Source of the DNA: Chthoniobacteraceae bacterium
GTDB taxonomy: Bacteria; Verrucomicrobiota; Verrucomicrobiia; Chthoniobacterales; Chthoniobacteraceae
Reading direction: 5' to 3'
DNA length: 64,000 nt
Assembly (NCBI GenBank): GCA_028293625.1
Contig: JAQGOL010000035.1
Coordinates: 124,001-188,000 of the forward strand
The notes under the pieces were generated by a model that saw nothing but the letters and a program-made list of their open reading frames with translations, was not told the DNA's origin and made no database searches. Below are positions 1 through 64,000 of the stretch, in pieces (position 1 is the stretch's first letter; the number at the start of each line of letters is the position of its first letter). The position numbers and the translations under genes were made by a program.

Positions 1-223
1 GTGAGGCCGTTTCGGCCGGCGCGGGCTGGGAAAATCCCTGCGGGATGAGCAGGGCGAAATAGCCGACCAGAACGATGGTCACCAGCAAATCGGGGATGTC
101 GAATTCGGCCGTGCGCACCTTTCCACTGCTTTCGTGGATGCGCCGCAACAGGTTTTGATAGACTCCCAATGAGACCGCTGAAATCGCGGCAAGGATGACA
201 AGGATATAAAAATCCGGTTCCAT
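1..223 (-). CDS. Integral membrane protein, N-terminal part only
   Basis: The gene runs off the left edge, so only about 74 N-terminal residues are visible, starting MEPDFYILVILAAISAVSLG. A first hydrophobic segment covers roughly residues 4-22, then a short charged stretch, then a second hydrophobic segment around residues 47-62 (LLVTIVLVGYFALLI). This layout would suit the N-terminus of a CPBP-type intramembrane protease, but the diagnostic motifs would lie outside the window, so that is only a guess. It lies on the same strand as sppA and just downstream of it. Confidence 0.6.
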   Translation of the reverse strand, partial: MEPDFYILVILAAISAVSLGVYQNLLRRIHESSGKVRTAEFDIPDLLVTIVLVGYFALLIPQGFSQPAPAETAS

Positions 224-248
224 GGTTCAGTGCGCCTTAAATAAAATA

Positions 249-275
249 CGCCCGTTTAAACGGATTCATTGGGCG
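249..275 (-). terminator. Possible intrinsic terminator after sppA
   Basis: Read on the minus strand, CGCCC and GGGCG arms flank a 17-base loop that holds the perfect palindrome CCGTTTAAACGG. They are followed by the T-rich TATTTTATTT. The hairpin overlaps the last codons of sppA, which is unusual for a terminator, so the call is weak. Confidence 0.3.
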
Positions 276-1285
276 TAAATGCTCGGCAAATAATAGAAGC
301 GCCCGGCTTCAAGTTTTGGCATGAGCGACTGGGTGAGATTGACTTCAATCTTCGCTTTTTCGGACTGGCCAAAGAGATTAAAAAGTTTGCCAAGCTTGAA
401 TCCGGATTCGTACCGGATGATCGCCGCGTCGGCAGCACCGCCGAGTTCCATCGCCTTGGCATACGCGTCCTCGACTTCACCGAGCTGGTTGATGAGCTTG
501 GCTTCCAGCGCATCCTTGCCTGAAACCACGCGTCCATCGGCAATCCCGCTCCGCAGCTGATCCTCCGGCAGGCCGCGTTCCCTGGCGACGATGCCGACAA
601 ATTTCCCGTAGGTTTGCATCACCAGGCCCTGGATATACTCCTTTTCCGCGTCAGTCGGCTCGCGTGAGCCGCTGAGCATATCCTTAAATTCGCCGCTCTT
701 GAAAGTGAACGTTTGCAGGCCCACTTTGCCAAAGAGCTGCTGGTAATTAAGGGTCTGCATGATGACTCCAATGCTGCCCGTGAAAGTCGTTTCATTGGCC
801 ATCAGCCATGAGCCGCCGCATGCGACGTAATAACCGCCGGAAGCCGCCACCGAGCCCATGTAGACGACGACCGGCTTTTTGGCGTCGTCGCGCACTCGCC
901 GAACCGCGTTGTAGATCATATCCGAGGCGGTCACTTCGCCGCCGGGCGAATCGACATAAAGGAGGACCGCCTTCACTTTGGGATCATCGGAGGCTTGTTT
1001 TAGTTGGATGCGGAGATCGTCGACCATGGTGACGCCGACCGATCCCGGCTCCATGCCGGTGATGATGCCGCGCAGATAGATCATGGCGATTTTTTGAGGA
1101 CTGTTGTTCCTGGCGGCGACTACCACTTCCTCGTCGAATTTGGGCGCCTGCTCAGCTGCGCCGCTCAATGAAGCGGCCGCCGCGCTCGCGCCCCGGGTGA
1201 GAACGAAGATGAGGTTTGCCAGCAAGCTCAGACAAAGCAGGCCGATCAGCACGGCTCCAAGACAGCCAAATCGTTTGTTCGCCAT
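266..1285 (-). CDS. sppA: Signal peptide peptidase SppA (family S49)
   Basis: A 339-residue membrane-anchored serine protease of the short SppA type, which clears cleaved signal peptides and other membrane peptides. Residues 10-30 form one transmembrane anchor, and the catalytic domain follows outside the cytoplasm. The nucleophile is Ser149 in GSVAASGGYY and the general base Lys196 in FKSGEFKD, the Ser/Lys dyad of this family. The SPGGEV and TGSIGV motifs are also present. The start chosen is the ATG before NKRFGCLG. An upstream in-frame start would add 13 residues that do not look like the family. The gene lies upstream of the partial membrane protein on the same strand. Confidence 0.93.
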   Translation of the reverse strand: MANKRFGCLGAVLIGLLCLSLLANLIFVLTRGASAAAASLSGAAEQAPKFDEEVVVAARNNSPQKIAMIYLRGIITGMEPGSVGVTMVDDLRIQLKQASDDPKVKAVLLYVDSPGGEVTASDMIYNAVRRVRDDAKKPVVVYMGSVAASGGYYVACGGSWLMANETTFTGSIGVIMQTLNYQQLFGKVGLQTFTFKSGEFKDMLSGSREPTDAEKEYIQGLVMQTYGKFVGIVARERGLPEDQLRSGIADGRVVSGKDALEAKLINQLGEVEDAYAKAMELGGAADAAIIRYESGFKLGKLFNLFGQSEKAKIEVNLTQSLMPKLEAGRFYYLPSIYAQ

Positions 1286-1414
1286 AATCTGCGTCACCGT
1301 GCCGGAAGCGAAGTCCGCGGGCAAGTGGGAAGGAAATAAGCCGGCATGCCCGGCCCGTATTTCTCACCCGCCGCTCGGGTTGTTGCCTGAGGGGGAGAAC
1401 ACATACGGTTAGCC

Positions 1415-2224
1415 ATGAGGGATCTCTCTGAAAAGAGCTTGGTGGTAATCGGCGGAGCGTCAGGTTTGGGGCTCTCCGCCGCACGTGTTTTTGTGGAGGA
1501 AGGGGCCAAAGTGGTTGTGGCGGGGCGGGTACGGGACGCCGTGGAACGTGCCTCGCGGCTGCTGGGGTCACAGGCGATCGCCATTTGCGCCGATCCGAGC
1601 GATCCGACCACGGCAACGCGCGCCGTGGCGCAGGCCGTCAATGCTTTTGGCAAGCTCGACGGCCTCTATCACGCAGTGGGAGCAACCGGCCGAAAAATGG
1701 GCGACGGACCGCTCCATGAGTTGAGCGATACCGCATGGAGGATTGTTCTGAACTGGAATCTGAACGCCGCGATGTATTCAAATCGTGCCGCGATTCGTCA
1801 ATTCCTTCACCAGCACACCGGAGGGAGTATTCTGAATCTCGGCTCAGTCTGTGGCCTGGCGGCGTCGCAAGGCCAGTTCATCACCCACGCTTATGCCGTT
1901 GCCGAATCGGCCGTGATCGGGTTGAGCAAATCCCTCGCCGCTTATTATGCGGACCGAAGCATCCGGGTAAATGTTCTGGCTCCGGGTTTTATCGAGCAAC
2001 CTGCTTCCGCGCGCGATTCCGGCCTATTGGAATCCGATGGAGAAGAGGCGACCCATTTTGTGCAAACAAAACAACCGCTTGATGGCGGGCGCTTCGGCAA
2101 ACCCGGCGATTACGACGCAGCCGCCGTCTATTTCATGAGCGACGGCTCGCGCTTCACGACTGCCCAGGTGCTTAGTGTCGACGGGGGCTGGAGCGTCAGC
2201 GAAGGCCAGTATGACACCGGTTAA
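1415..2224 (+). CDS. SDR-family oxidoreductase-like protein lacking the catalytic lysine
   Basis: A 269-residue Rossmann-fold protein of the short-chain dehydrogenase/reductase superfamily. The cofactor loop is GGASGLG at residues 13-19, and the active-site Ser144 is in NLGSVCG. The C-terminus has the usual VLAPGFI and LSVDGGW segments. The catalytic YxxxK motif reads Tyr160-Ala-Val-Ala-Glu164, so the lysine is replaced by glutamate (codon GAA at 1904-1906). The NNAG motif is also altered, to HAVG at 87-90. The family assignment is secure. Whether it works as a dehydrogenase is doubtful, and no substrate can be inferred. It is transcribed alone, divergent from sppA and convergent with the next operon. 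Confidence 0.85.
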   Translation: MRDLSEKSLVVIGGASGLGLSAARVFVEEGAKVVVAGRVRDAVERASRLLGSQAIAICADPSDPTTATRAVAQAVNAFGKLDGLYHAVGATGRKMGDGPLHELSDTAWRIVLNWNLNAAMYSNRAAIRQFLHQHTGGSILNLGSVCGLAASQGQFITHAYAVAESAVIGLSKSLAAYYADRSIRVNVLAPGFIEQPASARDSGLLESDGEEATHFVQTKQPLDGGRFGKPGDYDAAAVYFMSDGSRFTTAQVLSVDGGWSVSEGQYDTG

Positions 2225-2255
2225 AAAAGCGGCGCGGGCCGTGCGAACGAATTCT

Positions 2256-4970
2256 CTACGATTTCGGCGCCTCAACCGGGCCACTCGATGCGGATTTTTT
2301 TTCCGTTTTCCACCGGTTGTCGTAGTCGGCGCGTGCGCGTTCGGACTGCGCTTTAAGCGTCTGGAGTTCGGTGCCGGCTGCATCTGCTTCTTTTTCCGCC
2401 CTGGCTTTTGTTGCCTTGGCGGTTTGGACAATCTCGGGGGTTTGCTTGCGCAAAGCGGCGAGTTTTTGAGTGAGCGTGTCGGTCGATTTGTTTACTTCAA
2501 CCAATGCCTTTTCCGCGGCGGCCGCGACGGGAATAGCTGCCTTGGCGTCCGCTTGCGCTTTCTCAAGGGTCTCCTTCAATTTCGCGATCTCAGCTTTGGG
2601 TGCTTCAGCCTGAGGCTTAAGTTCAGTGACTTTTCCCTGGGCGGCGTCGATCGCGGCTTGCGTCTCGGCAAGCTCCGGTTTTTTGGCCTGTACTTTGGCG
2701 TCGGCTGCGGCGTATTCAGGGCTCCCGGCAGCAGCACCGGCGCGATTTTCGCGAAGCCTGGCAATTTCCAGGGTTTGTTGAGTGAGTTTTTTGGTCAGCT
2801 CAGCAGCCAGGGCGGTGGCTTTATCAAATGCTTCGGTAACCGCTTTTGTGCTGGTTTCCTTTTCAGTCAACGCAGCCTGGGTCGTGGCGACGGCTTGATT
2901 AGCTTGGGCGAGGGTTTGCTGTGCCGTGGTGAGCGCGGTTTCTTTCTCTTTGATCCGGGCAGGTGCCTCGGCCAGCGCTTTTTGAGTCGCTTCCATGTCG
3001 CTCTTTGCCTGATCGGCCGGCAAAAGCGCTTCCTTGGCTTCCGCAATCAGCGCGTCGTAGCGCGCCTGTTTTTCGATGAGCGTTTGCCGCGCGGTATGAA
3101 CGCTCATGTAAGCCTGGGCGCGCATCCATTTTTCCACCCCGGCTTTTGCGATCTGCACTTGTGCGGTCCCTTGGTCCAGCGCGGTTTTGGCTTTGGCCAA
3201 TCCTTCCTCGGCCGGCACCGGTTTTGACGCTGCAGCTGTGGCGATGACGGAACTTTTCTCCGCTTCCTCAATCGTTTTCTTCGAGTCGGAAAACTCTTTT
3301 TCGCTCTTTGCGATTTTCCCAATCTGCGCGTCGATTTTTTCCTGCGCCGCGGCGCGATCGGCTTCAGCTGCGGTTTCCCTAGCCTTTTGCAAATCAGGCA
3401 GTGCGCCTTTTTCTTCCGCAATCCGTTTTTCGATCTGCTGCGCGGTGAGCCGGGCAGTTTGCACGGCGATTTCGCCAGCTTTTTGTTTTTCCTGCGCCGC
3501 GGCTTTTTCAGTTTTTACCGCTTCTTCAGCGGCAGCAAATTGCTGTTGCAAAGTCATTATGGCGCTTTCCGCATCCGTAAGCCGCTTTTTGGCCGGTACC
3601 AGGCTTTCCTCAATGGGCGTGGGATTGGCGCTGAGTTCGCCGAGCGGTTTTCCATCCAGGCTTGAAACGCGAATATCGCCATTCCAATCGCCGGCGATGA
3701 CCCGGTCGCTGCTAAGGACAGCGCGCAAGGCGATCTCCCCGAAAGGCTGGCTTTGTCCAAGCAGCTTTCCCGTCTGATCCCAGACCTTGGCAATCTTGTC
3801 GCGCCCGCAGGAAACGATCCGGCCATCCGGGCTGAAATCGACGCAAGCCGTCCCGCCCGCATGCGCGTTCCAGCTGCGGATCTCTTTAGCTTCTTTTACG
3901 TCCCACAGTTTGACCGTGCCGTCCTCGCTGGCCGATGCGACGACTCCGTTCATAAATGCGAGACTGGTGACCATCACCTTGTGGCCCGGCAACACATTAT
4001 ATTCCTTGCCCGTGTTCCCTTCCCAGACCTGGATTCCACCGTTGCGATCGGCAGTGGCAAGAAACTGTCCATCCGGCGAGTAGGCGATCGCGGTGACCCA
4101 ATCGGTATGTTTTTTGATCGATTGGACTAGTTTGCCGTCTTTGGTGGAGTAAATCTTAACCAGCTTGTTCGGACCACCGAGTGTCACGAACTGCTGGTCC
4201 GGGCTTAAATCTGCGGCAAGCACCGAGTCAAATTCGTTCCCGATCGTGGCGATGCGTTCGCCTGTCTTGATATCCCAAAGAACGACTTTTCCTGATTTCC
4301 CGCCGATCCCGCCGCCAGTGAGCAGCACCTGTCCATTGCGACTGAAGCGGACCACGTTGGGGAAGCCTTCGGGAAACGGGAGCACTCCGAGCGGTTCCAG
4401 CGTCTCGGTATTATAAAGAACGATCTGTTTTTGTCCGCCAATTGCAACCAATGGTGCCCAGGGACTTGCCGCCAAGGCGGTCAGGGCATTTTTGCGAGTG
4501 ACTTTGACAAACGGTTCAAGCGGCAGATCCCCGGGCATCGGAGGGGGACCATCGGGCCGCTCGAGTGAGACGACGGCCACCTTGACGTTGTTGTTTGCCA
4601 CCGCCACCGCTTTGCCTGTCGCGCTTTCAAGCAACTGTCCGACAATCCATTTTTCAATGATGGCCAGCTCGGCATCGTTGAGTTTGTCGCCCTTTGGCGG
4701 CATTTTCGGATCTTCCGTCTGCTTAACACACTTATAAAGCAGGCTGTTAGCCGCGTTGCCCGATTCCAAGATTTTGCCGTTCTCGCTTCCCTGAAGCGTT
4801 GTCTGGTAGGTGGAAAGATCGAGGCCGGCCTTCTTTTTATCGGGATTGTGGCAGTTCAGGCAGGAGTTGCGAAAGATCGGCAACACCTGGTCGTTGAATG
4901 TGATCTTATCGGCAGCCGACGCCGTGAGCGCGACTGCAATCGAGGCGGAGAGAAACGCGAAGTTTTTCAA
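2256..4970 (-). CDS. Secreted cytochrome-c domain, WD40 and coiled-coil protein
   Basis: A 904-residue protein with a signal peptide (residues 1-20). It has a planctomycete-type cytochrome c domain with the haem motif CLNCH at 37-41 and a distal DPKMPPKG segment. WD40-like repeats run from about 150 to 445, recognisable by repeated VKLWD / IQVWE / AKVWD endings. From about 455 to the end it is a long Ala/Glu/Lys/Gln-rich coiled coil. It is last in a four-gene minus-strand operon, six bases after the DUF1549/DUF1553 gene. Cytochrome-WD40 fusions accompany DUF1549/DUF1553 proteins in planctomycetes and verrucomicrobia, and their biochemical role is not established. The long C-terminal coiled coil is the unusual part here. 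Location is probably periplasmic. Confidence 0.88.
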   Translation of the reverse strand: MKNFAFLSASIAVALTASAADKITFNDQVLPIFRNSCLNCHNPDKKKAGLDLSTYQTTLQGSENGKILESGNAANSLLYKCVKQTEDPKMPPKGDKLNDAELAIIEKWIVGQLLESATGKAVAVANNNVKVAVVSLERPDGPPPMPGDLPLEPFVKVTRKNALTALAASPWAPLVAIGGQKQIVLYNTETLEPLGVLPFPEGFPNVVRFSRNGQVLLTGGGIGGKSGKVVLWDIKTGERIATIGNEFDSVLAADLSPDQQFVTLGGPNKLVKIYSTKDGKLVQSIKKHTDWVTAIAYSPDGQFLATADRNGGIQVWEGNTGKEYNVLPGHKVMVTSLAFMNGVVASASEDGTVKLWDVKEAKEIRSWNAHAGGTACVDFSPDGRIVSCGRDKIAKVWDQTGKLLGQSQPFGEIALRAVLSSDRVIAGDWNGDIRVSSLDGKPLGELSANPTPIEESLVPAKKRLTDAESAIMTLQQQFAAAEEAVKTEKAAAQEKQKAGEIAVQTARLTAQQIEKRIAEEKGALPDLQKARETAAEADRAAAQEKIDAQIGKIAKSEKEFSDSKKTIEEAEKSSVIATAAASKPVPAEEGLAKAKTALDQGTAQVQIAKAGVEKWMRAQAYMSVHTARQTLIEKQARYDALIAEAKEALLPADQAKSDMEATQKALAEAPARIKEKETALTTAQQTLAQANQAVATTQAALTEKETSTKAVTEAFDKATALAAELTKKLTQQTLEIARLRENRAGAAAGSPEYAAADAKVQAKKPELAETQAAIDAAQGKVTELKPQAEAPKAEIAKLKETLEKAQADAKAAIPVAAAAEKALVEVNKSTDTLTQKLAALRKQTPEIVQTAKATKARAEKEADAAGTELQTLKAQSERARADYDNRWKTEKKSASSGPVEAPKS

Positions 4971-4976
4971 AGACGC

Positions 4977-7427
4977 TTAATGGTTGAAGATGAATTCCTT
5001 GGCGTTGAGCAAGGCCCAGAAGATGTCGGTAAACACGGCGGGTTGCTGCTCAGTCACACCCCAATTTGGCTCCAGATGGATCAGCTCCTCTTCCGTGGGG
5101 AATCGGCCAAAGCTGCGCAGGTAAAGTTCAGTGACCAGATCGCGCGGCGTTTTTTTGTCGTTGAGCAGCTTGGTAATGAGGCCGCCCTGGACGATCTTGT
5201 TTTCAATGGTATCGCCATTGATCAAATGGAGCGCCTGGCTGAGCGTTGGCCCCACTTCTTCCCGCGAACAAAGCGTCTCGCGTGTGGCACGGCCAAATGT
5301 GGTCAGGAAGTAGTTCGATGTTTTGCCATCGGCAATTTCCACGGCACGCGCTCCGGAAGGCAGTCCGCGGAATTTATTGCGCGTATCGGTGACTTGCGTG
5401 ATGCAATCGAACATCACCTCGGCGCGCATCCGGCGGATGGTAGCATGGGCAAAGTTGCGGCTGTCGAGTTCGTTCGATTCATTGGGCCGGGTGGTGAGCT
5501 GATAAGTGCGCGAATTACAGATGTCCCGCACGATGCGGCGCAGGTCATAGTTGTATTCGACAATCTTTTTGCCCAACGCTTCGAGAAGCTCTGGATTGGA
5601 CGCGGGATTGGAAATGCGCACGTCGTCTACCGGTTCCACGATTCCGCGGCCCATGTATTGCGCCCAGATCAGGTTGGCAATATGCCGGGGGAAATAGGGG
5701 TTCTCGGGCGAAGCGATCCAGTCGGCAAGCACTTTGCGGCGGTCTTTGTTTTTGGTATCGGGTGCTTCGCCGCCAAGGAACTTGGGTGGGACTACGGTGT
5801 CACCGATGGGATGCTTGGATTCTCCCGAACCGCTGTTGAAAAGGATCCGCTCCCGGGGATCCTCGCCCGCTTTGCGCCCGATCTGGGTGAAGAAAGCAAC
5901 AAACCCACGGTAATCAGCCATGGTCCAGCGATCAAACGGGTGGTTATGGCATTGCGAGCACTGGATGCGGATTCCGAAAAAGGCCTGCGCGGTATCCTCG
6001 GCCAGTTTTAGCGGATCCTGTTCAAGCTGGTAATAATTGGCGGCCGGATTTTCCAATGTACTGCCGCTGGCGCTCAGCAATTCGCGGGCGATTTCGTTGA
6101 TCGGAACATTTTTTCCAAGTTGCTCCCGCAGCCAGGTGTAATAGGTCAGCGTCGCCTTGTAGCTGCCGTTGTTTTGCTCCGTGCGGACCTGAAGCAATTC
6201 GCTCCATTTCATGGCCCACATGTCGACAAATTCGCTGCGTTGAAGCAGTTCATCAATCTTGCCGGCCCTTTTGGTGGAAGAAGGATCGGCTACGAACTGG
6301 CGCACCTGATCGGTTGAGGGAAGCGTGCCAGTGATATCGAGGAATGCGCGCCGCAAAAAGGTCTCATCGTTGCAGACTTCACTTGGGGTAATCCGCAGGT
6401 TGCGCAGTTTCTGGTCAACGAGGACGTCTACAAAATTGCGTTCCTCGACCGGAGGCCACTGGTATTCGAGCGCCTTTGGAATGACGATCACCTGCGAGCC
6501 GACTGTAAACGTGGCAAAACGCGCCATGACGAACGCCTCGCCGCGCTGGCCGGTGGTGATCGTGCCATCATTGGCCACCTTGGCGGACGATTCGTTGCTG
6601 GTCAGGAACAATGCCAGCGTGCTGACATCGCGATCGGTGCCGTCGGAATAAAAAGCGCGCACCGACATCTTAAAGTTCTGACCCGGGCTTTCGAGCAGGA
6701 GCTGTTTTGGCAGGATTTCAAGCCGGGTGACAGTTGCCACCGTCGGGGGATCGTTGGGAGCGCCCGCTTCCAGCCAGCGCTGGAATGTGTTGGCCAGTTC
6801 GCTTCCTTTTTCAAAAAGTTTGCCGCCGGTGTGCGGGGCTTCGCCGGTCGATTTGGTCAGCAGCATCGAATCCTCGGGGATCGCCAGGTTGATGCGGCGG
6901 CCGGAGAGCTCGCGAGTCAGGCGATAATGATCGCCTTCGGGATCAAAGCCCCAGAGCGAAAGCCGGAAGCCATCCTGGCCGCGTGCGGCGCCGTGGCAGC
7001 GATTGCACTCCGCCTTCATAAAGACAGGCATCACATCAAGGCGAAAGCTGATGGGCTGTTCAACCGTGGCCTCTTCCACCTTGACGGCTACTTCAGCCGT
7101 CTTCCCTTTCCACTCGATTTTCACCTGCGTATTGCCATCGGCAAGCGGCAACACAATCCCTTTTTCAATCTTCGCCTTGGAAGGATCAACAACGGTAAAC
7201 TTCGCTTCACCGGTCACATCGCGATGGACGCCGTTTGCTTCAGTCATCCGCACCACGAGCGACTGTTTGTCCCGGGAACTCTTAAGATTGACGTCCGCGG
7301 GAAAAACCTCGAAGTCGGTGTTAATCGCCGCGTGCCCGGTCCCGAGCATTGCGGCAAAAGCGGCAGTATGAGCGGCCGCGCGCAGCCGTGAGGAAAAGGT
7401 GGAAATGAACGGTGTGAAGGGGTTCAT
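4977..7427 (-). CDS. DUF1549/DUF1553 cytochrome-type secreted protein
   Basis: An 816-residue exported protein. An N-terminal hydrophobic segment (about 15-33) acts as signal. A beta-rich domain runs over 40-120, a planctomycete cytochrome c domain carries haem motif CNRCH at 141-145, and a Big_2-like Ig domain covers roughly 233-317. The DUF1549 and DUF1553 regions take up the rest. A second haem-type motif, CSQCHNHPFD, is at 490-499, and the DUF1553 core has ENPYFPRHIANLIWAQYMGRG. It sits between the PPC-domain gene (45 bases upstream) and the cytochrome-WD40 gene (6 bases downstream), and the whole set is likely one transcript. The family is common in planctomycetes and verrucomicrobia and is often linked to polysaccharide breakdown, but its exact activity is not known. 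Confidence 0.93.
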   Translation of the reverse strand: MNPFTPFISTFSSRLRAAAHTAAFAAMLGTGHAAINTDFEVFPADVNLKSSRDKQSLVVRMTEANGVHRDVTGEAKFTVVDPSKAKIEKGIVLPLADGNTQVKIEWKGKTAEVAVKVEEATVEQPISFRLDVMPVFMKAECNRCHGAARGQDGFRLSLWGFDPEGDHYRLTRELSGRRINLAIPEDSMLLTKSTGEAPHTGGKLFEKGSELANTFQRWLEAGAPNDPPTVATVTRLEILPKQLLLESPGQNFKMSVRAFYSDGTDRDVSTLALFLTSNESSAKVANDGTITTGQRGEAFVMARFATFTVGSQVIVIPKALEYQWPPVEERNFVDVLVDQKLRNLRITPSEVCNDETFLRRAFLDITGTLPSTDQVRQFVADPSSTKRAGKIDELLQRSEFVDMWAMKWSELLQVRTEQNNGSYKATLTYYTWLREQLGKNVPINEIARELLSASGSTLENPAANYYQLEQDPLKLAEDTAQAFFGIRIQCSQCHNHPFDRWTMADYRGFVAFFTQIGRKAGEDPRERILFNSGSGESKHPIGDTVVPPKFLGGEAPDTKNKDRRKVLADWIASPENPYFPRHIANLIWAQYMGRGIVEPVDDVRISNPASNPELLEALGKKIVEYNYDLRRIVRDICNSRTYQLTTRPNESNELDSRNFAHATIRRMRAEVMFDCITQVTDTRNKFRGLPSGARAVEIADGKTSNYFLTTFGRATRETLCSREEVGPTLSQALHLINGDTIENKIVQGGLITKLLNDKKTPRDLVTELYLRSFGRFPTEEELIHLEPNWGVTEQQPAVFTDIFWALLNAKEFIFNH

Positions 7428-7472
7428 GTCAGGAATGTAAAAAGCTGCAAACTGCGGGCTGAGAGGGATTGG

Positions 7473-9848
7473 CTATTGCTTGGCGGTCTGTCCACTGGGT
7501 GTGGATGCTTTGTCGACTCGCAGGATTCCGCCCTGGGCAAACGTGGTGACCATCGGTTCGCCATCCTTGATGATCTGGAACTGGCAGAAGAGTTGTTTGT
7601 GGGTGGCAGTCGGCGTATTCGGCCCGGCTTTCACCGTGAACTTGGCCACCTTGTCTTCCTGGGTAATTTCGACATCCTCGGCGGTGGCATTGGGCGGCAG
7701 GCCGAGGAGCGAGAGTTTGGCTTTGCCTTCAAATGGAATCTTGTTCTCCAACTTCACAGTTATGGTTGTGGTTTCGCCCTGATCGACAAAACTGCGCATG
7801 ATCTGTCCGTTGACAAACGGCGCCGCGACTCCCACTTCCACTAATGGCGTGCTAAACCAGACGGGGCCTTTCCCAAAATCCGCGCTGCCGATCACGCACA
7901 CTTTCCATTTCTGGAGCGGCGCATTGCCGTTGGCGCTAAGTGTCACGATTCCTTCATTCTGGCCTTCAGGAATCTGAACCGTGCCCGCTGTCCCAAGTCC
8001 CGGCGGGGTAAAGAGCAGCGTCAGGGCAATGGGCCCTTTGAAGTCGTTCTTGCGTTCGGTCACTACTTTCAAACCCAGCGAACCGTTTTGAAGCACCGGC
8101 ACTTTGGGCGTCAGCAGGTTGATTTTAACCGGAATTTCTTCCGTGACGGAAACCACCAGGTGATCTTCCCTGACTGAATAAAACGACTTCTGATTGCCGT
8201 TCTCAGCCACGTCGATGTCTTGTTCCACCGACGATTTGACTGGCACGCTTCCTTCTTTGACCTCCGTTGGTTTCGCTTCCAAACCGAATGCCTTGCTGAC
8301 CGGCGCGGCATCGGGCGCTGCTTCAAATACCATGGGAATCGCGTCGAGGCTTTTTTCGACCTCGATGCCGGTCACGGTCACCCCGGCTGGCAGGTCGCGC
8401 GGATCCAAAGTCAGGTCACCGCCGAGATCGTTGCGTTTGATGCGGACCAACGACGCATAGCGATTGCCCTTGGGAACGACAATGGCGCGCCGTTCCTGAT
8501 TGGAATTCTGCACCATCTCCGGCAGCCACAACCCAATGCTTGGTCGCACCGGAGTCAGCTCGACCCGGTATGTAAAAAGCGGGCCGCCTCGTTGGAGTTT
8601 ATCGTCGATTTTTACAAAATAATCGCCATCCGCTCCAACCGTCCACCGCAGGCCGCTATCGAGCTGGCCTTCATCGTCGTTTGCGGCCACCTGGTTTCCT
8701 TTTGAGTCGAGGATCGCCAGGACTGAGTCGAGCGGCGACCGAAGCTGGCGGGCGAACACTTTGACATCGAAGATTTCACCTTTCTTGGCGCTGATCTTGA
8801 AGACGTCCGCGTCATCCTTTTCATTGATGATCCCATTGAGCGCCAATGGAAGTCCCGTGCCGGCCGGAGTCGCCTTGTCGATCGTGTTGTTGGGTTCCAC
8901 CTCAAGCACATTGGGAAATGGCGAAGCGCGGACAAAATTGGGTTGCGGCGTCGGCTGGCTGTCTTCGGAAAAAACCTGAAACCGTGCATCGGGTTGGGCC
9001 GGCAGCTTGATTGTTTTTTCCACTGAACCGCTCGCGTCGCCAATTAGTGTGACCTTGAGGTCCTCACCGGCCGGGCCGCCATTGGGATAGATGGCCAAGG
9101 GGCGCGCGAACGAACCGATGTTGAGCAGATACTGGCATTCTCCCTGCCCGGCATTGGTCGCTTCCTTGATGGTGACGATGTACTTGCCATCCTCAGGGGC
9201 GATGATGCTGGCAACGGGATCCTGGCGGGTTAGAGGAGTGTCGTCGACATCGGCCAGCTTGGTGCCGTCCTCCTTGGTGATCGTCAGCGCGGGATCATAA
9301 ATCTGCTGGGTCTGGAGGCGCGCTCCGATCACTTCCGCACTGATTCGTTCTCCCTTTTTGGCTTCGACTTCGAAACGATCCTGATCTTCACCCTGGGTAT
9401 GGCCCGAAATGGTTATGCCAAGTGCCACCGGTTGGCTTTGAGTGGAAGGAGTCAGCGCCCGGGGAACTTTCGGGTCCGGCGCTGAGGCTTCAATTTCTTC
9501 AATCACCGGAAACGGGCTTACATAGAAGAGCCGCACATCGGACACGCCCGATGCTGTCAGGACGCGGAAGGTATGTTCTCCGAGCCGGACATTCGGCGCG
9601 ATCTTCACCTTCATCTTGAACTTCCCCTTTTCCGCCACGCCCGCTGTAATCTCGAATCCAGGCTCGTCGAAGAGCGCGCCCTTGGCATCTTCAAGATTTC
9701 CTCCCCGGCATTCGATCTCGCTTTCCGCGCCGCGTTGCCCGCCCGCGGGGTAAACAACAGAGACGCGAGGTGAACCGGCGAAAACCGGCAACGCAAACAG
9801 GCACGCCGCCGTGCTGAGGATATGGGTGGAAAGAATGGATCGATTCAT
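7473..9848 (-). CDS. Secreted PPC-domain protein of the DUF1501/DUF1553 operon
   Basis: A 791-residue protein. The start at the ATG before NRSILSTHIL gives a clean signal peptide ending near VFAGS; an upstream in-frame TTG-type start would add 38 unlikely residues. Two regions resemble bacterial pre-peptidase C-terminal (PPC) beta-sandwich domains: around DRFEVEAKKGERISAEVIGA with DGKYIVTIKEA, and around DVFKISAKKGEIFDVKVFAR with DGDYFVKIDD. The rest is beta-rich with Ig-like stretches and no visible catalytic motif. PPC proteins of this sort usually lie next to DUF1501 and DUF1549/DUF1553 genes, as here. A binding or scaffolding role outside the inner membrane is inferred. Confidence 0.85.
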   Translation of the reverse strand: MNRSILSTHILSTAACLFALPVFAGSPRVSVVYPAGGQRGAESEIECRGGNLEDAKGALFDEPGFEITAGVAEKGKFKMKVKIAPNVRLGEHTFRVLTASGVSDVRLFYVSPFPVIEEIEASAPDPKVPRALTPSTQSQPVALGITISGHTQGEDQDRFEVEAKKGERISAEVIGARLQTQQIYDPALTITKEDGTKLADVDDTPLTRQDPVASIIAPEDGKYIVTIKEATNAGQGECQYLLNIGSFARPLAIYPNGGPAGEDLKVTLIGDASGSVEKTIKLPAQPDARFQVFSEDSQPTPQPNFVRASPFPNVLEVEPNNTIDKATPAGTGLPLALNGIINEKDDADVFKISAKKGEIFDVKVFARQLRSPLDSVLAILDSKGNQVAANDDEGQLDSGLRWTVGADGDYFVKIDDKLQRGGPLFTYRVELTPVRPSIGLWLPEMVQNSNQERRAIVVPKGNRYASLVRIKRNDLGGDLTLDPRDLPAGVTVTGIEVEKSLDAIPMVFEAAPDAAPVSKAFGLEAKPTEVKEGSVPVKSSVEQDIDVAENGNQKSFYSVREDHLVVSVTEEIPVKINLLTPKVPVLQNGSLGLKVVTERKNDFKGPIALTLLFTPPGLGTAGTVQIPEGQNEGIVTLSANGNAPLQKWKVCVIGSADFGKGPVWFSTPLVEVGVAAPFVNGQIMRSFVDQGETTTITVKLENKIPFEGKAKLSLLGLPPNATAEDVEITQEDKVAKFTVKAGPNTPTATHKQLFCQFQIIKDGEPMVTTFAQGGILRVDKASTPSGQTAKQ

Positions 9849-9939
9849 ACGGTGTGCGTTTTTGGGGCGCGGAAAAATGGATTCCGCAGCGGGCCAGCAA
9901 AGCGGGGGAGGGTGCCCCCGCTTTCCAAAGGAGCTCCGC

Positions 9940-11274
9940 TTAGGCCAGCAGCTCGGTAACAACCTGGCCGTTCCTGACGATGTCGATTGGACGATTGCCC
10001 GGCGCCATCAGCTTCTTGGTGCCGCGAATTCCGAGCTGGTTGTAAACGGTGGCGGCCATGTCTTCGACACTGAGCGGGTTCTGGTCGGGCTCGGATCCGG
10101 TCGGATCGGAGGAACCGTAAATGAGGCCGCGCTTGAAACCGCCGCCCGCAAATGCCACCGAGAAGACCCGGGGCCAGTGATCGCGGCCGGCATCTTTATT
10201 GATCTTGGGCGAGCGTCCGAATTCCGAGCTGACCATCACCAATGTCTTGTCGAGCATCCCACGACGATCGAGGTCGGTAATAAGCGCCGCGTAAGCCTGA
10301 TCAAAATTCGGGAGCGAGTTTTTCATCCCGCTGGAAATGTTGGAATGCATGTCCCATCCGCCGTATGTGAGGGAAACAAAACGCACACCCGATTCCACCA
10401 GTCGCCGTGCCATCAGCATTCGCCCGCCGGCTTCATTCATTCCGTATTCCTTGCGGATCGCCTCAGGTTCGGCGGCCAGGTTAAAAGCCTCGCGGGCATC
10501 CTGTGAGGAAACCAGTGCGTAGGCCGACTGGTAAAAGCTGTCCATCGCCGTGAGCGCATCGCTCTTTTCCAAGGTGCGGAAATGTTCGTCGACATTGCTA
10601 AGGATGTTACGGCGCCGGTCAAAGCGCTCCGTCGTAATCCCGTCGTGCATATTGAGATCGCGCACCTTGAATCCGGAGTTGGCCGGATCGCTTCCGAGAC
10701 TGAACGGCCCGTGCGCGCTCGAAAGATAGCCGCTGCCCGCGAATTCATTCGGGATATTCGGAATGCAGACGTAGGGAGGCAGATTCTTGCGTGAACCGAG
10801 TTCGTGCGAAATAACCGAACCCATTGAAGGGAATTGAAGCGCAGGCGAAGGCCGGTAACCGGTGAACATGTTATGCGTGCCGCGTTCATGCGCCGCTTCG
10901 CCGTGGGTCATGGAACGGACCACGGTGATCTTGTCGGCGATCTTCGCCGTATTTTGCATGTATTGCGAAAATTTCACCCCTGGGATGGCGGTATCAATCG
11001 CACTTAATGGTCCGCGATATTCAATCGGTGCAAAAGGCTTCGGATCCCATGTCTCCTGATGGGCGCTGCCACCGGGCAGAAAGATGTGAATCAGCGACTC
11101 AGCTTTGGCAATGAGCGGGTCCGTCAGCGCGGCTTCCGCGGCCTGAAGCTTCATGAAATTACCCAGCGACAAACCGAGCCCACCCACGAGACCGACATAA
11201 AGGAACTCGCGTCTTGATGTTTTTTGAAAGTGTGCAGGATCTTCGTGCCAGGTAACGGGTCTGATGTCGCTCAT
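9940..11274 (-). CDS. DUF1501-family exported protein with a Tat signal
   Basis: A 444-residue protein of the DUF1501 family, which belongs to the alkaline phosphatase/sulfatase-like fold group. The chosen start (MSDIRPVTWH) places a twin-arginine signal TSRREFLYVGLVGGLGL about 20 residues in, so export in folded form by Tat is likely. Family-typical stretches include LIHIFLPGGSAHQETWDPKP near the mature N-terminus and GWDMHSN and VMVSSEFGRSP further on. It is first in the four-gene operon that continues with the PPC, DUF1549/DUF1553 and cytochrome-WD40 genes, 91 bases before the PPC gene. Family members are often annotated as sulfatase-like, but the activity is unproven. Confidence 0.92.
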   Translation of the reverse strand: MSDIRPVTWHEDPAHFQKTSRREFLYVGLVGGLGLSLGNFMKLQAAEAALTDPLIAKAESLIHIFLPGGSAHQETWDPKPFAPIEYRGPLSAIDTAIPGVKFSQYMQNTAKIADKITVVRSMTHGEAAHERGTHNMFTGYRPSPALQFPSMGSVISHELGSRKNLPPYVCIPNIPNEFAGSGYLSSAHGPFSLGSDPANSGFKVRDLNMHDGITTERFDRRRNILSNVDEHFRTLEKSDALTAMDSFYQSAYALVSSQDAREAFNLAAEPEAIRKEYGMNEAGGRMLMARRLVESGVRFVSLTYGGWDMHSNISSGMKNSLPNFDQAYAALITDLDRRGMLDKTLVMVSSEFGRSPKINKDAGRDHWPRVFSVAFAGGGFKRGLIYGSSDPTGSEPDQNPLSVEDMAATVYNQLGIRGTKKLMAPGNRPIDIVRNGQVVTELLA

Positions 11275-11624
11275 TGTAGGTCTTGTGTTTGGAGTTTTTT
11301 TGCGCAACGCTTTTTGGCCGCCCGGGCACGGGCGCTCCACACAAAGCCCCACCCTTTGATGACCTGTATGCATTCAATTGAATACCATGGTTCCGGTCAC
11401 GTCGTGGGCAGACGTCGTTTAGCGTTTCAAGCAAACAATCTTTGCAAGAAGAGCGTCTTAGAGGGTTTTTCGTAAATACCACGAATGATGCCTTGCACAT
11501 TCCATACACCTCTGCGCGTGCCATCGCTCAGGAGCACCCAAATTTCTTACCGGATGTCAGTGCCCGAACGCAATAATTCCAAGGCGCCCCCTTGTTAAGG
11601 AGGCGGCATTGCCTGGCCCGAAGT
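11275..11624. other. 350-base intergenic region upstream of the DUF1501 operon
   Basis: I see no credible gene here. It should hold the promoter of the minus-strand DUF1501 operon and the 3' end of the NHL-protein transcript. The clearest element is a perfect 12-base palindrome ATTCAATTGAAT at 11372-11383, about 100 bases upstream of the DUF1501 start, which could be an operator. A GC-rich imperfect hairpin (GCGCCCCCTT / AAGGAGGCGG) at about 11584-11606 lies just past the NHL gene stop but has no T-run after it. No convincing -35/-10 pair was found. Confidence 0.5.
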
Positions 11625-14600
11625 TTATGGAGGCGGACTTATTCCAAACGCTTCGACCCGGATTCCTTCCGGCCAGCCGGCCGGATACAAAGCGCCGGAG
11701 TCAGGGGGCCGCAGCCAAAGCAAAGCGTGACCGGAAACCTTACTGTCAGTCAGATCAGCAAAAACCAGGTCTCCCGAAAAGCTCCCGCCTTTTTTGTAAA
11801 GGCCGATAAAAAGCGGCACGCTTTGGTCTGCGCGCAGCTTGCTGGTGGCGCTGTATTTTGTGCCATCGGCCAATGAACCGGAAATCAGCACAGCGCCCGT
11901 CTTTTTAAGCGTGAGCCGGGCATACCCATTATCGTGCGGATAGCTGGCGGAATCGAACTCCGTCACCGCGGGCTGGAACACGATATTATAGATTCCTTGT
12001 TTCGGCGCGGGACCCGCCGGCAGATTCAGCAAGGCGCTTGGGACCGGTGTTTTTGAATTATACGGAGCCTTCCTTCCTGTAAACGTGCCCGGCACGCTGT
12101 CATCGACAGTTAGCGTTCCGCCTATCCCGGTTGCAGGATTTAGGGAAAACGAAAGTCTGCCCAGCATGCGATTGGCATGAGCTTTATCAACAAGGCTCAA
12201 GGTGGCGCCATACGCTGGTTTGAATCGAGCTGTTCCATCGTTTCCAAGAATTCCCGCGAAAGGCACCGTGCCCTGGCTTCCAATCAGCTTGCCGCTGAAG
12301 CTGCCGGTGGCCGTCACGCTCACACTAACCAACCCTGTGTTGTCAGGATTCGGAGTAGTTCCCGGCATGAGCACGGCAAGATAGACTCCTGCCAGTTCCG
12401 AGCGACGGTTGGTGTAAGTTACTATCTTACTGGTAATGGCCTTTGCTCCGGCAAAATCCTCGGCTTCAACCACCAGATGGTTGATCCCGTTTTCGGGAGC
12501 GGCTCCGCTCACTTGCCAGGGCGTGTTGGCCCCGGCGATGAAGGCAAGCGGTGCATCCAAGGCAAGCGGCACTCCATTCAGTTTTACTGTAAGCGATTTG
12601 AGCGCGAGGTTCTCGTTGACCGTGCCGCTGATAGTAAAAAGTCCCGGCACCGGATTGGTTAGAGGCGCTCTGATATGGAGCACCGGCGCCGTCCTGTCTG
12701 TTTCAGCGGCGTTTACTAACACGGTAACATTGCTTTGGTCAGTAGTTTCGGTGATCCTGACTATGTTGCCCGACAGATCGGTCGCGGTGATGGAAAAGGC
12801 GGCGGCACCCTGGCTTGTTTGCCTGTTGATCGTCGCGGTTGCGATCCAGTGGTTGCCGCCGGCATTGGTCACCACCGCTGTCACGCCGAGCAAGGTTACA
12901 TCCAATTGTTGGAACGGCTCGCTGGAGGTAAAATTTAGCGCCACGGTTTGTCCGGCCATTGCCAATGGGGAAAAGATATTGTTGCTGGCAATAGTTACTG
13001 AACTAAGCGTGGGAGCTGTTGTGTCGAGAACGACATCCGTGGAAAACTCCGATGCCGCCTGGTTCCCTTGCATGTCCTGATAACTTAAGGTGACTGTATA
13101 GATCCCATCGGGGATACTTGATCCGCTCGCAACGGCCGCCGAAGCAGTGGGAGCCGCGGGATCAAAGCTAAAAGAATGTGCGCCGATCTTTTCCTGCGAA
13201 CCGGCCAGCGTCAGCGTGCGGTTGACGGACCCTGTAAAGCTCAGCTGCACACTTCCGGCAAGAGCCGTTTCGGGCAGAGTAAAGGCAACGTTCAACGGGT
13301 TTTTGCTCAGCGCATTCATTACTGGAGCACTTAGCGTAGGAGCCTCGGTAATATCCGTTCCGCGAAAGATGCTGTTTGCGTTCGTATTGACGACATAAAG
13401 GACGCCACTGGAAGTAGAAGCAACGCCTCTCGGGACATTAAATTGTGCCTGCATACCAATCCCTTCAAAGGTGCCAATAACTCCCGGCGTTCCGCCGATC
13501 GTAGTCACCATTCCGGCGCTGGTGATCTTGCGAATGATTTGAGTACCGCTATCGGCCACATAGACATTGCCGTTGGCATCGACTGCCACACCACTGGGAT
13601 TCCCAAACCGTGCCTCGCTCCCGGTGCCATCGGTGCTTCCATAATCGCCGCTTCCATGCCCGGTTCCGACGGTGCCTGCCGATCCCGCCAACGTGGTGAC
13701 AATTCCGCCGCTTGTGATCTTACGGATGGTTTGACTCGAAAATTCCGCGACATAGACATTACCGTCGCTATCGACTGCCACGCCGGTGGGATCATAAAAC
13801 CGCGCCTCGCTCCCGATGCCGTTTGCGCTTCCAATCGTGCGGGCCATTCCCGCCAGAGTGCTGACTACTCCGGCGCTGGTGATTTTTCGAATCGTATGGT
13901 TGTTACGATCGGCAACATAGAGATTGCGATCGCCGTCAACCGCCACGCCCGTGGGACCAGAGAAGCGCGCTTCACTGCCGAGGCCATCGCTGCTTCCACT
14001 GCCAAGCGCCGACCCCGCCAATGTAGTCACCACCCCGTCACTTGTGATCTTGCGGATCCGGGAATTGCCCGTATCCGCGACATAGACATTTCCGTCGTCA
14101 TCAACTGCCACACCGCTCGGATAAACAAATCGTGCTTCATCGCCGATGCCATTTGCGTTCCCTCTCTGGCCGCTTAATCCGGCCAGTGTGGTCACCACGC
14201 CGGCGCTCGTGATTTTACGGATCGTCGAGTCGCTCGCATCCGCGACATACAAATTACCGGTGCGATCAATCGCTATGCCGACGGGATTGTACAACCAGGC
14301 AGTCCTTTCGAAAGCGGCGCTTACCGCGTTTCCAGCCAGTGTCGTTACCACTCCGTCGCTCGTGATCCTGCGGATGACGTGATTGTCGGTATCGGCAACA
14401 ATGAGGGTCCCATTGCCATCGACCGCCACGCCTTGTGGCCCGTAAAATTGCGCACTGCTTCCATCCGCATATCCGGAAATGCCGGGCGATCCAGCCACCG
14501 TGGTGACCACTCCGGCACTCGTAATCTTGCGGATCGTCGAGTTGCCGGAATCGCTTACATAAACATTGCCGCTGCCATCGACTGCCAGACCGCTTGGAAA

Positions 14601-15419
14601 AGTGAATCGTGCCTGGCTCCCGGTGGCATCCACTTTGCCAATCGCGTCCGCTTTTCCCGCGAGCGTGGTCACGACCCCGCCGGTGCTGATCCTGCGGATC
14701 GTTTGACTAAACAGATCAGCGACATAGACATTTCCAGCGCCATCCACTGCGATGCCGGAAGGACCCTTAAACTGTGCACTGCTTCCCGGGCCATCGATAC
14801 TTCCAAACTGGTGATCCATCCCCGCCAGTGTGGTTACCACTCCAGCGCTGGTAATCCTGCGGATCGCATAGTTGCCGAAGTCGGAGACATACACGTTGCC
14901 GTTTCCATCGACCGCTACGCCCATGGGGAGATAAAACTGCGCTGCGGTTCCGATGCCATCCGAATTGCCACTAATATAAACGCTACCGGCTAGTGTACTT
15001 ACAACCCGGCCACTGGTAATCTTGCGGATCGTATGGTTGTTTGTATCCGAGACATACAGATTCCCATTTTGATCAACCGCCAGGCTGTTAGGCCCGTTAA
15101 ATCGCGCACTGCTCCCGGTGCCATCCGTAATTCCAGTGCTGCCAGCCGTTCCCGCAAATGTAGTCACCACTCCGCTGCTGGTAATTTTACGGATGATATG
15201 GTTTCTGCTGTCCGCAACAAAAACATTGCCTTTTCCGTCAGTCGCCACGCCGTTGGGAAGATTAAACCGTGCGGCATTCCCGACGCCATCCAGACTGCCA
15301 TAAAGCTCGGTGCGCCCGACAAAATTTGTCCATCGATAAGCTTCTCCAAGCGCCCGTGATGTTCCGCCCACCAGAAGAAAGAGCAGGGCAAGAAGGCGGA
15401 AGAACGGTTTAAGAGGCAT
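11625..15419 (-). CDS. Large secreted NHL-repeat protein with Ig-like and C-terminal beta domains
   Basis: A 1264-residue protein with a signal peptide (about residues 1-26). Twelve NHL beta-propeller-like repeats of roughly 57 residues each run to about residue 690. Each has the core NVYVADxxNxxIRKITSxG followed by VVTTLAG, and the last is degenerate (VLYVVNTNANSIF). Two Ig/cadherin-like domains follow, each opening near TTAPTLSS or DRTAPVLHI. The C-terminal region has two tandem beta repeats beginning GVYLAVLMPG and GIYNIVFQP. This tail recurs in large secreted verrucomicrobial proteins and partly resembles the 201-residue protein at 60.7 kb. Twelve repeats could make two six-bladed propellers. 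The ligand is unknown. It is transcribed alone. Confidence 0.87.
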   Translation of the reverse strand: MPLKPFFRLLALLFLLVGGTSRALGEAYRWTNFVGRTELYGSLDGVGNAARFNLPNGVATDGKGNVFVADSRNHIIRKITSSGVVTTFAGTAGSTGITDGTGSSARFNGPNSLAVDQNGNLYVSDTNNHTIRKITSGRVVSTLAGSVYISGNSDGIGTAAQFYLPMGVAVDGNGNVYVSDFGNYAIRRITSAGVVTTLAGMDHQFGSIDGPGSSAQFKGPSGIAVDGAGNVYVADLFSQTIRRISTGGVVTTLAGKADAIGKVDATGSQARFTFPSGLAVDGSGNVYVSDSGNSTIRKITSAGVVTTVAGSPGISGYADGSSAQFYGPQGVAVDGNGTLIVADTDNHVIRRITSDGVVTTLAGNAVSAAFERTAWLYNPVGIAIDRTGNLYVADASDSTIRKITSAGVVTTLAGLSGQRGNANGIGDEARFVYPSGVAVDDDGNVYVADTGNSRIRKITSDGVVTTLAGSALGSGSSDGLGSEARFSGPTGVAVDGDRNLYVADRNNHTIRKITSAGVVSTLAGMARTIGSANGIGSEARFYDPTGVAVDSDGNVYVAEFSSQTIRKITSGGIVTTLAGSAGTVGTGHGSGDYGSTDGTGSEARFGNPSGVAVDANGNVYVADSGTQIIRKITSAGMVTTIGGTPGVIGTFEGIGMQAQFNVPRGVASTSSGVLYVVNTNANSIFRGTDITEAPTLSAPVMNALSKNPLNVAFTLPETALAGSVQLSFTGSVNRTLTLAGSQEKIGAHSFSFDPAAPTASAAVASGSSIPDGIYTVTLSYQDMQGNQAASEFSTDVVLDTTAPTLSSVTIASNNIFSPLAMAGQTVALNFTSSEPFQQLDVTLLGVTAVVTNAGGNHWIATATINRQTSQGAAAFSITATDLSGNIVRITETTDQSNVTVLVNAAETDRTAPVLHIRAPLTNPVPGLFTISGTVNENLALKSLTVKLNGVPLALDAPLAFIAGANTPWQVSGAAPENGINHLVVEAEDFAGAKAITSKIVTYTNRRSELAGVYLAVLMPGTTPNPDNTGLVSVSVTATGSFSGKLIGSQGTVPFAGILGNDGTARFKPAYGATLSLVDKAHANRMLGRLSFSLNPATGIGGTLTVDDSVPGTFTGRKAPYNSKTPVPSALLNLPAGPAPKQGIYNIVFQPAVTEFDSASYPHDNGYARLTLKKTGAVLISGSLADGTKYSATSKLRADQSVPLFIGLYKKGGSFSGDLVFADLTDSKVSGHALLWLRPPDSGALYPAGWPEGIRVEAFGISPPP

Positions 15420-15530
15420 CAGGATAAATGATTGGACGCGGCAACTGCGCGGGCGTTGAGATCGGCACGTTAAGGGTGTGAATATTGCATCACACTCGGT
15501 TTCGAATGATACAACAGAAACAGATAAGGA

Positions 15531-15566
15531 AACCGGAATAGTTCCCTGGAACTATTCGCCTCGGTT
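15531..15566 (-). terminator. Strong hairpin after the GS-like gene
   Basis: A perfect 10-base inverted repeat GAATAGTTCC / GGAACTATTC (15536-15545 and 15548-15557) with a 2-base spacer, extended by outer AACCG / CGGTT arms. It lies 24 bases past the stop of the glutamine-synthetase-like gene. On the minus strand it is followed by pyrimidine-rich sequence (TTTCCTTATCTGTTTC) rather than a clean T-run. It probably marks the transcript end of the three-gene operon. Confidence 0.5.
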
Positions 15567-15589
15567 ACAGCGGTTTGTGACCCCGCCAA

Positions 15590-16930
15590 TCAGATTTGTT
15601 CGAAGTAACGACGCCGTTCCCAATCTGTCACCGCGGAGTCAAAAGCCCGCGCTTCCAGCCTCGCCGTTTGGACATAGAAATCGATGGCGGCGTCGCCGAA
15701 CGCCTTGCGTGCCATGCGACTCGCATTGAGAAACTCGGCGGCTTCCTTTAACGATCCCGGGAGCGATGGCAGGGATGCATCGACATAGGCGTTGCCGTTA
15801 TAAATAGGCGGGCACTCCAGGTTTTCTTCAATGCCTGCCATGCCGGCGGCCATCATCGCTGCGAACGCAAGATAAGGGTTTGCGTCGGCGCCCGGCAGCC
15901 GGTTTTCGATCCGGAACGAAGATCCGCTTCCAACCACGCGGAAACCGACGGTGCGATTGTCGTGGGCCCATGCGAGCTTGGTGGGTGCCCAGCTTGCCGA
16001 CTGATAACGTTTGTATGAATTAATAGTCGGCGCAAAGAAATAGCCCAGATCTCGCGAGTATTTAATTAACCCAGCCAAAAACTGTTTAAAAAGCAACGAG
16101 CCGCCGGACTCGGTTCCAAAAAGGTTGGTCGCACCGCGCCAGAGGCTCAGATGAATGTGGCAACTGCTGCCGACTTCCTCCGCCCACGGTTTGGGCATGA
16201 AGGTAAGACATTTGCCGTGCTGCTCCACGATCTGCCGTGCGCCTTGTTTAAAAACGCAATGCAGGTCGCCGATCGGCAATGGTTCATCGTAAATGAAATT
16301 GACCTCATGCTGGCCCTTGCCCCATTCGCCTTTGGTCGACTCGATCGGGATCCGTGCAATCGGCATCTGGTTGCGAATGGCGCGCATGATCGGCTCGTCG
16401 CGCGCGGTTTGCATCGTGTGATAGTCGATGCGGTAATCGCTTGAAGGAGAAAGACCTCGGTAATCTTTCTGGAACGCATCGTGGGCGCTTTGGTTAAAAA
16501 GGAAAAACTCCAGTTCACTGGCGAGTTTGCATCCCAGGCTCTGCTCGGAAAGCTTTTCAATCTGGCGGCGCAACACCGAGCGCGGCGCTTCTTCCACCCG
16601 CCGCCCATCGTGCCCATAAAGATCACAAATCACCATGGCCGAGCCCGGTTCCCATGGCAGCACCCGCAAAGTTTCCAAATCGGGCCGCATCTCAAGGTCG
16701 CCATAGCCGGACTCCCAGTTGGCCAGCTGAAACCCTTCCTGAGGTTCCATCTCCAGGTTGAGGGTCAGCAGATAGTTGCACGAGTGAGTGCCCTCCTTTG
16801 CGGTGTGCTCAAGAAACTGGCTTGCCGTGATCCGTTTTCCAATGAGCCGTCCAAAGACATCGGGGAAGACGGTGACAACGGTGTCGATCTCGCCCGCGGC
16901 GATTTTGTTTTCAAGGTCGGAAAGGGTCAT
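15590..16930 (-). CDS. Glutamine-synthetase-family ligase (gamma-glutamyl-amide synthetase type)
   Basis: A 446-residue member of the glutamine synthetase superfamily. Visible active-site elements are the metal-binding SELEFFLF (138-145), GKGQHEVNF (204-212), SSCHIHLSLW (255-264), NSYKRY (304-309) and RIENRLPGADANPY (340-353). These enzymes use ATP to join the gamma-carboxyl of glutamate to ammonia or an amine. The sequence looks more like the PuuA/GlnA3/GlnA4-type gamma-glutamylamine ligases than housekeeping GlnA. The strongest hint is the context: third gene of an operon behind an aldehyde dehydrogenase (30 bases) and an iron alcohol dehydrogenase. The amine substrate is unknown; an amino alcohol such as ethanolamine is a reasonable idea. 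Confidence 0.85.
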   Translation of the reverse strand: MTLSDLENKIAAGEIDTVVTVFPDVFGRLIGKRITASQFLEHTAKEGTHSCNYLLTLNLEMEPQEGFQLANWESGYGDLEMRPDLETLRVLPWEPGSAMVICDLYGHDGRRVEEAPRSVLRRQIEKLSEQSLGCKLASELEFFLFNQSAHDAFQKDYRGLSPSSDYRIDYHTMQTARDEPIMRAIRNQMPIARIPIESTKGEWGKGQHEVNFIYDEPLPIGDLHCVFKQGARQIVEQHGKCLTFMPKPWAEEVGSSCHIHLSLWRGATNLFGTESGGSLLFKQFLAGLIKYSRDLGYFFAPTINSYKRYQSASWAPTKLAWAHDNRTVGFRVVGSGSSFRIENRLPGADANPYLAFAAMMAAGMAGIEENLECPPIYNGNAYVDASLPSLPGSLKEAAEFLNASRMARKAFGDAAIDFYVQTARLEARAFDSAVTDWERRRYFEQI

Positions 16931-16960
16931 AGGAAATAACGGGCTTTTAACGCGAAACCT

Positions 16961-18370
16961 TTACTCCGAAATATAAACGTTTTTTAATTCTGTGTAACCT
17001 TCCATCGCCGCAAAGCCGAGGTCGCGTCCCAGGCCGCTTTGTTTAAATCCGCCAAAGGGCGCCTCGACGTGAACGCTTGAATGGCTGTTGATGCTCAACA
17101 CGCCGCTTTCCACCCGGCGGGCAAGCCGCAAGGCGCGCTTTAAATCGTTGGTCCAGATTGAGCCGCTCAGTCCGTAAGGCGAATCGTTGACTTCATCGAG
17201 CAACGCCGCCTCGTTGTCAAACGGGCGGATACAGACGACCGGCCCAAAAACTTCCTCGCGCCAGATCGGATCTGACGGCTCAACGTCGAGCACCACCGCA
17301 GGATTGAGAAAATAGCCGCGCCCGTTCGGACGCTCACCACCCAGCGCGATACGGCGCCCGCTTTGGTTTAAAAATCGCTCGGAGTTCTCGCGTTGCCCGG
17401 CGGAAACCAGCGGGCCGATCTGGGTGTGATCAAGCGCCGGGTCGCCGACGATCAGGCCGCGTGTGGCGGAAAGAAAACGGTCGACGAATTGATCAAATAG
17501 AGAGCGTTCGACAAAGACGCGGCTTCGCGCGCAGCAATCCTGGCCGGCATTGGCAAAAACGCTCATGGGTGAACTGGCGGCGGCCGCGTCGAGGTCGGCA
17601 TCGGCAAAGACGATGTTCGGGCTTTTTCCTCCGAGCTCGAGCGAGATCCGTTTTAAACCGGGAGCCGCGAGCTGCATGATGCGGACGCCGATCGCCGTGG
17701 AACCGGTGAAGGAAACCTTGCGCACCAGAGGATGCTGCACAAGCGCGTCGCCAATCAGGCCGCCTGTGCCCGGCAACACCTGAAGCACTCCGGCCGGCAG
17801 TCCGGCTTCGTGCGCCAGTTCACCCAGCCGAAGCGCCGTGAGCGGGGAAAGCGTTGCCGGCTTGAGCACGACACAATTGCCCGCCGCAAGCGCGGGTGCT
17901 GTTTTCCAGCATGCAATCGGGAATGGGAAATTCCATGGCACGATGGCCGCCACCACGCCCATCGGCTGGCGTAATGTGAAATCAAATCCACCGCGCGCCA
18001 CCGGGATTGTCTGTCCGAAAAACTTTCCGATCGCGCCGGCATAATATTCGAATACGCGGGCGCCGAGGCCGATTTCATCGCGGGCATCGGCGATCGGTTT
18101 GCCGACATTGCGCATTTCGAGTTGAGCGAGTTCCTCGGCGTGTTGACGCAATATGGCGGCGATGGCAAAAAGGATCCCGGCCCGTTTGCCAGGCGCCATA
18201 TCGCGCCAGCCATTCTCAAAGGCACGGTTTGCCCCGCGGACGGCTTGATCGACCTCAGCGGGTTCCGCCGCGCCTACTTCACAAAAAGGTTCCTCAGTGG
18301 CCGGGTTAACCAGCACGATTGTCTGTTTGGTCGCCACGGAACCACCGTTAATAAAAGGCTGAATAATCAT
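16961..18370 (-). CDS. NAD(P)-dependent aldehyde dehydrogenase
   Basis: A 469-residue ALDH-superfamily enzyme of normal length that oxidises an aldehyde to the acid. The catalytic cysteine is Cys279 in NAGQDCC and the general base Glu245 in LELGGKSPN. The cofactor segment PWNFPF and the FTGSTAIG loop are also present, as is the C-terminal PFGGFKQSGLGRDLG that is typical of betaine- and gamma-glutamyl-aminobutyraldehyde-type dehydrogenases. It lies between the iron alcohol dehydrogenase (43 bases upstream) and the GS-like ligase. A role on a gamma-glutamylated or amino aldehyde is inferred from that context; substrate specificity cannot be read from the sequence. Confidence 0.92.
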   Translation of the reverse strand: MIIQPFINGGSVATKQTIVLVNPATEEPFCEVGAAEPAEVDQAVRGANRAFENGWRDMAPGKRAGILFAIAAILRQHAEELAQLEMRNVGKPIADARDEIGLGARVFEYYAGAIGKFFGQTIPVARGGFDFTLRQPMGVVAAIVPWNFPFPIACWKTAPALAAGNCVVLKPATLSPLTALRLGELAHEAGLPAGVLQVLPGTGGLIGDALVQHPLVRKVSFTGSTAIGVRIMQLAAPGLKRISLELGGKSPNIVFADADLDAAAASSPMSVFANAGQDCCARSRVFVERSLFDQFVDRFLSATRGLIVGDPALDHTQIGPLVSAGQRENSERFLNQSGRRIALGGERPNGRGYFLNPAVVLDVEPSDPIWREEVFGPVVCIRPFDNEAALLDEVNDSPYGLSGSIWTNDLKRALRLARRVESGVLSINSHSSVHVEAPFGGFKQSGLGRDLGFAAMEGYTELKNVYISE

Positions 18371-18413
18371 GGTTTTTCCAAGTCTGGAATGCGGGCTTTT
18401 TTACATGCTCCGC

Positions 18414-19529
18414 TCACATCGCGGCTTGATATAAGCCGCGCAAATCTTCGGCCGTGACCGGGACGGGATTGGTAAGATGGCAGCCATCTTCAAAGGCCTG
18501 CTCAACCAGGGCATCCAGATGCGAATCGTGAACCCCATGCGGACGCAGCCCGCCTTTGAGGCCGATTTCCTCAAGCAGCGCTCTGACCGCCTCGATGGTT
18601 GCGCGGTCATCGGCATTCCTGATTCCCAAAGCGATGCCCACCCGCTCGTAAAGTCCCGGTTTGCGAGCCGCGTTGAATTCCATGACCGGAAGCAAACAAA
18701 GCGCGTTGGCGAGGCCGTGGTGCAGTCCGCAAATGCTTGAGAGGGGATGGGCCAGGGAATGCGTGGCACCGAGATCTTTTTGAAAAGCAACACCGCCCAT
18801 CAGCGCGGCGATCTGCATCAGCCCGCGCGCCTCGATGTCGCCTCCATCGCGCACGGCGCGAGCCAGCGATCGCCCAATTAACTGAATGCCTTCCAATGCG
18901 ATTCCCTCGCACATCGGATGGAACACGGGCGAAGTAAACGACTCGATACAATGGGTGAGTGCATCAGCGCCGGTGGCCGCGGTGAGCTTGGCAGGCAGGG
19001 TGCGTGTCAGCTCCGGATCGAGGATCACCAGGCTTGGCAGCAACTCGGGATGAAAGAGCACCTTCTTGCGGCCATTTAAAATAATAACCGAGCTGCGTCC
19101 CACCTCGCTTCCCGTGCCGGCTGTGGTCGGGATTGCAATGCACGGGGCCAGTCCGCGCCAGTCGGCGGAAAAATCAAATTCGCGCAGCCTTAAGTTCGGT
19201 TTGAGGATTCGCAGCCGGACCGCTTTACCGACATCGAGCGCGCTGCCGCCTCCAAAAGCAATGATTCCATCGCAAGCCGCACCGCTGTAAGCGCGCGCCG
19301 CGCCATCGACATCGGCTTCAATTGGGTTGGGATGCACATTGGAAAAAATACCGCAACGTCCGCGCAGAACGGTTTCCAACGTGGCAAAGGCGCTTGTTGA
19401 AATCACGCCCGTATCGGTTACCACCAGCGGGTTTGAAACCCCAAGTCTGACAAGGTGTTCGGGCAATTCGCGCAGTGTGCCCGCGCCGAATCGGATGGTG
19501 GTCGGGAATGAGTAGGTTGCGGTATTCAT
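18414..19529 (-). CDS. Iron-containing alcohol dehydrogenase
   Basis: A 371-residue family-III (iron-activated) alcohol dehydrogenase that interconverts an alcohol and an aldehyde with NAD(P). The cofactor loop FGGGSALDVGKAV is visible. The metal-binding Asp and His residues are in GADALTHCIESF and in LAHPLSSICGLHHGLANAL. The start chosen is the ATG before NTATYSFPT, which fits the family; an in-frame extension of 55 residues runs into the divergent promoter region. It is the first gene of the operon with the aldehyde dehydrogenase and GS-like ligase, so it probably supplies the aldehyde. It is divergent from the secreted glycosidase-like gene, 152 bases apart. Confidence 0.92.
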   Translation of the reverse strand: MNTATYSFPTTIRFGAGTLRELPEHLVRLGVSNPLVVTDTGVISTSAFATLETVLRGRCGIFSNVHPNPIEADVDGAARAYSGAACDGIIAFGGGSALDVGKAVRLRILKPNLRLREFDFSADWRGLAPCIAIPTTAGTGSEVGRSSVIILNGRKKVLFHPELLPSLVILDPELTRTLPAKLTAATGADALTHCIESFTSPVFHPMCEGIALEGIQLIGRSLARAVRDGGDIEARGLMQIAALMGGVAFQKDLGATHSLAHPLSSICGLHHGLANALCLLPVMEFNAARKPGLYERVGIALGIRNADDRATIEAVRALLEEIGLKGGLRPHGVHDSHLDALVEQAFEDGCHLTNPVPVTAEDLRGLYQAAM

Positions 19530-19681
19530 AAGAATCAACTTCCAGCCAGGGCTCGGCTTAACCAGTGGAAGCTTTTGACGCAAGCTCCACAAGTTAACAA
19601 AATGATGGCTTGAACCACGCCGGCGCGCTTCAAAGACAACGGCGGCCGGCGGGTTACCTTCTCCAATTCGCCCCGATTTCG

Positions 19682-22600
19682 ATGATGCTCCCACAAAACT
19701 CCCGGTTGCCTTTTAACAACAAAACTCGCGGCTATCTCTTTCTCCTGATAGCAGCCGGCCTTGGTTTCGCCACAGCCAAGGGCGGAGAGACGATTTGGGT
19801 TGAAGCGGAAACACCGCTGAAATCGACCATGCATCGGCATCCCTGGTGGTATGATCAGGTCAAAACCGATTTGCTCTCGGGCGGTGCCTGGATTTCCAAC
19901 TTCAACGAAAAAGAAGGAACTGCCGAGTATGCGCTCGATGTGAAGGAAGCCGGAGGCTATAGCTTCTGGGTACGTGCAAACCCGACCGGCGCGGCTCTGG
20001 CTTATCAGTTGGATGGAGGACCATGGACTGAGATTGACCTTGGAAAAGAGCAGCGCGGCAACCAGAACATCGCCGCCGATAACAAGACCGATTTGCGCTA
20101 TATAGCTTGGTCAAAGGCCGGTGTTGTGCAGCTTGTCCCGGGTAAACATTCCATCGCGTTCAAGATGCATAGCGCCAACCAGAACCATGGCGGGCTCGAT
20201 TGTTTTGTTCTTACCACGGAAGCGTTCGTGCCCCAGGGGATCATGAAGCCGGGCATTCAGGAAGCCGCTGCCGACCCGGCCGACGCCATCTGGATTGAAG
20301 GCGAATCGGCTCTCCGCAATACCATGACACGCAATCCGTGGTGGTATGATCAGGTCAAAAAAGAGGTGCTCTCCGGCGGAGATTGGATCTCTAATTTTAG
20401 CAAGGATAAACAAGGCACCGCTGAGTATGACTTCACGGTCCTAAAGCCCGACAACTACGCATTTTGGGTGCGGGCTAATCCGAGCGTGGACGCCAAACTT
20501 GAATGGCAACTCGATGAGGCCGCCTGGGTTCCGGTCGACTTCAAGGACGCGCGCGGCAACCAGAATATCGCCGCCGATAACAAGCCCGACATGCGCTTTA
20601 TAGCCTGGGCCAAAGCCGGCGTCCCAAAACTTTCCGCAGGCAAACATACCATGCGCTTCCGCATGAACAGCGGCCCGGAGAAAAACAACCATGGCGGGCT
20701 CGATTGTTTTGTTCTGACGCGGATTCCATTTGTTCCGGCGGGAACAAGGAAACCGGCGCTCGCCAAGGAGGGCAGCGGCCCGGCTGATTGGTTTCCGTTA
20801 CTTGCTGACAACGATCCTTTTTCGCCGCAATCGGTGATCGACATGTCGCGGCTGGTTCCTGCGCCGGCCGGGCAGTTTGGTGTGCTGCGTGCAATGGGCA
20901 AGGATCTGCGTTTTGAGAAATCGGCGGCGCCCGTGAAGTTATGGGGCTGCGGCTCCAATGTGGAGCCGGGCCGTTATTCGCGCGAACAGCTTACTCAACG
21001 GATCAAGTATCTGCGGAAGTTTGGTATCAACGTGGTGCGCCAGCATCCTCTCTTCGATGAGCTCAGTACTAACGGTGCCATAGACATGACCAAGCTCGAC
21101 CAATTTGACTGGTATTTTGCCGAACTTAAGAAGAACGGCATCTATATGGATTGGTCGGTCTTCTATCATTTCACCATTGGAACAAAAGACGGTTACGACG
21201 CCGCTCTTTATGCCGAGCTTGAGGGCGGCGCGGAGAAAAAAGATACTTACGGATTCATTACGGTTTCCCCCAAACTCTGGGAGATCCGCAACCGCACTTT
21301 GGTCGAGTTACTTAACCATAAAAATCCATATACCGGCCTCCGCTACGCCGATGATCCGGCACTTGCGATCGTGGAGATGCAGAATGAAGACAGCGTCTTT
21401 TTCTGGAATCCGCTTGGCTGGATCGCGGAAGGTAAAAAAGCGCCGCAGCATTCCAAACAGCTGCGCAAGATGTGGGCTGCCTGCGTCAAAGAAAAATATA
21501 AATCCGACGAGGCGCTTAAACTTGCATGGGGCGGCTTGAAGGAAGGCGATTCAATCAAGACCGATGAGCTTAAACTCATGGGACCATGGGAGCTCGATGG
21601 CAAAGGCCCGCGTGGTCCGTTTTCCGGCCAGGAAAAACGCGCCGGCGATTTCATCGAATTTCTAACCGGGATGCAGCGTGGCTTTTATGAGCAATGCGAA
21701 AAAGCCATTCGCGCCACGGGATTTAAGGCGATCACGATGACAACCGCCTGGCAGGTCGGCGGCGCCGCGACGGATCCGGCTAACACTTTTACCGACACGG
21801 TAGGCAGTATGATTGACCGGCATAACTACGCGGGCGGCGGTGCGGGCGGGCATGGGGTGGCCGAGGGGAAGGTCAATAACGAATCGCATCTTCCCAAGCC
21901 CGGCAGCGGCATCTTTTCAATCGGAATGAAGCAGGTCGAAACCAAACCCTTTTGCGTAAGTGAATGGACTCAATCCGCTCCCAATCAATGGAAACTTGAA
22001 GCGGCGCCAATCATGGCTTTTTACGGGATGGGACTTCAGGGATGGGATGCGTCCTTTCACTTTATTGAAAGCGGGACCCGGCTTGGTGACGGCTGGCCAG
22101 GGATGTCGAGTTACTCCACCGATACGCCCCATTATATCGGCCAGTTTCCCGCGCTCGCCTTTGCCCTCTACAACGGACATATCAGTGAGTCCCCGATTGT
22201 GGCCGCGCGCCGGCTTTCAAAAGCCGATCTCTTCACCGGGCTTGACGCGCTCAAGCAGGATTTCACCAAGGGCGGTTACGATATTAAAACGCTTCTTAAC
22301 GCAGGAGGCATTCCCGGTGAAGCTTTCGCAATTGGCCGCGTGACTGTCGGGTTCGATGGCGGCAAGAGCGAGCAGGCGGACTTCTCCAAGGCATGGAATG
22401 AGAACGCAAAAATCATTCAATCCGCCACCGGCGAGCTAACCTGGGACTACGGCCGCGAGGTTATTACCGTGCATACTCCGAAGACCCAGGCTGTAATTGG
22501 CAAAAGCGGTGGCCGTAGTTTCCAGCTTCCTGGAGTAGCGGTGAACTTCAAAACGCCATTTGTGAGCACAATCTTTACGGCTCTTGATAACCTCCCGCTG

Positions 22601-22879
22601 GCGGAGTCGCGTCACATCCTCATTACCGCCCTGGCACAGGATAAACAGTCCGGGACTCGCTACAATGCTGATGGCACGGTTCTGGAAGCGACCGGCACTG
22701 CGCCGCTCCTGATGGAGCCCGTGCAGGCAACGCTGAAATTTACCGGGCCGAAACCTGCACAGGTCAACGCGCTTGATCATTACGGCGTGCCGACGGGTAA
22801 AAGCGTTCCGATTGCCGCGGATGGCAGCCTTATTCTCGATGGGACTTACCGCGCTTACTATTATGAAGTGAAACGCTGA
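19682..22879 (+). CDS. Secreted clan-A glycoside-hydrolase-like protein with duplicated N-terminal module
   Basis: About 1065 residues. The start is one of two adjacent ATGs (19682 or 19685), giving a signal peptide with core YLFLLIAAGLGFATA. Two tandem modules of about 160 residues follow, each opening with IWVEAE or IWIEGE and sharing PWWYDQVK, GNQNIAADNK and NHGGLDCFVLT. They resemble carbohydrate-binding modules. The remaining (beta/alpha)-barrel region fits GH clan A. The likely acid/base is the glutamate in AIVEMQNEDSVFF and the likely nucleophile the glutamate in FCVSEWTQ. A beta-rich tail follows. The GH family is not identified and the substrate is unknown. The last 19 bases overlap the convergent membrane-protein gene. 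Confidence 0.85.
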   Translation: MMLPQNSRLPFNNKTRGYLFLLIAAGLGFATAKGGETIWVEAETPLKSTMHRHPWWYDQVKTDLLSGGAWISNFNEKEGTAEYALDVKEAGGYSFWVRANPTGAALAYQLDGGPWTEIDLGKEQRGNQNIAADNKTDLRYIAWSKAGVVQLVPGKHSIAFKMHSANQNHGGLDCFVLTTEAFVPQGIMKPGIQEAAADPADAIWIEGESALRNTMTRNPWWYDQVKKEVLSGGDWISNFSKDKQGTAEYDFTVLKPDNYAFWVRANPSVDAKLEWQLDEAAWVPVDFKDARGNQNIAADNKPDMRFIAWAKAGVPKLSAGKHTMRFRMNSGPEKNNHGGLDCFVLTRIPFVPAGTRKPALAKEGSGPADWFPLLADNDPFSPQSVIDMSRLVPAPAGQFGVLRAMGKDLRFEKSAAPVKLWGCGSNVEPGRYSREQLTQRIKYLRKFGINVVRQHPLFDELSTNGAIDMTKLDQFDWYFAELKKNGIYMDWSVFYHFTIGTKDGYDAALYAELEGGAEKKDTYGFITVSPKLWEIRNRTLVELLNHKNPYTGLRYADDPALAIVEMQNEDSVFFWNPLGWIAEGKKAPQHSKQLRKMWAACVKEKYKSDEALKLAWGGLKEGDSIKTDELKLMGPWELDGKGPRGPFSGQEKRAGDFIEFLTGMQRGFYEQCEKAIRATGFKAITMTTAWQVGGAATDPANTFTDTVGSMIDRHNYAGGGAGGHGVAEGKVNNESHLPKPGSGIFSIGMKQVETKPFCVSEWTQSAPNQWKLEAAPIMAFYGMGLQGWDASFHFIESGTRLGDGWPGMSSYSTDTPHYIGQFPALAFALYNGHISESPIVAARRLSKADLFTGLDALKQDFTKGGYDIKTLLNAGGIPGEAFAIGRVTVGFDGGKSEQADFSKAWNENAKIIQSATGELTWDYGREVITVHTPKTQAVIGKSGGRSFQLPGVAVNFKTPFVSTIFTALDNLPLAESRHILITALAQDKQSGTRYNADGTVLEATGTAPLLMEPVQATLKFTGPKPAQVNALDHYGVPTGKSVPIAADGSLILDGTYRAYYYEVKR

Positions 22880-23577
22880 ACTGGTTGTTGAGTTCCTGCG
22901 GCGAGCCGCCTGCCGTAGATCCAGTTCAATGCAAGATGGGCAGGAAAATAGAGCACTACGAAGAGCACCCCAAACCAGGCGATCAGATAGAGCGCGGGCG
23001 CCAGCAAGGTCTGGGGGCGGGCATCATCCAATCCGAAGACGTAATCGACATTGCGTGGCGTGTTCGGGTTGGAAAGCAGCGCGCCTGCGGGCGGCAGAAA
23101 AAAGAAAGAAATCAGGCAGAGAACCAGCGCCGTCGCGGACCAGACTTTAAGGGCTCGTTTGTCATAGCCTGTCCTGCCGACAAGGAATAACAGGAGAAAA
23201 GGAAGCCACCCGTGAAAGAGCGAAAGGGAGCGCAGAAAAAGCGGTTTGTTCGCATCGACCATGTAGCTGGTCATTTTGGTGAAATGGCTTCCGCAAAGTT
23301 CCACACTAAAGTCGATGCACCAGAAGATCTGTGGAACGACGATGCCGACTGCGGCGATTGAAACAAGTAACGCGCTTTCAGTCCATAAAGCCGCCAGGGT
23401 AATGAAAAGTGCTACGTCGCAGAAGTAGAGGAAGTTTGTGGGCCCGTAGTTGGTCCAGTAGACTGGCACCAGCACTGCCATGAATGCCGTAAAGGCAATC
23501 TTTAGCCAAAGCGGGATTTGAGTGGTGCGAACCTCGGGGTTCGAAGGAGTCGCCGGTAACGAAACGTTGGTTTCCAT
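22861..23577 (-). CDS. Hypothetical multi-pass membrane protein
   Basis: A 238-residue protein with six or seven hydrophobic segments, for example WLKIAFTAFMAVLVPVYW, FLYFCDVALFITLAALW, LLVSIAAVGIVVPQIFW and VWSATALVLCLISFFFLPP. Notable polar positions are YGPTNFLYFCD and the PRNVDYVFGLDD loop. I do not assign it to a named family. It resembles uncharacterised inner-membrane proteins seen in planctomycetes and proteobacteria. It starts at the ATG before ETNVSLP, is transcribed alone, and its 3' end overlaps the glycosidase-like gene by 19 bases on the opposite strand. Confidence 0.75.
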   Translation of the reverse strand: METNVSLPATPSNPEVRTTQIPLWLKIAFTAFMAVLVPVYWTNYGPTNFLYFCDVALFITLAALWTESALLVSIAAVGIVVPQIFWCIDFSVELCGSHFTKMTSYMVDANKPLFLRSLSLFHGWLPFLLLFLVGRTGYDKRALKVWSATALVLCLISFFFLPPAGALLSNPNTPRNVDYVFGLDDARPQTLLAPALYLIAWFGVLFVVLYFPAHLALNWIYGRRLAAGTQQPVQRFTS

Positions 23578-23673
23578 GGGGGCGAAGTTATGTCAGTGAG
23601 GCCTCGCCTGTACATCGAAAAATGGGATGCCTGCATCCTTTTACTGAATGCAAGCAGGGTATAAACAGTTACG

Positions 23674-24654
23674 TCATCGCAGCCACTCGGCAAGCTGGCG
23701 TGCCCAATAAGTGATGATGAGGTCCGCTCCGGCCCGTTTAAACGCCAGCATTTGCTCAAGCACAGTCGCGCGTTCATCAAGCCACCCATTGGCTGCCGCC
23801 GCCTTGATCATCGCATATTCGCCGCTGACATTATAGACGGCAGTCGGCAGGCCGAAACGTTCTTTGACCCGCCAGACAATGTCCAGGTAAGGCATGCCCG
23901 GTTTGACCATCACAATATCCGCGCCTTCCTCCACATCGAGTTCTACTTCGCGCAACGCTTCCCGCGCGTTGGCCGCATCCATTTGATAACCTCGGCGGTC
24001 GCCGGCTTGCGGGGTGCTTTCCGCCGCGTCCCGAAACGGGCCATAGAATGCCGAGGCAAACTTCGCGGCGTAACTCATGATCACCGTGTCAGTAAATCCA
24101 GCTTCATCGAGTCCGGTCCGGATTGCGCCGATTCTGCCATCCATCATATCGCTCGGTGCGACAATATCCGCGCCGGCGGAGGCATGGGAGACGGCTGTTT
24201 TTACCAGGAGCTCCACCGACTCATCGTTGTGAACGTGCACATCTTCCCCATCAAAATCGGCGATGCCGCAATGTCCGTGCACCATGAATTCGCAAAGACA
24301 GACATCGGTGATCACGATCAACTTCGGACACTCTTTTTTGAGTGCCCGGACCGCACGTTGCACGATGCCCTCCTCGGCATAGGCTTGGGAGGCGAGCTCG
24401 TCTTTATGCGCGGGAATCCCAAAGAGCAGCACACTCGCGATCCCTGCTGCATGTGCCTCCACGGCTTCCTTGACGAGTTCTTCAAGGGAAAGCTGAAAGA
24501 CGCCTGGCATCGTCCCGACCGGAGCGCGGCCGGTGATTTTTTCACTGACAAAAAGAGGCAGGACAAAATCGTGAAGTTCAATTGCGGTTTCACGCACAAG
24601 GGTGCGCATCGCAGCCGAGGAGCGCAGACGCCGGGGGCGCCGGGGTAGATTCAT
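23674..24654 (-). CDS. hemB: Porphobilinogen synthase (delta-aminolevulinic acid dehydratase)
   Basis: A 326-residue enzyme of normal length that condenses two 5-aminolevulinate molecules to porphobilinogen in haem and tetrapyrrole synthesis. The zinc-site cysteines are in DVCLCEFMVHGHC, so this is the zinc-dependent type. The two Schiff-base lysines lie in SYAAKFASAFYGPF and MVKPGMPYLD. The start is the ATG before NLPRRPRRL; the longer in-frame start adds 34 residues of non-family sequence inside the divergent promoter region. It is divergent from coaX, with 110 bases between the two starts. Confidence 0.97.
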   Translation of the reverse strand: MNLPRRPRRLRSSAAMRTLVRETAIELHDFVLPLFVSEKITGRAPVGTMPGVFQLSLEELVKEAVEAHAAGIASVLLFGIPAHKDELASQAYAEEGIVQRAVRALKKECPKLIVITDVCLCEFMVHGHCGIADFDGEDVHVHNDESVELLVKTAVSHASAGADIVAPSDMMDGRIGAIRTGLDEAGFTDTVIMSYAAKFASAFYGPFRDAAESTPQAGDRRGYQMDAANAREALREVELDVEEGADIVMVKPGMPYLDIVWRVKERFGLPTAVYNVSGEYAMIKAAAANGWLDERATVLEQMLAFKRAGADLIITYWARQLAEWLR

Positions 24655-24764
24655 GGCGGAAACGTAGTGGCGCCGGCCAGCGGCGGCAAGTACACGGACA
24701 AGTTGCGAATTGCCGATTTGCGAATGCGGATTGAGGATGCAGCGCCCCGTCTCCACTCCTTGCC

Positions 24765-25511
24765 ATGTCTTCTGAAAAAGCTGATTTCCTCCTTATCGAT
24801 AATAGCAATTCGTTCACCAAACTGGCGCTTTCGAGCCGGTCGGAGCTTGTAAAGATCCGTAAAATCGCCACGCGCGAGGTCGATGAGAAGCGGCTCGCGG
24901 ACGCGCTGCGCGGATGGCGTTTTGACTCCGTGGTCCTTTCCTCAGTGGTGCCTGAAAAGGGGGATGTGATCGCGCATTTTCTTTCCCATTATCCGACCCT
25001 GCGAGTGAGCTCAAAAGTGCGTCTTGGCGTCGGCATTGATTATCCAAAGCCCAAAACAATCGGCGCCGACCGCCTGGCCAACGCCGCGAGCGCCGCCGCG
25101 TTTTATGGCACGCCGGTCGTGGTGGTCGATTTTGGCACGGCCGTGAGTTTTGACATCATCTCCGCGGAAGGCAATTACGTCGGCGGCGTTATTGCTCCCG
25201 GGCTTGAAGCGATGACTGATTATCTGCATCAGCGCACGGCGTTATTGCCGAAGATCACATTGCTTGAGCCGCCTGCCGCGATTGGAAAATCGACCCGCAA
25301 GGCGATGCTTTCAGGCGCTGTTTATGGCTATCGCGGTCTGGTGCGCCAGATCCTTGTCGAGCTTGGACGCGAGCTCGGCGTGAAAGAAAATCTCAACGTG
25401 GTCGCCACCGGCGGCTACGCGGATCTGATCGGAGCCGGCCTTCCTGAGATCAAATCAATCCGTTCCGATTTAACCCTTCAAGGCCTGCGTATCATTGGAA
25501 CGCTTAATTAA
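24765..25511 (+). CDS. coaX: Type III pantothenate kinase
   Basis: A 248-residue ATP-dependent kinase that makes 4'-phosphopantothenate, the first step of coenzyme A synthesis. Family motifs are GADRLANAASA, VVVDFGTAVSFD and YVGGVIAPGLEAM. The N-terminal phosphate-binding motif, usually DxGNTxxK, reads DNSNSFTK, so the glycine is a serine; this is a mild deviation. The enzyme is cytoplasmic. Its 3' end overlaps the convergent squalene-hopene cyclase gene by 42 bases. The later-pathway gene coaB lies about 4 kb away. Confidence 0.94.
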   Translation: MSSEKADFLLIDNSNSFTKLALSSRSELVKIRKIATREVDEKRLADALRGWRFDSVVLSSVVPEKGDVIAHFLSHYPTLRVSSKVRLGVGIDYPKPKTIGADRLANAASAAAFYGTPVVVVDFGTAVSFDIISAEGNYVGGVIAPGLEAMTDYLHQRTALLPKITLLEPPAAIGKSTRKAMLSGAVYGYRGLVRQILVELGRELGVKENLNVVATGGYADLIGAGLPEIKSIRSDLTLQGLRIIGTLN

Positions 25512-27524
25512 TACAGCACGCGACGCGGGATCAGCCGTTGGCAGTTCGCGTTTTGGGCTCTGGAAATAATTGGGCGCGTGGAAGGTGCCTTCGCGATAGT
25601 TCTTGAAAGTGGCCAGCGCAAGGAGAGGCCAATTGTTTCGATACATATCATATCGAAGATAAAATACGCTCGGGAAGCCGGTGCCGGTAGTTTGCGGTTC
25701 CGGCCAGCTTCCATCGGAGGCTTGAGTGCTGATCAAATAATCGAGGCCGCGCCGGATGCAGCGGCGATCAAGCGCAGACGGACCGGCGGGCTGGCTGGCG
25801 GCAATAAGGCCCATGAGCGCCCAAGCGGTTTGTGAAGGAGTGCTCGGGCCTTTGCCTTTTAAAGTGGGATCATCGTAACTCGCACAGGTTTCACCCCAGC
25901 CGCCATCGTCGTTCTGACAACTTTCCAGCCAATCGCAGGCGCGCACGATCCATTCCTGGCGCATATCCTGGCCGATGGCGCGCAGTCCGCGAAGCACCTG
26001 CCAGGTGCCATAGATATAATTAACACCCCAACGCCCATACCATGAACCGTCGTGTTCCTGCGTGTCGCGAAGATGCGTCAGAGCGCGCTGCACCAGAGAG
26101 GAGCCGCGTTCAAACCCGATATAACCAAGCAACTCAAGACAACGCCCGGTCAGATCGCTGCAGGTCGGATCGAGAATCGCGTTGTGATCGGCAAACGGAA
26201 CATCCTCCAGCCACGGTTTGGTGATCTCTTTGTCAAAAGCAGCCCAGCCGCCATCACGGCACTGAAAACTAAGCAGCCAGCCGAGAGCGCGTTTGAATTG
26301 CTCGGATTGGGCGAAGCTGCCCGAATTATCGAGTGGGATAAACCGCAACGCCATGAGCACCATCATCGTGTCGTCGGTATCGGGGTAAAATTGATTGTTA
26401 AATTCGAAAGCCCATCCGCTTGCCTCGGGGTGGGGATTCTTAAACTGCCAGTCGCCGCGAAAACGCACTTCCTTGGCCGCCAGCCACGACGCCGCGCGCT
26501 GAAGGGAGGAATGCGTGGAAGCGATACCGCTTTCAGCAAGCGCGATCAGGTTAATAGCGGTGTCCCAGACCGGCGAGAGACACGGTGCGATGCGGAAATC
26601 GAGCGGATCATCGACAAACAGCCCCTCGAAATCGCGCTTTGCTTTCACATAGAGCGGATGGTCAGGCGGGTAACGGAGCGTTTTTAAGGCGATCAGCGCA
26701 TTGAGCATTGCCGGAAAAATCGCCCCCAGTCCATCGCTCCCTTCGCCCATGTGGTCCGCCATCCATTTCTCGGCAATCTTGAGCGCTTTCTGGCGCAGCG
26801 GTTTCCATGGAAGGCGGCTCAATGTTTTAAGCAGCCGATCACAACGCAGGAAAAAATTCGGCCATGTTAAAAAACGGCCTTCGCGCGGGACACCCAGAAA
26901 CTGGTGTTCGCGGCCAACCGGATACAACTCATGCAGCTGTTTGTCGGCGGGCAGCTGCCGGGTCGGTTTATAATGGTTGAGAATTGCCAGTGGCACCAGC
27001 ATCGCCCGGCTCCACGAGGAAAGTTCGTAGAGATGGAAAATAAACCAGCGCGGGAAAAAGACGATTTCCACAGGCACCGTGGGCAGATACTTCCAAGGAA
27101 ACTGGCCGAGAAGCGCCAGGTATAGCTTGGCGTAAGTATTCATGCGCGGGATGCCTCCAAGCCGCAAAATACAAGCGCGCGCTTCCTGCATCCAAGGCGC
27201 GGCCGGCGATTGGCCCGCCAATTTTAAAGCAAAATACGCTTTCACCGAGGCGCTCACATCGCTGGGCGCGTTCTCGTAAATATTCCAGCCGCCATCGGTA
27301 TGCTGGCGGCGGCGGATATGGGCCACGCATTTTTCCTCAAGCACGGGATCGACTTCGCCAGCCCAGTGCATGAAGAGCACGTAGTCTGAGCAGAGGGTCG
27401 AATCGGCGAAAAGTTCGCCGGCCCAGTATCCTTCGGGATGCTGGAGCCGGAAAAGATTCTGCTGCGCCCGGCCAATGGCCGTGGTGAGTGCAGATTGCTC
27501 GGAACGGGAGTCGGCTTTTTCCAT
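25470..27524 (-). CDS. shc: Squalene-hopene cyclase
   Basis: A 684-residue class II triterpene cyclase that converts squalene to hopene at the membrane. The acid motif DTDD is in FYPDTDDTMMVLM. Several QW-type repeats are visible, for example DGSWYGRWGVNYIYGTW, DDGGWGETCASYDDP and DGSWPEPQTTGTGFP, followed by the usual C-terminal YDMYRNNWPLLALA. Length is normal. It lies 109 bases downstream of hpnH on the same strand, so the two are likely one hopanoid operon. Squalene synthesis genes are not in the window. The last 42 bases overlap coaX on the opposite strand. Confidence 0.96.
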   Translation of the reverse strand: MEKADSRSEQSALTTAIGRAQQNLFRLQHPEGYWAGELFADSTLCSDYVLFMHWAGEVDPVLEEKCVAHIRRRQHTDGGWNIYENAPSDVSASVKAYFALKLAGQSPAAPWMQEARACILRLGGIPRMNTYAKLYLALLGQFPWKYLPTVPVEIVFFPRWFIFHLYELSSWSRAMLVPLAILNHYKPTRQLPADKQLHELYPVGREHQFLGVPREGRFLTWPNFFLRCDRLLKTLSRLPWKPLRQKALKIAEKWMADHMGEGSDGLGAIFPAMLNALIALKTLRYPPDHPLYVKAKRDFEGLFVDDPLDFRIAPCLSPVWDTAINLIALAESGIASTHSSLQRAASWLAAKEVRFRGDWQFKNPHPEASGWAFEFNNQFYPDTDDTMMVLMALRFIPLDNSGSFAQSEQFKRALGWLLSFQCRDGGWAAFDKEITKPWLEDVPFADHNAILDPTCSDLTGRCLELLGYIGFERGSSLVQRALTHLRDTQEHDGSWYGRWGVNYIYGTWQVLRGLRAIGQDMRQEWIVRACDWLESCQNDDGGWGETCASYDDPTLKGKGPSTPSQTAWALMGLIAASQPAGPSALDRRCIRRGLDYLISTQASDGSWPEPQTTGTGFPSVFYLRYDMYRNNWPLLALATFKNYREGTFHAPNYFQSPKRELPTADPASRAVLIKRSNDTQALKG

Positions 27525-27633
27525 CAGGGCGATTTCAAAAAATCAAACGAGGAGGGTGCACGCGCCGTGCAGAGGACGGTGCCTTGGGAGTGGCTGAGTG
27601 AGATGACGGAGCTTGCCCCGTTTTACCGGCATG

Positions 27634-28914
27634 TCAGGCGGCGGAGCTCGAAGGCGTTTTATCGGCGGTATGCCCGTTGCCGATGCTCACCCCGTTAAAT
27701 GCGGTGATCCCAGTCGCTTCCACCGCGGCCGGCCGCGCTCCGAAGTTGAACTTGATGGTCTTCCACATGTCTCCGGACTTGGACTGAATGCCAAGGCTTG
27801 CAGTCGGCTCATAGCCGCAATGGACCATGCAATTCTCGCACCGGACATCCTTTGCCACTCCATTGACCACCCCGTAGCTGGACCAATTGGTTTTTTCCAA
27901 AAGATCCGAGTAAGTGCGGAAATGACCATCGGTCATCAGGTAACATGGGCCTTTCCAGCCACGGATATTGCGGGTAGGAATCGCCCACGCGCTGCAGGTC
28001 AGGTCGCGTTTCCCGGCCAGGAACTCCAGATAAACCGGGGTACCGAAGATCGGGAACTTGCGGCCCCATTCCTCCGCCTTCGAAAATTTGGCGACGGTCA
28101 TTTTCCGGGTCAGGAAAAAGTTTTCGGGCGAAACCCCCAATCGCGTGACCATATCCTTTTTGGCGGCGTCGTATTCGTAGCCGGGCGAAATGGTATGCCC
28201 ATCGATGCCAAGGCTTGAAAGAAAGGCGAACATCTCCTCGATCTCGTTGGGATCGGTCTCTTTGTAGACGGTCGTGTTGGTGGCAACCTGGTAGCCAAGA
28301 ATCTTGGCCATGCGCATTGCGGCGACGGCTTCTTTAAAGACACCTTCGCGTTCCACAATGAGATCGTGAGTGCGTTCGAGGCCGTCGATATGCACATTCC
28401 AATACATCCAATCCGAGGGGGCAATGACCTTGCGGGCGGGATCCTTGGGGCCTTTGTGGATTTGCTCAACATCCTTATCGGAGAGCAATTCGGCGTTTAC
28501 CAACTGTTCAATGTGATACTCAATGCCCGCCGGCGAGCGCCCAAATTCAAATGCAAGATAGTCGCGCATTTTACGCCGCATAGCTGTGGCGTTGGTGCAG
28601 ATATAAACAATACGCTTTTGATCAAGCAGTCCCGCTACCAACTCCTCTATGTGCGGATAGATCAGCGGTTCGCCTCCGCAGATGGAGATCATCGGAGCGT
28701 TACATTCCCGGGCCGCCTGCAAACAGTCCTCAAGCGGCATCATGTCTTTAATCGACGTGGAGTATTCGCGGATTCGGCCGCATCCCGTGCATGTCAGATT
28801 GCAGGTATGCAGCGGCTCAAGTTGAAGAACTGTGGCGAATTTTGTCACGCCGCGCATTTTTTTCCCGATGATATACGCGGCGATCTTTGCAGTCAGGGCG
28901 AGAGGAAATCTCAT
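27634..28914 (-). CDS. hpnH: Hopanoid-associated radical SAM protein HpnH (adenosylhopene synthase)
   Basis: About 426 residues. The radical-SAM cluster motif is CNLTCTGC (Cys38, Cys42, Cys45). HpnH adds the adenosyl group to hopene on the way to C35 extended hopanoids. Family features are the MRFPLAL start, GGEPLIYPHI, the INxDG-like VHIDGLERTHD and the C-terminal cysteines in CENCMVHCGYEP. The start chosen is the ATG before RFPLALTAK; upstream in-frame sequence is not family-like. The C-terminus extends roughly 40 residues past the last cysteine motif. Location directly upstream of shc supports the call. Confidence 0.95.
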   Translation of the reverse strand: MRFPLALTAKIAAYIIGKKMRGVTKFATVLQLEPLHTCNLTCTGCGRIREYSTSIKDMMPLEDCLQAARECNAPMISICGGEPLIYPHIEELVAGLLDQKRIVYICTNATAMRRKMRDYLAFEFGRSPAGIEYHIEQLVNAELLSDKDVEQIHKGPKDPARKVIAPSDWMYWNVHIDGLERTHDLIVEREGVFKEAVAAMRMAKILGYQVATNTTVYKETDPNEIEEMFAFLSSLGIDGHTISPGYEYDAAKKDMVTRLGVSPENFFLTRKMTVAKFSKAEEWGRKFPIFGTPVYLEFLAGKRDLTCSAWAIPTRNIRGWKGPCYLMTDGHFRTYSDLLEKTNWSSYGVVNGVAKDVRCENCMVHCGYEPTASLGIQSKSGDMWKTIKFNFGARPAAVEATGITAFNGVSIGNGHTADKTPSSSAA

Positions 28915-29076
28915 TGGTTGGTCAGGGATACACGGGTTGGCAAGGGCATGGCAATGGCGGAAACGGAAGCAATGAAGGCGGCGCGCGGACTTTTTATGGA
29001 GCAATAACCCCGGCCGGCTGGTGGACGGACTGCAATTTTCTGTATCACAGAAATAGAAAAACGGCAGCGCTGCAGT

Positions 29077-29292
29077 TTATAAATCGGTGCTGGCGTCCCT
29101 GCGTTCGAGCTTCAAAAGCTGTTTCTTGATGACTTCCACTTCTTTTGTCAGCGCAAAAAGCGCTTTGTAAATCTCGTCCTGGGTCGGCTTGTCCGAAAGC
29201 GCTGGCACCGCCGGATGAATGCTCGTAATCGCGCCTGCCAGCTTGTTGCAAATCTCGCGGATTTCCGCAATGGCGCTTGGTCGGTCAGTCAT
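29077..29292 (-). CDS. Small hypothetical coiled-coil protein
   Basis: A 71-residue protein starting MTDRPSAIAEIREI. The second half is charged and heptad-like (IYKALFALTKEVEVIKKQLLKLE), so a short coiled coil is likely. No family is recognised. It is upstream of hpnH on the same strand (about 160 bases away) and divergent from coaB. A longer in-frame start exists but runs into the intergenic region. Codon use looks normal for the window. Confidence 0.55.
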   Translation of the reverse strand: MTDRPSAIAEIREICNKLAGAITSIHPAVPALSDKPTQDEIYKALFALTKEVEVIKKQLLKLERRDASTDL

Positions 29293-29392
29293 ATCAAAAA
29301 ATGGGGAATGAAAAATTGCAGCCTTTAAACCGCGCGCATTTACTACCGGACGGTGCAATTAATCCATTTAATCCGCACTTCTGTTTTTTTGC

Positions 29393-30040
29393 ATGCGCGT
29401 TGTCATTACTTGCGGACCCAGTTACGAGCCGATTGATCAGGTTCGCCGGATCACCAATTTTTCCACGGGTGAACTCGGCTTATTGTTGGCCAAGCGTTGC
29501 GCAACGGCCGGCGTTGAAGTCTTTTGTTTAATGGGCGAGGCGGCGACTTGCCCCTTGCGTCCGCCGGGGGTGGAACCGATTTCTTTTTCCACGAACGAAA
29601 ACCTGCTCGCCAGACTCGAGGCCATTCCGGCTCCCGGAGAAATCGATTATCTCTTCCATGTCGCTGCCCTTGCCGATTTCAAGGTGGAGAGTGTCACGGA
29701 CGCCGGGGGCTCTCCTTTTGCGGGAGGCAAGATCGAGAGCCGCTCAGGGGCGCTCACTTTGCGGCTTGTCCCCGCCATCAAACTTATCGGACGGCTTCGC
29801 GCTCTGTTTCCCCGCGCCTGGATTGCCGGCTGGAAGTATGAGCTTGATGGGTCGCGTGAAGAGGCTCTGGCAAAAGGGTTTCGTCAGATTGCTGAAAATC
29901 AAACCAATGCCTGTTTTGTCAATGGTGCCGCGTATGGGGAAGGGTTTGGCCATGTCGAACACGACGGTTTTGTTGCGCATTACGCCTCGAAAGAAATTCT
30001 GTGCGAGGCGTTGATCCCGTATCTTTCCAATGCGTGGTAA
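29393..30040 (+). CDS. coaB: Phosphopantothenate-cysteine ligase (stand-alone CoaB domain)
   Basis: A 215-residue protein that matches the C-terminal CoaB half of bifunctional CoaBC. It starts MRVVITCGPSYEPID and continues with VRRITNFSTGELG, the nucleotide-binding N-terminal motif of CoaB. It should join 4'-phosphopantothenate and cysteine using a nucleotide triphosphate. The flavin-binding CoaC decarboxylase half is not fused to it and not visible in this window, so a separate coaC gene is expected elsewhere. It is cytoplasmic and transcribed alone or with the PH-domain gene 63 bases downstream. Confidence 0.88.
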   Translation: MRVVITCGPSYEPIDQVRRITNFSTGELGLLLAKRCATAGVEVFCLMGEAATCPLRPPGVEPISFSTNENLLARLEAIPAPGEIDYLFHVAALADFKVESVTDAGGSPFAGGKIESRSGALTLRLVPAIKLIGRLRALFPRAWIAGWKYELDGSREEALAKGFRQIAENQTNACFVNGAAYGEGFGHVEHDGFVAHYASKEILCEALIPYLSNAW

Positions 30041-30103
30041 AATGCGGTGACTCTTTGCGATTCCACGCTTTTTCTGCGGCTTGAATTGACTACCTTCTTT
30101 TCC

Positions 30104-30511
30104 ATGGCTGAACAAACCCTCTGGACTGGTCAATCTTCCCAGGTCAAAAATTTTAACGCATTCCTGCTTTGCCTTTTGGTGGTGCCGATTCCGTGGGCAT
30201 TCTGGCGATGGCTGCAGGTTAAGAATCGAGTTTATCAGCTCACTAGCGAACGTTTATTAACTACCAGTGGCGTAATTAATAAAACAACCGAAACCCTCGA
30301 GCTTTACCGCATTCGCGATCTCCAGGTTACCCAGCCCTTTTTTCAGCGCCTTTTCGGCCTCCAAACGCTGCATTTCATCACCTCGGATTCGAGCACGCCC
30401 GATGTCGTTCTCGATTATCTGCCCACGGCGCTCGGCCTGGCCGATAAGTTCCGCGAACATATCGAAAAATGCCGCCTTCAAAAGCGGGTCCGCGAGGTCG
30501 ATATCGAATAA
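30104..30511 (+). CDS. PH-domain (YdbS-like) membrane protein
   Basis: A 135-residue protein with one hydrophobic segment (NAFLLCLLVVPIPWAFWRWL, about residues 18-37), then a bacterial PH-like domain with the typical LTSERLLTTSGVINKTTETLELYRI and the QVTQPFFQRLFGLQTL stretch. Members of this family are small membrane-associated proteins of unknown biochemical role. The start is the ATG before AEQTLWTG; a longer in-frame start adds 19 residues without support. It lies 63 bases after coaB and 73 bases before pepF. Confidence 0.8.
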   Translation: MAEQTLWTGQSSQVKNFNAFLLCLLVVPIPWAFWRWLQVKNRVYQLTSERLLTTSGVINKTTETLELYRIRDLQVTQPFFQRLFGLQTLHFITSDSSTPDVVLDYLPTALGLADKFREHIEKCRLQKRVREVDIE

Positions 30512-30584
30512 AGGCGGCCCCGGGCGGTTGTTCGCTCTCAAATTGGCTTGCCGACAGTTTTAAGCTTCGCGAGGTTTCGCCCCT

Positions 30585-32417
30585 ATGATCCCGCACTTGG
30601 ACAAAGACGAGGCCGGCGCCGGCGGCGCAGCAATTCCCACCCGCGATCAGATCAAGCTGGAGGATACGTGGGATCTGAGCGTGCTTTATGTAACTCCTGA
30701 AAAATGGAGCGAAGCTTTTGTGGAACTTCAGCGCATCTATCCGGAGAGCGCAAAATTCCAGGGCCATGTGGGCGATTCGGCTCAAAGCCTCCGCGACTGC
30801 CTTGAGTTTGAAAAAACGTTGAGCCTTCTCATTGAACGGCTTGGCCATTATGCCAGCCTGCGCTCGACCGAAGATAGCTCGGATGCGGCCAATCTGGGCC
30901 GGGAAGGCCAGTTCGATAATCTGATGACGTTGATCGGCGAGGCGACCGCGTTCATCGCCCCGGAGATCATGGCGATTGACGATGCGAGGTTTGAACAATT
31001 CCTGGCTGATCCGGTGTTGGAGCCGTGGCGGGTTGCCCTTCAAAAACTGCGCAGGCTCAGGCCGCACACTCTCACGGCCAATGAGGAACGGCTCCTGGCA
31101 CTGGGGCACAGTGCATTGCGCGGGCATGCGGAGACCTTTTCCCAGCTCACAAATGTCGACATGAAGTTCGGCACCATCCTCGATGAGAACGGCGAGGAAA
31201 GGGCGCTGAGCCAAAGCAGCTATTCGTCATTTTTGGTCAAACGCGATCCGGAATTGCGCAAGCGCGCCTTCCATCAGTTCTACAACGAGTTCACCGATCA
31301 TCAGTTCACCCTGGCGTCGAGTCTGGCGAATTCGGTGAAGGCCGATGTTTTCAGCGCGCGCGCAAGCAACTATTCGAGTGCACGGGAAAAGGCGCTTTTC
31401 CAGGATGACGTGCCGGTTTCAGTCTATGACAATTTGATCAGCGCGGTGCGGGGAAACCTCGACCCGCTTTTTCGTTATTACGCGTTGCGCAAACGCGTTT
31501 TGAAGCTGAATGAGCTGCATCAATACGATACCTATGTTCCGATCGTGCCGATGGTCGACACTCGCGTTTCATTCGATGAAGCGATCGACAAGGTGGTCGG
31601 CGCGCTTGCGCCGTTAGGCGAAGAATATTGCCGCGTGTTGGGAGACGGGTTGCGCACGCAACGCTGGTGCGATCGTTTCGAGAGTAAAGGCAAACGAAGC
31701 GGTGCTTTTAGTTCGTCGAGCTACGGCAATCCGCCGTTTATCATGATGAACTACAAGGCGGACGTCTTCTCCGATGTCTACACGCTTGCCCATGAGGCCG
31801 GCCATTCGATGCATACCTGGTATGCCCAGCGCGAGCAAAGTTATCAGGACTATAATTACCCGATTTTCCTGGCGGAAGTAGCTTCCACCTTCAATGAGGA
31901 GCTGCTCACCCATCATCTGCTTGCCCAGACCGACGACCGCCAGCTGCGCGCTTATTTGATTAATCGCCAGATTGATGACATTCGCGGGACGGTCTATCGG
32001 CAGACGATGTTCGCTGAGTTTGAAAAATTGATTCACGCGATGGAGGAAGCCGGGGAGCCGTTGACGCTTGAGACTTTCCGCAAAACCTATCGCGGATTGC
32101 TGGAAGCGTATTTTGGTCCGGACTTTGTGCTCGATCCGCAGCTTGAACTTGAATGCCTGCGGATTCCTCATTTCTACAGCGCTTTTTATGTCTACAAATA
32201 CTCCACGGGCCTGAGTGCCGCGGTCAGCCTCTCGCAACAGGTTTTGGGCGGCGGAGACGTGCAGCGGTATCTGGGATTTCTAAAGAGCGGCGGCGCGAAA
32301 TTTCCGCTGCCGACACTTGCCGCGGCAGGCGTCGATATGTCGAGTCCCGCGCCCATCGAGGCGACGCTGCGGCTCTTCGCGCAGCGCGTGGATGAACTGG
32401 AGGCGCTCCTGGCTTGA
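30585..32417 (+). CDS. pepF: Oligoendopeptidase F (M3 family zinc metallopeptidase)
   Basis: A 610-residue peptidase of normal length for PepF. The zinc motif HEAGH is in DVYTLAHEAGHSMH, with the downstream glutamate in FLAEVASTFNEELL as third ligand. The N-terminal helical domain (for example LEDTWDLSVLY) is typical. It should cleave short peptides in the cytoplasm. The stop codon overlaps the next gene's start as TGATG, so translation of the two is probably coupled. Confidence 0.95.
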   Translation: MIPHLDKDEAGAGGAAIPTRDQIKLEDTWDLSVLYVTPEKWSEAFVELQRIYPESAKFQGHVGDSAQSLRDCLEFEKTLSLLIERLGHYASLRSTEDSSDAANLGREGQFDNLMTLIGEATAFIAPEIMAIDDARFEQFLADPVLEPWRVALQKLRRLRPHTLTANEERLLALGHSALRGHAETFSQLTNVDMKFGTILDENGEERALSQSSYSSFLVKRDPELRKRAFHQFYNEFTDHQFTLASSLANSVKADVFSARASNYSSAREKALFQDDVPVSVYDNLISAVRGNLDPLFRYYALRKRVLKLNELHQYDTYVPIVPMVDTRVSFDEAIDKVVGALAPLGEEYCRVLGDGLRTQRWCDRFESKGKRSGAFSSSSYGNPPFIMMNYKADVFSDVYTLAHEAGHSMHTWYAQREQSYQDYNYPIFLAEVASTFNEELLTHHLLAQTDDRQLRAYLINRQIDDIRGTVYRQTMFAEFEKLIHAMEEAGEPLTLETFRKTYRGLLEAYFGPDFVLDPQLELECLRIPHFYSAFYVYKYSTGLSAAVSLSQQVLGGGDVQRYLGFLKSGGAKFPLPTLAAAGVDMSSPAPIEATLRLFAQRVDELEALLA

Positions 32418-32884
32418 TGCTCGAAGACTACGAGAGGACGCTCTTGGCCGCCCAAGGCTATTGCGAGCTTGGGATGTTTGAGGATTCCCTCGCAGAACTT
32501 CAAACGTTGCCGGAAGAAGCGCGGCGCCATCCCACCGTGCTCGAGTTGCGTGTGGTGATCCTTATGCAGGCCAAGCGTTGGAAGACCGCTCTTTCAGCCA
32601 GCCGCGAGCTATGCAAGGTCGATCCGACCCGGCCTACGGGCTATATCCACGCCTCGTATTGTCTTCACGAACTTGGGCGCACCGGTGATGCCCGGGACTT
32701 TCTTCTAAACGGTCCGGACACGCTCCACTCGGAGCCGACATTTCATTACAATCTGGCATGTTACGAATGCCAGCTTGGCCATCTTGAACTTGCCCGGATC
32801 CACTTGGATAAAAGCTTCGAACTCGACAAGCATTTCAAGGATTTCGCCAAGACTGATCCCGACCTTGCCCGGTTGCGGCAATAA
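32417..32884 (+). CDS. Tetratricopeptide-repeat protein
   Basis: A 155-residue protein made mostly of TPR-like helical pairs, for example YCELGMFEDSLAELQTLP, LMQAKRWKTALSASRELCKV and YECQLGHLELARIHLDKSFE. No signal peptide or catalytic motif is seen, so it is probably a cytoplasmic protein-interaction module. Its ATG overlaps the pepF stop (TGATG), which points to coupled expression. Partners are unknown. Confidence 0.8.
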   Translation: MLEDYERTLLAAQGYCELGMFEDSLAELQTLPEEARRHPTVLELRVVILMQAKRWKTALSASRELCKVDPTRPTGYIHASYCLHELGRTGDARDFLLNGPDTLHSEPTFHYNLACYECQLGHLELARIHLDKSFELDKHFKDFAKTDPDLARLRQ

Positions 32885-32918
32885 CCTCAAGGCGGCAAGT
32901 TGCAGCCCTTCATTTCAA

Positions 32919-34049
32919 GTGAATCATCTCCACGTCGCCGAGCTATTCGAAGAGAACTTCGTGAAGTATGGGGAGCTTGGGGCGTCGCTCTCGGTCTGGC
33001 ACGATGGCCGGGAAGTGCTCTCGCTTGCGCACGGCTTTATTGATCGCGAGAAAACGCAGCCATGGACCGTGGCGACGCCGGTGCTCTTCTGGTCCGCAAC
33101 CAAGGGGCCGGCCGCGGCCTGCGTGCTGCACGCCTGTGAAGCATATGGCATCCCGTTAACTGCCAGGGTCGCGGAAATCTGGCCGGAGTTTGCCGCGGCC
33201 GGGAAGGAGACGATCACGCTGGCTCAACTACTCTCCCATCAAGCCGGGCTGGCCGGACTTTCAAAAGAGGTTTCAGTGCTCGACTACGATGCCTTGATCG
33301 CGGCGCTGGCTGAAGAGACCCCCCTCTGGGCGCCTGGCGCCGGGCATGGCTATCATCCGCGGACCTTCGGCTTTTTGCTCGATGAACTTGTGCGGCGAAT
33401 CACGGGCGGAACCCCCCTTGGCAATTACTGGCGTCGCGAGTTTGCCGAACCGCTCGGGCTGGATCTTTGGATCGGCCTTGATCCGGCGCAAGTGGAGGAT
33501 GTGGCGCCGATTTTCGCCCCTCGAACCACTCCTCCAAAAGGTGATCCTTTTTACACTGCTTTCCTTACGCCCGGCTCATTTACGGCCCGCGCGTTTTCTT
33601 CGCCAAAAGGGCTGCACAATGCCGCCGCGATGAATTCAGCTCAGGCACGGACCTCCTCGTTTCCGGCCTTTGGCGGAATTGGCACGGCTTCCTCCCTGGC
33701 AAAGTTCTATGCGATGCTGGCGTGCGGCGGCTCGCTCGATGGGCGGACCTTTTTCAGTACGATCGACTCGATGACAACGACGTTTATCCAGGGCTTTGAT
33801 CGTGTATTACAGATGGAAAACGCATTCTCGGCTGGTTTTATGCGTGATCCTCTTGGGCTCGATGGCGAAAAATTGCGTGAAACATTCGGGCCCTCTTTAA
33901 GCGCTTTCGGCCATCCCGGCGCGGGCGGCAGCCACGCATTCGCCGATCCGGAGCACCGGACTTCTTTTGCGTATGTGATGAACCAGATGGAGCCGGGCGT
34001 GCTGCCCAATGCAAAGTCGCTCCGGCTCGTTAAGGCGTTATACGGCTAA
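32919..34049 (+). CDS. Serine hydrolase, class C beta-lactamase / esterase family
   Basis: About 376 residues if translation starts at GTG 32919. This start is weak: the frame is open upstream into the TPR gene and there is no clear ribosome site, but homology-like sequence begins about here (HVAELFEENFVKYGELGASL). The nucleophile is in the SxxK motif SATK (FWSATKGPAA). A Tyr-containing GHGYHPRTFGF supplies the second motif position and GHPGAGG stands for the HxG/KTG position. These proteins are esterases or peptidase-like hydrolases more often than true beta-lactamases. It is cytoplasmic by sequence, with no signal peptide. Confidence 0.87.
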   Translation: MNHLHVAELFEENFVKYGELGASLSVWHDGREVLSLAHGFIDREKTQPWTVATPVLFWSATKGPAAACVLHACEAYGIPLTARVAEIWPEFAAAGKETITLAQLLSHQAGLAGLSKEVSVLDYDALIAALAEETPLWAPGAGHGYHPRTFGFLLDELVRRITGGTPLGNYWRREFAEPLGLDLWIGLDPAQVEDVAPIFAPRTTPPKGDPFYTAFLTPGSFTARAFSSPKGLHNAAAMNSAQARTSSFPAFGGIGTASSLAKFYAMLACGGSLDGRTFFSTIDSMTTTFIQGFDRVLQMENAFSAGFMRDPLGLDGEKLRETFGPSLSAFGHPGAGGSHAFADPEHRTSFAYVMNQMEPGVLPNAKSLRLVKALYG

Positions 34050-34077
34050 CGAACATCCCTTCACGATTTGGAGGGAA

Positions 34078-34845
34078 ATGAAACTTAAAGACAAAGTTGC
34101 CATCATCACCGGTGCTACAAGCGGCATCGGGAAAGCCATTGCCGACCGGTTTGCATCCGAGGGAGCGCACGTGGTCGTCAATTATCGGCCCAAGCCTGGC
34201 AATTCCGAAAAAGCCTCGCAGCAGATTGCAAGCTATAGCACACGCGCCCTGGCATTCGAAGCGGATGTCAGCGAGCGTGCAAGTATCGAAAAAATGGTAG
34301 CAGCTGCTGTTAGCGAATTCGGCCGTCTTGATATCGTTGTCAACAATGCCGGCATTGAAATCGAACGGCCTTTTCTGGAAGTCTCCGATGAAGAATGGCA
34401 CAAAGTGATGGCGCTAAATTTTTATGGCCCTTTCGTCCTTAGCCAGGCCGGGGCGCGGCAGATGGTCAGCCAGGGCGGTGGCGGAAAGATCATCAATATC
34501 TCTTCCGTCCATGAAGACATCCCGTTTCCTAACTATACACCTTATTGTGCTTCAAAAGGAGGTATCCGGATGTTGATGCGCAATCTGGCGGTGGAGCTGG
34601 CTCGCTATAAGATCAGCGTGAACAACATCGCCCCCGGAGCGATTGCGACGCCAATTAACCAACAGGTCCTTGAAGATCCGCAGAAGACAGCGAACGCGCT
34701 TGAAGAGATTCCGTGGGGCCGCTTTGGCAGGCCGGAGGAAGTAGCCTCGGTAGCCGCTTTTCTGGCAAGTGACGAAGCGGAGTATGTAACCGGCAGCACT
34801 TACTATATCGACGGCGGACTTACCCAGCAAGTGACCAAGTATTAG
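34078..34845 (+). CDS. SDR-family dehydrogenase (glucose 1-dehydrogenase-like)
   Basis: A 255-residue classical short-chain dehydrogenase. It has TGATSGIG at the N-terminus, NNAG, active-site Ser in NISSVHE and the intact YxxxK motif in PYCASKGG, plus the ENIPWGRFGRPEEV-type tail (here EEIPWGRFGRPEEV) seen in glucose 1-dehydrogenase-like members. The start is the ATG at 34078, which is preceded by GGAGGG, one of the better ribosome sites in the window. The substrate is unknown. In contrast to the SDR at 1.4 kb, all catalytic residues are present. Its stop is next to that of the convergent yjbQ-like gene. Confidence 0.93.
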   Translation: MKLKDKVAIITGATSGIGKAIADRFASEGAHVVVNYRPKPGNSEKASQQIASYSTRALAFEADVSERASIEKMVAAAVSEFGRLDIVVNNAGIEIERPFLEVSDEEWHKVMALNFYGPFVLSQAGARQMVSQGGGGKIINISSVHEDIPFPNYTPYCASKGGIRMLMRNLAVELARYKISVNNIAPGAIATPINQQVLEDPQKTANALEEIPWGRFGRPEEVASVAAFLASDEAEYVTGSTYYIDGGLTQQVTKY

Positions 34846-34846
34846 C

Positions 34847-35266
34847 TTAAATCCCAAGCACTGATACGGCCAGCGTTCGCCGATGCGGTGCGGTCCGGTG
34901 CTCGAATAGAAAGATACCTTGCCAAGTCCCCAGCTGCATCGCGCCATTTTGAATGGGAACCGTCTCGCTTGTCCGGGTAAGCACCATCCTTAGATGGGAT
35001 GGCATGTCGTCGGGACCCTCCGCGGTATGGACGAAAAAATCCTGGTTCTCGGGAACCAGGCGCTCGAAGAACTCATGCAAATCGGTGCGGGCGGAGGGAT
35101 CGGCGTTTTCGTAAATCACAAGGCTGGCGCTTGTATGCTGGATGAACACCGTCACCGTCCCTGTTCGCACCCCGCTCTCCCGGACTATACGGGAGACCTG
35201 ATCGGTTATTTCATAGGTTCCCTTGCCGCGTGTGCCCACGCTGAACGATTCAGTAGATGCTTTCAT
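34847..35266 (-). CDS. yjbQ: YjbQ-family protein (UPF0047, secondary thiamine-phosphate synthase type)
   Basis: A 139-residue protein with the family signature FIQHTSASLVIYENADPSARTD (given in parts: FIQHTSASL, ENADPSARTDL) and the C-terminal LGTWQGIFLFEHR. Conserved His, Asp and Glu residues probably bind a metal. E. coli YjbQ has weak thiamine-phosphate synthase activity, but its main role is unknown. The start is the ATG before KASTESFSV. It is convergent with the SDR gene with one base between the stops. Confidence 0.93.
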   Translation of the reverse strand: MKASTESFSVGTRGKGTYEITDQVSRIVRESGVRTGTVTVFIQHTSASLVIYENADPSARTDLHEFFERLVPENQDFFVHTAEGPDDMPSHLRMVLTRTSETVPIQNGAMQLGTWQGIFLFEHRTAPHRRTLAVSVLGI

Positions 35267-35377
35267 GTCGCAGGCTCTCACGAAAGGCACGGTTCGAGGA
35301 CTCTATTTTCGCCCCTGCAGGGAGAGAGTATAAATTTTTTGAATTTGAATAGGAATGATGCGTCTTAATTGGCACCT

Positions 35378-35653
35378 ATGAAAAAGTTCCTCTTCGCCAC
35401 CCTGCTTGCCGCGGGCCTTATTTCTCTGGTTCCTGAAGCGAACGCTGACACCGCGAGACGGTATGGCAATCACGACAGATACTACGGACGTTATAGTTCA
35501 GGGTACCATGATCGGCACTACCATTCATACTACGGACCACGGGTTGTGTATCGCCACCGGCCCGTGCGTGTTTACGAAGATTACGAATACTGCAGGCCCC
35601 GTGTCCGTTACTACGAATCGCGTCCCCGGTTCTCGTTCTTCTTCGGCCTCTAA
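35378..35653 (+). CDS. Small secreted Tyr/Arg/His-rich protein
   Basis: A 91-residue protein with a clear signal peptide (MKKFLFATLLAAGLISLV, cleavage near ANA-D). The mature part is about 68 residues and very rich in Tyr, Arg and His, with repeats such as YYGRYSSGYHDRHYHSYYG and ending RPRFSFFFGL. Similar low-complexity exported peptides are common in bacteria and their function is unknown. The start is ATG 35378; an in-frame TTG three codons earlier is less likely. It is transcribed alone and convergent with the moxR gene. Confidence 0.7.
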   Translation: MKKFLFATLLAAGLISLVPEANADTARRYGNHDRYYGRYSSGYHDRHYHSYYGPRVVYRHRPVRVYEDYEYCRPRVRYYESRPRFSFFFGL

Positions 35654-36651
35654 GCGAACGCCTGCAGCACTTCAGCAATAATGCTGTCGGTTGTGGCTCC
35701 TTCGGCTTCGCCTTCGAAATTAAGTAGAATGCGATGCCGAAGGACAGCCGGAGCGGCCTTGTCGATATCGGCGCAGGAGACGTGGAAACGGTTGTCCAGG
35801 AGCGCGTGAATTTTCCCGGCCAGAATAAGTGCCTGGGCGCCGCGCGGGCTTGCTCCGTAGCGGACAAATTTTCTGGTTCTCTGGGTCGCTTTTTCCGAAT
35901 CGGGATGAGTCGCCATGACGAGGTCGATGGCGTGTGTCTGAATCTCGCTTGCCAATGGCACCTGGCGCACAACGCCGCGCAAGTGAACTACCTCGGCCGC
36001 ATCCTGAAGCACTTTGGAAACGATGGGACGTTCAGTGACTGTGGTGCGATCGAGGATGGTATGAAGGTCAGCAGCACTTGGATAAGGAACTTTTAGTTTA
36101 AAGAAAAAACGGTCCAGTTGCGCTTCGGGCAGGGGATAGGTGCCTTCCATCTCCAGCGGGTTTTGAGTAGCCAAAACCATGAACGGTTCCTTGAGCGGAT
36201 GCTGCGTGCCGCCCACGGTGACGTGATGTTCCTGCATCGCTTCAAGTAGCGCGCTCTGAGTCTTGGGTGTCGCGCGATTGATTTCGTCAGCCAGGACAAT
36301 GTTCGCAAAGATCGGCCCTGACTGGAATTGGAACTCTTTACGGCCGTTCTCATTTTCCATGATCATGTTCGTGCCGATGATATCGGCGGGCATGAGATCC
36401 GGAGTAAATTGAACACGTGAGAACTTGAGGTTGACCGCATCGGCCAGGGTGCGCACCAGCATCGTCTTGCCAAGGCCGGGCACCCCTTCAAGCAATACGT
36501 GGCCGCCGGCAAAAAATGCCACGAGCACCCCTTCAAGCACTTCATCCTGGCCGACCATCATTTTTCCCAGCTCGGCTTTGATCCGCCGGAATGTAGCGCG
36601 GAATTGTTCGACGTCGGATTCGAGTGAGGCGGTGGCGGCTGTGGTAGACAT
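35650..36651 (-). CDS. MoxR-family AAA+ ATPase
   Basis: A 333-residue ATPase with Walker A in EGVPGLGKTM, Walker B in VLADEINRA, and the MoxR-typical QNPLEMEGTYPLPEAQLDRF. MoxR proteins act as chaperone-like remodellers and often pair with von Willebrand and DUF58 proteins. The start is the ATG before STTAATASL; upstream in-frame sequence belongs to the neighbouring gene's region. It lies 37 bases after the coiled-coil membrane protein gene and ends the operon. The usual DUF58 and VWA partners are not next to it here. Confidence 0.93.
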   Translation of the reverse strand: MSTTAATASLESDVEQFRATFRRIKAELGKMMVGQDEVLEGVLVAFFAGGHVLLEGVPGLGKTMLVRTLADAVNLKFSRVQFTPDLMPADIIGTNMIMENENGRKEFQFQSGPIFANIVLADEINRATPKTQSALLEAMQEHHVTVGGTQHPLKEPFMVLATQNPLEMEGTYPLPEAQLDRFFFKLKVPYPSAADLHTILDRTTVTERPIVSKVLQDAAEVVHLRGVVRQVPLASEIQTHAIDLVMATHPDSEKATQRTRKFVRYGASPRGAQALILAGKIHALLDNRFHVSCADIDKAAPAVLRHRILLNFEGEAEGATTDSIIAEVLQAFA

Positions 36652-36688
36652 GGGAGAAACGGTGGCTGGGCGGATTTCGGTTTCTGCC

Positions 36689-38275
36689 TTAGGGGCGGAT
36701 GGCTTCGAAGTAACGCTTGATAAAGAGACGGGAGCCAAGCGGGATTTCTTCCTGCATGACGGCCTCCTGCGCGGTGGGCGCCAGTGACTCGTAAAGCTCC
36801 TTGTAACGCCTGCTTGCCTTGTCGTTGTCCGCACCCGAGGCGCGCAGGGTCGAAAGCGATTCTCCTTCGCCAAGCTGACCCCGAATGGCGGCTTCTTTTG
36901 GTTTCTCCGTTGAAACGGTGGTTTTTTCGCCAAAAGGAGTTTCCGTTGTCCCCTCATCGTGCTCGCTGCCGGGTTGGCCGGATGCGAGCCGCGGATCACC
37001 TGGGTTCGGTGTTCCGCCTTCGTTTTTTTGTCCGGATGGCTCGATTGCCATTGGCAGATCCTTTCCAGCAGTCTCTTTTCCGGGAACCGGTTTATTGCCT
37101 GCACCGTCCTGATTCTCGGCGTATTTGAGATTCTGAATCGCGGAAAGGAGTTCCTGCAGCGTCTGTTTGGAAAGTTGCTGCTGCTGAGGATTCTGTTTAC
37201 CTGGTCCGGATTGCGAACTTTGACGCAGCATCTTTGCGAGACGTTTTAAAGCATCGCTCGACTTTTGGCCCTCGGAGCCAGGCTTCTGGCTTTCGCGCGA
37301 AAGCTGTTTGAGCGCTTCCGAGAGTTCCTTTTTCTTTGCCAGTTCGTCGAGCGCGCGCTGAAGAGCTTCAGCGGCTTTTTCCGGATTCTCCTCTTTCGCA
37401 GCCGATTCCAACGCTTTTGCCGCTTCAGCCAGATTGCCAGCCTGGAGCGCAGCAGCTGCTTCCTTGGTGGCCTCGTTTGTCTCCAATGCCTTGGCGAGCG
37501 CTTTTAATTCTTCCGACGTGGCGTTCATTGGCGGCTTTTGCAGTTCCTGGACAAACTGTTCAAGCGAGGCAAGCTGCCGCATTGCGGACTTGGCGGCTTC
37601 GTCCTGATTGATGGCATTGGTGCCGAGCTCTTTCGCATCCTGGCGCATCTTCGCAGCGAGCTTTTTTAAGGCGTCATCGTTTGTTTCCTCGGCCTTTTTT
37701 TCGGTTGTCGCTGCAAGTTGTGTAAGCGCCCGCACGGTGGCCGCGACCTCTCTCTGGCCGGCAGCTCTGTTTAAGTTGTTTATTGCGAAGTTGTTGCGCG
37801 CATCCAGTTGCAGAAGGAGAAGCGTTGCTATCGGCGCAACGATCCAAGCGCTTTCACGCGGTATCCGGATCCGGATCAGATTGCGAAAGTTGTGCTTCTC
37901 GATAAATGAAGAGCATTCACGCAGGGCAAGGTTCCGCATGTTTTCGGAAGCGGAATTCGAAAAAGTGAGGGCCGTAAGGAAGCGGTCGTTGGTGCCGGCG
38001 ATCCGATCGGCACGCCGTGCCACCTGGCGTAGGGAAAGGCGCTTGAAGTAAGTGATCAGCACGGCTGCGAGCAAAGTCGTGATTGCCGCCCATGTAGAAA
38101 ACCTTGTTTCCCATGGCAAACGGCCCAAAAACCACCGGTTAATTCCCGCCACCACCACGAGGAATGCGCCGAGCACCAAAGTCAACCAGACGAGCGATCC
38201 GACAAAAGTCTGCAAATACATTCTCCTCCGTAGAGTGTGCAGATTGCGCAGAACGTGATTTGTTGAGGTGCTCAT
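36689..38275 (-). CDS. Membrane-anchored coiled-coil protein upstream of moxR
   Basis: A 528-residue protein with two N-terminal transmembrane segments (about residues 19-45 and 58-75), then a long Ala/Glu/Lys-rich helical region with coiled-coil character (for example EELKALAKALETNEATKEA). A Gly/Pro/Glu-rich linker follows, and a conserved-looking C-terminus near APTAQEAVMQEEIPLGSRLF. Similar large helical membrane proteins sit in moxR clusters of planctomycetes and verrucomicrobia, but no function is established. The start is ATG 38275. The gene lies 37 bases upstream of moxR and 70 bases downstream of the G3E GTPase gene. Confidence 0.8.
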   Translation of the reverse strand: MSTSTNHVLRNLHTLRRRMYLQTFVGSLVWLTLVLGAFLVVVAGINRWFLGRLPWETRFSTWAAITTLLAAVLITYFKRLSLRQVARRADRIAGTNDRFLTALTFSNSASENMRNLALRECSSFIEKHNFRNLIRIRIPRESAWIVAPIATLLLLQLDARNNFAINNLNRAAGQREVAATVRALTQLAATTEKKAEETNDDALKKLAAKMRQDAKELGTNAINQDEAAKSAMRQLASLEQFVQELQKPPMNATSEELKALAKALETNEATKEAAAALQAGNLAEAAKALESAAKEENPEKAAEALQRALDELAKKKELSEALKQLSRESQKPGSEGQKSSDALKRLAKMLRQSSQSGPGKQNPQQQQLSKQTLQELLSAIQNLKYAENQDGAGNKPVPGKETAGKDLPMAIEPSGQKNEGGTPNPGDPRLASGQPGSEHDEGTTETPFGEKTTVSTEKPKEAAIRGQLGEGESLSTLRASGADNDKASRRYKELYESLAPTAQEAVMQEEIPLGSRLFIKRYFEAIRP

Positions 38276-38345
38276 CAAAGGGGCTGACGGCCGGCTTGCT
38301 TCTGCTGTCCCTTAACTGCTTCGCCTTGGAAACGGATTTTGGCCG

Positions 38346-39485
38346 CTATTTCCCGAAGGTTGCCAGATCGCGGTGCGTCGGCACAGGTTTGCCAGGTTTG
38401 AAGTGTTCAAGGTGATCGAGGCGCACGGATAATCCTGGCATCGCACCGAGGAGCGCTTCAGCCGCGGCTTGCACCGCTTCGCGCAAGGCACCGGGGTCGG
38501 ATTCAGCGCGCAGATTAACGATCAGTTGTGCGCTCTCGACTGCTTCTTCCAGGGTGAGAGAAAGCTCCGGCACAAAATCGTTTCGCACCAGATTAATGAC
38601 CGCCACGCCACCCAGCCCGCTCTCAGGGCTCAGAGTCATTTTCAGATGCGCGATTTCCGCCCCGGCGAGCCGGGTCTGAATTCCCGTGGCGAAGGTTTCT
38701 AAAACAACGCTCGAGTCAAACCCCGCAGGATCAGCGAGTTGAAATGTGGCATTCAGCCAGCCGAGAAGCGCCTCACCTTCCGCATAGATTGCATAATCGA
38801 CTTCCATCGCAGGCCGGTTTTCCTGCTCCGATCCGGCGATCTGCGCAAACCATTCCTCCACGCCTTGCCCGGTTCGAACTGAGAGATCGCGGATCTGAGC
38901 CTGCGGAAATTCGGTAGCCAGCCTGGCTCGTAATGCGTGGAGGCGGTCCGGATCAAGGAGATCACTTTTTCCCAGGACGATGATATCGGCTTCCTCCAAC
39001 TGTTTGCGATAGATGTAAAGCACCTTGGATGAGAACTTTCCTCCGCTTGTCAGCCCGAAGATTCGCTCGGCACGGATTGGATCGACGAGCACGCTCAAGG
39101 GGGAGATGGTGAAACAATCGCCGTAAATGCGCCGGAGCGGATACGTCACGGTGGCAACAAGATCGGTGCAGCTGCCAACCGGTTCGGCGATGAATACGTC
39201 GGGGCGGGTCGAATCGGTGAGTTTGGCGGCTGCCTCGACAAGAGAATTGAACCGGCAGCAAAAACAACCGCCGGGAATTTCCTCGGTGGCGAACCCTTTT
39301 GCCCGAAGCATCGCGGTGTCAACGAGTTCGCTTCCCTGATCGTTGGTAATAAGGCCGACTCGCAAGCCTTGTTCCGTGAGTTTCTGTGCAAGAGCTGCCA
39401 CGGCGGTTGTTTTTCCAGCGCCGAGAAAGCCGCCAATCATTATATAACGCGCTTTTTGGGGCGTGGGGGGGATCTGTGTGCTCAT
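38346..39485 (-). CDS. G3E-family GTPase (CobW/YeiR type metallochaperone)
   Basis: A 379-residue P-loop GTPase with Walker A in GGFLGAGKTT and the metal-binding CxCC motif in GGCFCCRF, which mark the G3E/COG0523 family of metal chaperones. The C-terminal 130 residues do not resemble the usual CobW_C domain, so the partner protein is hard to guess. The start codon overlaps the stop of the GcvH-like gene as ATGA, so the two are almost certainly translated together. A role in delivering a metal to, or acting with, the GcvH-like protein is an inference from this coupling. Confidence 0.9.
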   Translation of the reverse strand: MSTQIPPTPQKARYIMIGGFLGAGKTTAVAALAQKLTEQGLRVGLITNDQGSELVDTAMLRAKGFATEEIPGGCFCCRFNSLVEAAAKLTDSTRPDVFIAEPVGSCTDLVATVTYPLRRIYGDCFTISPLSVLVDPIRAERIFGLTSGGKFSSKVLYIYRKQLEEADIIVLGKSDLLDPDRLHALRARLATEFPQAQIRDLSVRTGQGVEEWFAQIAGSEQENRPAMEVDYAIYAEGEALLGWLNATFQLADPAGFDSSVVLETFATGIQTRLAGAEIAHLKMTLSPESGLGGVAVINLVRNDFVPELSLTLEEAVESAQLIVNLRAESDPGALREAVQAAAEALLGAMPGLSVRLDHLEHFKPGKPVPTHRDLATFGK

Positions 39486-40000
39486 GGCTGTTCGTCGTCG
39501 GCGTATTGTTGTTTTTCGAGAATGCGATCAATTGTGATGTCAAGGAGTCCGCGATACGTCGCCAGATCGACACAGCGCGCATCCGGCTTTCCTTCAATGA
39601 GATAAAGCCAGCCTTTGCCATACGGATCCTTTCCCACGAGCTCGATATTTTCGGCCAGGGCCGCGTTTCCGGTGATGAACCTGCCGTCGGCAGCGCAGTA
39701 AATGTCGGAAATCGCCTTGAAGCCTTCGATTGAGCCGATGATTTCTCCCGAAGCAACCGGCGAGCCGGGCTGCTTTTCCCATTGATGATCCACAATTTCT
39801 CCCAGCATGCGCGTGGCAAATTTGGTAAAGCCAATGCGCCACTGGTTGCCCTCTTCGCGAGCAAGCCAGAAGTGAGAGGGACTGTAGAGCCACTCGACGG
39901 GAAGATGCGTGACGAAATTCGAACGCTTATAGAATGACGTCTCGACTTTCGCCGCGCCTGTCGTCGAGGCAATTGGGGGAGTGGGGTGGGCGGAATCCAT
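39482..40000 (-). CDS. GcvH-like lipoyl-domain protein
   Basis: A 172-residue protein related to glycine cleavage H protein. The lipoyl lysine is probably Lys95 in GSIEGFKAISDIYCAADG, and the downstream GKGWLYLIEG matches the H-protein C-terminal part. It has an N-terminal extension of about 30 residues. No gcvT or gcvP gene is in the window, so it may serve another lipoyl-dependent reaction. It is divergent from the cysteine desulfurase gene (80 bases) and overlaps the G3E GTPase gene by four bases. The start is the ATG before DSAHPTPP. Confidence 0.83.
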   Translation of the reverse strand: MDSAHPTPPIASTTGAAKVETSFYKRSNFVTHLPVEWLYSPSHFWLAREEGNQWRIGFTKFATRMLGEIVDHQWEKQPGSPVASGEIIGSIEGFKAISDIYCAADGRFITGNAALAENIELVGKDPYGKGWLYLIEGKPDARCVDLATYRGLLDITIDRILEKQQYADDEQP

Positions 40001-40080
40001 GCGAAGCAAACCTATCCATAATTGACCGGGATTTGCTCCGATTATTTGCCGAACTTGCACGCTTGATTACGGAAGGTCAT

Positions 40081-41256
40081 ATGGAACGGCGCCGTGACTT
40101 GACTTCGCTCCTCCCAAACCGCCATGAACCGCGGCAACTTTTCTCCTTCTCCGCCGTGCTTTATTTCGATCACAACGCGTCTTCCCCGCTCTGCGCCCCG
40201 GCTCGTGAGGCCTGGCTTGACGCGGTTTCCCGCTTTGTCGGCAACGCCTCGAGTCCACATCGGCTTGGAGCCCGGGCCGATGCCGCATTGACCGTCGCCC
40301 GCGAAAAGCTGGCGGCGTCGCTTGGATGCAATCCGGGGTCGATTGTTTGGACTTCAGGAGCCACCGAATCGAATAACACCGTCATCCGCCATTTTTGCGG
40401 CGAAGGGGAAGCGTGGGTGTCGACAATTGAACATCCGTGCGTGCTTGAATCGGTGAAGCAGCTCTTTGCCGGGCGATTTCGCCTGATCCCTGTCAATTCG
40501 TCCGGAGTGATGGAGATCGGCTGGTTGGAAACAGCGTTTCGCCGCTCCAAGCCCGCTTTTGTCGGCCTCATGGCGGCAAATAATGAGACGGGGGTTTTGC
40601 AGCCATGGAAGGAGGCCGGAGCATTGTGCCGGGAACACGGGGTGCCGTTTTTTTGTGATGCTGCGCAATGGCTTGGTAAGCTTCCGTCATCCGGACTTGG
40701 CGAATGCGATTTTGTTAGTGGATGCGCGCACAAGTTTGGCGGCCCTCAGGGGGTCGGTTTTCTCAAATGCCCCGTCCGCTTGCGTCCGCTTTTGTATGGC
40801 GGTCCTCAGGAGGATGGGCGGCGTGCCGGGACGGAGAATGTGGCTGGGATTCTGGCGATGGTTGCCGCCCTGGATGCGCGCATGGCCACGGGAGAGGCGG
40901 CGGCAAAGGTTCAACTTCGCAACCGATTTGAGGAGGAATTGCGTCGTCTATCGCCCGGTGTTGAGATTATCGGTGCCGGAACAGATCGACTTTGGAACAC
41001 GGTCTCCGCCGTGATGCCGGAGGTCGATTGCCGCCAGCGATGGGTGGTCAAGCTCGATAAACTTGGGTTTGCGGTTTCCACCGGCTCGGCGTGTGCAAGT
41101 GGGAAAGAAGAGTCCTCCCATGTTTTGCGCGCGATGGGTTGTTCCTCAGCGCCACGGGTGCTGCGTTTCAGCAGCGGTTGGGAAACAACACAGCACGATT
41201 GGGATCAGCTCCTCGATGGGATCCGGCGTGCTTATGCAGAATTGACCGCTCTCTGA
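40081..41256 (+). CDS. Cysteine desulfurase (NifS/IscS family)
   Basis: About 391 residues. A PLP enzyme that takes sulfur from cysteine. The PLP lysine is in SGCAHKFGGPQG and the catalytic cysteine in STGSACASGKEESSH; the short loop and position are as in IscS/NifS-type enzymes. The start at ATG 40081 has GGAAGG four bases upstream. Family proteins usually begin just before YFDHNASSP, so GTG 40156 is an alternative that would remove 25 residues. The enzyme may supply sulfur for iron-sulfur clusters or tRNA thiolation; no isc or suf genes are alongside. Confidence 0.92.
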   Translation: MERRRDLTSLLPNRHEPRQLFSFSAVLYFDHNASSPLCAPAREAWLDAVSRFVGNASSPHRLGARADAALTVAREKLAASLGCNPGSIVWTSGATESNNTVIRHFCGEGEAWVSTIEHPCVLESVKQLFAGRFRLIPVNSSGVMEIGWLETAFRRSKPAFVGLMAANNETGVLQPWKEAGALCREHGVPFFCDAAQWLGKLPSSGLGECDFVSGCAHKFGGPQGVGFLKCPVRLRPLLYGGPQEDGRRAGTENVAGILAMVAALDARMATGEAAAKVQLRNRFEEELRRLSPGVEIIGAGTDRLWNTVSAVMPEVDCRQRWVVKLDKLGFAVSTGSACASGKEESSHVLRAMGCSSAPRVLRFSSGWETTQHDWDQLLDGIRRAYAELTAL

Positions 41257-41277
41257 GGTAAGATACAGGAAGGCGTT

Positions 41278-42780
41278 TTAGGCCGGTCGCACCCACAGCT
41301 CCCATTTCCGGCTCATTTTGACCTTCCGATAACCGTGGCGGAGCGCGTATTCGCGCAGCGGCGCTTCGAGGCGCTCATCTTCGATCCCGACAAGCACCGC
41401 CGCAGGGGCGTCTTGGGCGAGAAACTCTTCGAGGTTGGCCGGCGCGATTATTCCAAGTCGTTTGCGCTTCTCTTCGTCCAACAAGTGGGCCGCACGCCAT
41501 GCAAATGGGCCGTTGGCGAATTCAGGATAGATTTTCATCCCGGCCTCCGTGGCCCAGGTAGGTGCAAGGGTGAGCACTTTCCCCGGGCCGACAAGAGAAC
41601 GTAGCTCCGCACTCTTGGCATGGGCGCTATTGGGGAACCACTCGTCCGGTTGAAAGATTTGTGGAATCCAGGCAAATCCCGTGCCGCTCTTGTGCGATTG
41701 GCTCATGCAGTATGCGCCAAAGGAAAAGATGAGAAGCACCGGGATGACCATCCGATTCAATCGTGCCATCCGGTTATCCGGAGCAGCGGCGACACCCAGG
41801 AGGGCGCTCAGGATAAGGAAGGGAATCAGCACAAAGTAGTGCTGCTGCTGATAACGGGAGGGCGCGAAACAGCCGGCGATCACGAACGGGATGGTGAGAA
41901 GGACCAGCGCACCCGCGGCGCCTTCTTTGTTGCGGCGACGAATCGCCTGGATGCCCGGATGAATCCCCAAAAGGATGAATGCGGTGAAAAGCGGCCAGCT
42001 CGGAATGGCGATTTCTTTGCCCAAATAACGCAGTTTCCGCCACCAAACCATGGTCTTTTGAATCCTGTCGTTGGTGGGATCGAGCAGGCGGAGCCGGGGA
42101 AATTGGAAGTTATCGAAAAGGAAAGCCTCTGGCGCCGCCAGATAGAGGAGAATGGAGGGGAGAAGTCCGGCAAATGCTCCGCCACCAAAGCCGAGTCCCA
42201 GAAGGATTTTCCGGCGCGTCGTGGTTTCGGCCGCAAAATGTGCAAGGCCAAGAGGAATCAGGATGGGGGCAAATGTGAGCCTCGCGCCAGCTGCGCACCC
42301 AATAAGCACTCCTGCAAGGAGTGAGAGTCTGATGGATGCTGCACCGAGGTTTTTCGCGACAAGAAGCGTCGCTGCGATGGTCAGGCACGTGGGAAACTCA
42401 TGATTCCACGTTTTACCGCTTGTATAGACGAAAAGCGGATCGAAAAAGAGGAATCCGAGTGCAAGGGCAGCGGCCGGGAATGCATAGCGTGGTTTCCCAA
42501 ATGGAGGGAATCGATACGAGGTTCCCACCAGCAGGACGCCGGTTACCCACGAGCAGCAGACGGAGAACAATTTCGCGGAGAGAATCGGCCGGCCTGTGAG
42601 TCGGTCGAGTGCCGCGTAAATAAACGTGAGATTCGGCAGATGAAAGATCGGGTAATCCCGGAATGGCAACAGGCCATCGTTTGCAAGAAGCGCCCCGGGA
42701 GCAAGGAACTGATGCTCATCGTGGTTAAGCCCACGGTCCATTGACCATCCAAACAGGCAGAAGAGAAAGACCACCAGCAA
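41278..42780 (-). CDS. GT-C type (family 39-like) membrane glycosyltransferase; start uncertain
   Basis: At least 500 residues with about ten membrane segments. The first loop has the acidic pair typical of GT-C transferases in RGLNHDEHQF, and the fold looks like ArnT/PMT-type enzymes that use lipid-linked sugars. Acceptor and donor are unknown. The 5' end is odd: the open frame continues 59 codons upstream to the mnmG stop without ATG or GTG. The TTG at 42780 would cut into the first membrane helix. An ATG at 42950, seven bases after the mnmG stop, is one base out of frame, so the true start may be there (see findings). Confidence 0.75.
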   Translation of the reverse strand: MLVVFLFCLFGWSMDRGLNHDEHQFLAPGALLANDGLLPFRDYPIFHLPNLTFIYAALDRLTGRPILSAKLFSVCCSWVTGVLLVGTSYRFPPFGKPRYAFPAAALALGFLFFDPLFVYTSGKTWNHEFPTCLTIAATLLVAKNLGAASIRLSLLAGVLIGCAAGARLTFAPILIPLGLAHFAAETTTRRKILLGLGFGGGAFAGLLPSILLYLAAPEAFLFDNFQFPRLRLLDPTNDRIQKTMVWWRKLRYLGKEIAIPSWPLFTAFILLGIHPGIQAIRRRNKEGAAGALVLLTIPFVIAGCFAPSRYQQQHYFVLIPFLILSALLGVAAAPDNRMARLNRMVIPVLLIFSFGAYCMSQSHKSGTGFAWIPQIFQPDEWFPNSAHAKSAELRSLVGPGKVLTLAPTWATEAGMKIYPEFANGPFAWRAAHLLDEEKRKRLGIIAPANLEEFLAQDAPAAVLVGIEDERLEAPLREYALRHGYRKVKMSRKWELWVRPA

Positions 42781-42957
42781 GAGCCCCGGTGCAACCCAGC
42801 CTGCCCAACGTTTTATGGACGTTGAGGGACCCTCCGCGATGGGAAGACGACTGGAATTGGATGGCTCGGACGAAGCTTGGATGAAAGCGTTGTAGGAGAT
42901 CCGCCCCAGGCCGTCAGCGTTATTTTTCCGCTGCTCCGGCCCGCCGCCATTGACCGT

Positions 42958-44823
42958 TCAGGCCATTGAAACCGGCCTTTGGATGTAAATGGCCACAAGT
43001 GCGAGATCCGAAGGAGTCACCCCGCTGATCCGGGCCGCTTGTCCCAGGGTTTCCGGCCGCACAGACCCGAGCTTCTGCCGCGTTTCGGCGCGCAGCCCGT
43101 CGATTTTAAGGTAATCAATATGAGCCGGAATCCGCTTTAGATCATTGTTGCGAAGTTTCTCGATCGCCGCGTTCTGGCGGACGATGTAGCCCTCGTATCG
43201 AAGCTCGACCTCGATTGCCTCCCAAAGCTCCGTTGGAAACGCAGCGCGAATGGGCTGCGGGAGGGTATTGAGATCGGACTCGGGCCGTTTGAGCCATTGG
43301 GCTAGCCGTACCCCTTCGTAGGGGGTTTTTTCCGCGAACCCGCGCAAAGCCTCAAGGGTCGCGATTTTGGCGAGCACTTTCTGGTGACGCTCTGCGTCAA
43401 CAAGGCCGTGTTGATGAGCAAGGAGAGTAAGCCGCAGGTCTGCGTTGTCGTGCCGCAGGACGAGCCGGTGTTCGGCGCGGCTGGTGAACATGCGGTATGG
43501 CTCAGGCGTGCCTTTCGTCACGAGATCGTCGATCAGCACTCCAATATAGGCGTCGGCGCGGCTGAGAGTCAGGGCAGGCAGGGAAAGCACTTTGAGCGCG
43601 GCATTAGCCCCTGCCATCAGACCTTGCGCGGCGGCCTCTTCGTATCCGGATGTTCCATTGATTTGGCCCGCGAAATAGAGCCCGGGCACGCGCTGAGTTT
43701 CCAGCGTGTGCTGGAGTTGGGTTGGCGGAAAATAATCATATTCCACGGCGTATCCCGGGCGCATGATTTCCGCGTTTTCCAATCCGGCAATGCTGCGGAT
43801 GAAAGCGTATTGGACTTCCATCGGCAGGCTCGTGGAGACACCGTTGACGTAATATTCCTCCGTGTGCCGCCCTTCCGGCTCTAGAAAGATCTGGTGCTGA
43901 GTCTTTTCGGCAAACTTGACGACCTTGTCCTCAATGGACGGACAATAACGCGGGCCGACTCCCTCGATCCGCCCGGCATACAGGGGCGAGAGATGCAGGT
44001 TTTCGCGAATATGATCGTGGGTTTTCGAGTTGGTGTAAGTGATCCAACAGGGGAGTTGTTCCACATGGAACATTCCATCCTTCCATTCGTTGAGGGTGAA
44101 GATGTCGTCACGTTCGCGAACCAGGCGTTCCGGAACAAAGCTGAATGGGGCCGGTGGATCATCGCCCGTCTGGCGTTCGCATTTTGAAAAATCGATTGTC
44201 TTCCCGTTCAGCCGGCACGGCGTGCCTGTTTTGAAGCGGCCCACTTCAAACCCAAGATCTTTCAGATTGTCGCTCAGGGTGGAAAATGCGTCGCCCATTC
44301 GGCCGCCTGCCTGATTTTGTAATCCGACATGGAGCAGGCCGCGCATGAAGGTGCCCGTCGTCACCACGACCGAACGCCCGTGGACGCGAAGCCCGAGATT
44401 TGTCTCCACGCCCACGATTCCGTTGGAGTCGGTCAGAACGCGGACAACATTTCCCTGTTTAATGTCGAGATTGGGTTGCCGTTCAAGAATCGCCTTGGCG
44501 CGGAACTGGTACGCTTTCTTGTCGCACTGAGCCCGGGGGGATCTCACGCTCGGTCCCTTTCTTGCGTTCAGGAGCCGGAATTGAATGCTCGTCGCGTCGG
44601 TGTTCAAACCCATCACTCCGCCCAGCGCGTCGATTTCGCGAACGATCTGACCTTTTGCCTGCCCGCCAATGGCTGGGTTGCATGACATCTGGCCCACCGA
44701 GTCGAGGTTTTGGGTGAGCATCAATGTTTTACATCCGAGCCGAGCTGCTGCGCTCGCCGCTTCAATTCCGGCGTGCCCGGCTCCGATGACGATGACGTCG
44801 TAATGTGTGGGATAAAGAAACAT
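42958..44823 (-). CDS. mnmG: tRNA uridine-5-carboxymethylaminomethyl synthase subunit MnmG
   Basis: A 621-residue flavoprotein that, with MnmE, builds cmnm5U at the wobble base of tRNAs. The FAD motif [10 protein letters not shown] is near the N-terminus, and GxxGYPEAAAQ-like [16 protein letters not shown] and [11 protein letters not shown] are family signatures. Length is normal. The segment [11 protein letters not shown] is encoded by DNA that reads as a parS-like palindrome. The gene is in an operon with cdd (18 bases upstream) and the glycosyltransferase downstream. The ATG start is preceded by no clear Shine-Dalgarno sequence. Confidence 0.97.
44057..44072. promoter_or_regulatory. parS-like palindrome inside mnmG
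   Basis: TGTTCCACATGGAACA matches the 16-base sequence TGTTCCACGTGGAACA, a parS form bound by ParB in several bacteria, at 15 of 16 positions. It lies within the mnmG coding region. Chance occurrence in coding DNA is possible, but a second match lies 766 bases away. Confidence 0.5.
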
Positions 44824-44838
44824 GTTCTACGTGGAACT
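44823..44838. promoter_or_regulatory. Second parS-like palindrome at the mnmG start
   Basis: TGTTCTACGTGGAACT matches TGTTCCACGTGGAACA at 14 of 16 positions, with the central ACGTGGAAC half intact. It fills most of the 18-base gap between the cdd stop and the mnmG start codon, a position free of protein-coding constraint. Confidence 0.45.
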
Positions 44839-44841
44839 TTT

Positions 44842-45243
44842 TTAGGTGCCTAAAATGCCCGCCCTTGCCCGCGGTAAAAGCGCATTCAGCGTGGATTCAA
44901 AAATGTCGCCCGCCGGATTGGCAGAACGTACTTCCATATCTTCATTGGCCGGGACAAATTCTGAGAGAACCTGCCGGCATGCACCGCACGGGCTGACCGG
45001 GCTGACCGATTCGGAAACAATGGCGATGGAAACGAATTCGGCGTACCCAGCCGCAATAGCCGCCGTCACCGCGGCGCGTTCAGCACAGATCGTAAGACCA
45101 AAGGAAAGATTTTCGACATTGCAGCCGGTGAATACTTTGCCGTCCTTTGTTAGTAATGCGGCGCCCACGCGGAAATTTGAGTAGGGCGCATAGGCATTTT
45201 GGCGGACCTCCCATGCGAGTTCAAAAAGTTGATCAAAATTCAT
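44842..45243 (-). CDS. cdd: Cytidine deaminase
   Basis: A 133-residue homotetrameric-type cytidine deaminase for pyrimidine salvage. The zinc and proton-shuttle motif is CAERAAV, with the second zinc motif PCGACRQVL. The length fits the short (about 130-residue) type. It is the first gene of the operon with mnmG and the glycosyltransferase. The start is the ATG before NFDQLFELA. Confidence 0.95.
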   Translation of the reverse strand: MNFDQLFELAWEVRQNAYAPYSNFRVGAALLTKDGKVFTGCNVENLSFGLTICAERAAVTAAIAAGYAEFVSIAIVSESVSPVSPCGACRQVLSEFVPANEDMEVRSANPAGDIFESTLNALLPRARAGILGT

Positions 45244-45604
45244 AGTAAAAAGTAAGGGCGTAAATCGCGGCGGCGCGGCTGATCAGCGGCAAACCGTGAG
45301 CATGGAATGCGTGGAACTATCAGGCAAATTTGGGGTGCTGTCCATATTTCGTAAGTGTAACTGCGACAAGGACTTGCAATATAGTTATTGGCTTTTTCAG
45401 GCTATTTTGAGCTCGGATGCGTGCCGACGCTCTCTATTTGGATCAAGTTTGTCTTCTCTAAATCAGCGACGTCCTGACCGAAGAAAACGCGTTTACTCGA
45501 ATTTACCGGAAACGGACTGAGCGGGAGCGGGTTGGGAGTAATTTCAGACGGCGCAGGTTCATGGTTGCGCGAAACTCGACACCCCATTAGGAATTTGCGC
45601 TTTC
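45244..45604. other. 361-base intergenic region between cdd and pdhA
   Basis: This region separates the divergent cdd and pdhA genes and should contain both promoters. A TATAGT at 45380-45385 could be a -10 element for the pdhA direction, but no matching -35 stands out. A half-site GTGGAAC at 45311-45317, like that of the two parS-like sites in and next to mnmG, is also here. Short open frames in the region show no sign of coding. No riboswitch-like structure was recognised. Confidence 0.4.
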
Positions 45605-46690
45605 ATGCCGCTCCTTATGGACACAGCCGTCACCACTCCCAATTTTGACACAGCGCCGATCAACCAATCGCTGACGAGCGAAGATAAACTTCGCTTCCTC
45701 AGAGACATGATGCGCATCCGCCGTTTCGAGCAGGGCGCTCTGCAGCAATATTCTCAAGGGAAGATCGGCGGATTCCTTCACGTCTATATTGGACAGGAGA
45801 GCGTGGCGGTCGGCACCGTATCGCTCATGGGCGCCAACGACCATGTGATCACCGCATATCGTGATCACGGGCATGCGCTCGCCGTCGGGATGAACATGAA
45901 CGAGTGCATGGCGGAGCTTTTGGGAAAAGCCACCGGCTGTTCCAAGGGCAAGGGCGGTTCAATGCACTTTTTCGCGCCGGACAAAAACTATTGGGGCGGC
46001 CATGGCATCGTCGGTGGACAGACTCCGCTTGGCTTGGGCCTGGCATACGGGATTAAATATAAAGGGCTGACGGGAGCCGCGCTCTGTTTCATGGGAGATG
46101 GCGCCACCAATCAGGGCGCTTGGTATGAGTCGCTGAATCTCGCATCACTCTGGGATTTGCCGGTCGTCTATATCATCGAGAATAACCAATACTCGATGGG
46201 AACCAGTCTTGACCGCTCAAGCGCGTTTCGGAGTTGCCTGGCGGAGCGGGCGGCCGGGTTTGCGATCGATTGGGATACGTGCAATGGCGAGGACATCTAT
46301 GAAGTGCGCGCCAAGACACAGATCGCCATCGATCGTGCGCACAAGCAATCGCGGCCGACGGTGCTTGAGATCGATACCTATCGCTACTACGGCCACTCGG
46401 TTGCTGACGCCAAGCACAAGGTCTACCGCAGCGAAGAGGAGATCGAGCGTTACAAACAAAATCACGATCCCATCCGCTTGTGGAAAGCGCGCCTGATCAG
46501 CGAGGGAGTCCTCGCCGAAGGCAAGTACGACGAGATGGATGCGGCGGCCAAAGCCGAGGCCGATGAGAGCATCAAGTTTGCTGAAGCGAGTCCGTGGCCG
46601 AGCGAGGCGAGCATCTCCGAAGACGTTTACTTTGAAGTGGATCGCCAGACGATCGCCGGCCGGACCGGAAAACACTTTTTCAACGACTAG
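45605..46690 (+). CDS. pdhA: Pyruvate dehydrogenase E1 component, alpha subunit
   Basis: A 361-residue subunit of the heterotetrameric E1 that decarboxylates pyruvate with thiamine diphosphate. The ThDP-binding motif is GDGATNQGAWYESLNLA with the ENN ending of IIENNQYSMG, and the phosphorylation-loop-like YRYYGHSVADA is present. It leads the pdhA-pdhB-pdhC operon, with pdhB 42 bases downstream. Together with lpd these make the complex that feeds acetyl-CoA to the citric acid cycle. The start MPLLMDTAV is the furthest upstream ATG; the second Met, at residue 5, is also possible. Confidence 0.96.
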   Translation: MPLLMDTAVTTPNFDTAPINQSLTSEDKLRFLRDMMRIRRFEQGALQQYSQGKIGGFLHVYIGQESVAVGTVSLMGANDHVITAYRDHGHALAVGMNMNECMAELLGKATGCSKGKGGSMHFFAPDKNYWGGHGIVGGQTPLGLGLAYGIKYKGLTGAALCFMGDGATNQGAWYESLNLASLWDLPVVYIIENNQYSMGTSLDRSSAFRSCLAERAAGFAIDWDTCNGEDIYEVRAKTQIAIDRAHKQSRPTVLEIDTYRYYGHSVADAKHKVYRSEEEIERYKQNHDPIRLWKARLISEGVLAEGKYDEMDAAAKAEADESIKFAEASPWPSEASISEDVYFEVDRQTIAGRTGKHFFND

Positions 46691-46732
46691 GCAAAGCCCA
46701 AGTCCATTCATCCAATACTTTATTGACCTGAC

Positions 46733-47707
46733 ATGCCTGAAATTACTTATCGCGAAGCTATCCGCCACGCACTGGCCGAAGAACTCGAGCGCGACGAAAA
46801 CGTCGTGGTGATCGGCGAGGAAGTCGCTGAATACGACGGCGCTTACAAAGTGACCGAAGGGCTCTGGAAACGTTTTGGCGACAAACGGATTGTCGATACA
46901 CCGATCAGCGAAGCCGCCTTTATCGGGATGGGCGTCGGCGCTTCGATGCTGGGATTGCGCCCCGTCATGGAGCTGATGTTCTGGAGCTTTGCCACCGTGG
47001 CGTGGGATCAGATCATCAACAACGCCGGCTTTGTGCGGTACATGAGCGGCGGCCTGATCAACTGCCCGATCGTCATCCGCGGTCCCGCAAATGGCGGCAC
47101 TGGCGTCGGAGCCACCCACAGTCATACGCCGGAAAACATGCTGGCCAATATTCCGGGCTTAAAAGTGGTCTGTCCCGCGACGGCCTACGATGCAAAAGGG
47201 CTTTTAAAGACCGCCATTCGCGACAACGATCCGGTGATGTTTCTGGAAAGCACTTTGCTTTACGGAAACCTCGGGGAAGTGCCAACGGAAGAGTACCTGA
47301 TTCCGCTTGGAGTTGCCGATGTGAAACGCGAAGGAACCGATATCACTTTGATCGCGCACGGCGGCGCAGTGCTGACCGCACTGAAAGCAGCGGAATTGCT
47401 CGCAGCCGAACACGACATCAGCGCCGAGGTGGTCGATCTGCGCAGCATTCGCCCTCTTGATGAAGAGACGATTCTAAAAAGCGTGCGCAAAACTCACCGC
47501 GCCGTGCTGATTGAAGAGAATAAACCGTTCTGCGGAGTAGGCGCGCAGATTTCCTCCATGCTGATGCAAAAGGCATTCGACGATCTCGACGCCCCCGTGC
47601 TTCGCATCAGCGCGATCGATGCGCCCGCCATTTACAGTCCCCACCTTGAAGCCAAACAGTTGCCTCGCCCAACTGATGTCATCGCCAAGGTGTTGAGTAT
47701 TTGCTAG
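46733..47707 (+). CDS. pdhB: Pyruvate dehydrogenase E1 component, beta subunit
   Basis: A 324-residue partner of the E1 alpha subunit. The opening PEITYREAIRHAL, the ThDP-contact IGEEVAEYDGAYKVT and the GxGVGATHSHTPE loop are family features, with the C-terminal IEENKPFCGVGAQI. It sits between pdhA and pdhC (90 bases before pdhC) in the same direction. Confidence 0.97.
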   Translation: MPEITYREAIRHALAEELERDENVVVIGEEVAEYDGAYKVTEGLWKRFGDKRIVDTPISEAAFIGMGVGASMLGLRPVMELMFWSFATVAWDQIINNAGFVRYMSGGLINCPIVIRGPANGGTGVGATHSHTPENMLANIPGLKVVCPATAYDAKGLLKTAIRDNDPVMFLESTLLYGNLGEVPTEEYLIPLGVADVKREGTDITLIAHGGAVLTALKAAELLAAEHDISAEVVDLRSIRPLDEETILKSVRKTHRAVLIEENKPFCGVGAQISSMLMQKAFDDLDAPVLRISAIDAPAIYSPHLEAKQLPRPTDVIAKVLSIC

Positions 47708-47797
47708 GGCGAAGAAATCATGTCAACTCGGAGGAGCGCCCGACGGCATCCTCCCCACTCAGGGCGCACCTGAAAGCAGACCAACTTTATCCATCCC

Positions 47798-49093
47798 ATG
47801 GCCAATTATATTGTAATGCCCAAACTCAGCGACACGATGACCGAGGGAACCCTCGTCAAATGGCGTAAAAAAGAGGGCGACAAAGTCGAAGTAGGAGACG
47901 TTATCGCGGAGATCGAAACCGATAAAGCGACGATGGAGATGGAGGCCTTCGACGATGGCATCCTCAATAAGCATCTTATTCAGGAAGGCACCAAAGTGTT
48001 GGTCGGCAACCGGATCGGCCTGATTCTTGGCAAGGGCGAGAGCGCACCTGTCGACGCGCCCGCCGTCGCTGCCGCCGCTCCGGTAGACAAAGAAGCTCCG
48101 GAAAAACCCGCGTCCGCTGTCAACGGAGCACCGGCCGCCCAGCAGGCTGCCGCGCCCCGTCCTTCAACACCGGCGGCGGCGCCTGTTCAGCGCAACGACG
48201 GAGAACGCATTCGTATTTCGCCGTTTGCCCGCAAGCTCGCCCAGGAAAAAGGCATCGATATCAGCACGGTGACAGGAACAGGCCCCGGCGGCCGTATTAT
48301 CGCGGCTGATATTGAATCGGCAAAACCCGGAGCGGTTTCTGCCGCACCAGCCGCTGCAAAGCCAGCTGCTGCGCCCGTCGCCGCCACCCCGGCCGGGGCA
48401 GGGGACCAAAGGCTCCCGCTTTCCGGAATGCGCCGGGTCATCGCCGAGCGTTTGCTCACCAGCAAAACGACGATTCCTCATTTCTATCTCAACATCGAAG
48501 TCGATGCCGGCCCGCTCATGAAATTGCGCGCTGAAGTCAATGCCGCCTCGGAAGCGGCGGGCGGCACGAAGATCACGGTGAACGATTTTGTGTTAAAAGC
48601 TGTTATCGCAGCAGCGGTCAAAGTCCCAGCTGTCAATGCGAGTTTTGATGGCGACGCGATTATCCAGTATGCCAATGTTAATCTTTGCGTGGCCGTTGCG
48701 GTCGAAGATGGATTGGTGACTCCCGTGGTGCGCGAAGCCCAGAAGAAGTCGCTGCGCGAGATCAGCGAATCGGTCAAGGACCTTGCCGGCCGCGCCCGTT
48801 CCAAAAAACTGAAGCCCGAGGAATACCAGGGCGGCACGATCACGGTTTCCAACCTCGGCAGCTACGGTATCGAAAGTTTCTCGGCCATCATCAACCCGCC
48901 TCAGGCAATGATCGTCAGTGTCGGTGCGATCGTAAAAAAGCCGGTGGTGGGACCGAACGATCAGATTATTGCCGGACAACGGCTCGGTATTGGCCTGAGC
49001 GCCGACCACCGTGTGGTTGACGGCGCGGTGGGAGCGCAATACCTCGCTGAGCTTCGCAAGTTTATCGAGAGTCCGACCTTGATGCTGCTTTGA
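47798..49093 (+). CDS. pdhC: Pyruvate dehydrogenase E2, dihydrolipoyl acetyltransferase
   Basis: A 431-residue E2 with a single lipoyl domain (residues 1-80, lipoyl lysine Lys43 in ETDKATMEM). An Ala/Pro-rich linker follows, then a peripheral subunit-binding domain near ISPFARKLAQEKGID and GPGGRIIAADI. The catalytic core has the active-site histidine in SADHRVVDGAVGA. It should form the core of the complex and transfer acetyl to CoA. It is the last gene of the operon; lpd is on the same strand 3.6 kb away, beyond the SNF2 gene. Confidence 0.96.
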   Translation: MANYIVMPKLSDTMTEGTLVKWRKKEGDKVEVGDVIAEIETDKATMEMEAFDDGILNKHLIQEGTKVLVGNRIGLILGKGESAPVDAPAVAAAAPVDKEAPEKPASAVNGAPAAQQAAAPRPSTPAAAPVQRNDGERIRISPFARKLAQEKGIDISTVTGTGPGGRIIAADIESAKPGAVSAAPAAAKPAAAPVAATPAGAGDQRLPLSGMRRVIAERLLTSKTTIPHFYLNIEVDAGPLMKLRAEVNAASEAAGGTKITVNDFVLKAVIAAAVKVPAVNASFDGDAIIQYANVNLCVAVAVEDGLVTPVVREAQKKSLREISESVKDLAGRARSKKLKPEEYQGGTITVSNLGSYGIESFSAIINPPQAMIVSVGAIVKKPVVGPNDQIIAGQRLGIGLSADHRVVDGAVGAQYLAELRKFIESPTLMLL

Positions 49094-49103
49094 GCGCTGC
49101 TGC

Positions 49104-52100
49104 TCAGGTTAACAGAAATTGGAAGTCCTCAATCGTCAGTGCCTTGGCAAAGGTCTCTTCGCCAAGCACATCGGTGGCGAGAGCGCTTTTCTGACACTGC
49201 AAGGCGCGGATTTTTTCCTCGATCGTTCCTTTTACTAAAAGCCGGTATGCGATGACTTTGTTCGTCTGCCCGATCCGGTGGGTGCGATCGATCGCCTGGC
49301 TTTCCGCCGCCGGGTTCCACCACGGATCAAAGAGAACCACGTACGAAGCCGCCGTCAGGTTGAGCCCAAAGCCGCCGGCCCGCAGGGAGATGAGAAACAC
49401 AGCCGCCCCTTCATGCGATTGGAATTCATCGACGAGCGCGCCGCGGTTCTCCGTCTGTCCGGTCAGTTTAAAATAGGGCCAGTCGCGCGATTTAAGCTCT
49501 TCTTCAACGAGCGCGAGCATTTCCACGAACTGCGAAAAAACCAGCACCTTGCTCCCCTGCTCCATGATTGGTTCAAGCAGATCGAGCAGGGCATCGAGCT
49601 TGGCGCTTTCCGCTTTTTTGCCACCCGCCAGCGCCGGATGGCAACAGATCTGCCGCAGCCGCAGCAGCGATGTGAGCACACTAAATCGCGCTTTATCGAG
49701 TTGGCGCGCTGTTTTGAGATTGAGGAGCTGCTGGCGCGCGTTCTTTAACTCGGCCTGGTAGAGCGCTGCCTGGCCCCCTTCGAGTTCGCAAAGAATATCC
49801 TCCTCGATCCGGTCGGGCAGATCGTTGGCCACATCGCTTTTTGTCCGGCGCAAAACAAATGGACGCACCCGCGCCGAGAGCCGCCGCCGGGCCAGCGGAT
49901 CGGTGCGTTGATCGAAGCGCTTGGTAAAATCGGCGCGCGCCCCGAGCACACCCGGCATGCTGAACATCATGATGCTCCACAAATCGAGGAGCCGGTTTTC
50001 AATGGGAGTGCCGCTCAGGGCCAGCCGATGCGAAGCTCGAAGCGCGCAAGCCACCCGGGCCGTTTGTGAAGCGGGATTTTTAATGAACTGCGCTTCATCC
50101 AGAATTGCCGCATGCCACTCCACGCTTCCGAGGCATTCCTCAAAGAGGCGGAGTTGCGCATAATTTACAACCATCAGATCACATTCCCCAAGCGTCTCTT
50201 TAAATTGACCGGGTTCGCCTCCGCGCCATTGCTTCACGCGCAGACCGGGGAAAAAGCGGTTCGCCTCGTTGCGCCAGTTATCGATAACCGACTTGGGACA
50301 AACAACCAGGCTTGGTCCCGGGGCGCCTTTCGATTCTCCACGCAACCACGCCAGCCAGGCAAGTGTTTGCACGGTTTTACCGAGCCCCATGTCGTCGGCC
50401 AGGATTCCACCGAACCGGTTGGTGGAAAGATAGGCCAGGAAATGAAAGCCGGCGATTTGGTAGGGACGCAGCTCAGCCTGAATTGCTTTGGGAACGTCCG
50501 GTGCAATCCGGGTCTGGATCTCTTCCGCGCGCCGTTCGATGGCCGCCGCCTGCTTTTTTGAGAGCAGCCGTGCGGTTGCTTTGTTGGCAAGCTGCAAGGC
50601 ATGGAACCGCTGCGGTTTGCTCGAAAAATCGCGCGAATTGATTCCGATATCCGCCATCCGCGCCTCGTCCTCCGGGGAGATGTCGAACGAGAGCCGGCGC
50701 CATCCTTTTGATCCGAGCCGCACATATTGACCGTTTGCATCCATGAGCAGCGTCAGTTCTTCTTCGGAGAGTTCGGTATCGCTGATTTTGAGGGCAACCT
50801 TGAGATCAAACCAATCAATGCCCACAGGGGCGACATCGAGTTGGAGTGAAGCGGTGAGCGGGGCTTGGGACAACGAGGCGAGGATAGGATCGAGGATGAG
50901 CTCAAACTCAGAAGATAGATGGGTGAGCCATTCGACAAACTGCTGCGGGAATTTCGATGTGATTTTGCGCTGCCAGCGGCCATTGAGCGGGCTCCAGGCC
51001 ATCGCGAGCGCCTCGAGCGCCGCCGGCACCAGGCGCATTGCCGAGCGATCCACGCGCTCGATCACTGATTCGTCCTTTCGCAGCGTCCCTTTCGTTTCCC
51101 AGCCGCTCTCCCCATAAACCTGCGGGGGCCTTGCGTGCCCAAAATTCGCTTCCACTGATAACTCAATATTTTCACCCGCTGCAAACGGGACCAGGCGGCA
51201 CTGGAAAACCACGTGCGCCTTAACTGTGATCGTTTTTTTCGCCAATTCCGCCGGGAGCGCCACCCCGATCTGATCGAGCAGCGCAACGCCTTCGGAGGTT
51301 TCGAGCGCTTGTGCAGGGATCCGGTTCGGTTTGCGCGGATCGGCGCTAAGTCCAACAAAATGAGCGGCTTGGTAAATGACTCCGGTCCCTACGTAGAGCG
51401 GCGGATGCCCCGACAACGCAACGAGCAAAGGCGAGGGGAGCACGCCATCGGGCAACGTAAGGCGGAGCTCATAATCGCGTGGCTCGAGACCCAGCGGTTC
51501 GATCGTCCATTTTAAAAGCGCCGGATCGCGAACGAAAGGAAGGCCTTCCTCGGTCAGCAGGCTGGCAGCCAGCATCGGGTTGCGGAAAAGCGGATTAAGG
51601 ACGGTCTGCGCGTAAGGGCTTGAATAAGGGAGCACGCCATCAAAACTGCCGCCCTGCCGGTAAGCCATCCAAAGCGTGACGCTTTCATCGTCGAGCCGTA
51701 GCGAGCCTTGGTTCCACTCATTATACATCTGCTCAAAGCGGCGCTTTTTGACGGGTTCGAACGCCGCCTCGGGTGCCGGCCGCCATTCCAGCTGGACATT
51801 GGTTTTGTGAAAAACAGCCCGCAATTTAACAAATGGCACTATGTCGTGATCCGCTGAAACGGTGCTGAAGCGCAACCGATCGCGCCAATACACGATCGCC
51901 TTCTTGTATTCGCGATCGGCCACCAAAGCGTCGATTTCCTCTCCGGCGGTAATGGATGCCAAAAAGAGGGGCGGCTTCACCTCCTGGGCGCGGAGGAAAG
52001 CCGCGAGATAAAGCCACGCTTCCCAGGCATCGTGGGGCGGCGACGGCCAGATCTCGTGCATCTGATAATTCCAGCTGCTGATCTTATCGCCCAGCAACGG

Positions 52101-52565
52101 ACTCAAAACATACTCGGCAATCCGCTTTGAGTCGCCGCACTTTCTGTAGATCTCTTCAATCTCAGCCGCCTTTTTTCCCTCTTCAGCGAGCAGAGAACGG
52201 CCAAGCCGGGCCTCGATCATTTCGGAAAATGTTGCCGGCGAAGGGGTGGCCTCGGCTTGGGAGGGGTCGTAGCTAAGCAGTGCCAGCATGGCCGCATATC
52301 GGTGTTTGCAGGGAGTGGTCGCCTGGCAGCTGCACCGGCCAGCCCATGCCGAGCCCGTCCAATCAAACTGCACGCTGTGAATTTTCGGATCCGGGACGCT
52401 GAAACTAAAAGTCTCCGTCCCTGTCGTCGTCAATTTGACTGTCCCTGTCGTCGTCAATTTGACTCCGCCGGTTTTAAAAAGTGCCGTGCCGCGCTTTGCG
52501 GTAGCCTCCGTGGCGCGTTTGAGAAAAGCGCGAGCGGCGCTTTCATGGAGGGAATCAATAAGCAT
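49104..52565 (-). CDS. SNF2-family helicase with SWIM zinc finger
   Basis: A 1153-residue Swi2/Snf2-type DNA-dependent ATPase. A SWIM zinc motif (CSCQATTPCKH) is near residues 75-95. The two helicase lobes are C-terminal: Walker A in DDMGLGKT, a DEAQ box in ILDEAQFIKN, the LSGTPIENR motif and the C-lobe RAGGFGLNLTAAS with DRTHRIGQ. Such bacterial proteins are often called HepA/RapA-like or YwqA-like; the role here is unknown. It interrupts the spacing between pdhC and lpd on the other strand. The N-terminal coding region has an exact 24-base tandem duplication (see separate feature). Confidence 0.93.
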   Translation of the reverse strand: MLIDSLHESAARAFLKRATEATAKRGTALFKTGGVKLTTTGTVKLTTTGTETFSFSVPDPKIHSVQFDWTGSAWAGRCSCQATTPCKHRYAAMLALLSYDPSQAEATPSPATFSEMIEARLGRSLLAEEGKKAAEIEEIYRKCGDSKRIAEYVLSPLLGDKISSWNYQMHEIWPSPPHDAWEAWLYLAAFLRAQEVKPPLFLASITAGEEIDALVADREYKKAIVYWRDRLRFSTVSADHDIVPFVKLRAVFHKTNVQLEWRPAPEAAFEPVKKRRFEQMYNEWNQGSLRLDDESVTLWMAYRQGGSFDGVLPYSSPYAQTVLNPLFRNPMLAASLLTEEGLPFVRDPALLKWTIEPLGLEPRDYELRLTLPDGVLPSPLLVALSGHPPLYVGTGVIYQAAHFVGLSADPRKPNRIPAQALETSEGVALLDQIGVALPAELAKKTITVKAHVVFQCRLVPFAAGENIELSVEANFGHARPPQVYGESGWETKGTLRKDESVIERVDRSAMRLVPAALEALAMAWSPLNGRWQRKITSKFPQQFVEWLTHLSSEFELILDPILASLSQAPLTASLQLDVAPVGIDWFDLKVALKISDTELSEEELTLLMDANGQYVRLGSKGWRRLSFDISPEDEARMADIGINSRDFSSKPQRFHALQLANKATARLLSKKQAAAIERRAEEIQTRIAPDVPKAIQAELRPYQIAGFHFLAYLSTNRFGGILADDMGLGKTVQTLAWLAWLRGESKGAPGPSLVVCPKSVIDNWRNEANRFFPGLRVKQWRGGEPGQFKETLGECDLMVVNYAQLRLFEECLGSVEWHAAILDEAQFIKNPASQTARVACALRASHRLALSGTPIENRLLDLWSIMMFSMPGVLGARADFTKRFDQRTDPLARRRLSARVRPFVLRRTKSDVANDLPDRIEEDILCELEGGQAALYQAELKNARQQLLNLKTARQLDKARFSVLTSLLRLRQICCHPALAGGKKAESAKLDALLDLLEPIMEQGSKVLVFSQFVEMLALVEEELKSRDWPYFKLTGQTENRGALVDEFQSHEGAAVFLISLRAGGFGLNLTAASYVVLFDPWWNPAAESQAIDRTHRIGQTNKVIAYRLLVKGTIEEKIRALQCQKSALATDVLGEETFAKALTIEDFQFLLT
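52417..52464. repeat. Exact 24-base tandem duplication in the SNF2 gene
   Basis: The unit gtccctgtcgtcgtcaattt plus gact occurs twice head-to-tail with no mismatch. It adds eight residues in frame (the protein reads VKLTTTGT twice). This looks like a recent slippage or duplication event, since the copies are identical. Confidence 0.95.
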
Positions 52566-52711
52566 GGGTAGGCGCTACCTCCGCAAATGGTGAGGCTTGA
52601 TACAAGCGGGACTTTTTTTGAAGCGAACAAAGCCTCTTTTTGTTCATCAAGAGCTGTGAGTGAACCTTTGACGAATGCGCCTTGGCTCGCGCATCTTCTC
52701 CGACCACTTCT

Positions 52712-54097
52712 ATGAACTACGATCTCATCGTCATCGGCGGCGGCCCAGCCGGGTATGTCGGCGCCATCAAGGCCGCGCAGCTTGGCAAGAAAGTTGCCTG
52801 TATTGAGAAAGAACGCGCGGGCGGCACTTGTCTCAACTGGGGATGCATCCCGACCAAATCGCTCCTGCGCAACGCGGAGCTTTATCACCTCATGGCACAC
52901 CGGGCGGCCGAATTTGGATTTAAGATCGAAGGGCTCAGCTACGACTGGAGCAAGATCATTGGCCGTTCGCGGGATGTCTCCGATAAAAACGCGAAAGGCA
53001 TCGAGTTCCTTTTCAAGAAAAACAAGGTCGATTACATCCGCGGCGAGGCGACGGTTGACCGGGCCGGCTCGGTCAAGGTCAAGCTGGCCGACGGCAAGGA
53101 AGAGAGCCACAGCGCCCCCAAGATTCTTATCAGCACGGGAGTTGTTTCGCGTCCGATGCCGGGATTTGAGTTCAATGGCAAGACCGTCATCAGCAGCCGC
53201 GAAGCGATGGTGCTCACACCGCAGCCCAAAAGCATGGTGATCATCGGGGCCGGTGCGATCGGCATCGAGTTTGCCTATTTCTTCAACACCTTCGGCACCA
53301 AGGTCACCGTCGTGGAGATGATGCCCAACGTGCTTCCCGTTGAGGATACGGAAGTCTCGCAGACGCTTGAAAAAGCGCTCACCAAGCAGGGGATCAAGAT
53401 TTTCACCAACACCAAGACAACCAAGACGGAGACGACCGAGACCGGGGTGAAGATCACGGTGGCCGATGCAAAAGGCGTCGAGCAGGCGATTGAAGCCGAT
53501 GTTTGCCTCGTGGCGATCGGCGTGCAGCCGCTCTTGGCCGGAGGAAATCTGCGCCTTGAGCTGACCGAGCGTGGTTATATTAAAACCAACGATCGGTATG
53601 AGACCAGTTCACCCGGCATCTACGCGGCCGGCGACATCATTGGGCCACCCTGGCTGGCTCACGTGGCAAGCTATGAAGCGATTCAGGCCGTGGAAGGGAT
53701 GTTCACCGATCATAAACCCAAGAAGGTCGATGTTTTCCCGGGCTGCACCTATTGCAATCCTCAGGTGGCCAGCGTCGGGCTGACTGAACGGGCGGCCAAA
53801 GAAAAAGGGCTCAAATTCAAGATCGGCAAGTTCCCGTTCCTGGCGAGCGGCAAGGCCGGCGCAATCGGCGAGACCGTGGGGTTCGTAAAATTGCTCATCG
53901 GCGAACCGCATGGCCAGATCCTCGGCGCCCACATTATCGGACCGGAAGCGACCGAGATGATCGCCGAGCTTGGCCTGGCGATCACCTTGGAAGCCACGCA
54001 TGAAGAAATCGAAGCGACCATTCACGCGCATCCGACTTTGAGCGAGGCAGTGCATGAGGCCGCCGGCCAGGCATTCGGCCAGGCAATCCACATCTAG
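52712..54097 (+). CDS. lpdA: Dihydrolipoyl dehydrogenase (E3)
   Basis: A 461-residue FAD disulfide oxidoreductase that reoxidises the lipoyl groups of the pyruvate dehydrogenase complex. The FAD motif GGGPAGYVGA and the redox pair Cys40/Cys45 in GGTCLNWGCIPTKS are near the N-terminus. The NAD motif GAGAIGIEFAYFF and the C-terminal active-site histidine in HAHPTLSEAVHEA are also present. The start is the ATG before NYDLIVIGG; an in-frame start ten codons earlier is less likely. Divergent from the SNF2 gene. Confidence 0.96.
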   Translation: MNYDLIVIGGGPAGYVGAIKAAQLGKKVACIEKERAGGTCLNWGCIPTKSLLRNAELYHLMAHRAAEFGFKIEGLSYDWSKIIGRSRDVSDKNAKGIEFLFKKNKVDYIRGEATVDRAGSVKVKLADGKEESHSAPKILISTGVVSRPMPGFEFNGKTVISSREAMVLTPQPKSMVIIGAGAIGIEFAYFFNTFGTKVTVVEMMPNVLPVEDTEVSQTLEKALTKQGIKIFTNTKTTKTETTETGVKITVADAKGVEQAIEADVCLVAIGVQPLLAGGNLRLELTERGYIKTNDRYETSSPGIYAAGDIIGPPWLAHVASYEAIQAVEGMFTDHKPKKVDVFPGCTYCNPQVASVGLTERAAKEKGLKFKIGKFPFLASGKAGAIGETVGFVKLLIGEPHGQILGAHIIGPEATEMIAELGLAITLEATHEEIEATIHAHPTLSEAVHEAAGQAFGQAIHI

Positions 54098-54106
54098 TCC
54101 TTCGAT

Positions 54107-54172
54107 CTTCTCCTCTTAATCGACTCTGCTCTTCCTAAATCGGAAGGGCAGGGATGGATTAAGAAGGGGAGA
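54107..54172. terminator. Large imperfect hairpin downstream of lpdA
   Basis: An inner stem CTGCTCTTCC / GGAAGGGCAG (54126-54135 and 54142-54151, one T-G wobble pair, 6-base loop) is enclosed by outer arms CTCTTAATC and GATTAAGAAG. There is no T-run on the plus strand, so it may be a factor-dependent stop or an RNA stability element rather than a standard terminator. Confidence 0.4.
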
Positions 54173-54218
54173 TTGGGCGTGTGTTTGGTGATTTCGCGCA
54201 GTTAAGTTCCGCGCTCCC

Positions 54219-54878
54219 ATGGACATTGTTCCCATCGAAGTTTTCGCCATTGCCGTTGAGATTCCCTTTGCATCGCCGCTCGGTTTTCACCAAGCCAAAA
54301 TCGAAGAGTTCGGCGGCAAAATTTGCCACGCACAGACGGGGCTTAATCTGCGGCCCGATCAGATCCGGTTGCGGCGCACCGATGAACTCTACAATTACGA
54401 GTTAATCGCGCAGTTTTTCGGCGAGAACGGGACGCTGGTTCGCAACGCGGCCGGGGTCAAATTCAGTATTCGCAACGGCCGCACCGCCGCGGACTGGACC
54501 ATCATTCAGGAAAACCTGATGCGGTTCTATCAGATCATGGAATTTGAACCGACCACGGTTTCAATGCTTGTGGCCCACGTGCACGCCAAGTTCCCTTCAC
54601 TGGAAGAACGTGACGAATACCTCGCCAAGTTCTCCGCCGGCCCTCTCATTGCCCGGCCCGCCGCGCTTGGTTACGTACAGATTGCCGACTGGGAAAAAGA
54701 GGTGCGTGTGCTCATTGAGCAGTCCAATCAGGTGCCACAAAGCGTGTTTGTGGTTTGGGAGACACAGTTTATCAACTCGCAGGATTGGGAGACGTTCCTT
54801 GCGACCTTGCCGGTCGTGATGGAAAATTCAGCGAATCTTTTTTCCCTCGGATTCGAACCGTTTCGTCAAACGCTCTAA
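54219..54878 (+). CDS. Hypothetical protein of unknown family
   Basis: A 219-residue cytoplasmic-looking protein with no signal peptide, membrane segment or recognisable catalytic motif. It is a mixed alpha/beta sequence with features such as PIEVFAIAVEIPF at the N-terminus, AQFFGENG and a C-terminal WETFLATLPVVMENSANLFSLGF. I do not recognise the family. It stands 121 bases after lpdA and is convergent with the GYF-domain gene, 17 bases apart. The first ATG is taken as the start. Confidence 0.7.
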   Translation: MDIVPIEVFAIAVEIPFASPLGFHQAKIEEFGGKICHAQTGLNLRPDQIRLRRTDELYNYELIAQFFGENGTLVRNAAGVKFSIRNGRTAADWTIIQENLMRFYQIMEFEPTTVSMLVAHVHAKFPSLEERDEYLAKFSAGPLIARPAALGYVQIADWEKEVRVLIEQSNQVPQSVFVVWETQFINSQDWETFLATLPVVMENSANLFSLGFEPFRQTL

Positions 54879-54895
54879 AAGCCAGCAGCGCGATT

Positions 54896-56230
54896 TTAAA
54901 AAAGCGATGTGGGCGGTTTGACAGGTGCAACCGGCGCCGCAGGAGCTGGGACGGCAGCCGGCGGAACCGCTTCCGCAGGCGCGGCAACCGCGGCGTCCCC
55001 GAGGTCGGTCGAAGTCACTGGCACGGAGACCGTATTGTTTAAATAACGGACAGAAACGTTGCCCCCTTCGCGCGAGATGATCTTGGCCTGTGTGCCGGGC
55101 CGGATCACAACGACGCCGAACGGGGTCGTCACTTTTACAGGCTGAGTGATTGTCACGATGGTTTTGGGCGCAACGGGCAGCGGCTCAGCGGGCGCCGGGG
55201 CAAGTTCAACAGGCGCTGGCGCTGCCATTGCCGGATCCGTTTGGGCGGCCATGGCATCCGTTTCAGAAGGCGCCGGTGCCGGAACATTCGCAACGGGAGG
55301 AGCTGAAACGGGCTTTGGCGCGCGCGGTTTAGGCGCGGGCTCGGCGGAAAGATTCGGCGGCGGCTCAGGAATTCCCACAGGTTCCTTGGCGGTGGCGTCG
55401 TGGTGGGACGCTGCCTGCCGTTTGCGGTATTCGTTGACGCCAAAAAGCGCCCCCAAGATCAAGGCTCCAATAAATATTCCTCGCAATGCCGCCGCCATCG
55501 GATTGGCGGGCCTGGCTGCCACCGGCGCAGGCCGGCGGGGCACTTGAACGGAAGTTTTTACAGCGGGTTTCGCCACTGTTTTTTCCTGCTCTGGATATTT
55601 GAATCTCCCGGCTGCCGATTTGTTAACGAGCTGGGGAAACTTCTCCGCGATCGCCGGAAAAAAGTAGTTCCATGTGGCTTCCTTTGGTTTCGCATCCCAG
55701 TCGGGGAATCGAAGGTCAAGATGGCCGACTACCACCATGCAATGCGCCTTGGTGATCTTCGTAAAAAATTCCGCGCCTTCGTTCTGTGCGATCTGCAGAA
55801 AGTGATTCGGCCGGTTTTCTTTTTGCGCTTGGATCTCGGCGTCAAACAATTCGGGATGCAGGATGAGGCGTTCCTTATTCCATTGCGCGACTCGCGCCGC
55901 ATCCTTCGGATCTTCCATCACGTCATTCATCATGACGGCGGCCCGCTCCTTGGTGAGCTCTTCCGTAAACGGAATTTCCATGAACCTGAGAAATGCCTTT
56001 TGCCTCTCCGTCGCCAGCACGGTGGCGGGCGCCTCAACCCGCGGAGCGATTTGCGGGATCTCTTCGGCTGCAGGCAAATCCAAAACGTTATCAAGGGGAA
56101 TCCAATTGGGCATTCCGGGCCGCCAGGCGAGATCAGTGGAAAAGACGGTTCCCTGATCGAGCAGGGTTTGCGTGGTAACTTGGCTGAAAGGGCCGATCTC
56201 CTTGCCGTCGCGCAAGATGTAAATGTCCAT
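54896..56230 (-). CDS. GYF_2-domain membrane protein with C-terminal SH3-like tail
   Basis: A 444-residue protein. Residues 1-55 form a GYF_2 (DUF4339) domain with the typical GPFSQVTTQTLLDQG and WRPGMPNWIPL. A helical middle region (about 75-220) has no match I can name. One membrane segment is at about 245-262 (LRGIFIGALILGALFGV). A Pro/Ala-rich linker of about 110 residues follows, and a small beta domain near VVVIRPGTQAKIISREGG that resembles bacterial SH3. Topology suggests an N-terminal cytoplasmic part and an exported tail. No partner is known; downstream genes on this strand end at 54896. Confidence 0.75.
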   Translation of the reverse strand: MDIYILRDGKEIGPFSQVTTQTLLDQGTVFSTDLAWRPGMPNWIPLDNVLDLPAAEEIPQIAPRVEAPATVLATERQKAFLRFMEIPFTEELTKERAAVMMNDVMEDPKDAARVAQWNKERLILHPELFDAEIQAQKENRPNHFLQIAQNEGAEFFTKITKAHCMVVVGHLDLRFPDWDAKPKEATWNYFFPAIAEKFPQLVNKSAAGRFKYPEQEKTVAKPAVKTSVQVPRRPAPVAARPANPMAAALRGIFIGALILGALFGVNEYRKRQAASHHDATAKEPVGIPEPPPNLSAEPAPKPRAPKPVSAPPVANVPAPAPSETDAMAAQTDPAMAAPAPVELAPAPAEPLPVAPKTIVTITQPVKVTTPFGVVVIRPGTQAKIISREGGNVSVRYLNNTVSVPVTSTDLGDAAVAAPAEAVPPAAVPAPAAPVAPVKPPTSLF

Positions 56231-56354
56231 GGTGATTGGGTAATCCCCGGGAGCTGCGGATCGTGGGACGAATTTGAGATTTTCCCGGAGAGCCGTGCAG
56301 TATTACTCGCGCGACGGAGAAATCAAGCAAGCCACGCGCGGAATATGGACTCTT

Positions 56355-56678
56355 TTAAGCGGCGAGGGCGCTCGCTTTATCGGGGGAAATCTTAAAGATC
56401 TGATCCAGGCGGGCCAATTCAAAAATGCTCAGCACGCTGGGGCGCAATCCACAGAGGGTTAGCTTCCCTTTGTAGGCATCGATCCGTTGCAGGAGTTCAA
56501 TAAATAGCGCCAAACCTGAGCTATCAATATACGTCACGTCGCTTAGATCGATAACGACGTTTGAAGCTTTGTGCTCGATAACCGGATTGATCTTCTCTTT
56601 CACCCCAGGGGAGCCATGAAGATCCAATTCTCCTTCCAACGCAATTATCACGGGGTGTGCAGATGAAACAGCAGCCAT
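56355..56678 (-). CDS. STAS-domain anti-anti-sigma factor
   Basis: A 107-residue SpoIIAA-like protein. The phosphorylation site serine pair is in DLSDVTYIDSSGLALFIELL. The domain covers almost the whole protein. It probably takes part in a partner-switching circuit with an anti-sigma kinase and a sigma factor, but neither is in the window. It lies 124 bases upstream of the GYF-domain gene on the same strand. Confidence 0.9.
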   Translation of the reverse strand: MAAVSSAHPVIIALEGELDLHGSPGVKEKINPVIEHKASNVVIDLSDVTYIDSSGLALFIELLQRIDAYKGKLTLCGLRPSVLSIFELARLDQIFKISPDKASALAA

Positions 56679-56798
56679 AATTTGAGTTGCTTAGCATAAA
56701 GCGGAGACGGACACAAATCGCTTTGGCAAGTGGTGCAATGACCCTATCCGCTCCATTGATTTGCTTGCAAGAAAAAATCCGGTCGTCGGGAGGGGCTC

Positions 56799-59399
<2,601 letters not shown>

Positions 59400-59406
59400 A
59401 GGAGGT
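59400..59406 (+). promoter_or_regulatory. Strong Shine-Dalgarno sequence AGGAGGT
   Basis: A consensus ribosome-binding site on the plus strand, nine bases before an ATG at 59416. Such a strong site is rare in this window, and it precedes a short open frame rather than a normal rdgB start. Confidence 0.5.
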
Positions 59407-59415
59407 GCAGGTTTG

Positions 59416-59556
59416 ATGGATGAGCAAAAGCGGGTTGCTGGATTAATGGAAACATGGATTGATTGGAAGCGCGACCGCGCTTCATGCGCATTCTCTCAAC
59501 ACCCATTCGGCAAATTTTTTCCCCATCAAAACCGCGCTTCTCATTGCCACGCATAA
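59416..59556 (+). CDS. Short open frame overlapping the rdgB start (possible leader peptide or frameshifted 5' end of rdgB)
   Basis: A 46-codon open frame beginning MDEQKRVAG, preceded by AGGAGGT at the best spacing. It overlaps the first 11 codons of the RdgB-like domain in another frame. The rdgB frame is offset by +1. A single base removed from the T6-C4 run at 59515-59524 would join this start to rdgB. It may be a leader peptide, a frameshifted 5' part of rdgB, or chance. Confidence 0.25.
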
Positions 59557-60133
59557 TTCCCACAAAACCGGCGAAATCCAGGCGATGCTCGGAGAACGGT
59601 TTTTGGTGAGCGACCTTAATGCCCATCCGGAGTTGCCCGTTCCCGAGGAGACCGGCGCCACTTTCGAGGAGAACGCGATAATCAAAGCGACGGCGGCCGC
59701 GCGCGTCTTCGAATGGCTGGTGTTGTCGGACGATTCCGGACTGGAAGTCGATGCCCTCGATGGTGCGCCCGGCGTGCGAAGCGCTCGTTACGCGGGTGAG
59801 CAAGCGAACGATGCGGAAAATCGCGCTCGGCTTTTAAGCGACCTCGATTCGGCTGCGGCACGAGGCAAACAGCGCTCTGCTCGGTTCCGCTGTGTGATGG
59901 CGCTTTTTGAAAACAACCGGCTGCTTGGCACGTTTAACGGCGCGGTCGAAGGCGTCATCATTAATCAGGAACGCGGGTCCGGTGGCTTCGGATACGATTC
60001 GCTCTTTGTGCCGGCCGGTTATTGTGAAACGTTTGGCCAGCTCCCGGCGGAGGAAAAAAACCAGCTCAGCCATCGCGCCAGGGCGCTTGAGCAGGTGAAA
60101 GCGTTTTTGCAAAACGCCGGCTATTTGAAATAA
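59459..60133 (+). CDS. rdgB: Non-canonical purine NTP pyrophosphatase (RdgB/HAM1 family); start unclear
   Basis: A 224-residue protein as called from the TTG at 59459. RdgB-like homology begins at [18 protein letters not shown], with the family motifs [25 protein letters not shown] and [13 protein letters not shown]. It removes dITP, XTP and similar bases from the nucleotide pool. There is no in-frame ATG or GTG near the domain start. Alternatives are TTG 59459 or ATC 59525. The frame problem is discussed as a finding. It is divergent from leuS and convergent with the pseudopilin gene. Confidence 0.85.
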
Positions 60134-60144
60134 GCCGCGCTCTT

Positions 60145-60696
60145 TTAGGGCGGCGGCGAAGTGAACCGGTTGTCCTTGGCGATATCGTTGAGGGAAACGA
60201 CAGAGCCGTCCGTGAAAATCACCAGGTTTCCGTTGCCATGCACATTGCCACGTTCAATGAACCACGGCTGGGTCATGTATTTATAGGGAGTCTGCGCGCC
60301 GTCGCCGAAAGGCGTGGCGAAATAGTCGACCCGCACGCCTTTGCCTTTCTCATAATCGGGGCTTTTCATAAGACGCTGCATGGTCGGGCAGATCCAACTT
60401 TTTCGTGAAACCCCGTAGCGTGCCAGGGCGGCTACCCATGCTTCCGTATAGACCGGAGAGCGAATGTCTTTTGTCCCTACCTGAGGCCAATGACCCTGTT
60501 CCTGAACATAGGAATTGGCGCCGACATACAAACTCTTGAGATTGCTCGTGCAGCTCGCCAGCTCAGCCCTATTTTTAAGCGACGAAAGTGCCGGAATCAG
60601 GAGTGTGACGAGAATCATCATCACCACCAGCACGGTCAGTATCTCAAGCAGTGTGAATGCCGAGCGCACTGACCGAGCCGAAACCTGATAACGCAA
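60145..60696 (-). CDS. Type II secretion/type IV pilus pseudopilin-like protein
   Basis: A 183-residue protein with a prepilin peptidase site: SAFTLLEILTVLVVMMIL, with the cleavage before the phenylalanine and the conserved glutamate at +5. The C-terminal part has the AFF-type FTDGSVVSLNDI segment found in PulG-like proteins of planctomycetes and verrucomicrobia. Start candidates are TTG 60696, two bases after the previous stop, or GTG 60669, which would give the more usual MRSAFTLLE. It follows directly after the 201-residue secreted protein gene. Confidence 0.85.
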   Translation of the reverse strand: MRYQVSARSVRSAFTLLEILTVLVVMMILVTLLIPALSSLKNRAELASCTSNLKSLYVGANSYVQEQGHWPQVGTKDIRSPVYTEAWVAALARYGVSRKSWICPTMQRLMKSPDYEKGKGVRVDYFATPFGDGAQTPYKYMTQPWFIERGNVHGNGNLVIFTDGSVVSLNDIAKDNRFTSPPP

Positions 60697-60698
60697 TT

Positions 60699-61304
60699 TT
60701 AGAGACCCGTGAGGGGGTCAACCTGTTTGAACCCGTCGACCTGAAAAGTGGCGGTCTCAACGACGTCCGGAGAACCGTCAGCGGAAATGTTGAAGAAAAT
60801 ATCAAGCGAGGCGAGACCAGTGATCCGGGTGCCTTGAGTGTTGTTGTTGCCGTTTGCAACTTCAGCCGTGATGTTTCCCTGCGCACCCGAGGTAGTGCTG
60901 GGGATTGTCTGGGTCGTGTAGGTGACAATCAATGTCAGCGGATCAATCACCGGCACCTGCTGGGTCGTGCTGCCCTGTCTGCCCGTCGCATTGATGATCC
61001 CGTTTAGCTGGCCGCCACGGGGATCAAGGATTCCGTCGATCGTGCCGTTAAAAACAGCGCCGTTGACGAAAGCAATCACGACGCCTGTTGCGAATCCTTT
61101 GCTGGGCTGCTCAAGCGAAAAAAGTCCAATCGATGCACTGCCTGAGGAAGACGATAGAAGTGGATCAGATTCCGGAATCAACACACCAGCGTAGGTTCCA
61201 GTATAGGAAGCCGCGCTGCCACCGTATTGAGGGCCGCCGCTAAGCGCCCACGATTGGGTTTGGAGTAAAACGAAAGAAACCAGGAGGGAGAGAACTTTCT
61301 TCAT
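60699..61304 (-). CDS. Secreted hypothetical protein, partner of the pseudopilin
   Basis: A 201-residue protein with a signal peptide (MKKVLSLLVSFVLLQTQSWA). The mature part is beta-rich with Gly, Thr and Ser. It begins YTGTYAGVLIPESDPL and contains FNGTIDGILDPRGGQLNGI, a layout like the C-terminal repeat of the NHL protein at 11.6 kb (GVYLAVLMPG). The function is unknown. It is coupled to the pseudopilin gene, with two bases between stop and TTG. Confidence 0.75.
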   Translation of the reverse strand: MKKVLSLLVSFVLLQTQSWALSGGPQYGGSAASYTGTYAGVLIPESDPLLSSSSGSASIGLFSLEQPSKGFATGVVIAFVNGAVFNGTIDGILDPRGGQLNGIINATGRQGSTTQQVPVIDPLTLIVTYTTQTIPSTTSGAQGNITAEVANGNNNTQGTRITGLASLDIFFNISADGSPDVVETATFQVDGFKQVDPLTGL

Positions 61305-61399
61305 AGGGAGGCCGCACTTGAACGCGTTTTCTTTATCAGGTCAAATCTTTATTATCTGACATGACATTTGGCTTGGTGCCCCATCAGGAGTGTCTATCC

Positions 61400-62704
61400 A
61401 TGGCGCCCAAATCGCCTGTGAAACTCCCTTTCAGCCTCTTCCTCGCCCTGCGTTATCTTAAGCCGAAGCGCACCTTTGTCTCCATCATTACGCTCATCTC
61501 AATCCTGGGCGTCACTTTTGGTGTTGCCGTCCTCATTTTAGTCATCGCCGTGATGACGGGATTTGATCGGGAACTCCGCGATAAGGTGCTTGGATTTAAT
61601 GCCCATATCCTCGTGACCAACGGGTCGGTAATGCGCGATTGGCGTCCCCTGGATGCCCAGGTCCAAGCCACGCCGGGCATCGTTGCCACCGCTCCTTTTG
61701 TTCAGGGCCCGGTGATTGTGGAATTCGCAGGCCGGCGTCTGGCTCCCAAAATCCGGGGCGTTGAGCTGGAGCGCGAACTCAAAGTCACCGATATCCGCAG
61801 CGCCGTGAAATGGGGCGAGCTCGATCTTGATGGAGATAAAACCGTCATTGGCAGGGTGCTGGCGGATCAGCTCGAAATTGGGATCGGCGATAAATTGATT
61901 GTCTATTCGCCGGGAAACATCGGCGCCATTATTGAGGAGCTTAAAAAGGCCGAGGATAATCCGGCTGATAAAAAATCTCTCGAAGAGCTGCGCTCAATGG
62001 TGCTTCCCAAGGAACTCGTTGTGACCGGCATTTTCGAATCGGGCCATTACGATTACGACTCGGAGTTTCTGCTGGTGCCGCTTTATATCGGGCAGGAGCT
62101 TTATGAACTGGGCGACGGCCTGCATGGATTAACCGCCCGCACCATCGATCCCAACCATCCGGAGTCGATTCAGCAGCAGATCCAGGGCTTTGTTCCAAAG
62201 GAAACCGAGGTGCTGACCTGGATGGATATGAACAAGTCGTTCTTTGACGCCGTTCGCATGGAACGCAACGTCATGTTTTTCCTGCTGCTCTTTATCGTGA
62301 TCGTCGCCGCGTTCGGGATCATGAACACGCTGATCACAGTGACCGTGCAGAAAACGCGTGAGATCGGGATCATGAAAGCCCTCGGCGCCACCACTTACAA
62401 GATCGTCTGGGTTTTCCTGGCTCAAGGGATGCTCGTTGGTGCTTTTGGAAATCTCACCGGCCTTGCATTGGGAATGGCCGCATTGCACTGGCGCAACGAA
62501 TTCAAGGATTGGCTTTCCGCAACCTTGCACATGGAGATTTTCCCCCAAACCATTTATCATTTCAGCGCAATCCCCGCCCAGGTGGTGCCACACGATGTGG
62601 CGGTGATTTGTATTAGCGCCTTTGTCATGAGTTCACTGGCCGCGTTGATTCCCGCTTACTTCGCAGCGCGTCTCGATCCGGTGGTTGCGCTGCGATATGA
62701 ATAA
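61400..62704 (+). CDS. lolC: Lipoprotein-releasing ABC permease, LolC/LolE family
   Basis: A 434-residue permease with an N-terminal membrane segment (SIITLISILGVTFGVAVLILVIAV), a large periplasmic MacB-like domain and three C-terminal segments of the FtsX type (near VMFFLLLFIVIVAAFGIMN and IVWVFLAQGMLVGAFGNLTG). It should extract lipoproteins from the inner membrane with a LolD ATPase, which is not in the window. The ATG 61400 has CAGGAG about ten bases upstream; an in-frame start 39 bases earlier is possible. C and E forms cannot be told apart here. Confidence 0.9.
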   Translation: MAPKSPVKLPFSLFLALRYLKPKRTFVSIITLISILGVTFGVAVLILVIAVMTGFDRELRDKVLGFNAHILVTNGSVMRDWRPLDAQVQATPGIVATAPFVQGPVIVEFAGRRLAPKIRGVELERELKVTDIRSAVKWGELDLDGDKTVIGRVLADQLEIGIGDKLIVYSPGNIGAIIEELKKAEDNPADKKSLEELRSMVLPKELVVTGIFESGHYDYDSEFLLVPLYIGQELYELGDGLHGLTARTIDPNHPESIQQQIQGFVPKETEVLTWMDMNKSFFDAVRMERNVMFFLLLFIVIVAAFGIMNTLITVTVQKTREIGIMKALGATTYKIVWVFLAQGMLVGAFGNLTGLALGMAALHWRNEFKDWLSATLHMEIFPQTIYHFSAIPAQVVPHDVAVICISAFVMSSLAALIPAYFAARLDPVVALRYE

Positions 62705-62838
62705 GCAGGGGAGCAAACGCGCCTGAAAGCCGATTACCGCTGGTTGGAATGTGTGCATGCCGCGCAATTTTTCCACACCGTACTTAAACCAATTGAGACT
62801 TCCCGCCAACGCGCGAAGTCCGTTAGCCTTATCACCTC

Positions 62839-63780
62839 ATGAAACCTCTCCTCACCACCCTGGCTGCCGCCGCTTTCCTCGGTTCGACCGCATTCGCCGG
62901 TCCCTCGGCGACTGCCGGATACGATTCTAAAGACAGCAAGAAGGCGGTTATCGAGCCAACTCCTGCTGATTCGCGGTTTCTGTTTCGCTTGACCTCAAGC
63001 TACGTTTTTGAAAGCGATTTCAAACGCGGCGACGATGCCAAGGGCGACGCACTTCATAATGAAGTGGAGCTCGGTTACCGCATCCCGGTAAACATCAATT
63101 GGCAGCCTGCCAATCACACCGGCCAATGGTATTTCCGCCTCGGCGCGCAATACAGCCGGTTCGATTTTGATAATTCCGGTGGCCTGCCTCTCCCAAATAC
63201 GCTCCAAAGCGCGGCCGGTGTTGTCGCCCTTGAATTTATTACTGAAGGCCGCATCGGATTCCTGTTGCAGACCAAGCCCGGTTATTATTTCGAGCAGAAC
63301 ATCTCCAACTCGGCATTTGACGCGCCAACCACCATCGGATTCGCGATTCCCTTCAGCGAAAACTTCTACGGCGTCGTCGGCGCCACCGCGTCCATCCTGC
63401 GCGCTTATCCCGTGGTTCCTTCCCTCGGATTTCTCTGGAAGCCAACTCCCCAGTGGAGCATCTACGCAGTCGCTCCGGAGCCGCGTATTACTTATCAGCC
63501 CACAGATCACTTCGCGGTCTGGGCTGGCGGGGAACTCGTCTACAATTCCTTCCGCACCGATTCCACCCACAACCGGTCGGGCACGCTTGATCATGCCGTG
63601 GTCGATTACTCTGAATACCGTGCCGGAGCCGGCTTGAGCTGGACCGTTGCCAATTGCGCGCTCGAAGTGGGCGGCGGGTATGCGTTCCAGCGCAAATTCG
63701 ATTTCTATCGCGCCGAGAACGGCTATGAGACAGACAAAGGCGCTCCTTATGCGCGCGTTGAATTTCGCGCTGCATTCTAA
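62839..63780 (+). CDS. Outer-membrane beta-barrel-like protein
   Basis: A 313-residue protein with a signal peptide (MKPLLTTLAAAAFLGSTAFA). The mature part shows alternating amphipathic strands with aromatic girdle residues (for example FYGVVGATASILRAYPV) and ends in a phenylalanine (YARVEFRAAF), as is usual for outer-membrane barrels. No family is recognised. It lies 134 bases after the lolC-like gene. Confidence 0.75.
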   Translation: MKPLLTTLAAAAFLGSTAFAGPSATAGYDSKDSKKAVIEPTPADSRFLFRLTSSYVFESDFKRGDDAKGDALHNEVELGYRIPVNINWQPANHTGQWYFRLGAQYSRFDFDNSGGLPLPNTLQSAAGVVALEFITEGRIGFLLQTKPGYYFEQNISNSAFDAPTTIGFAIPFSENFYGVVGATASILRAYPVVPSLGFLWKPTPQWSIYAVAPEPRITYQPTDHFAVWAGGELVYNSFRTDSTHNRSGTLDHAVVDYSEYRAGAGLSWTVANCALEVGGGYAFQRKFDFYRAENGYETDKGAPYARVEFRAAF

Positions 63781-63807
63781 AAGACCGCGTTTTTAATCCG
63801 TTCAAAC

Positions 63808-63844
63808 GCGTGCATTTCTTCCGGCCTTCGGAAGGAATGCACGC
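63808..63844. terminator. Near-perfect 16-bp hairpin between the barrel gene and yajQ
   Basis: Arms GCGTGCATTTCTTCCG and CGGAAGGAATGCACGC pair along 16 positions (one T-G wobble) around a five-base loop. It could terminate the barrel-protein transcript on the plus strand, although no T-run follows at once; a T7 run appears later, just before yajQ. It could also act in the yajQ leader. Confidence 0.45.
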
Positions 63845-63880
63845 GATGGATTGGCATCTCCTCCTTATCCCGCTTTTTTT

Positions 63881-64000
63881 ATGCCGTCATTTGATATCGT
63901 CTCCGAAGTCGACAAACAGGAACTCGACAACGCCATTAATCAGGCTCGCAAAGAATTGGCGACGCGGTTCGATTTCAAAGGCAGCTCGGCGAGCATCGAA
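63881..64000 (+). CDS. yajQ: YajQ-family nucleotide-binding protein, N-terminal part
   Basis: The gene runs off the right edge; 40 residues are visible, starting [20 protein letters not shown] and including [10 protein letters not shown]. These match the conserved start of the YajQ family, which binds cyclic di-GMP or other nucleotides in some bacteria. The rest of the protein lies outside the window. Confidence 0.92.

Follow-up and report, generated by a model that had tools for sequence, protein, structure and literature searches.

The window analysed here, a stretch of 64,000 nucleotides from the draft genome of a Chthoniobacteraceae bacterium (contig JAQGOL010000035.1), carries on its minus strand an array of three genes encoding an Fe-alcohol dehydrogenase (Fe-ADH), an aldehyde dehydrogenase (ALDH) and a glutamine synthetase (GS)-like ligase:

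18414-19529, minus strand: Fe-ADH, 371 amino acids (Pfam Fe-ADH, 141 bits; ADH_Fe_C, 150 bits)
16961-18370, minus strand: ALDH, 469 amino acids (Pfam Aldedh, 545 bits)
15590-16930, minus strand: GS-like gamma-glutamyl ligase, 446 amino acids (Pfam Gln-synt_C, 309 bits)
15536-15557, minus strand: 9-bp inverted repeat with a terminator-like pattern about 33 bases past the ligase stop, a possible weak terminator

This order, and the gaps of exactly 43 and 30 bases given by the ORF calls, agree fully with a preliminary description of the locus, as does the lack of an amine oxidase: neither an amine-oxidase gene nor polyamine genes adjoin the operon, and the window holds no hydrolase or transporter gene beside the three genes. 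The length of the Fe-ADH is counted from an ATG; starting instead from a GTG at 19694 would lengthen the gene and make it overlap its divergent upstream neighbour (19640-22879, plus strand), which codes for a large, secreted-looking protein of more than 1,000 amino acids that matches nothing in Pfam at E 0.001. The gene downstream of the operon encodes an NHL-repeat protein. The inverted repeat shows no excess stability over shuffled sequence (z = -0.08), and its stem is not directly followed by a run of T. Against NCBIfam, neither the ligase nor the Fe-ADH reaches the cut-off of any model, and the same holds for the ALDH among the 25 models listed.

Among structures in the PDB, the ligase matches 11zs (413 bits) and 5dm3 (405 bits), the latter being, we assume, the ligase of Chromohalobacter salexigens; all other structures score 192 bits or less, and homology to these solved structures settles the fold. 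In phylogenetic trees it falls in a clade with 5dm3 and the Streptomyces GlnA4-type ligases (support 100/100, and 99 in a larger tree), within which the Verrucomicrobiota ligases make up a separate branch (100/100). Sister to the whole clade is IpuC, with PuuA and GlnA further out; as these two sit on long branches, their exact placement is unsure, and the closeness of the window ligase to 5dm3 and GlnA4 is independent of it. Identity is 46-50% to GlnA4-type ligases and only 44-49% to the aligned members outside the phylum, compared with 38% to IpuC and 30% to PuuA. The alignment indicates that the catalytic metal, glutamate and nucleotide (ATP) residues are kept except N264. At the ammonium-site columns of GlnA (D50, Y179 and E327) the ligase has E, a gap and W, the flap residue E327 thus being replaced by an aromatic residue, as in amine ligases. 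All 13 residue positions published for GlnA4 (PMC6529630) are matched, with a single offset, by the Streptomyces mutabilis ligase and three others in our set, so the clade includes GlnA4-type enzymes. A housekeeping GlnA is ruled out by the tree and by the lost ammonium-site residues; membership of PuuA or IpuC is likewise ruled out, since both lie outside the clade and the GGputSyn model reaches 207 bits against a cut-off of 650. The ligase is thus predicted to be an ethanolamine gamma-glutamylase, a label that, for a family we found in many phyla, would be better than 'glutamine synthetase'.

The Fe-ADH conserves the Asp and three His metal ligands (read one residue ahead of the column positions printed with the alignment). 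Outside the Verrucomicrobiota, its best relatives come from alphaproteobacterial ethanolamine operons. Among plasmids, they belong mostly to alphaproteobacterial operons with the same ligase family; coordinates or annotation place such a ligase next to at least 18 of the top 25 matches. Two Fe-ADHs with no such ligase nearby (L137 and L141) branch outside (support 87/91). One further relative has as neighbours a different GS-like gene and an ABC transporter of polyamine type. We predict that the Fe-ADH acts as a gamma-glutamylethanolamide dehydrogenase.

The ALDH contains the motifs of the catalytic Cys (NAGQDC) and Glu (LELGGK), and groups in a clade of GlnA4-type and isopropylamine (ipu)-type ALDHs (support 98/94) in a tree whose sequences come mostly from loci around ligases, unrelated ALDHs being thinly sampled. 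A comparison separate from the tree, which is a less biased test, gave ALDHs of actinobacterial GlnA4-type clusters and of ipu-type clusters as its best relatives outside the phylum. Identity is 52% to the ALDH of the Paenarthrobacter isopropylamine cluster, versus 31-36% to the ALDHs of the alphaproteobacterial operons and 41% to PuuC. It would be a gamma-glutamyl-aminoacetaldehyde dehydrogenase yielding gamma-glutamylglycine. Since the Fe-ADH is of the alphaproteobacterial type and the ALDH of the actinobacterial GlnA4/ipu type, the operon is a mosaic of two known versions.

The ADH-ALDH-GS array is not a chance arrangement, because its order is kept in four other Verrucomicrobiota loci (L047, L128, L129 and L130), with identities of 55-68% for the ADH, 66-74% for the ALDH and 58-63% for the GS-like ligase. 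The nearest named relatives of the ligase belong to Limisphaerales and other Verrucomicrobiota. Its distribution is sporadic, with strong matches in 3 genomes, the window's own counted, out of 388 sampled from the phylum; three genomes of the window's own genus gave none. One strong orthologue (64%) occurs in G009 (locus L130), which belongs to another genus of the family and where the three genes stand alone as in the window. The other three loci are larger. L047 reads GATase-ADH-ALDH-GS, and the same four genes in L128 (genome G318) and L129 (genome G101) face a TRAP set with DctQ, DctM and a binding protein:

L128, 9015-9740: class-I GATase-like gene directly upstream of the Fe-ADH gene
L129, 13413-14165: class-I GATase-like gene directly upstream of the Fe-ADH gene
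L047, 6653-7384: class-I GATase-like gene directly upstream of the Fe-ADH gene
L128, 9916-11214: serine dehydratase gene, divergent from the operon
L129, 14392-15687: serine dehydratase gene, divergent from the operon

The TRAP binding protein of G101 and G318 matches 4uab with 479 bits, the next match having 61; we take 4uab to be Csal_0678 with ethanolamine. The GATase-like gene next to the ADH in the three loci probably encodes a hydrolase for gamma-glutamylglycine that differs in type from FGase, and the divergent serine dehydratase is consistent with a route from glycine through serine to pyruvate. Just upstream of the L047 array, an Asparaginase_2-family protein with a signal-like N-terminus is encoded at 5580-6614.

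Other members of the ligase family occur in different settings. The nearest relatives of the window ligase (L043, L044 and L045; 60-67% identity) have no ADH or ALDH in the neighbouring DNA. Operons of Paracoccus, Sinorhizobium, Ruegeria and Aminobacter comprise FGase, ligase, ALDH and Fe-ADH, in some cases joined by an RpiR regulator and a TRAP transporter or permease, and Thermomicrobium and Allomeiothermus have the ligase and an SDR with a permease, annotated 'eat' in Thermomicrobium. On a Paraburkholderia symbiotic plasmid (L030, 8980-10338), a ligase of the family with no ADH or ALDH has as neighbours a 2-aminoethylphosphonate transaminase, a homoserine succinyltransferase and a LysE-type exporter, and possibly acts on a different amine.

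The draft genome that contains the window (6.8 Mb, 43 contigs, 96.4% complete) has two matches to PF00120, one being the operon ligase and the other a 717-aa frame at another place, which matches in part and is plausibly an assimilatory type-III GS. It has no match to EutB (PF06751), which favours the gamma-glutamylation reading and leaves no EutBC ethanolamine pathway as an alternative in this draft. Neither an FGase nor an EtoX orthologue was found in this draft, and the Eat permease model gave below cut-off matches only. An ethanolamine transporter is not, however, an absolute requirement of the pathway, since Streptomyces coelicolor is without the conserved ethanolamine permease gene (PMC6529630). 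With regard to hydrolysis, a C26 protein at C41 (124 bits) has 33% identity both to PuuD and to a C26 protein from a GlnA4-type cluster. GATase candidates elsewhere in the genome were rejected as clear orthologues of the cluster GATase, their matches being weak and partial.

On the basis of the anatomy, homology, catalytic residues, phylogeny and conserved clusters observed directly, we infer the substrate, reaction direction, product and hydrolase of the pathway, and propose, with a probability of roughly 80%, that the operon is catabolic and serves the use of ethanolamine by gamma-glutamylation. The ligase would join L-glutamate and ethanolamine with ATP to give gamma-glutamylethanolamide, whose hydroxyl would be oxidised to the aldehyde by the Fe-ADH, an intermediate kept harmless because the amine is capped. 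The ALDH would then produce gamma-glutamylglycine, from which an amidohydrolase encoded outside the window would free glycine and regenerate glutamate, a step probably carried out in the relatives by the class-I GATase next to the ADH; glycine could then feed serine and pyruvate. Points against this reading are that the draft genome yields neither FGase nor EtoX and offers just weak or generic GATase and C26 candidates, that the nearest ligase relatives (L043-L045) stand apart from any ADH or ALDH in the neighbouring DNA, and that the window ligase reaches no more than 44-49% identity to the aligned members from other phyla. The preliminary description had suggested gamma-glutamylation of an amino alcohol such as ethanolamine or alaninol, and had advised placing the ligase in a tree with PuuA, IpuC, GlnA3 and GlnA4; its grouping with 5dm3 and the GlnA4-type enzymes, away from housekeeping GlnA, supports this proposal well. 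Two observations favour ethanolamine over alaninol: in two Verrucomicrobiota genomes the operon lies beside the gene for an EtoX-type (Csal_0678-like) ethanolamine-binding TRAP protein, and GlnA4, a member of the same clade, makes gamma-glutamylethanolamide in Streptomyces, with a reported specificity for ethanolamine (Km 0.47 mM; PMC6529630). Ethanolamine is very likely the substrate, judging from relatives rather than from the window's own genome.

The same chemistry could act on another small amino alcohol (such as alaninol, 3-aminopropanol or serinol), in which case the product would be not glycine but a different amino acid, for instance alanine. Alaninol derivatives are intermediates in the isopropylamine pathway, and the kinship of the ALDH with its Paenarthrobacter counterpart, together with the lack of a linked ethanolamine transporter in the window, speaks for such a substrate; yet IpuC stands outside the ligase clade, and both the Csal_0678-type protein linked to the operon in two related genomes and the specificity of GlnA4 point to ethanolamine, so that we consider this possibility unlikely. 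Considerably less probable still is a ligase acting on some other amine, a mono- or polyamine, with both dehydrogenases serving unrelated alcohols and aldehydes: GS-like amine ligases do vary in substrate and one Fe-ADH relative neighbours polyamine-type transport, but amine-oxidase or polyamine genes do not adjoin the operon, and each of the three has its closest counterparts in gamma-glutamyl clusters. Highly improbable, too, is a glutamine synthetase of assimilatory or accessory kind standing with unrelated dehydrogenases; the Gln-synt_C fold and sub-cutoff NCBIfam matches that include GlnA-type models are in keeping with it, but against it speak the change of E327 to Trp, the loss of N264 and Y179, the tree that excludes GlnA, and the 717-aa frame as the genome's sole other PF00120 match.

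Ethanolamine gamma-glutamylation itself is already known in other phyla. It has been demonstrated in C. salexigens and A. tumefaciens, according to work cited in PMC10132767; in Phaeobacter, phosphorylethanolamine induces an operon that encodes the ligase, an ALDH and a gamma-glutamylethanolamide dehydrogenase, and a value of 7.9 uM is given for the binding of ethanolamine by EtoX (PMC10132767). The C. salexigens EtoX homologue, with which Csal_0678 is named, is also described there as binding ethanolamine (PMC10132767). In the open-access literature searched, we found no published report of this route in Verrucomicrobiota. What is new is its probable occurrence in this phylum, the reversed gene order, the mosaic of two known versions and a putative third hydrolase type. 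We lean slightly towards a distinct verrucomicrobial version, in which an Fe-ADH and an EtoX transporter of proteobacterial type are combined with an ALDH of GlnA4/ipu type and with a class-I GATase as third hydrolase type, coupled to serine dehydratase; in the window's family it would be cut to three genes that depend on uptake and hydrolysis encoded elsewhere. The operon would extend to Verrucomicrobiota a way of using a common membrane-lipid fragment that does without Eut.

Among known systems, the E. coli Puu putrescine pathway shares the logic of ligase and ALDH, but PuuA lies outside the clade, PuuC is 41% identical, and an alcohol dehydrogenase takes the place of the amine oxidase PuuB. 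The isopropylamine cluster has a related ALDH and the same glutamylation logic, but its ligase is of another clade, and no P450 or ferredoxin stands beside the window genes. The S. coelicolor GlnA4 cluster (SDR, ALDH, glnA4, EpuRI, transporter and GATase) has both the ligase clade and the ALDH clade in common with the operon, which differs in having an Fe-ADH for the SDR and in being without regulator, transporter and hydrolase. With the operon of C. salexigens and Phaeobacter MED193 (RpiR, GGAH hydrolase, EtoVWX TRAP, ligase, ALDH and alcohol dehydrogenase), the window shares the ligase subfamily, an ALDH and, as seen in annotated alphaproteobacterial operons, the Fe-ADH subfamily, and two Verrucomicrobiota relatives share the EtoX-type TRAP binding protein; in contrast, the window lacks RpiR, FGase and TRAP, its order is reversed (ADH-ALDH-GS), and its ALDH belongs to another subfamily, which suggests an exchange of dehydrogenase modules between the proteobacterial and actinobacterial versions.

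Follow-up and report, generated by a model that had tools for sequence, protein, structure and literature searches.

An H-protein-like lipoyl protein and a G3E-type GTPase of Verrucomicrobiota as probable accessory proteins of an isoprenoid operon

The window, a stretch of 64,000 nucleotides from a Chthoniobacteraceae bacterium, lies on a 593-kb contig (C39) of a 6.8-Mb genome. Its reverse strand carries a gene for an H-protein-like lipoyl-domain protein, here called GcvHL, followed by a gene for a G3E-type GTPase, and a NifS-type cysteine desulfurase gene is transcribed divergently from the pair (Table 1). Gene calls were mechanical, combining the longest open reading frames with profile matches. 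The mechanical frame of GcvHL extends to a GTG at 40060, which gives 192 residues, and that of NifS starts at 39934. The original prediction had described an H-type protein with a lipoylation lysine that overlaps, by four bases, a GTPase with an intact CxCC motif. All of this was borne out: GcvHL matched the GCV_H profile well above its cut-off of 22.2 bits, the lysine of the EGFKA motif is residue 95, and the ATGA overlap and the cysteine motif both recurred in other genomes. A membrane coiled-coil protein and a MoxR ATPase are encoded downstream, as was also stated, but they were not common to the neighbourhoods of relatives. As neither gene is conserved beside the pair, both were rejected as members of the system.

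Table 1. Positions of the features discussed (window positions, except where contig C39 is named)
Feature	Position	Strand	Remarks
GcvHL, H-protein-like lipoyl-domain protein	39482..40000	-	about 172 aa from ATG 40000; PF01597 (GCV_H) 74.8 bits
Lys95 codon (EGFKA), residue number counted from ATG 40000	39716..39718	-	Glu at -3, Gly at +11
G3E-type GTPase, 379 aa	38346..39485	-	Pfam cobW 81 bits; model pLDDT 89.3
CFCC motif, GTPase residues 74-77	39255..39266	-	in 80/80 relatives
ATGA stop/start overlap of GcvHL and GTPase, four bases	39482..39485	-	recurrent in relatives
Region separating the divergent start codons of NifS and GcvHL; putative site of both promoters	40001..40155	.	sequence
Divergent NifS-type cysteine desulfurase	40156..41256	+	about 366 aa from GTG 40156; TIGR03402 248 bits; PF00266 152.6 bits
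Coiled-coil membrane protein; MoxR ATPase (both downstream of GcvHL and the GTPase)	36689-38278 and 35650-37104	-	
Cyclase	191236-192981 (contig C39)		
Toroid protein	near 332186-333070 (contig C39)		
DUF116-polyprenyl synthase	near 342240-344027 (contig C39)		
Radical SAM enzyme	near 352777-354024 (contig C39)		
Two ferredoxin-type proteins	near 355764-357153 (contig C39)		

The GTPase fold and the CxCC motif are common to the window GTPase and the G3E/COG0523 GTPases YjiA, HypB and UreG. The P-loop and the CxCC motif were invariant in all 15 GTPases aligned. The family appears to differ from G3E/COG0523 in three respects. An EPVGSC motif, with a further invariant cysteine, was present in 80 of 80 relatives; the window protein gave no Pfam match to the CobW C-terminal domain; and NKxD is degenerate in many members, being kept strictly in 35/80 and loosely in 73/80, with GKSD in the window protein. 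In the structure model, the C-terminal domain is of the alpha/beta type. Foldseek aligned 359 columns of the model to YjiA (E 9e-13), but with an rmsd of 20, and VIA gave Z scores of 13.2 against YjiA (rmsd 3.4, 193 aligned), 18.5 against UreG (rmsd 2.7, 184 aligned) and 17.8 against HypB (rmsd 2.9, 182 aligned). The best NCBIfam match was to a CobW-related selenoprotein family, NF041053, at 69 bits with a cut-off of 180. The GTPase also occurs in cultured bacteria, for example Chthoniobacter flavus.

Lipoylation of H-proteins depends on a glutamate at -3, the lysine itself and a glycine at +11. All three residues were present in 48 of 48 GcvHL sequences, and GcvHL shares them, together with the fold family (PF01597), with GcvH. 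It is unlike GcvH in its motif, EG[FL]KA (twice EAFKA) in place of ESVKA, in extra conserved segments at both the N- and the C-terminus, in having no gcvT or gcvP partner, and in scoring below the GcvH equivalog cut-offs (73.2 bits against TIGR00527, cut-off 115.85; 82.8 bits against NF002270, cut-off 117). A GcvH-related family, NF045810 of NCBIfam, was matched at 37 bits with a cut-off of 150. The absence of gcvT and gcvP beside the pair had been noted at the outset; the window genome carries a gcvT-gcvH-gcvP set on another contig (C7), and the canonical GcvH of that operon scores 142.7 bits. As the operon thus has its own H protein, GcvHL is not needed for glycine cleavage, and we rejected its assignment as the glycine-cleavage H protein.

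We assessed the distribution of both genes among 288 genomes of the phylum. The GTPase was matched at E <= 1e-20 in 21 genomes, with at least 52% identity in 11, 38-43% in eight and only weakly in two. The GcvHL profile matched 11 genomes at 177-270 bits; the next best match reached 89.6 bits, and matches at and below this score were taken to be mostly canonical GcvH. The 11 GcvHL genomes were exactly those with a GTPase of at least 52% identity, and every one of them also held the DUF116-polyprenyl synthase, at 50% identity or more, and a squalene-cyclase-like enzyme. The eight genomes with the more distant GTPase (38-43%) contained no GcvHL.

The arrangement of these genes varied among the 11 genomes. 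GcvHL directly adjoined the GTPase in three (the window genome, G065 and G235) and lay beside a radical SAM gene in five (G012, G065, G066, G118 and G217), with a four-base overlap in G012 and G118. The neighbours of the GTPase formed a compact set in G012, G065, G118 and G235, consisting of a ferredoxin-type protein, a DUF116-polyprenyl synthetase and a PF00432 toroid protein; three of these four sets included the squalene-cyclase-like enzyme and two the radical SAM gene. The operon genes were scattered in 7/11, including the window genome, which has the full set spread out along contig C39, with NifS, GcvHL and the GTPase inside the window.

Public genomes were scanned with the GTPase alignment, and for the best 80 of 552 passing loci up to 10 kb was fetched on each side. 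Many of these loci lie on short contigs, so that absences there mean little. Among the best 80 of 552, GcvHL was found at 37 loci, the ferredoxin-type proteins at 34, the synthase at 28, the radical SAM gene at 25, the toroid protein at 24, NifS at 19 and the cyclase at 12. GcvHL and the GTPase were on one strand in 36 of the 37 public loci that hold both; the exact four-base overlap was seen in 15 of these 36 same-strand pairs, and a spacing of -12 to +30 nt in 28. Taken together, the operon comprises NifS, GcvHL, the GTPase, a 4-Cys protein, a two-cluster ferredoxin, a radical SAM enzyme, the DUF116-polyprenyl synthase, a toroid protein and a class II cyclase, and the neighbourhoods of the public loci yielded no further recurrent gene family inside it. 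The complete set was present in Verrucomicrobia(les) (L197, L199) and in Acidobacteria/Vicinamibacterales (L249, L253); Planctomycetota (L252, L259, L261) and Hydrogenedentota (L251) had most of it. The survey of neighbourhoods in the phylum and in public genomes therefore upheld a conserved linkage, but as a larger gene set than the two genes first proposed.

The fusion of DUF116 with a polyprenyl synthase was found in 52 of the 288 genomes, including all 19 with a GTPase match at E <= 1e-60. GcvHL was absent from 41 of these 52 cassette genomes, indicating that the core chemistry is independent of it. In many GcvHL-free genomes the five core genes formed a tight cassette with neither GcvHL nor the GTPase (for GcvHL-free loci with the fused synthase see, for example, L089 8956-10725 and L087 9046-10545). 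As the core cassette exists elsewhere without them, both proteins are unlikely to be central catalysts.

A tree was built of 77 synthase sequences, each of at least 350 bits and 380 aa. Public loci were labelled by presence of GcvHL within the locus and the others by its presence in the genome; three were unlabelled. All 35 GcvHL-positive synthases fell within one clade of 38 (support 0.999), and none of the 39 negatives did; the remaining three members of the clade were loci without a GcvHL label. This placement in a single clade marks GcvHL and the GTPase as a lineage-specific add-on. The pattern suggests that an older cassette gained them in a single event and that they later spread across phylum boundaries.

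Several partner proteins are rich in conserved cysteines. Four were invariant in 37/37 of the small 4-Cys ferredoxin-type proteins, eight in 40/40 of the two-cluster ferredoxins and seven in 18/18 of the DUF116 parts of the fused synthase. Among 62 radical SAM enzymes, 61 had the CX3CX2C motif, and three more cysteines were kept in 61 or 62. The operon radical SAM enzyme resembles the SPASM and heme-type families, scoring below all equivalog cut-offs listed. NifS has the aminotransferase class V fold, and its translation shows the PLP-lysine motif HKFGGPQG and the catalytic-cysteine motif STGSACASG; it likewise fell below the equivalog cut-offs. The DxDD motif was present in 30 of 33 cyclases. 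The DUF116 fold gave no Foldseek match at E <= 0.001, and no solved relative was found by sequence; its best VIA match was a type II dehydroquinase (Z 8.1, rmsd 3.5 over 107 residues), a similarity that may reflect a common arrangement only.

Like the hopanoid pathway, with its SHC and HpnH, the cassette combines an enzyme of the squalene-cyclase superfamily with a radical SAM enzyme. It differs in that the supply of squalene is mostly missing. A squalene/phytoene synthase match (PF00494) was obtained in 11 of the 52 cassette genomes, seven of which are among the 11 GcvHL-positive ones, and was absent in the other 41, including four GcvHL genomes. Because this synthase is absent, the most likely substrate of the cyclase in those genomes is a polyprenyl diphosphate made by the fused synthase. 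In addition, a canonical squalene-hopene cyclase gene (TIGR01507, 680.6 bits) and, after it, HpnH (TIGR03470, 374.1 bits) lie within the window at 25470-29004 on the reverse strand, which places hopanoid synthesis apart from the cassette's cyclase. On both grounds we rejected hopanoid synthesis as the function of the system. A UbiA match, meant as a test for quinones, was present in 49/52 and did not discriminate.

Cassette genomes with and without GcvHL were also compared for the heme-copper oxidase family. It was found in 9 of 11 GcvHL-positive and 4 of 41 GcvHL-negative genomes (Fisher p 9e-6), a count that is confounded by relatedness; counted by family, the proportions were 4/4 and 2/18 (p 0.002). 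The COX1 match was absent in two GcvHL genomes (G012 and G118) and weaker in a third (G065).

GcvHL and the GTPase co-occur with the operon genes, form an operon with them, and are an add-on of a single synthase clade. We estimate at about 95% the probability that both belong to this isoprenoid operon as dedicated accessory proteins. The core, consisting of the DUF116-polyprenyl synthase, the class II cyclase, the toroid protein, the radical SAM enzyme and the ferredoxins, would synthesise a polyprenyl chain, close it into rings and modify it through Fe-S and radical chemistry. The mechanism that we prefer for the add-on, held tentatively and at somewhat less than an even chance, is that NifS, GcvHL and the GTPase form a sulfur and metal supply unit for the Fe-S proteins of the pathway. 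NifS would mobilise the sulfur of cysteine; GcvHL, with its predicted lipoylation, would offer a dithiol arm that shuttles either this sulfur or reducing equivalents; and metal would be delivered, at the expense of GTP, by the CFCC GTPase, which is predicted to bind it. Together the three may build or mend the Fe-S or metal centres of the pathway proteins, and such a supply unit would matter most in oxygen-respiring hosts. The cysteine-rich partners and the excess of heme-copper oxidases among GcvHL genomes speak for this reading. Against it stand the many cassettes that do without GcvHL, the distant GTPase in genomes that lack GcvHL, the want of an invariant cysteine in GcvHL, the degenerate NKxD motif, the scattered genes in 7/11 and the GcvHL genomes with an absent or weaker COX1 match.

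In the main alternative, which we hold less likely, an intermediate of the pathway is attached to GcvHL, at Lys95 or at the lipoyl arm, while the radical SAM enzyme acts on it. Lipoyl synthase acts on octanoyl-H-protein and offers an analogy for GcvHL as a substrate carrier. In 5/11 genomes GcvHL adjoins the radical SAM gene, with overlaps in two, and every GcvHL sequence has intact lipoylation residues; both observations favour such a role. Against it, many GcvHL-free cassettes retain the radical SAM enzyme, so a carrier is not required there, and the likeness of this enzyme is to the SPASM and heme-type families at scores under every listed equivalog cut-off.

Lipoyl carriers have a precedent in sulfur metabolism (PMC6067878). 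As described there, LbpA, the lipoate-binding protein of the Hdr-like pathway of sulfur oxidation, has two strictly conserved cysteines. LbpA and GcvHL are alike as GcvH-like lipoyl proteins linked to radical SAM and, in the GcvHL operon, sulfur-mobilising genes. LbpA is linked to hdr-like genes; in the GcvHL operon, a general count of neighbouring gene families gave no recurrent extra one. The two cysteines given for LbpA are absent from GcvHL, which has no invariant cysteine in 48 sequences (the most frequent cysteine column was occupied in 29/48), and we rejected GcvHL as an LbpA. The same comparison bears on a further alternative, in which sulfur enters the isoprenoid product itself through NifS and an LbpA-like lipoyl sulfur carrier, in the GcvHL clade only. 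NifS does occur near GcvHL in several phyla, and the precedent of PMC6067878 points the same way; the lack of the LbpA cysteines speaks against such a carrier, as does the absence of NifS from the fetched stretch in 18 of 37 GcvHL loci, and we regard this alternative as improbable.

The original prediction went on to propose a two-gene module, with the GTPase as a metallochaperone dedicated to GcvHL itself. Its premise of a linkage outside glycine cleavage stood, and the two genes share the same 11 genomes of the phylum sample, the GTPase at 52% identity or more, and often adjoin and overlap in the public loci. The rest did not hold up as well. The pair was non-adjacent in 8 of the 11 phylum genomes, which counts against the pair alone as a module, and a GTPase that lies within the isoprenoid cassette in 4/11, while GcvHL adjoins the radical SAM gene in 5/11, does not appear dedicated to GcvHL. 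The cysteine-rich proteins of the operon offer several better metal clients, and we know of no H-protein that needs metal, which makes this proposal more doubtful still. Lastly, GcvHL could be an ordinary spare GcvH that takes part in lipoate relay or in glycine cleavage, with an unrelated GTPase beside it by chance. This would account for the PF01597 match but is already contradicted by the separate canonical gcvTHP, the scores under the GcvH equivalog cut-offs, the clean score gap to canonical GcvH and the perfect co-occurrence with operon genes.

We found no description of this gene set in the open-access literature searched, subscription papers and preprints being outside that scope. To our knowledge, the combination of genes matches no known pathway, each protein coming from a known family. 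The former orphan pair now belongs to a defined system of eight to nine genes, which places DUF116 and this GTPase subfamily in a context for the first time, gives lipoyl carrier proteins a new setting and predicts a novel isoprenoid, likely ring-shaped, in bacteria of several phyla. The set might represent an undescribed, horizontally spread pathway in which Fe-S and radical SAM enzymes make cyclised polyprenyl lipids, or redox cofactors, of a new class, and into which one clade recruited an H-protein-type lipoyl carrier together with a cysteine desulfurase and a GTPase of its own. Lipoate would then have a use beyond sulfur oxidation and the metabolism of glycine and 2-oxoacids. We consider this broader proposal plausible, if not quite an even bet.

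Two minor observations concern the surroundings of these genes. At three loci the gene immediately upstream of the GTPase looks, by eye, like an aquaporin gene (L031 8797-9801, L032 10585-11403 and L038 8813-9616). The loci belong to two f21 genomes, with PadR-like regulators nearby, and to one genome with the distant GTPase; a second functional link of the GTPase family is possible. Many GcvHL-free cassettes are flanked by a PQQ-like propeller, a NapH-like membrane ferredoxin, a second ferredoxin and a small protein. In raw counts the propeller was present at 30 of 62 loci and the others at 10-13 (for example L140 12181-16430, L034 1-4106 and L119 1558-6605), hinting at a periplasmic redox link of the cassette.
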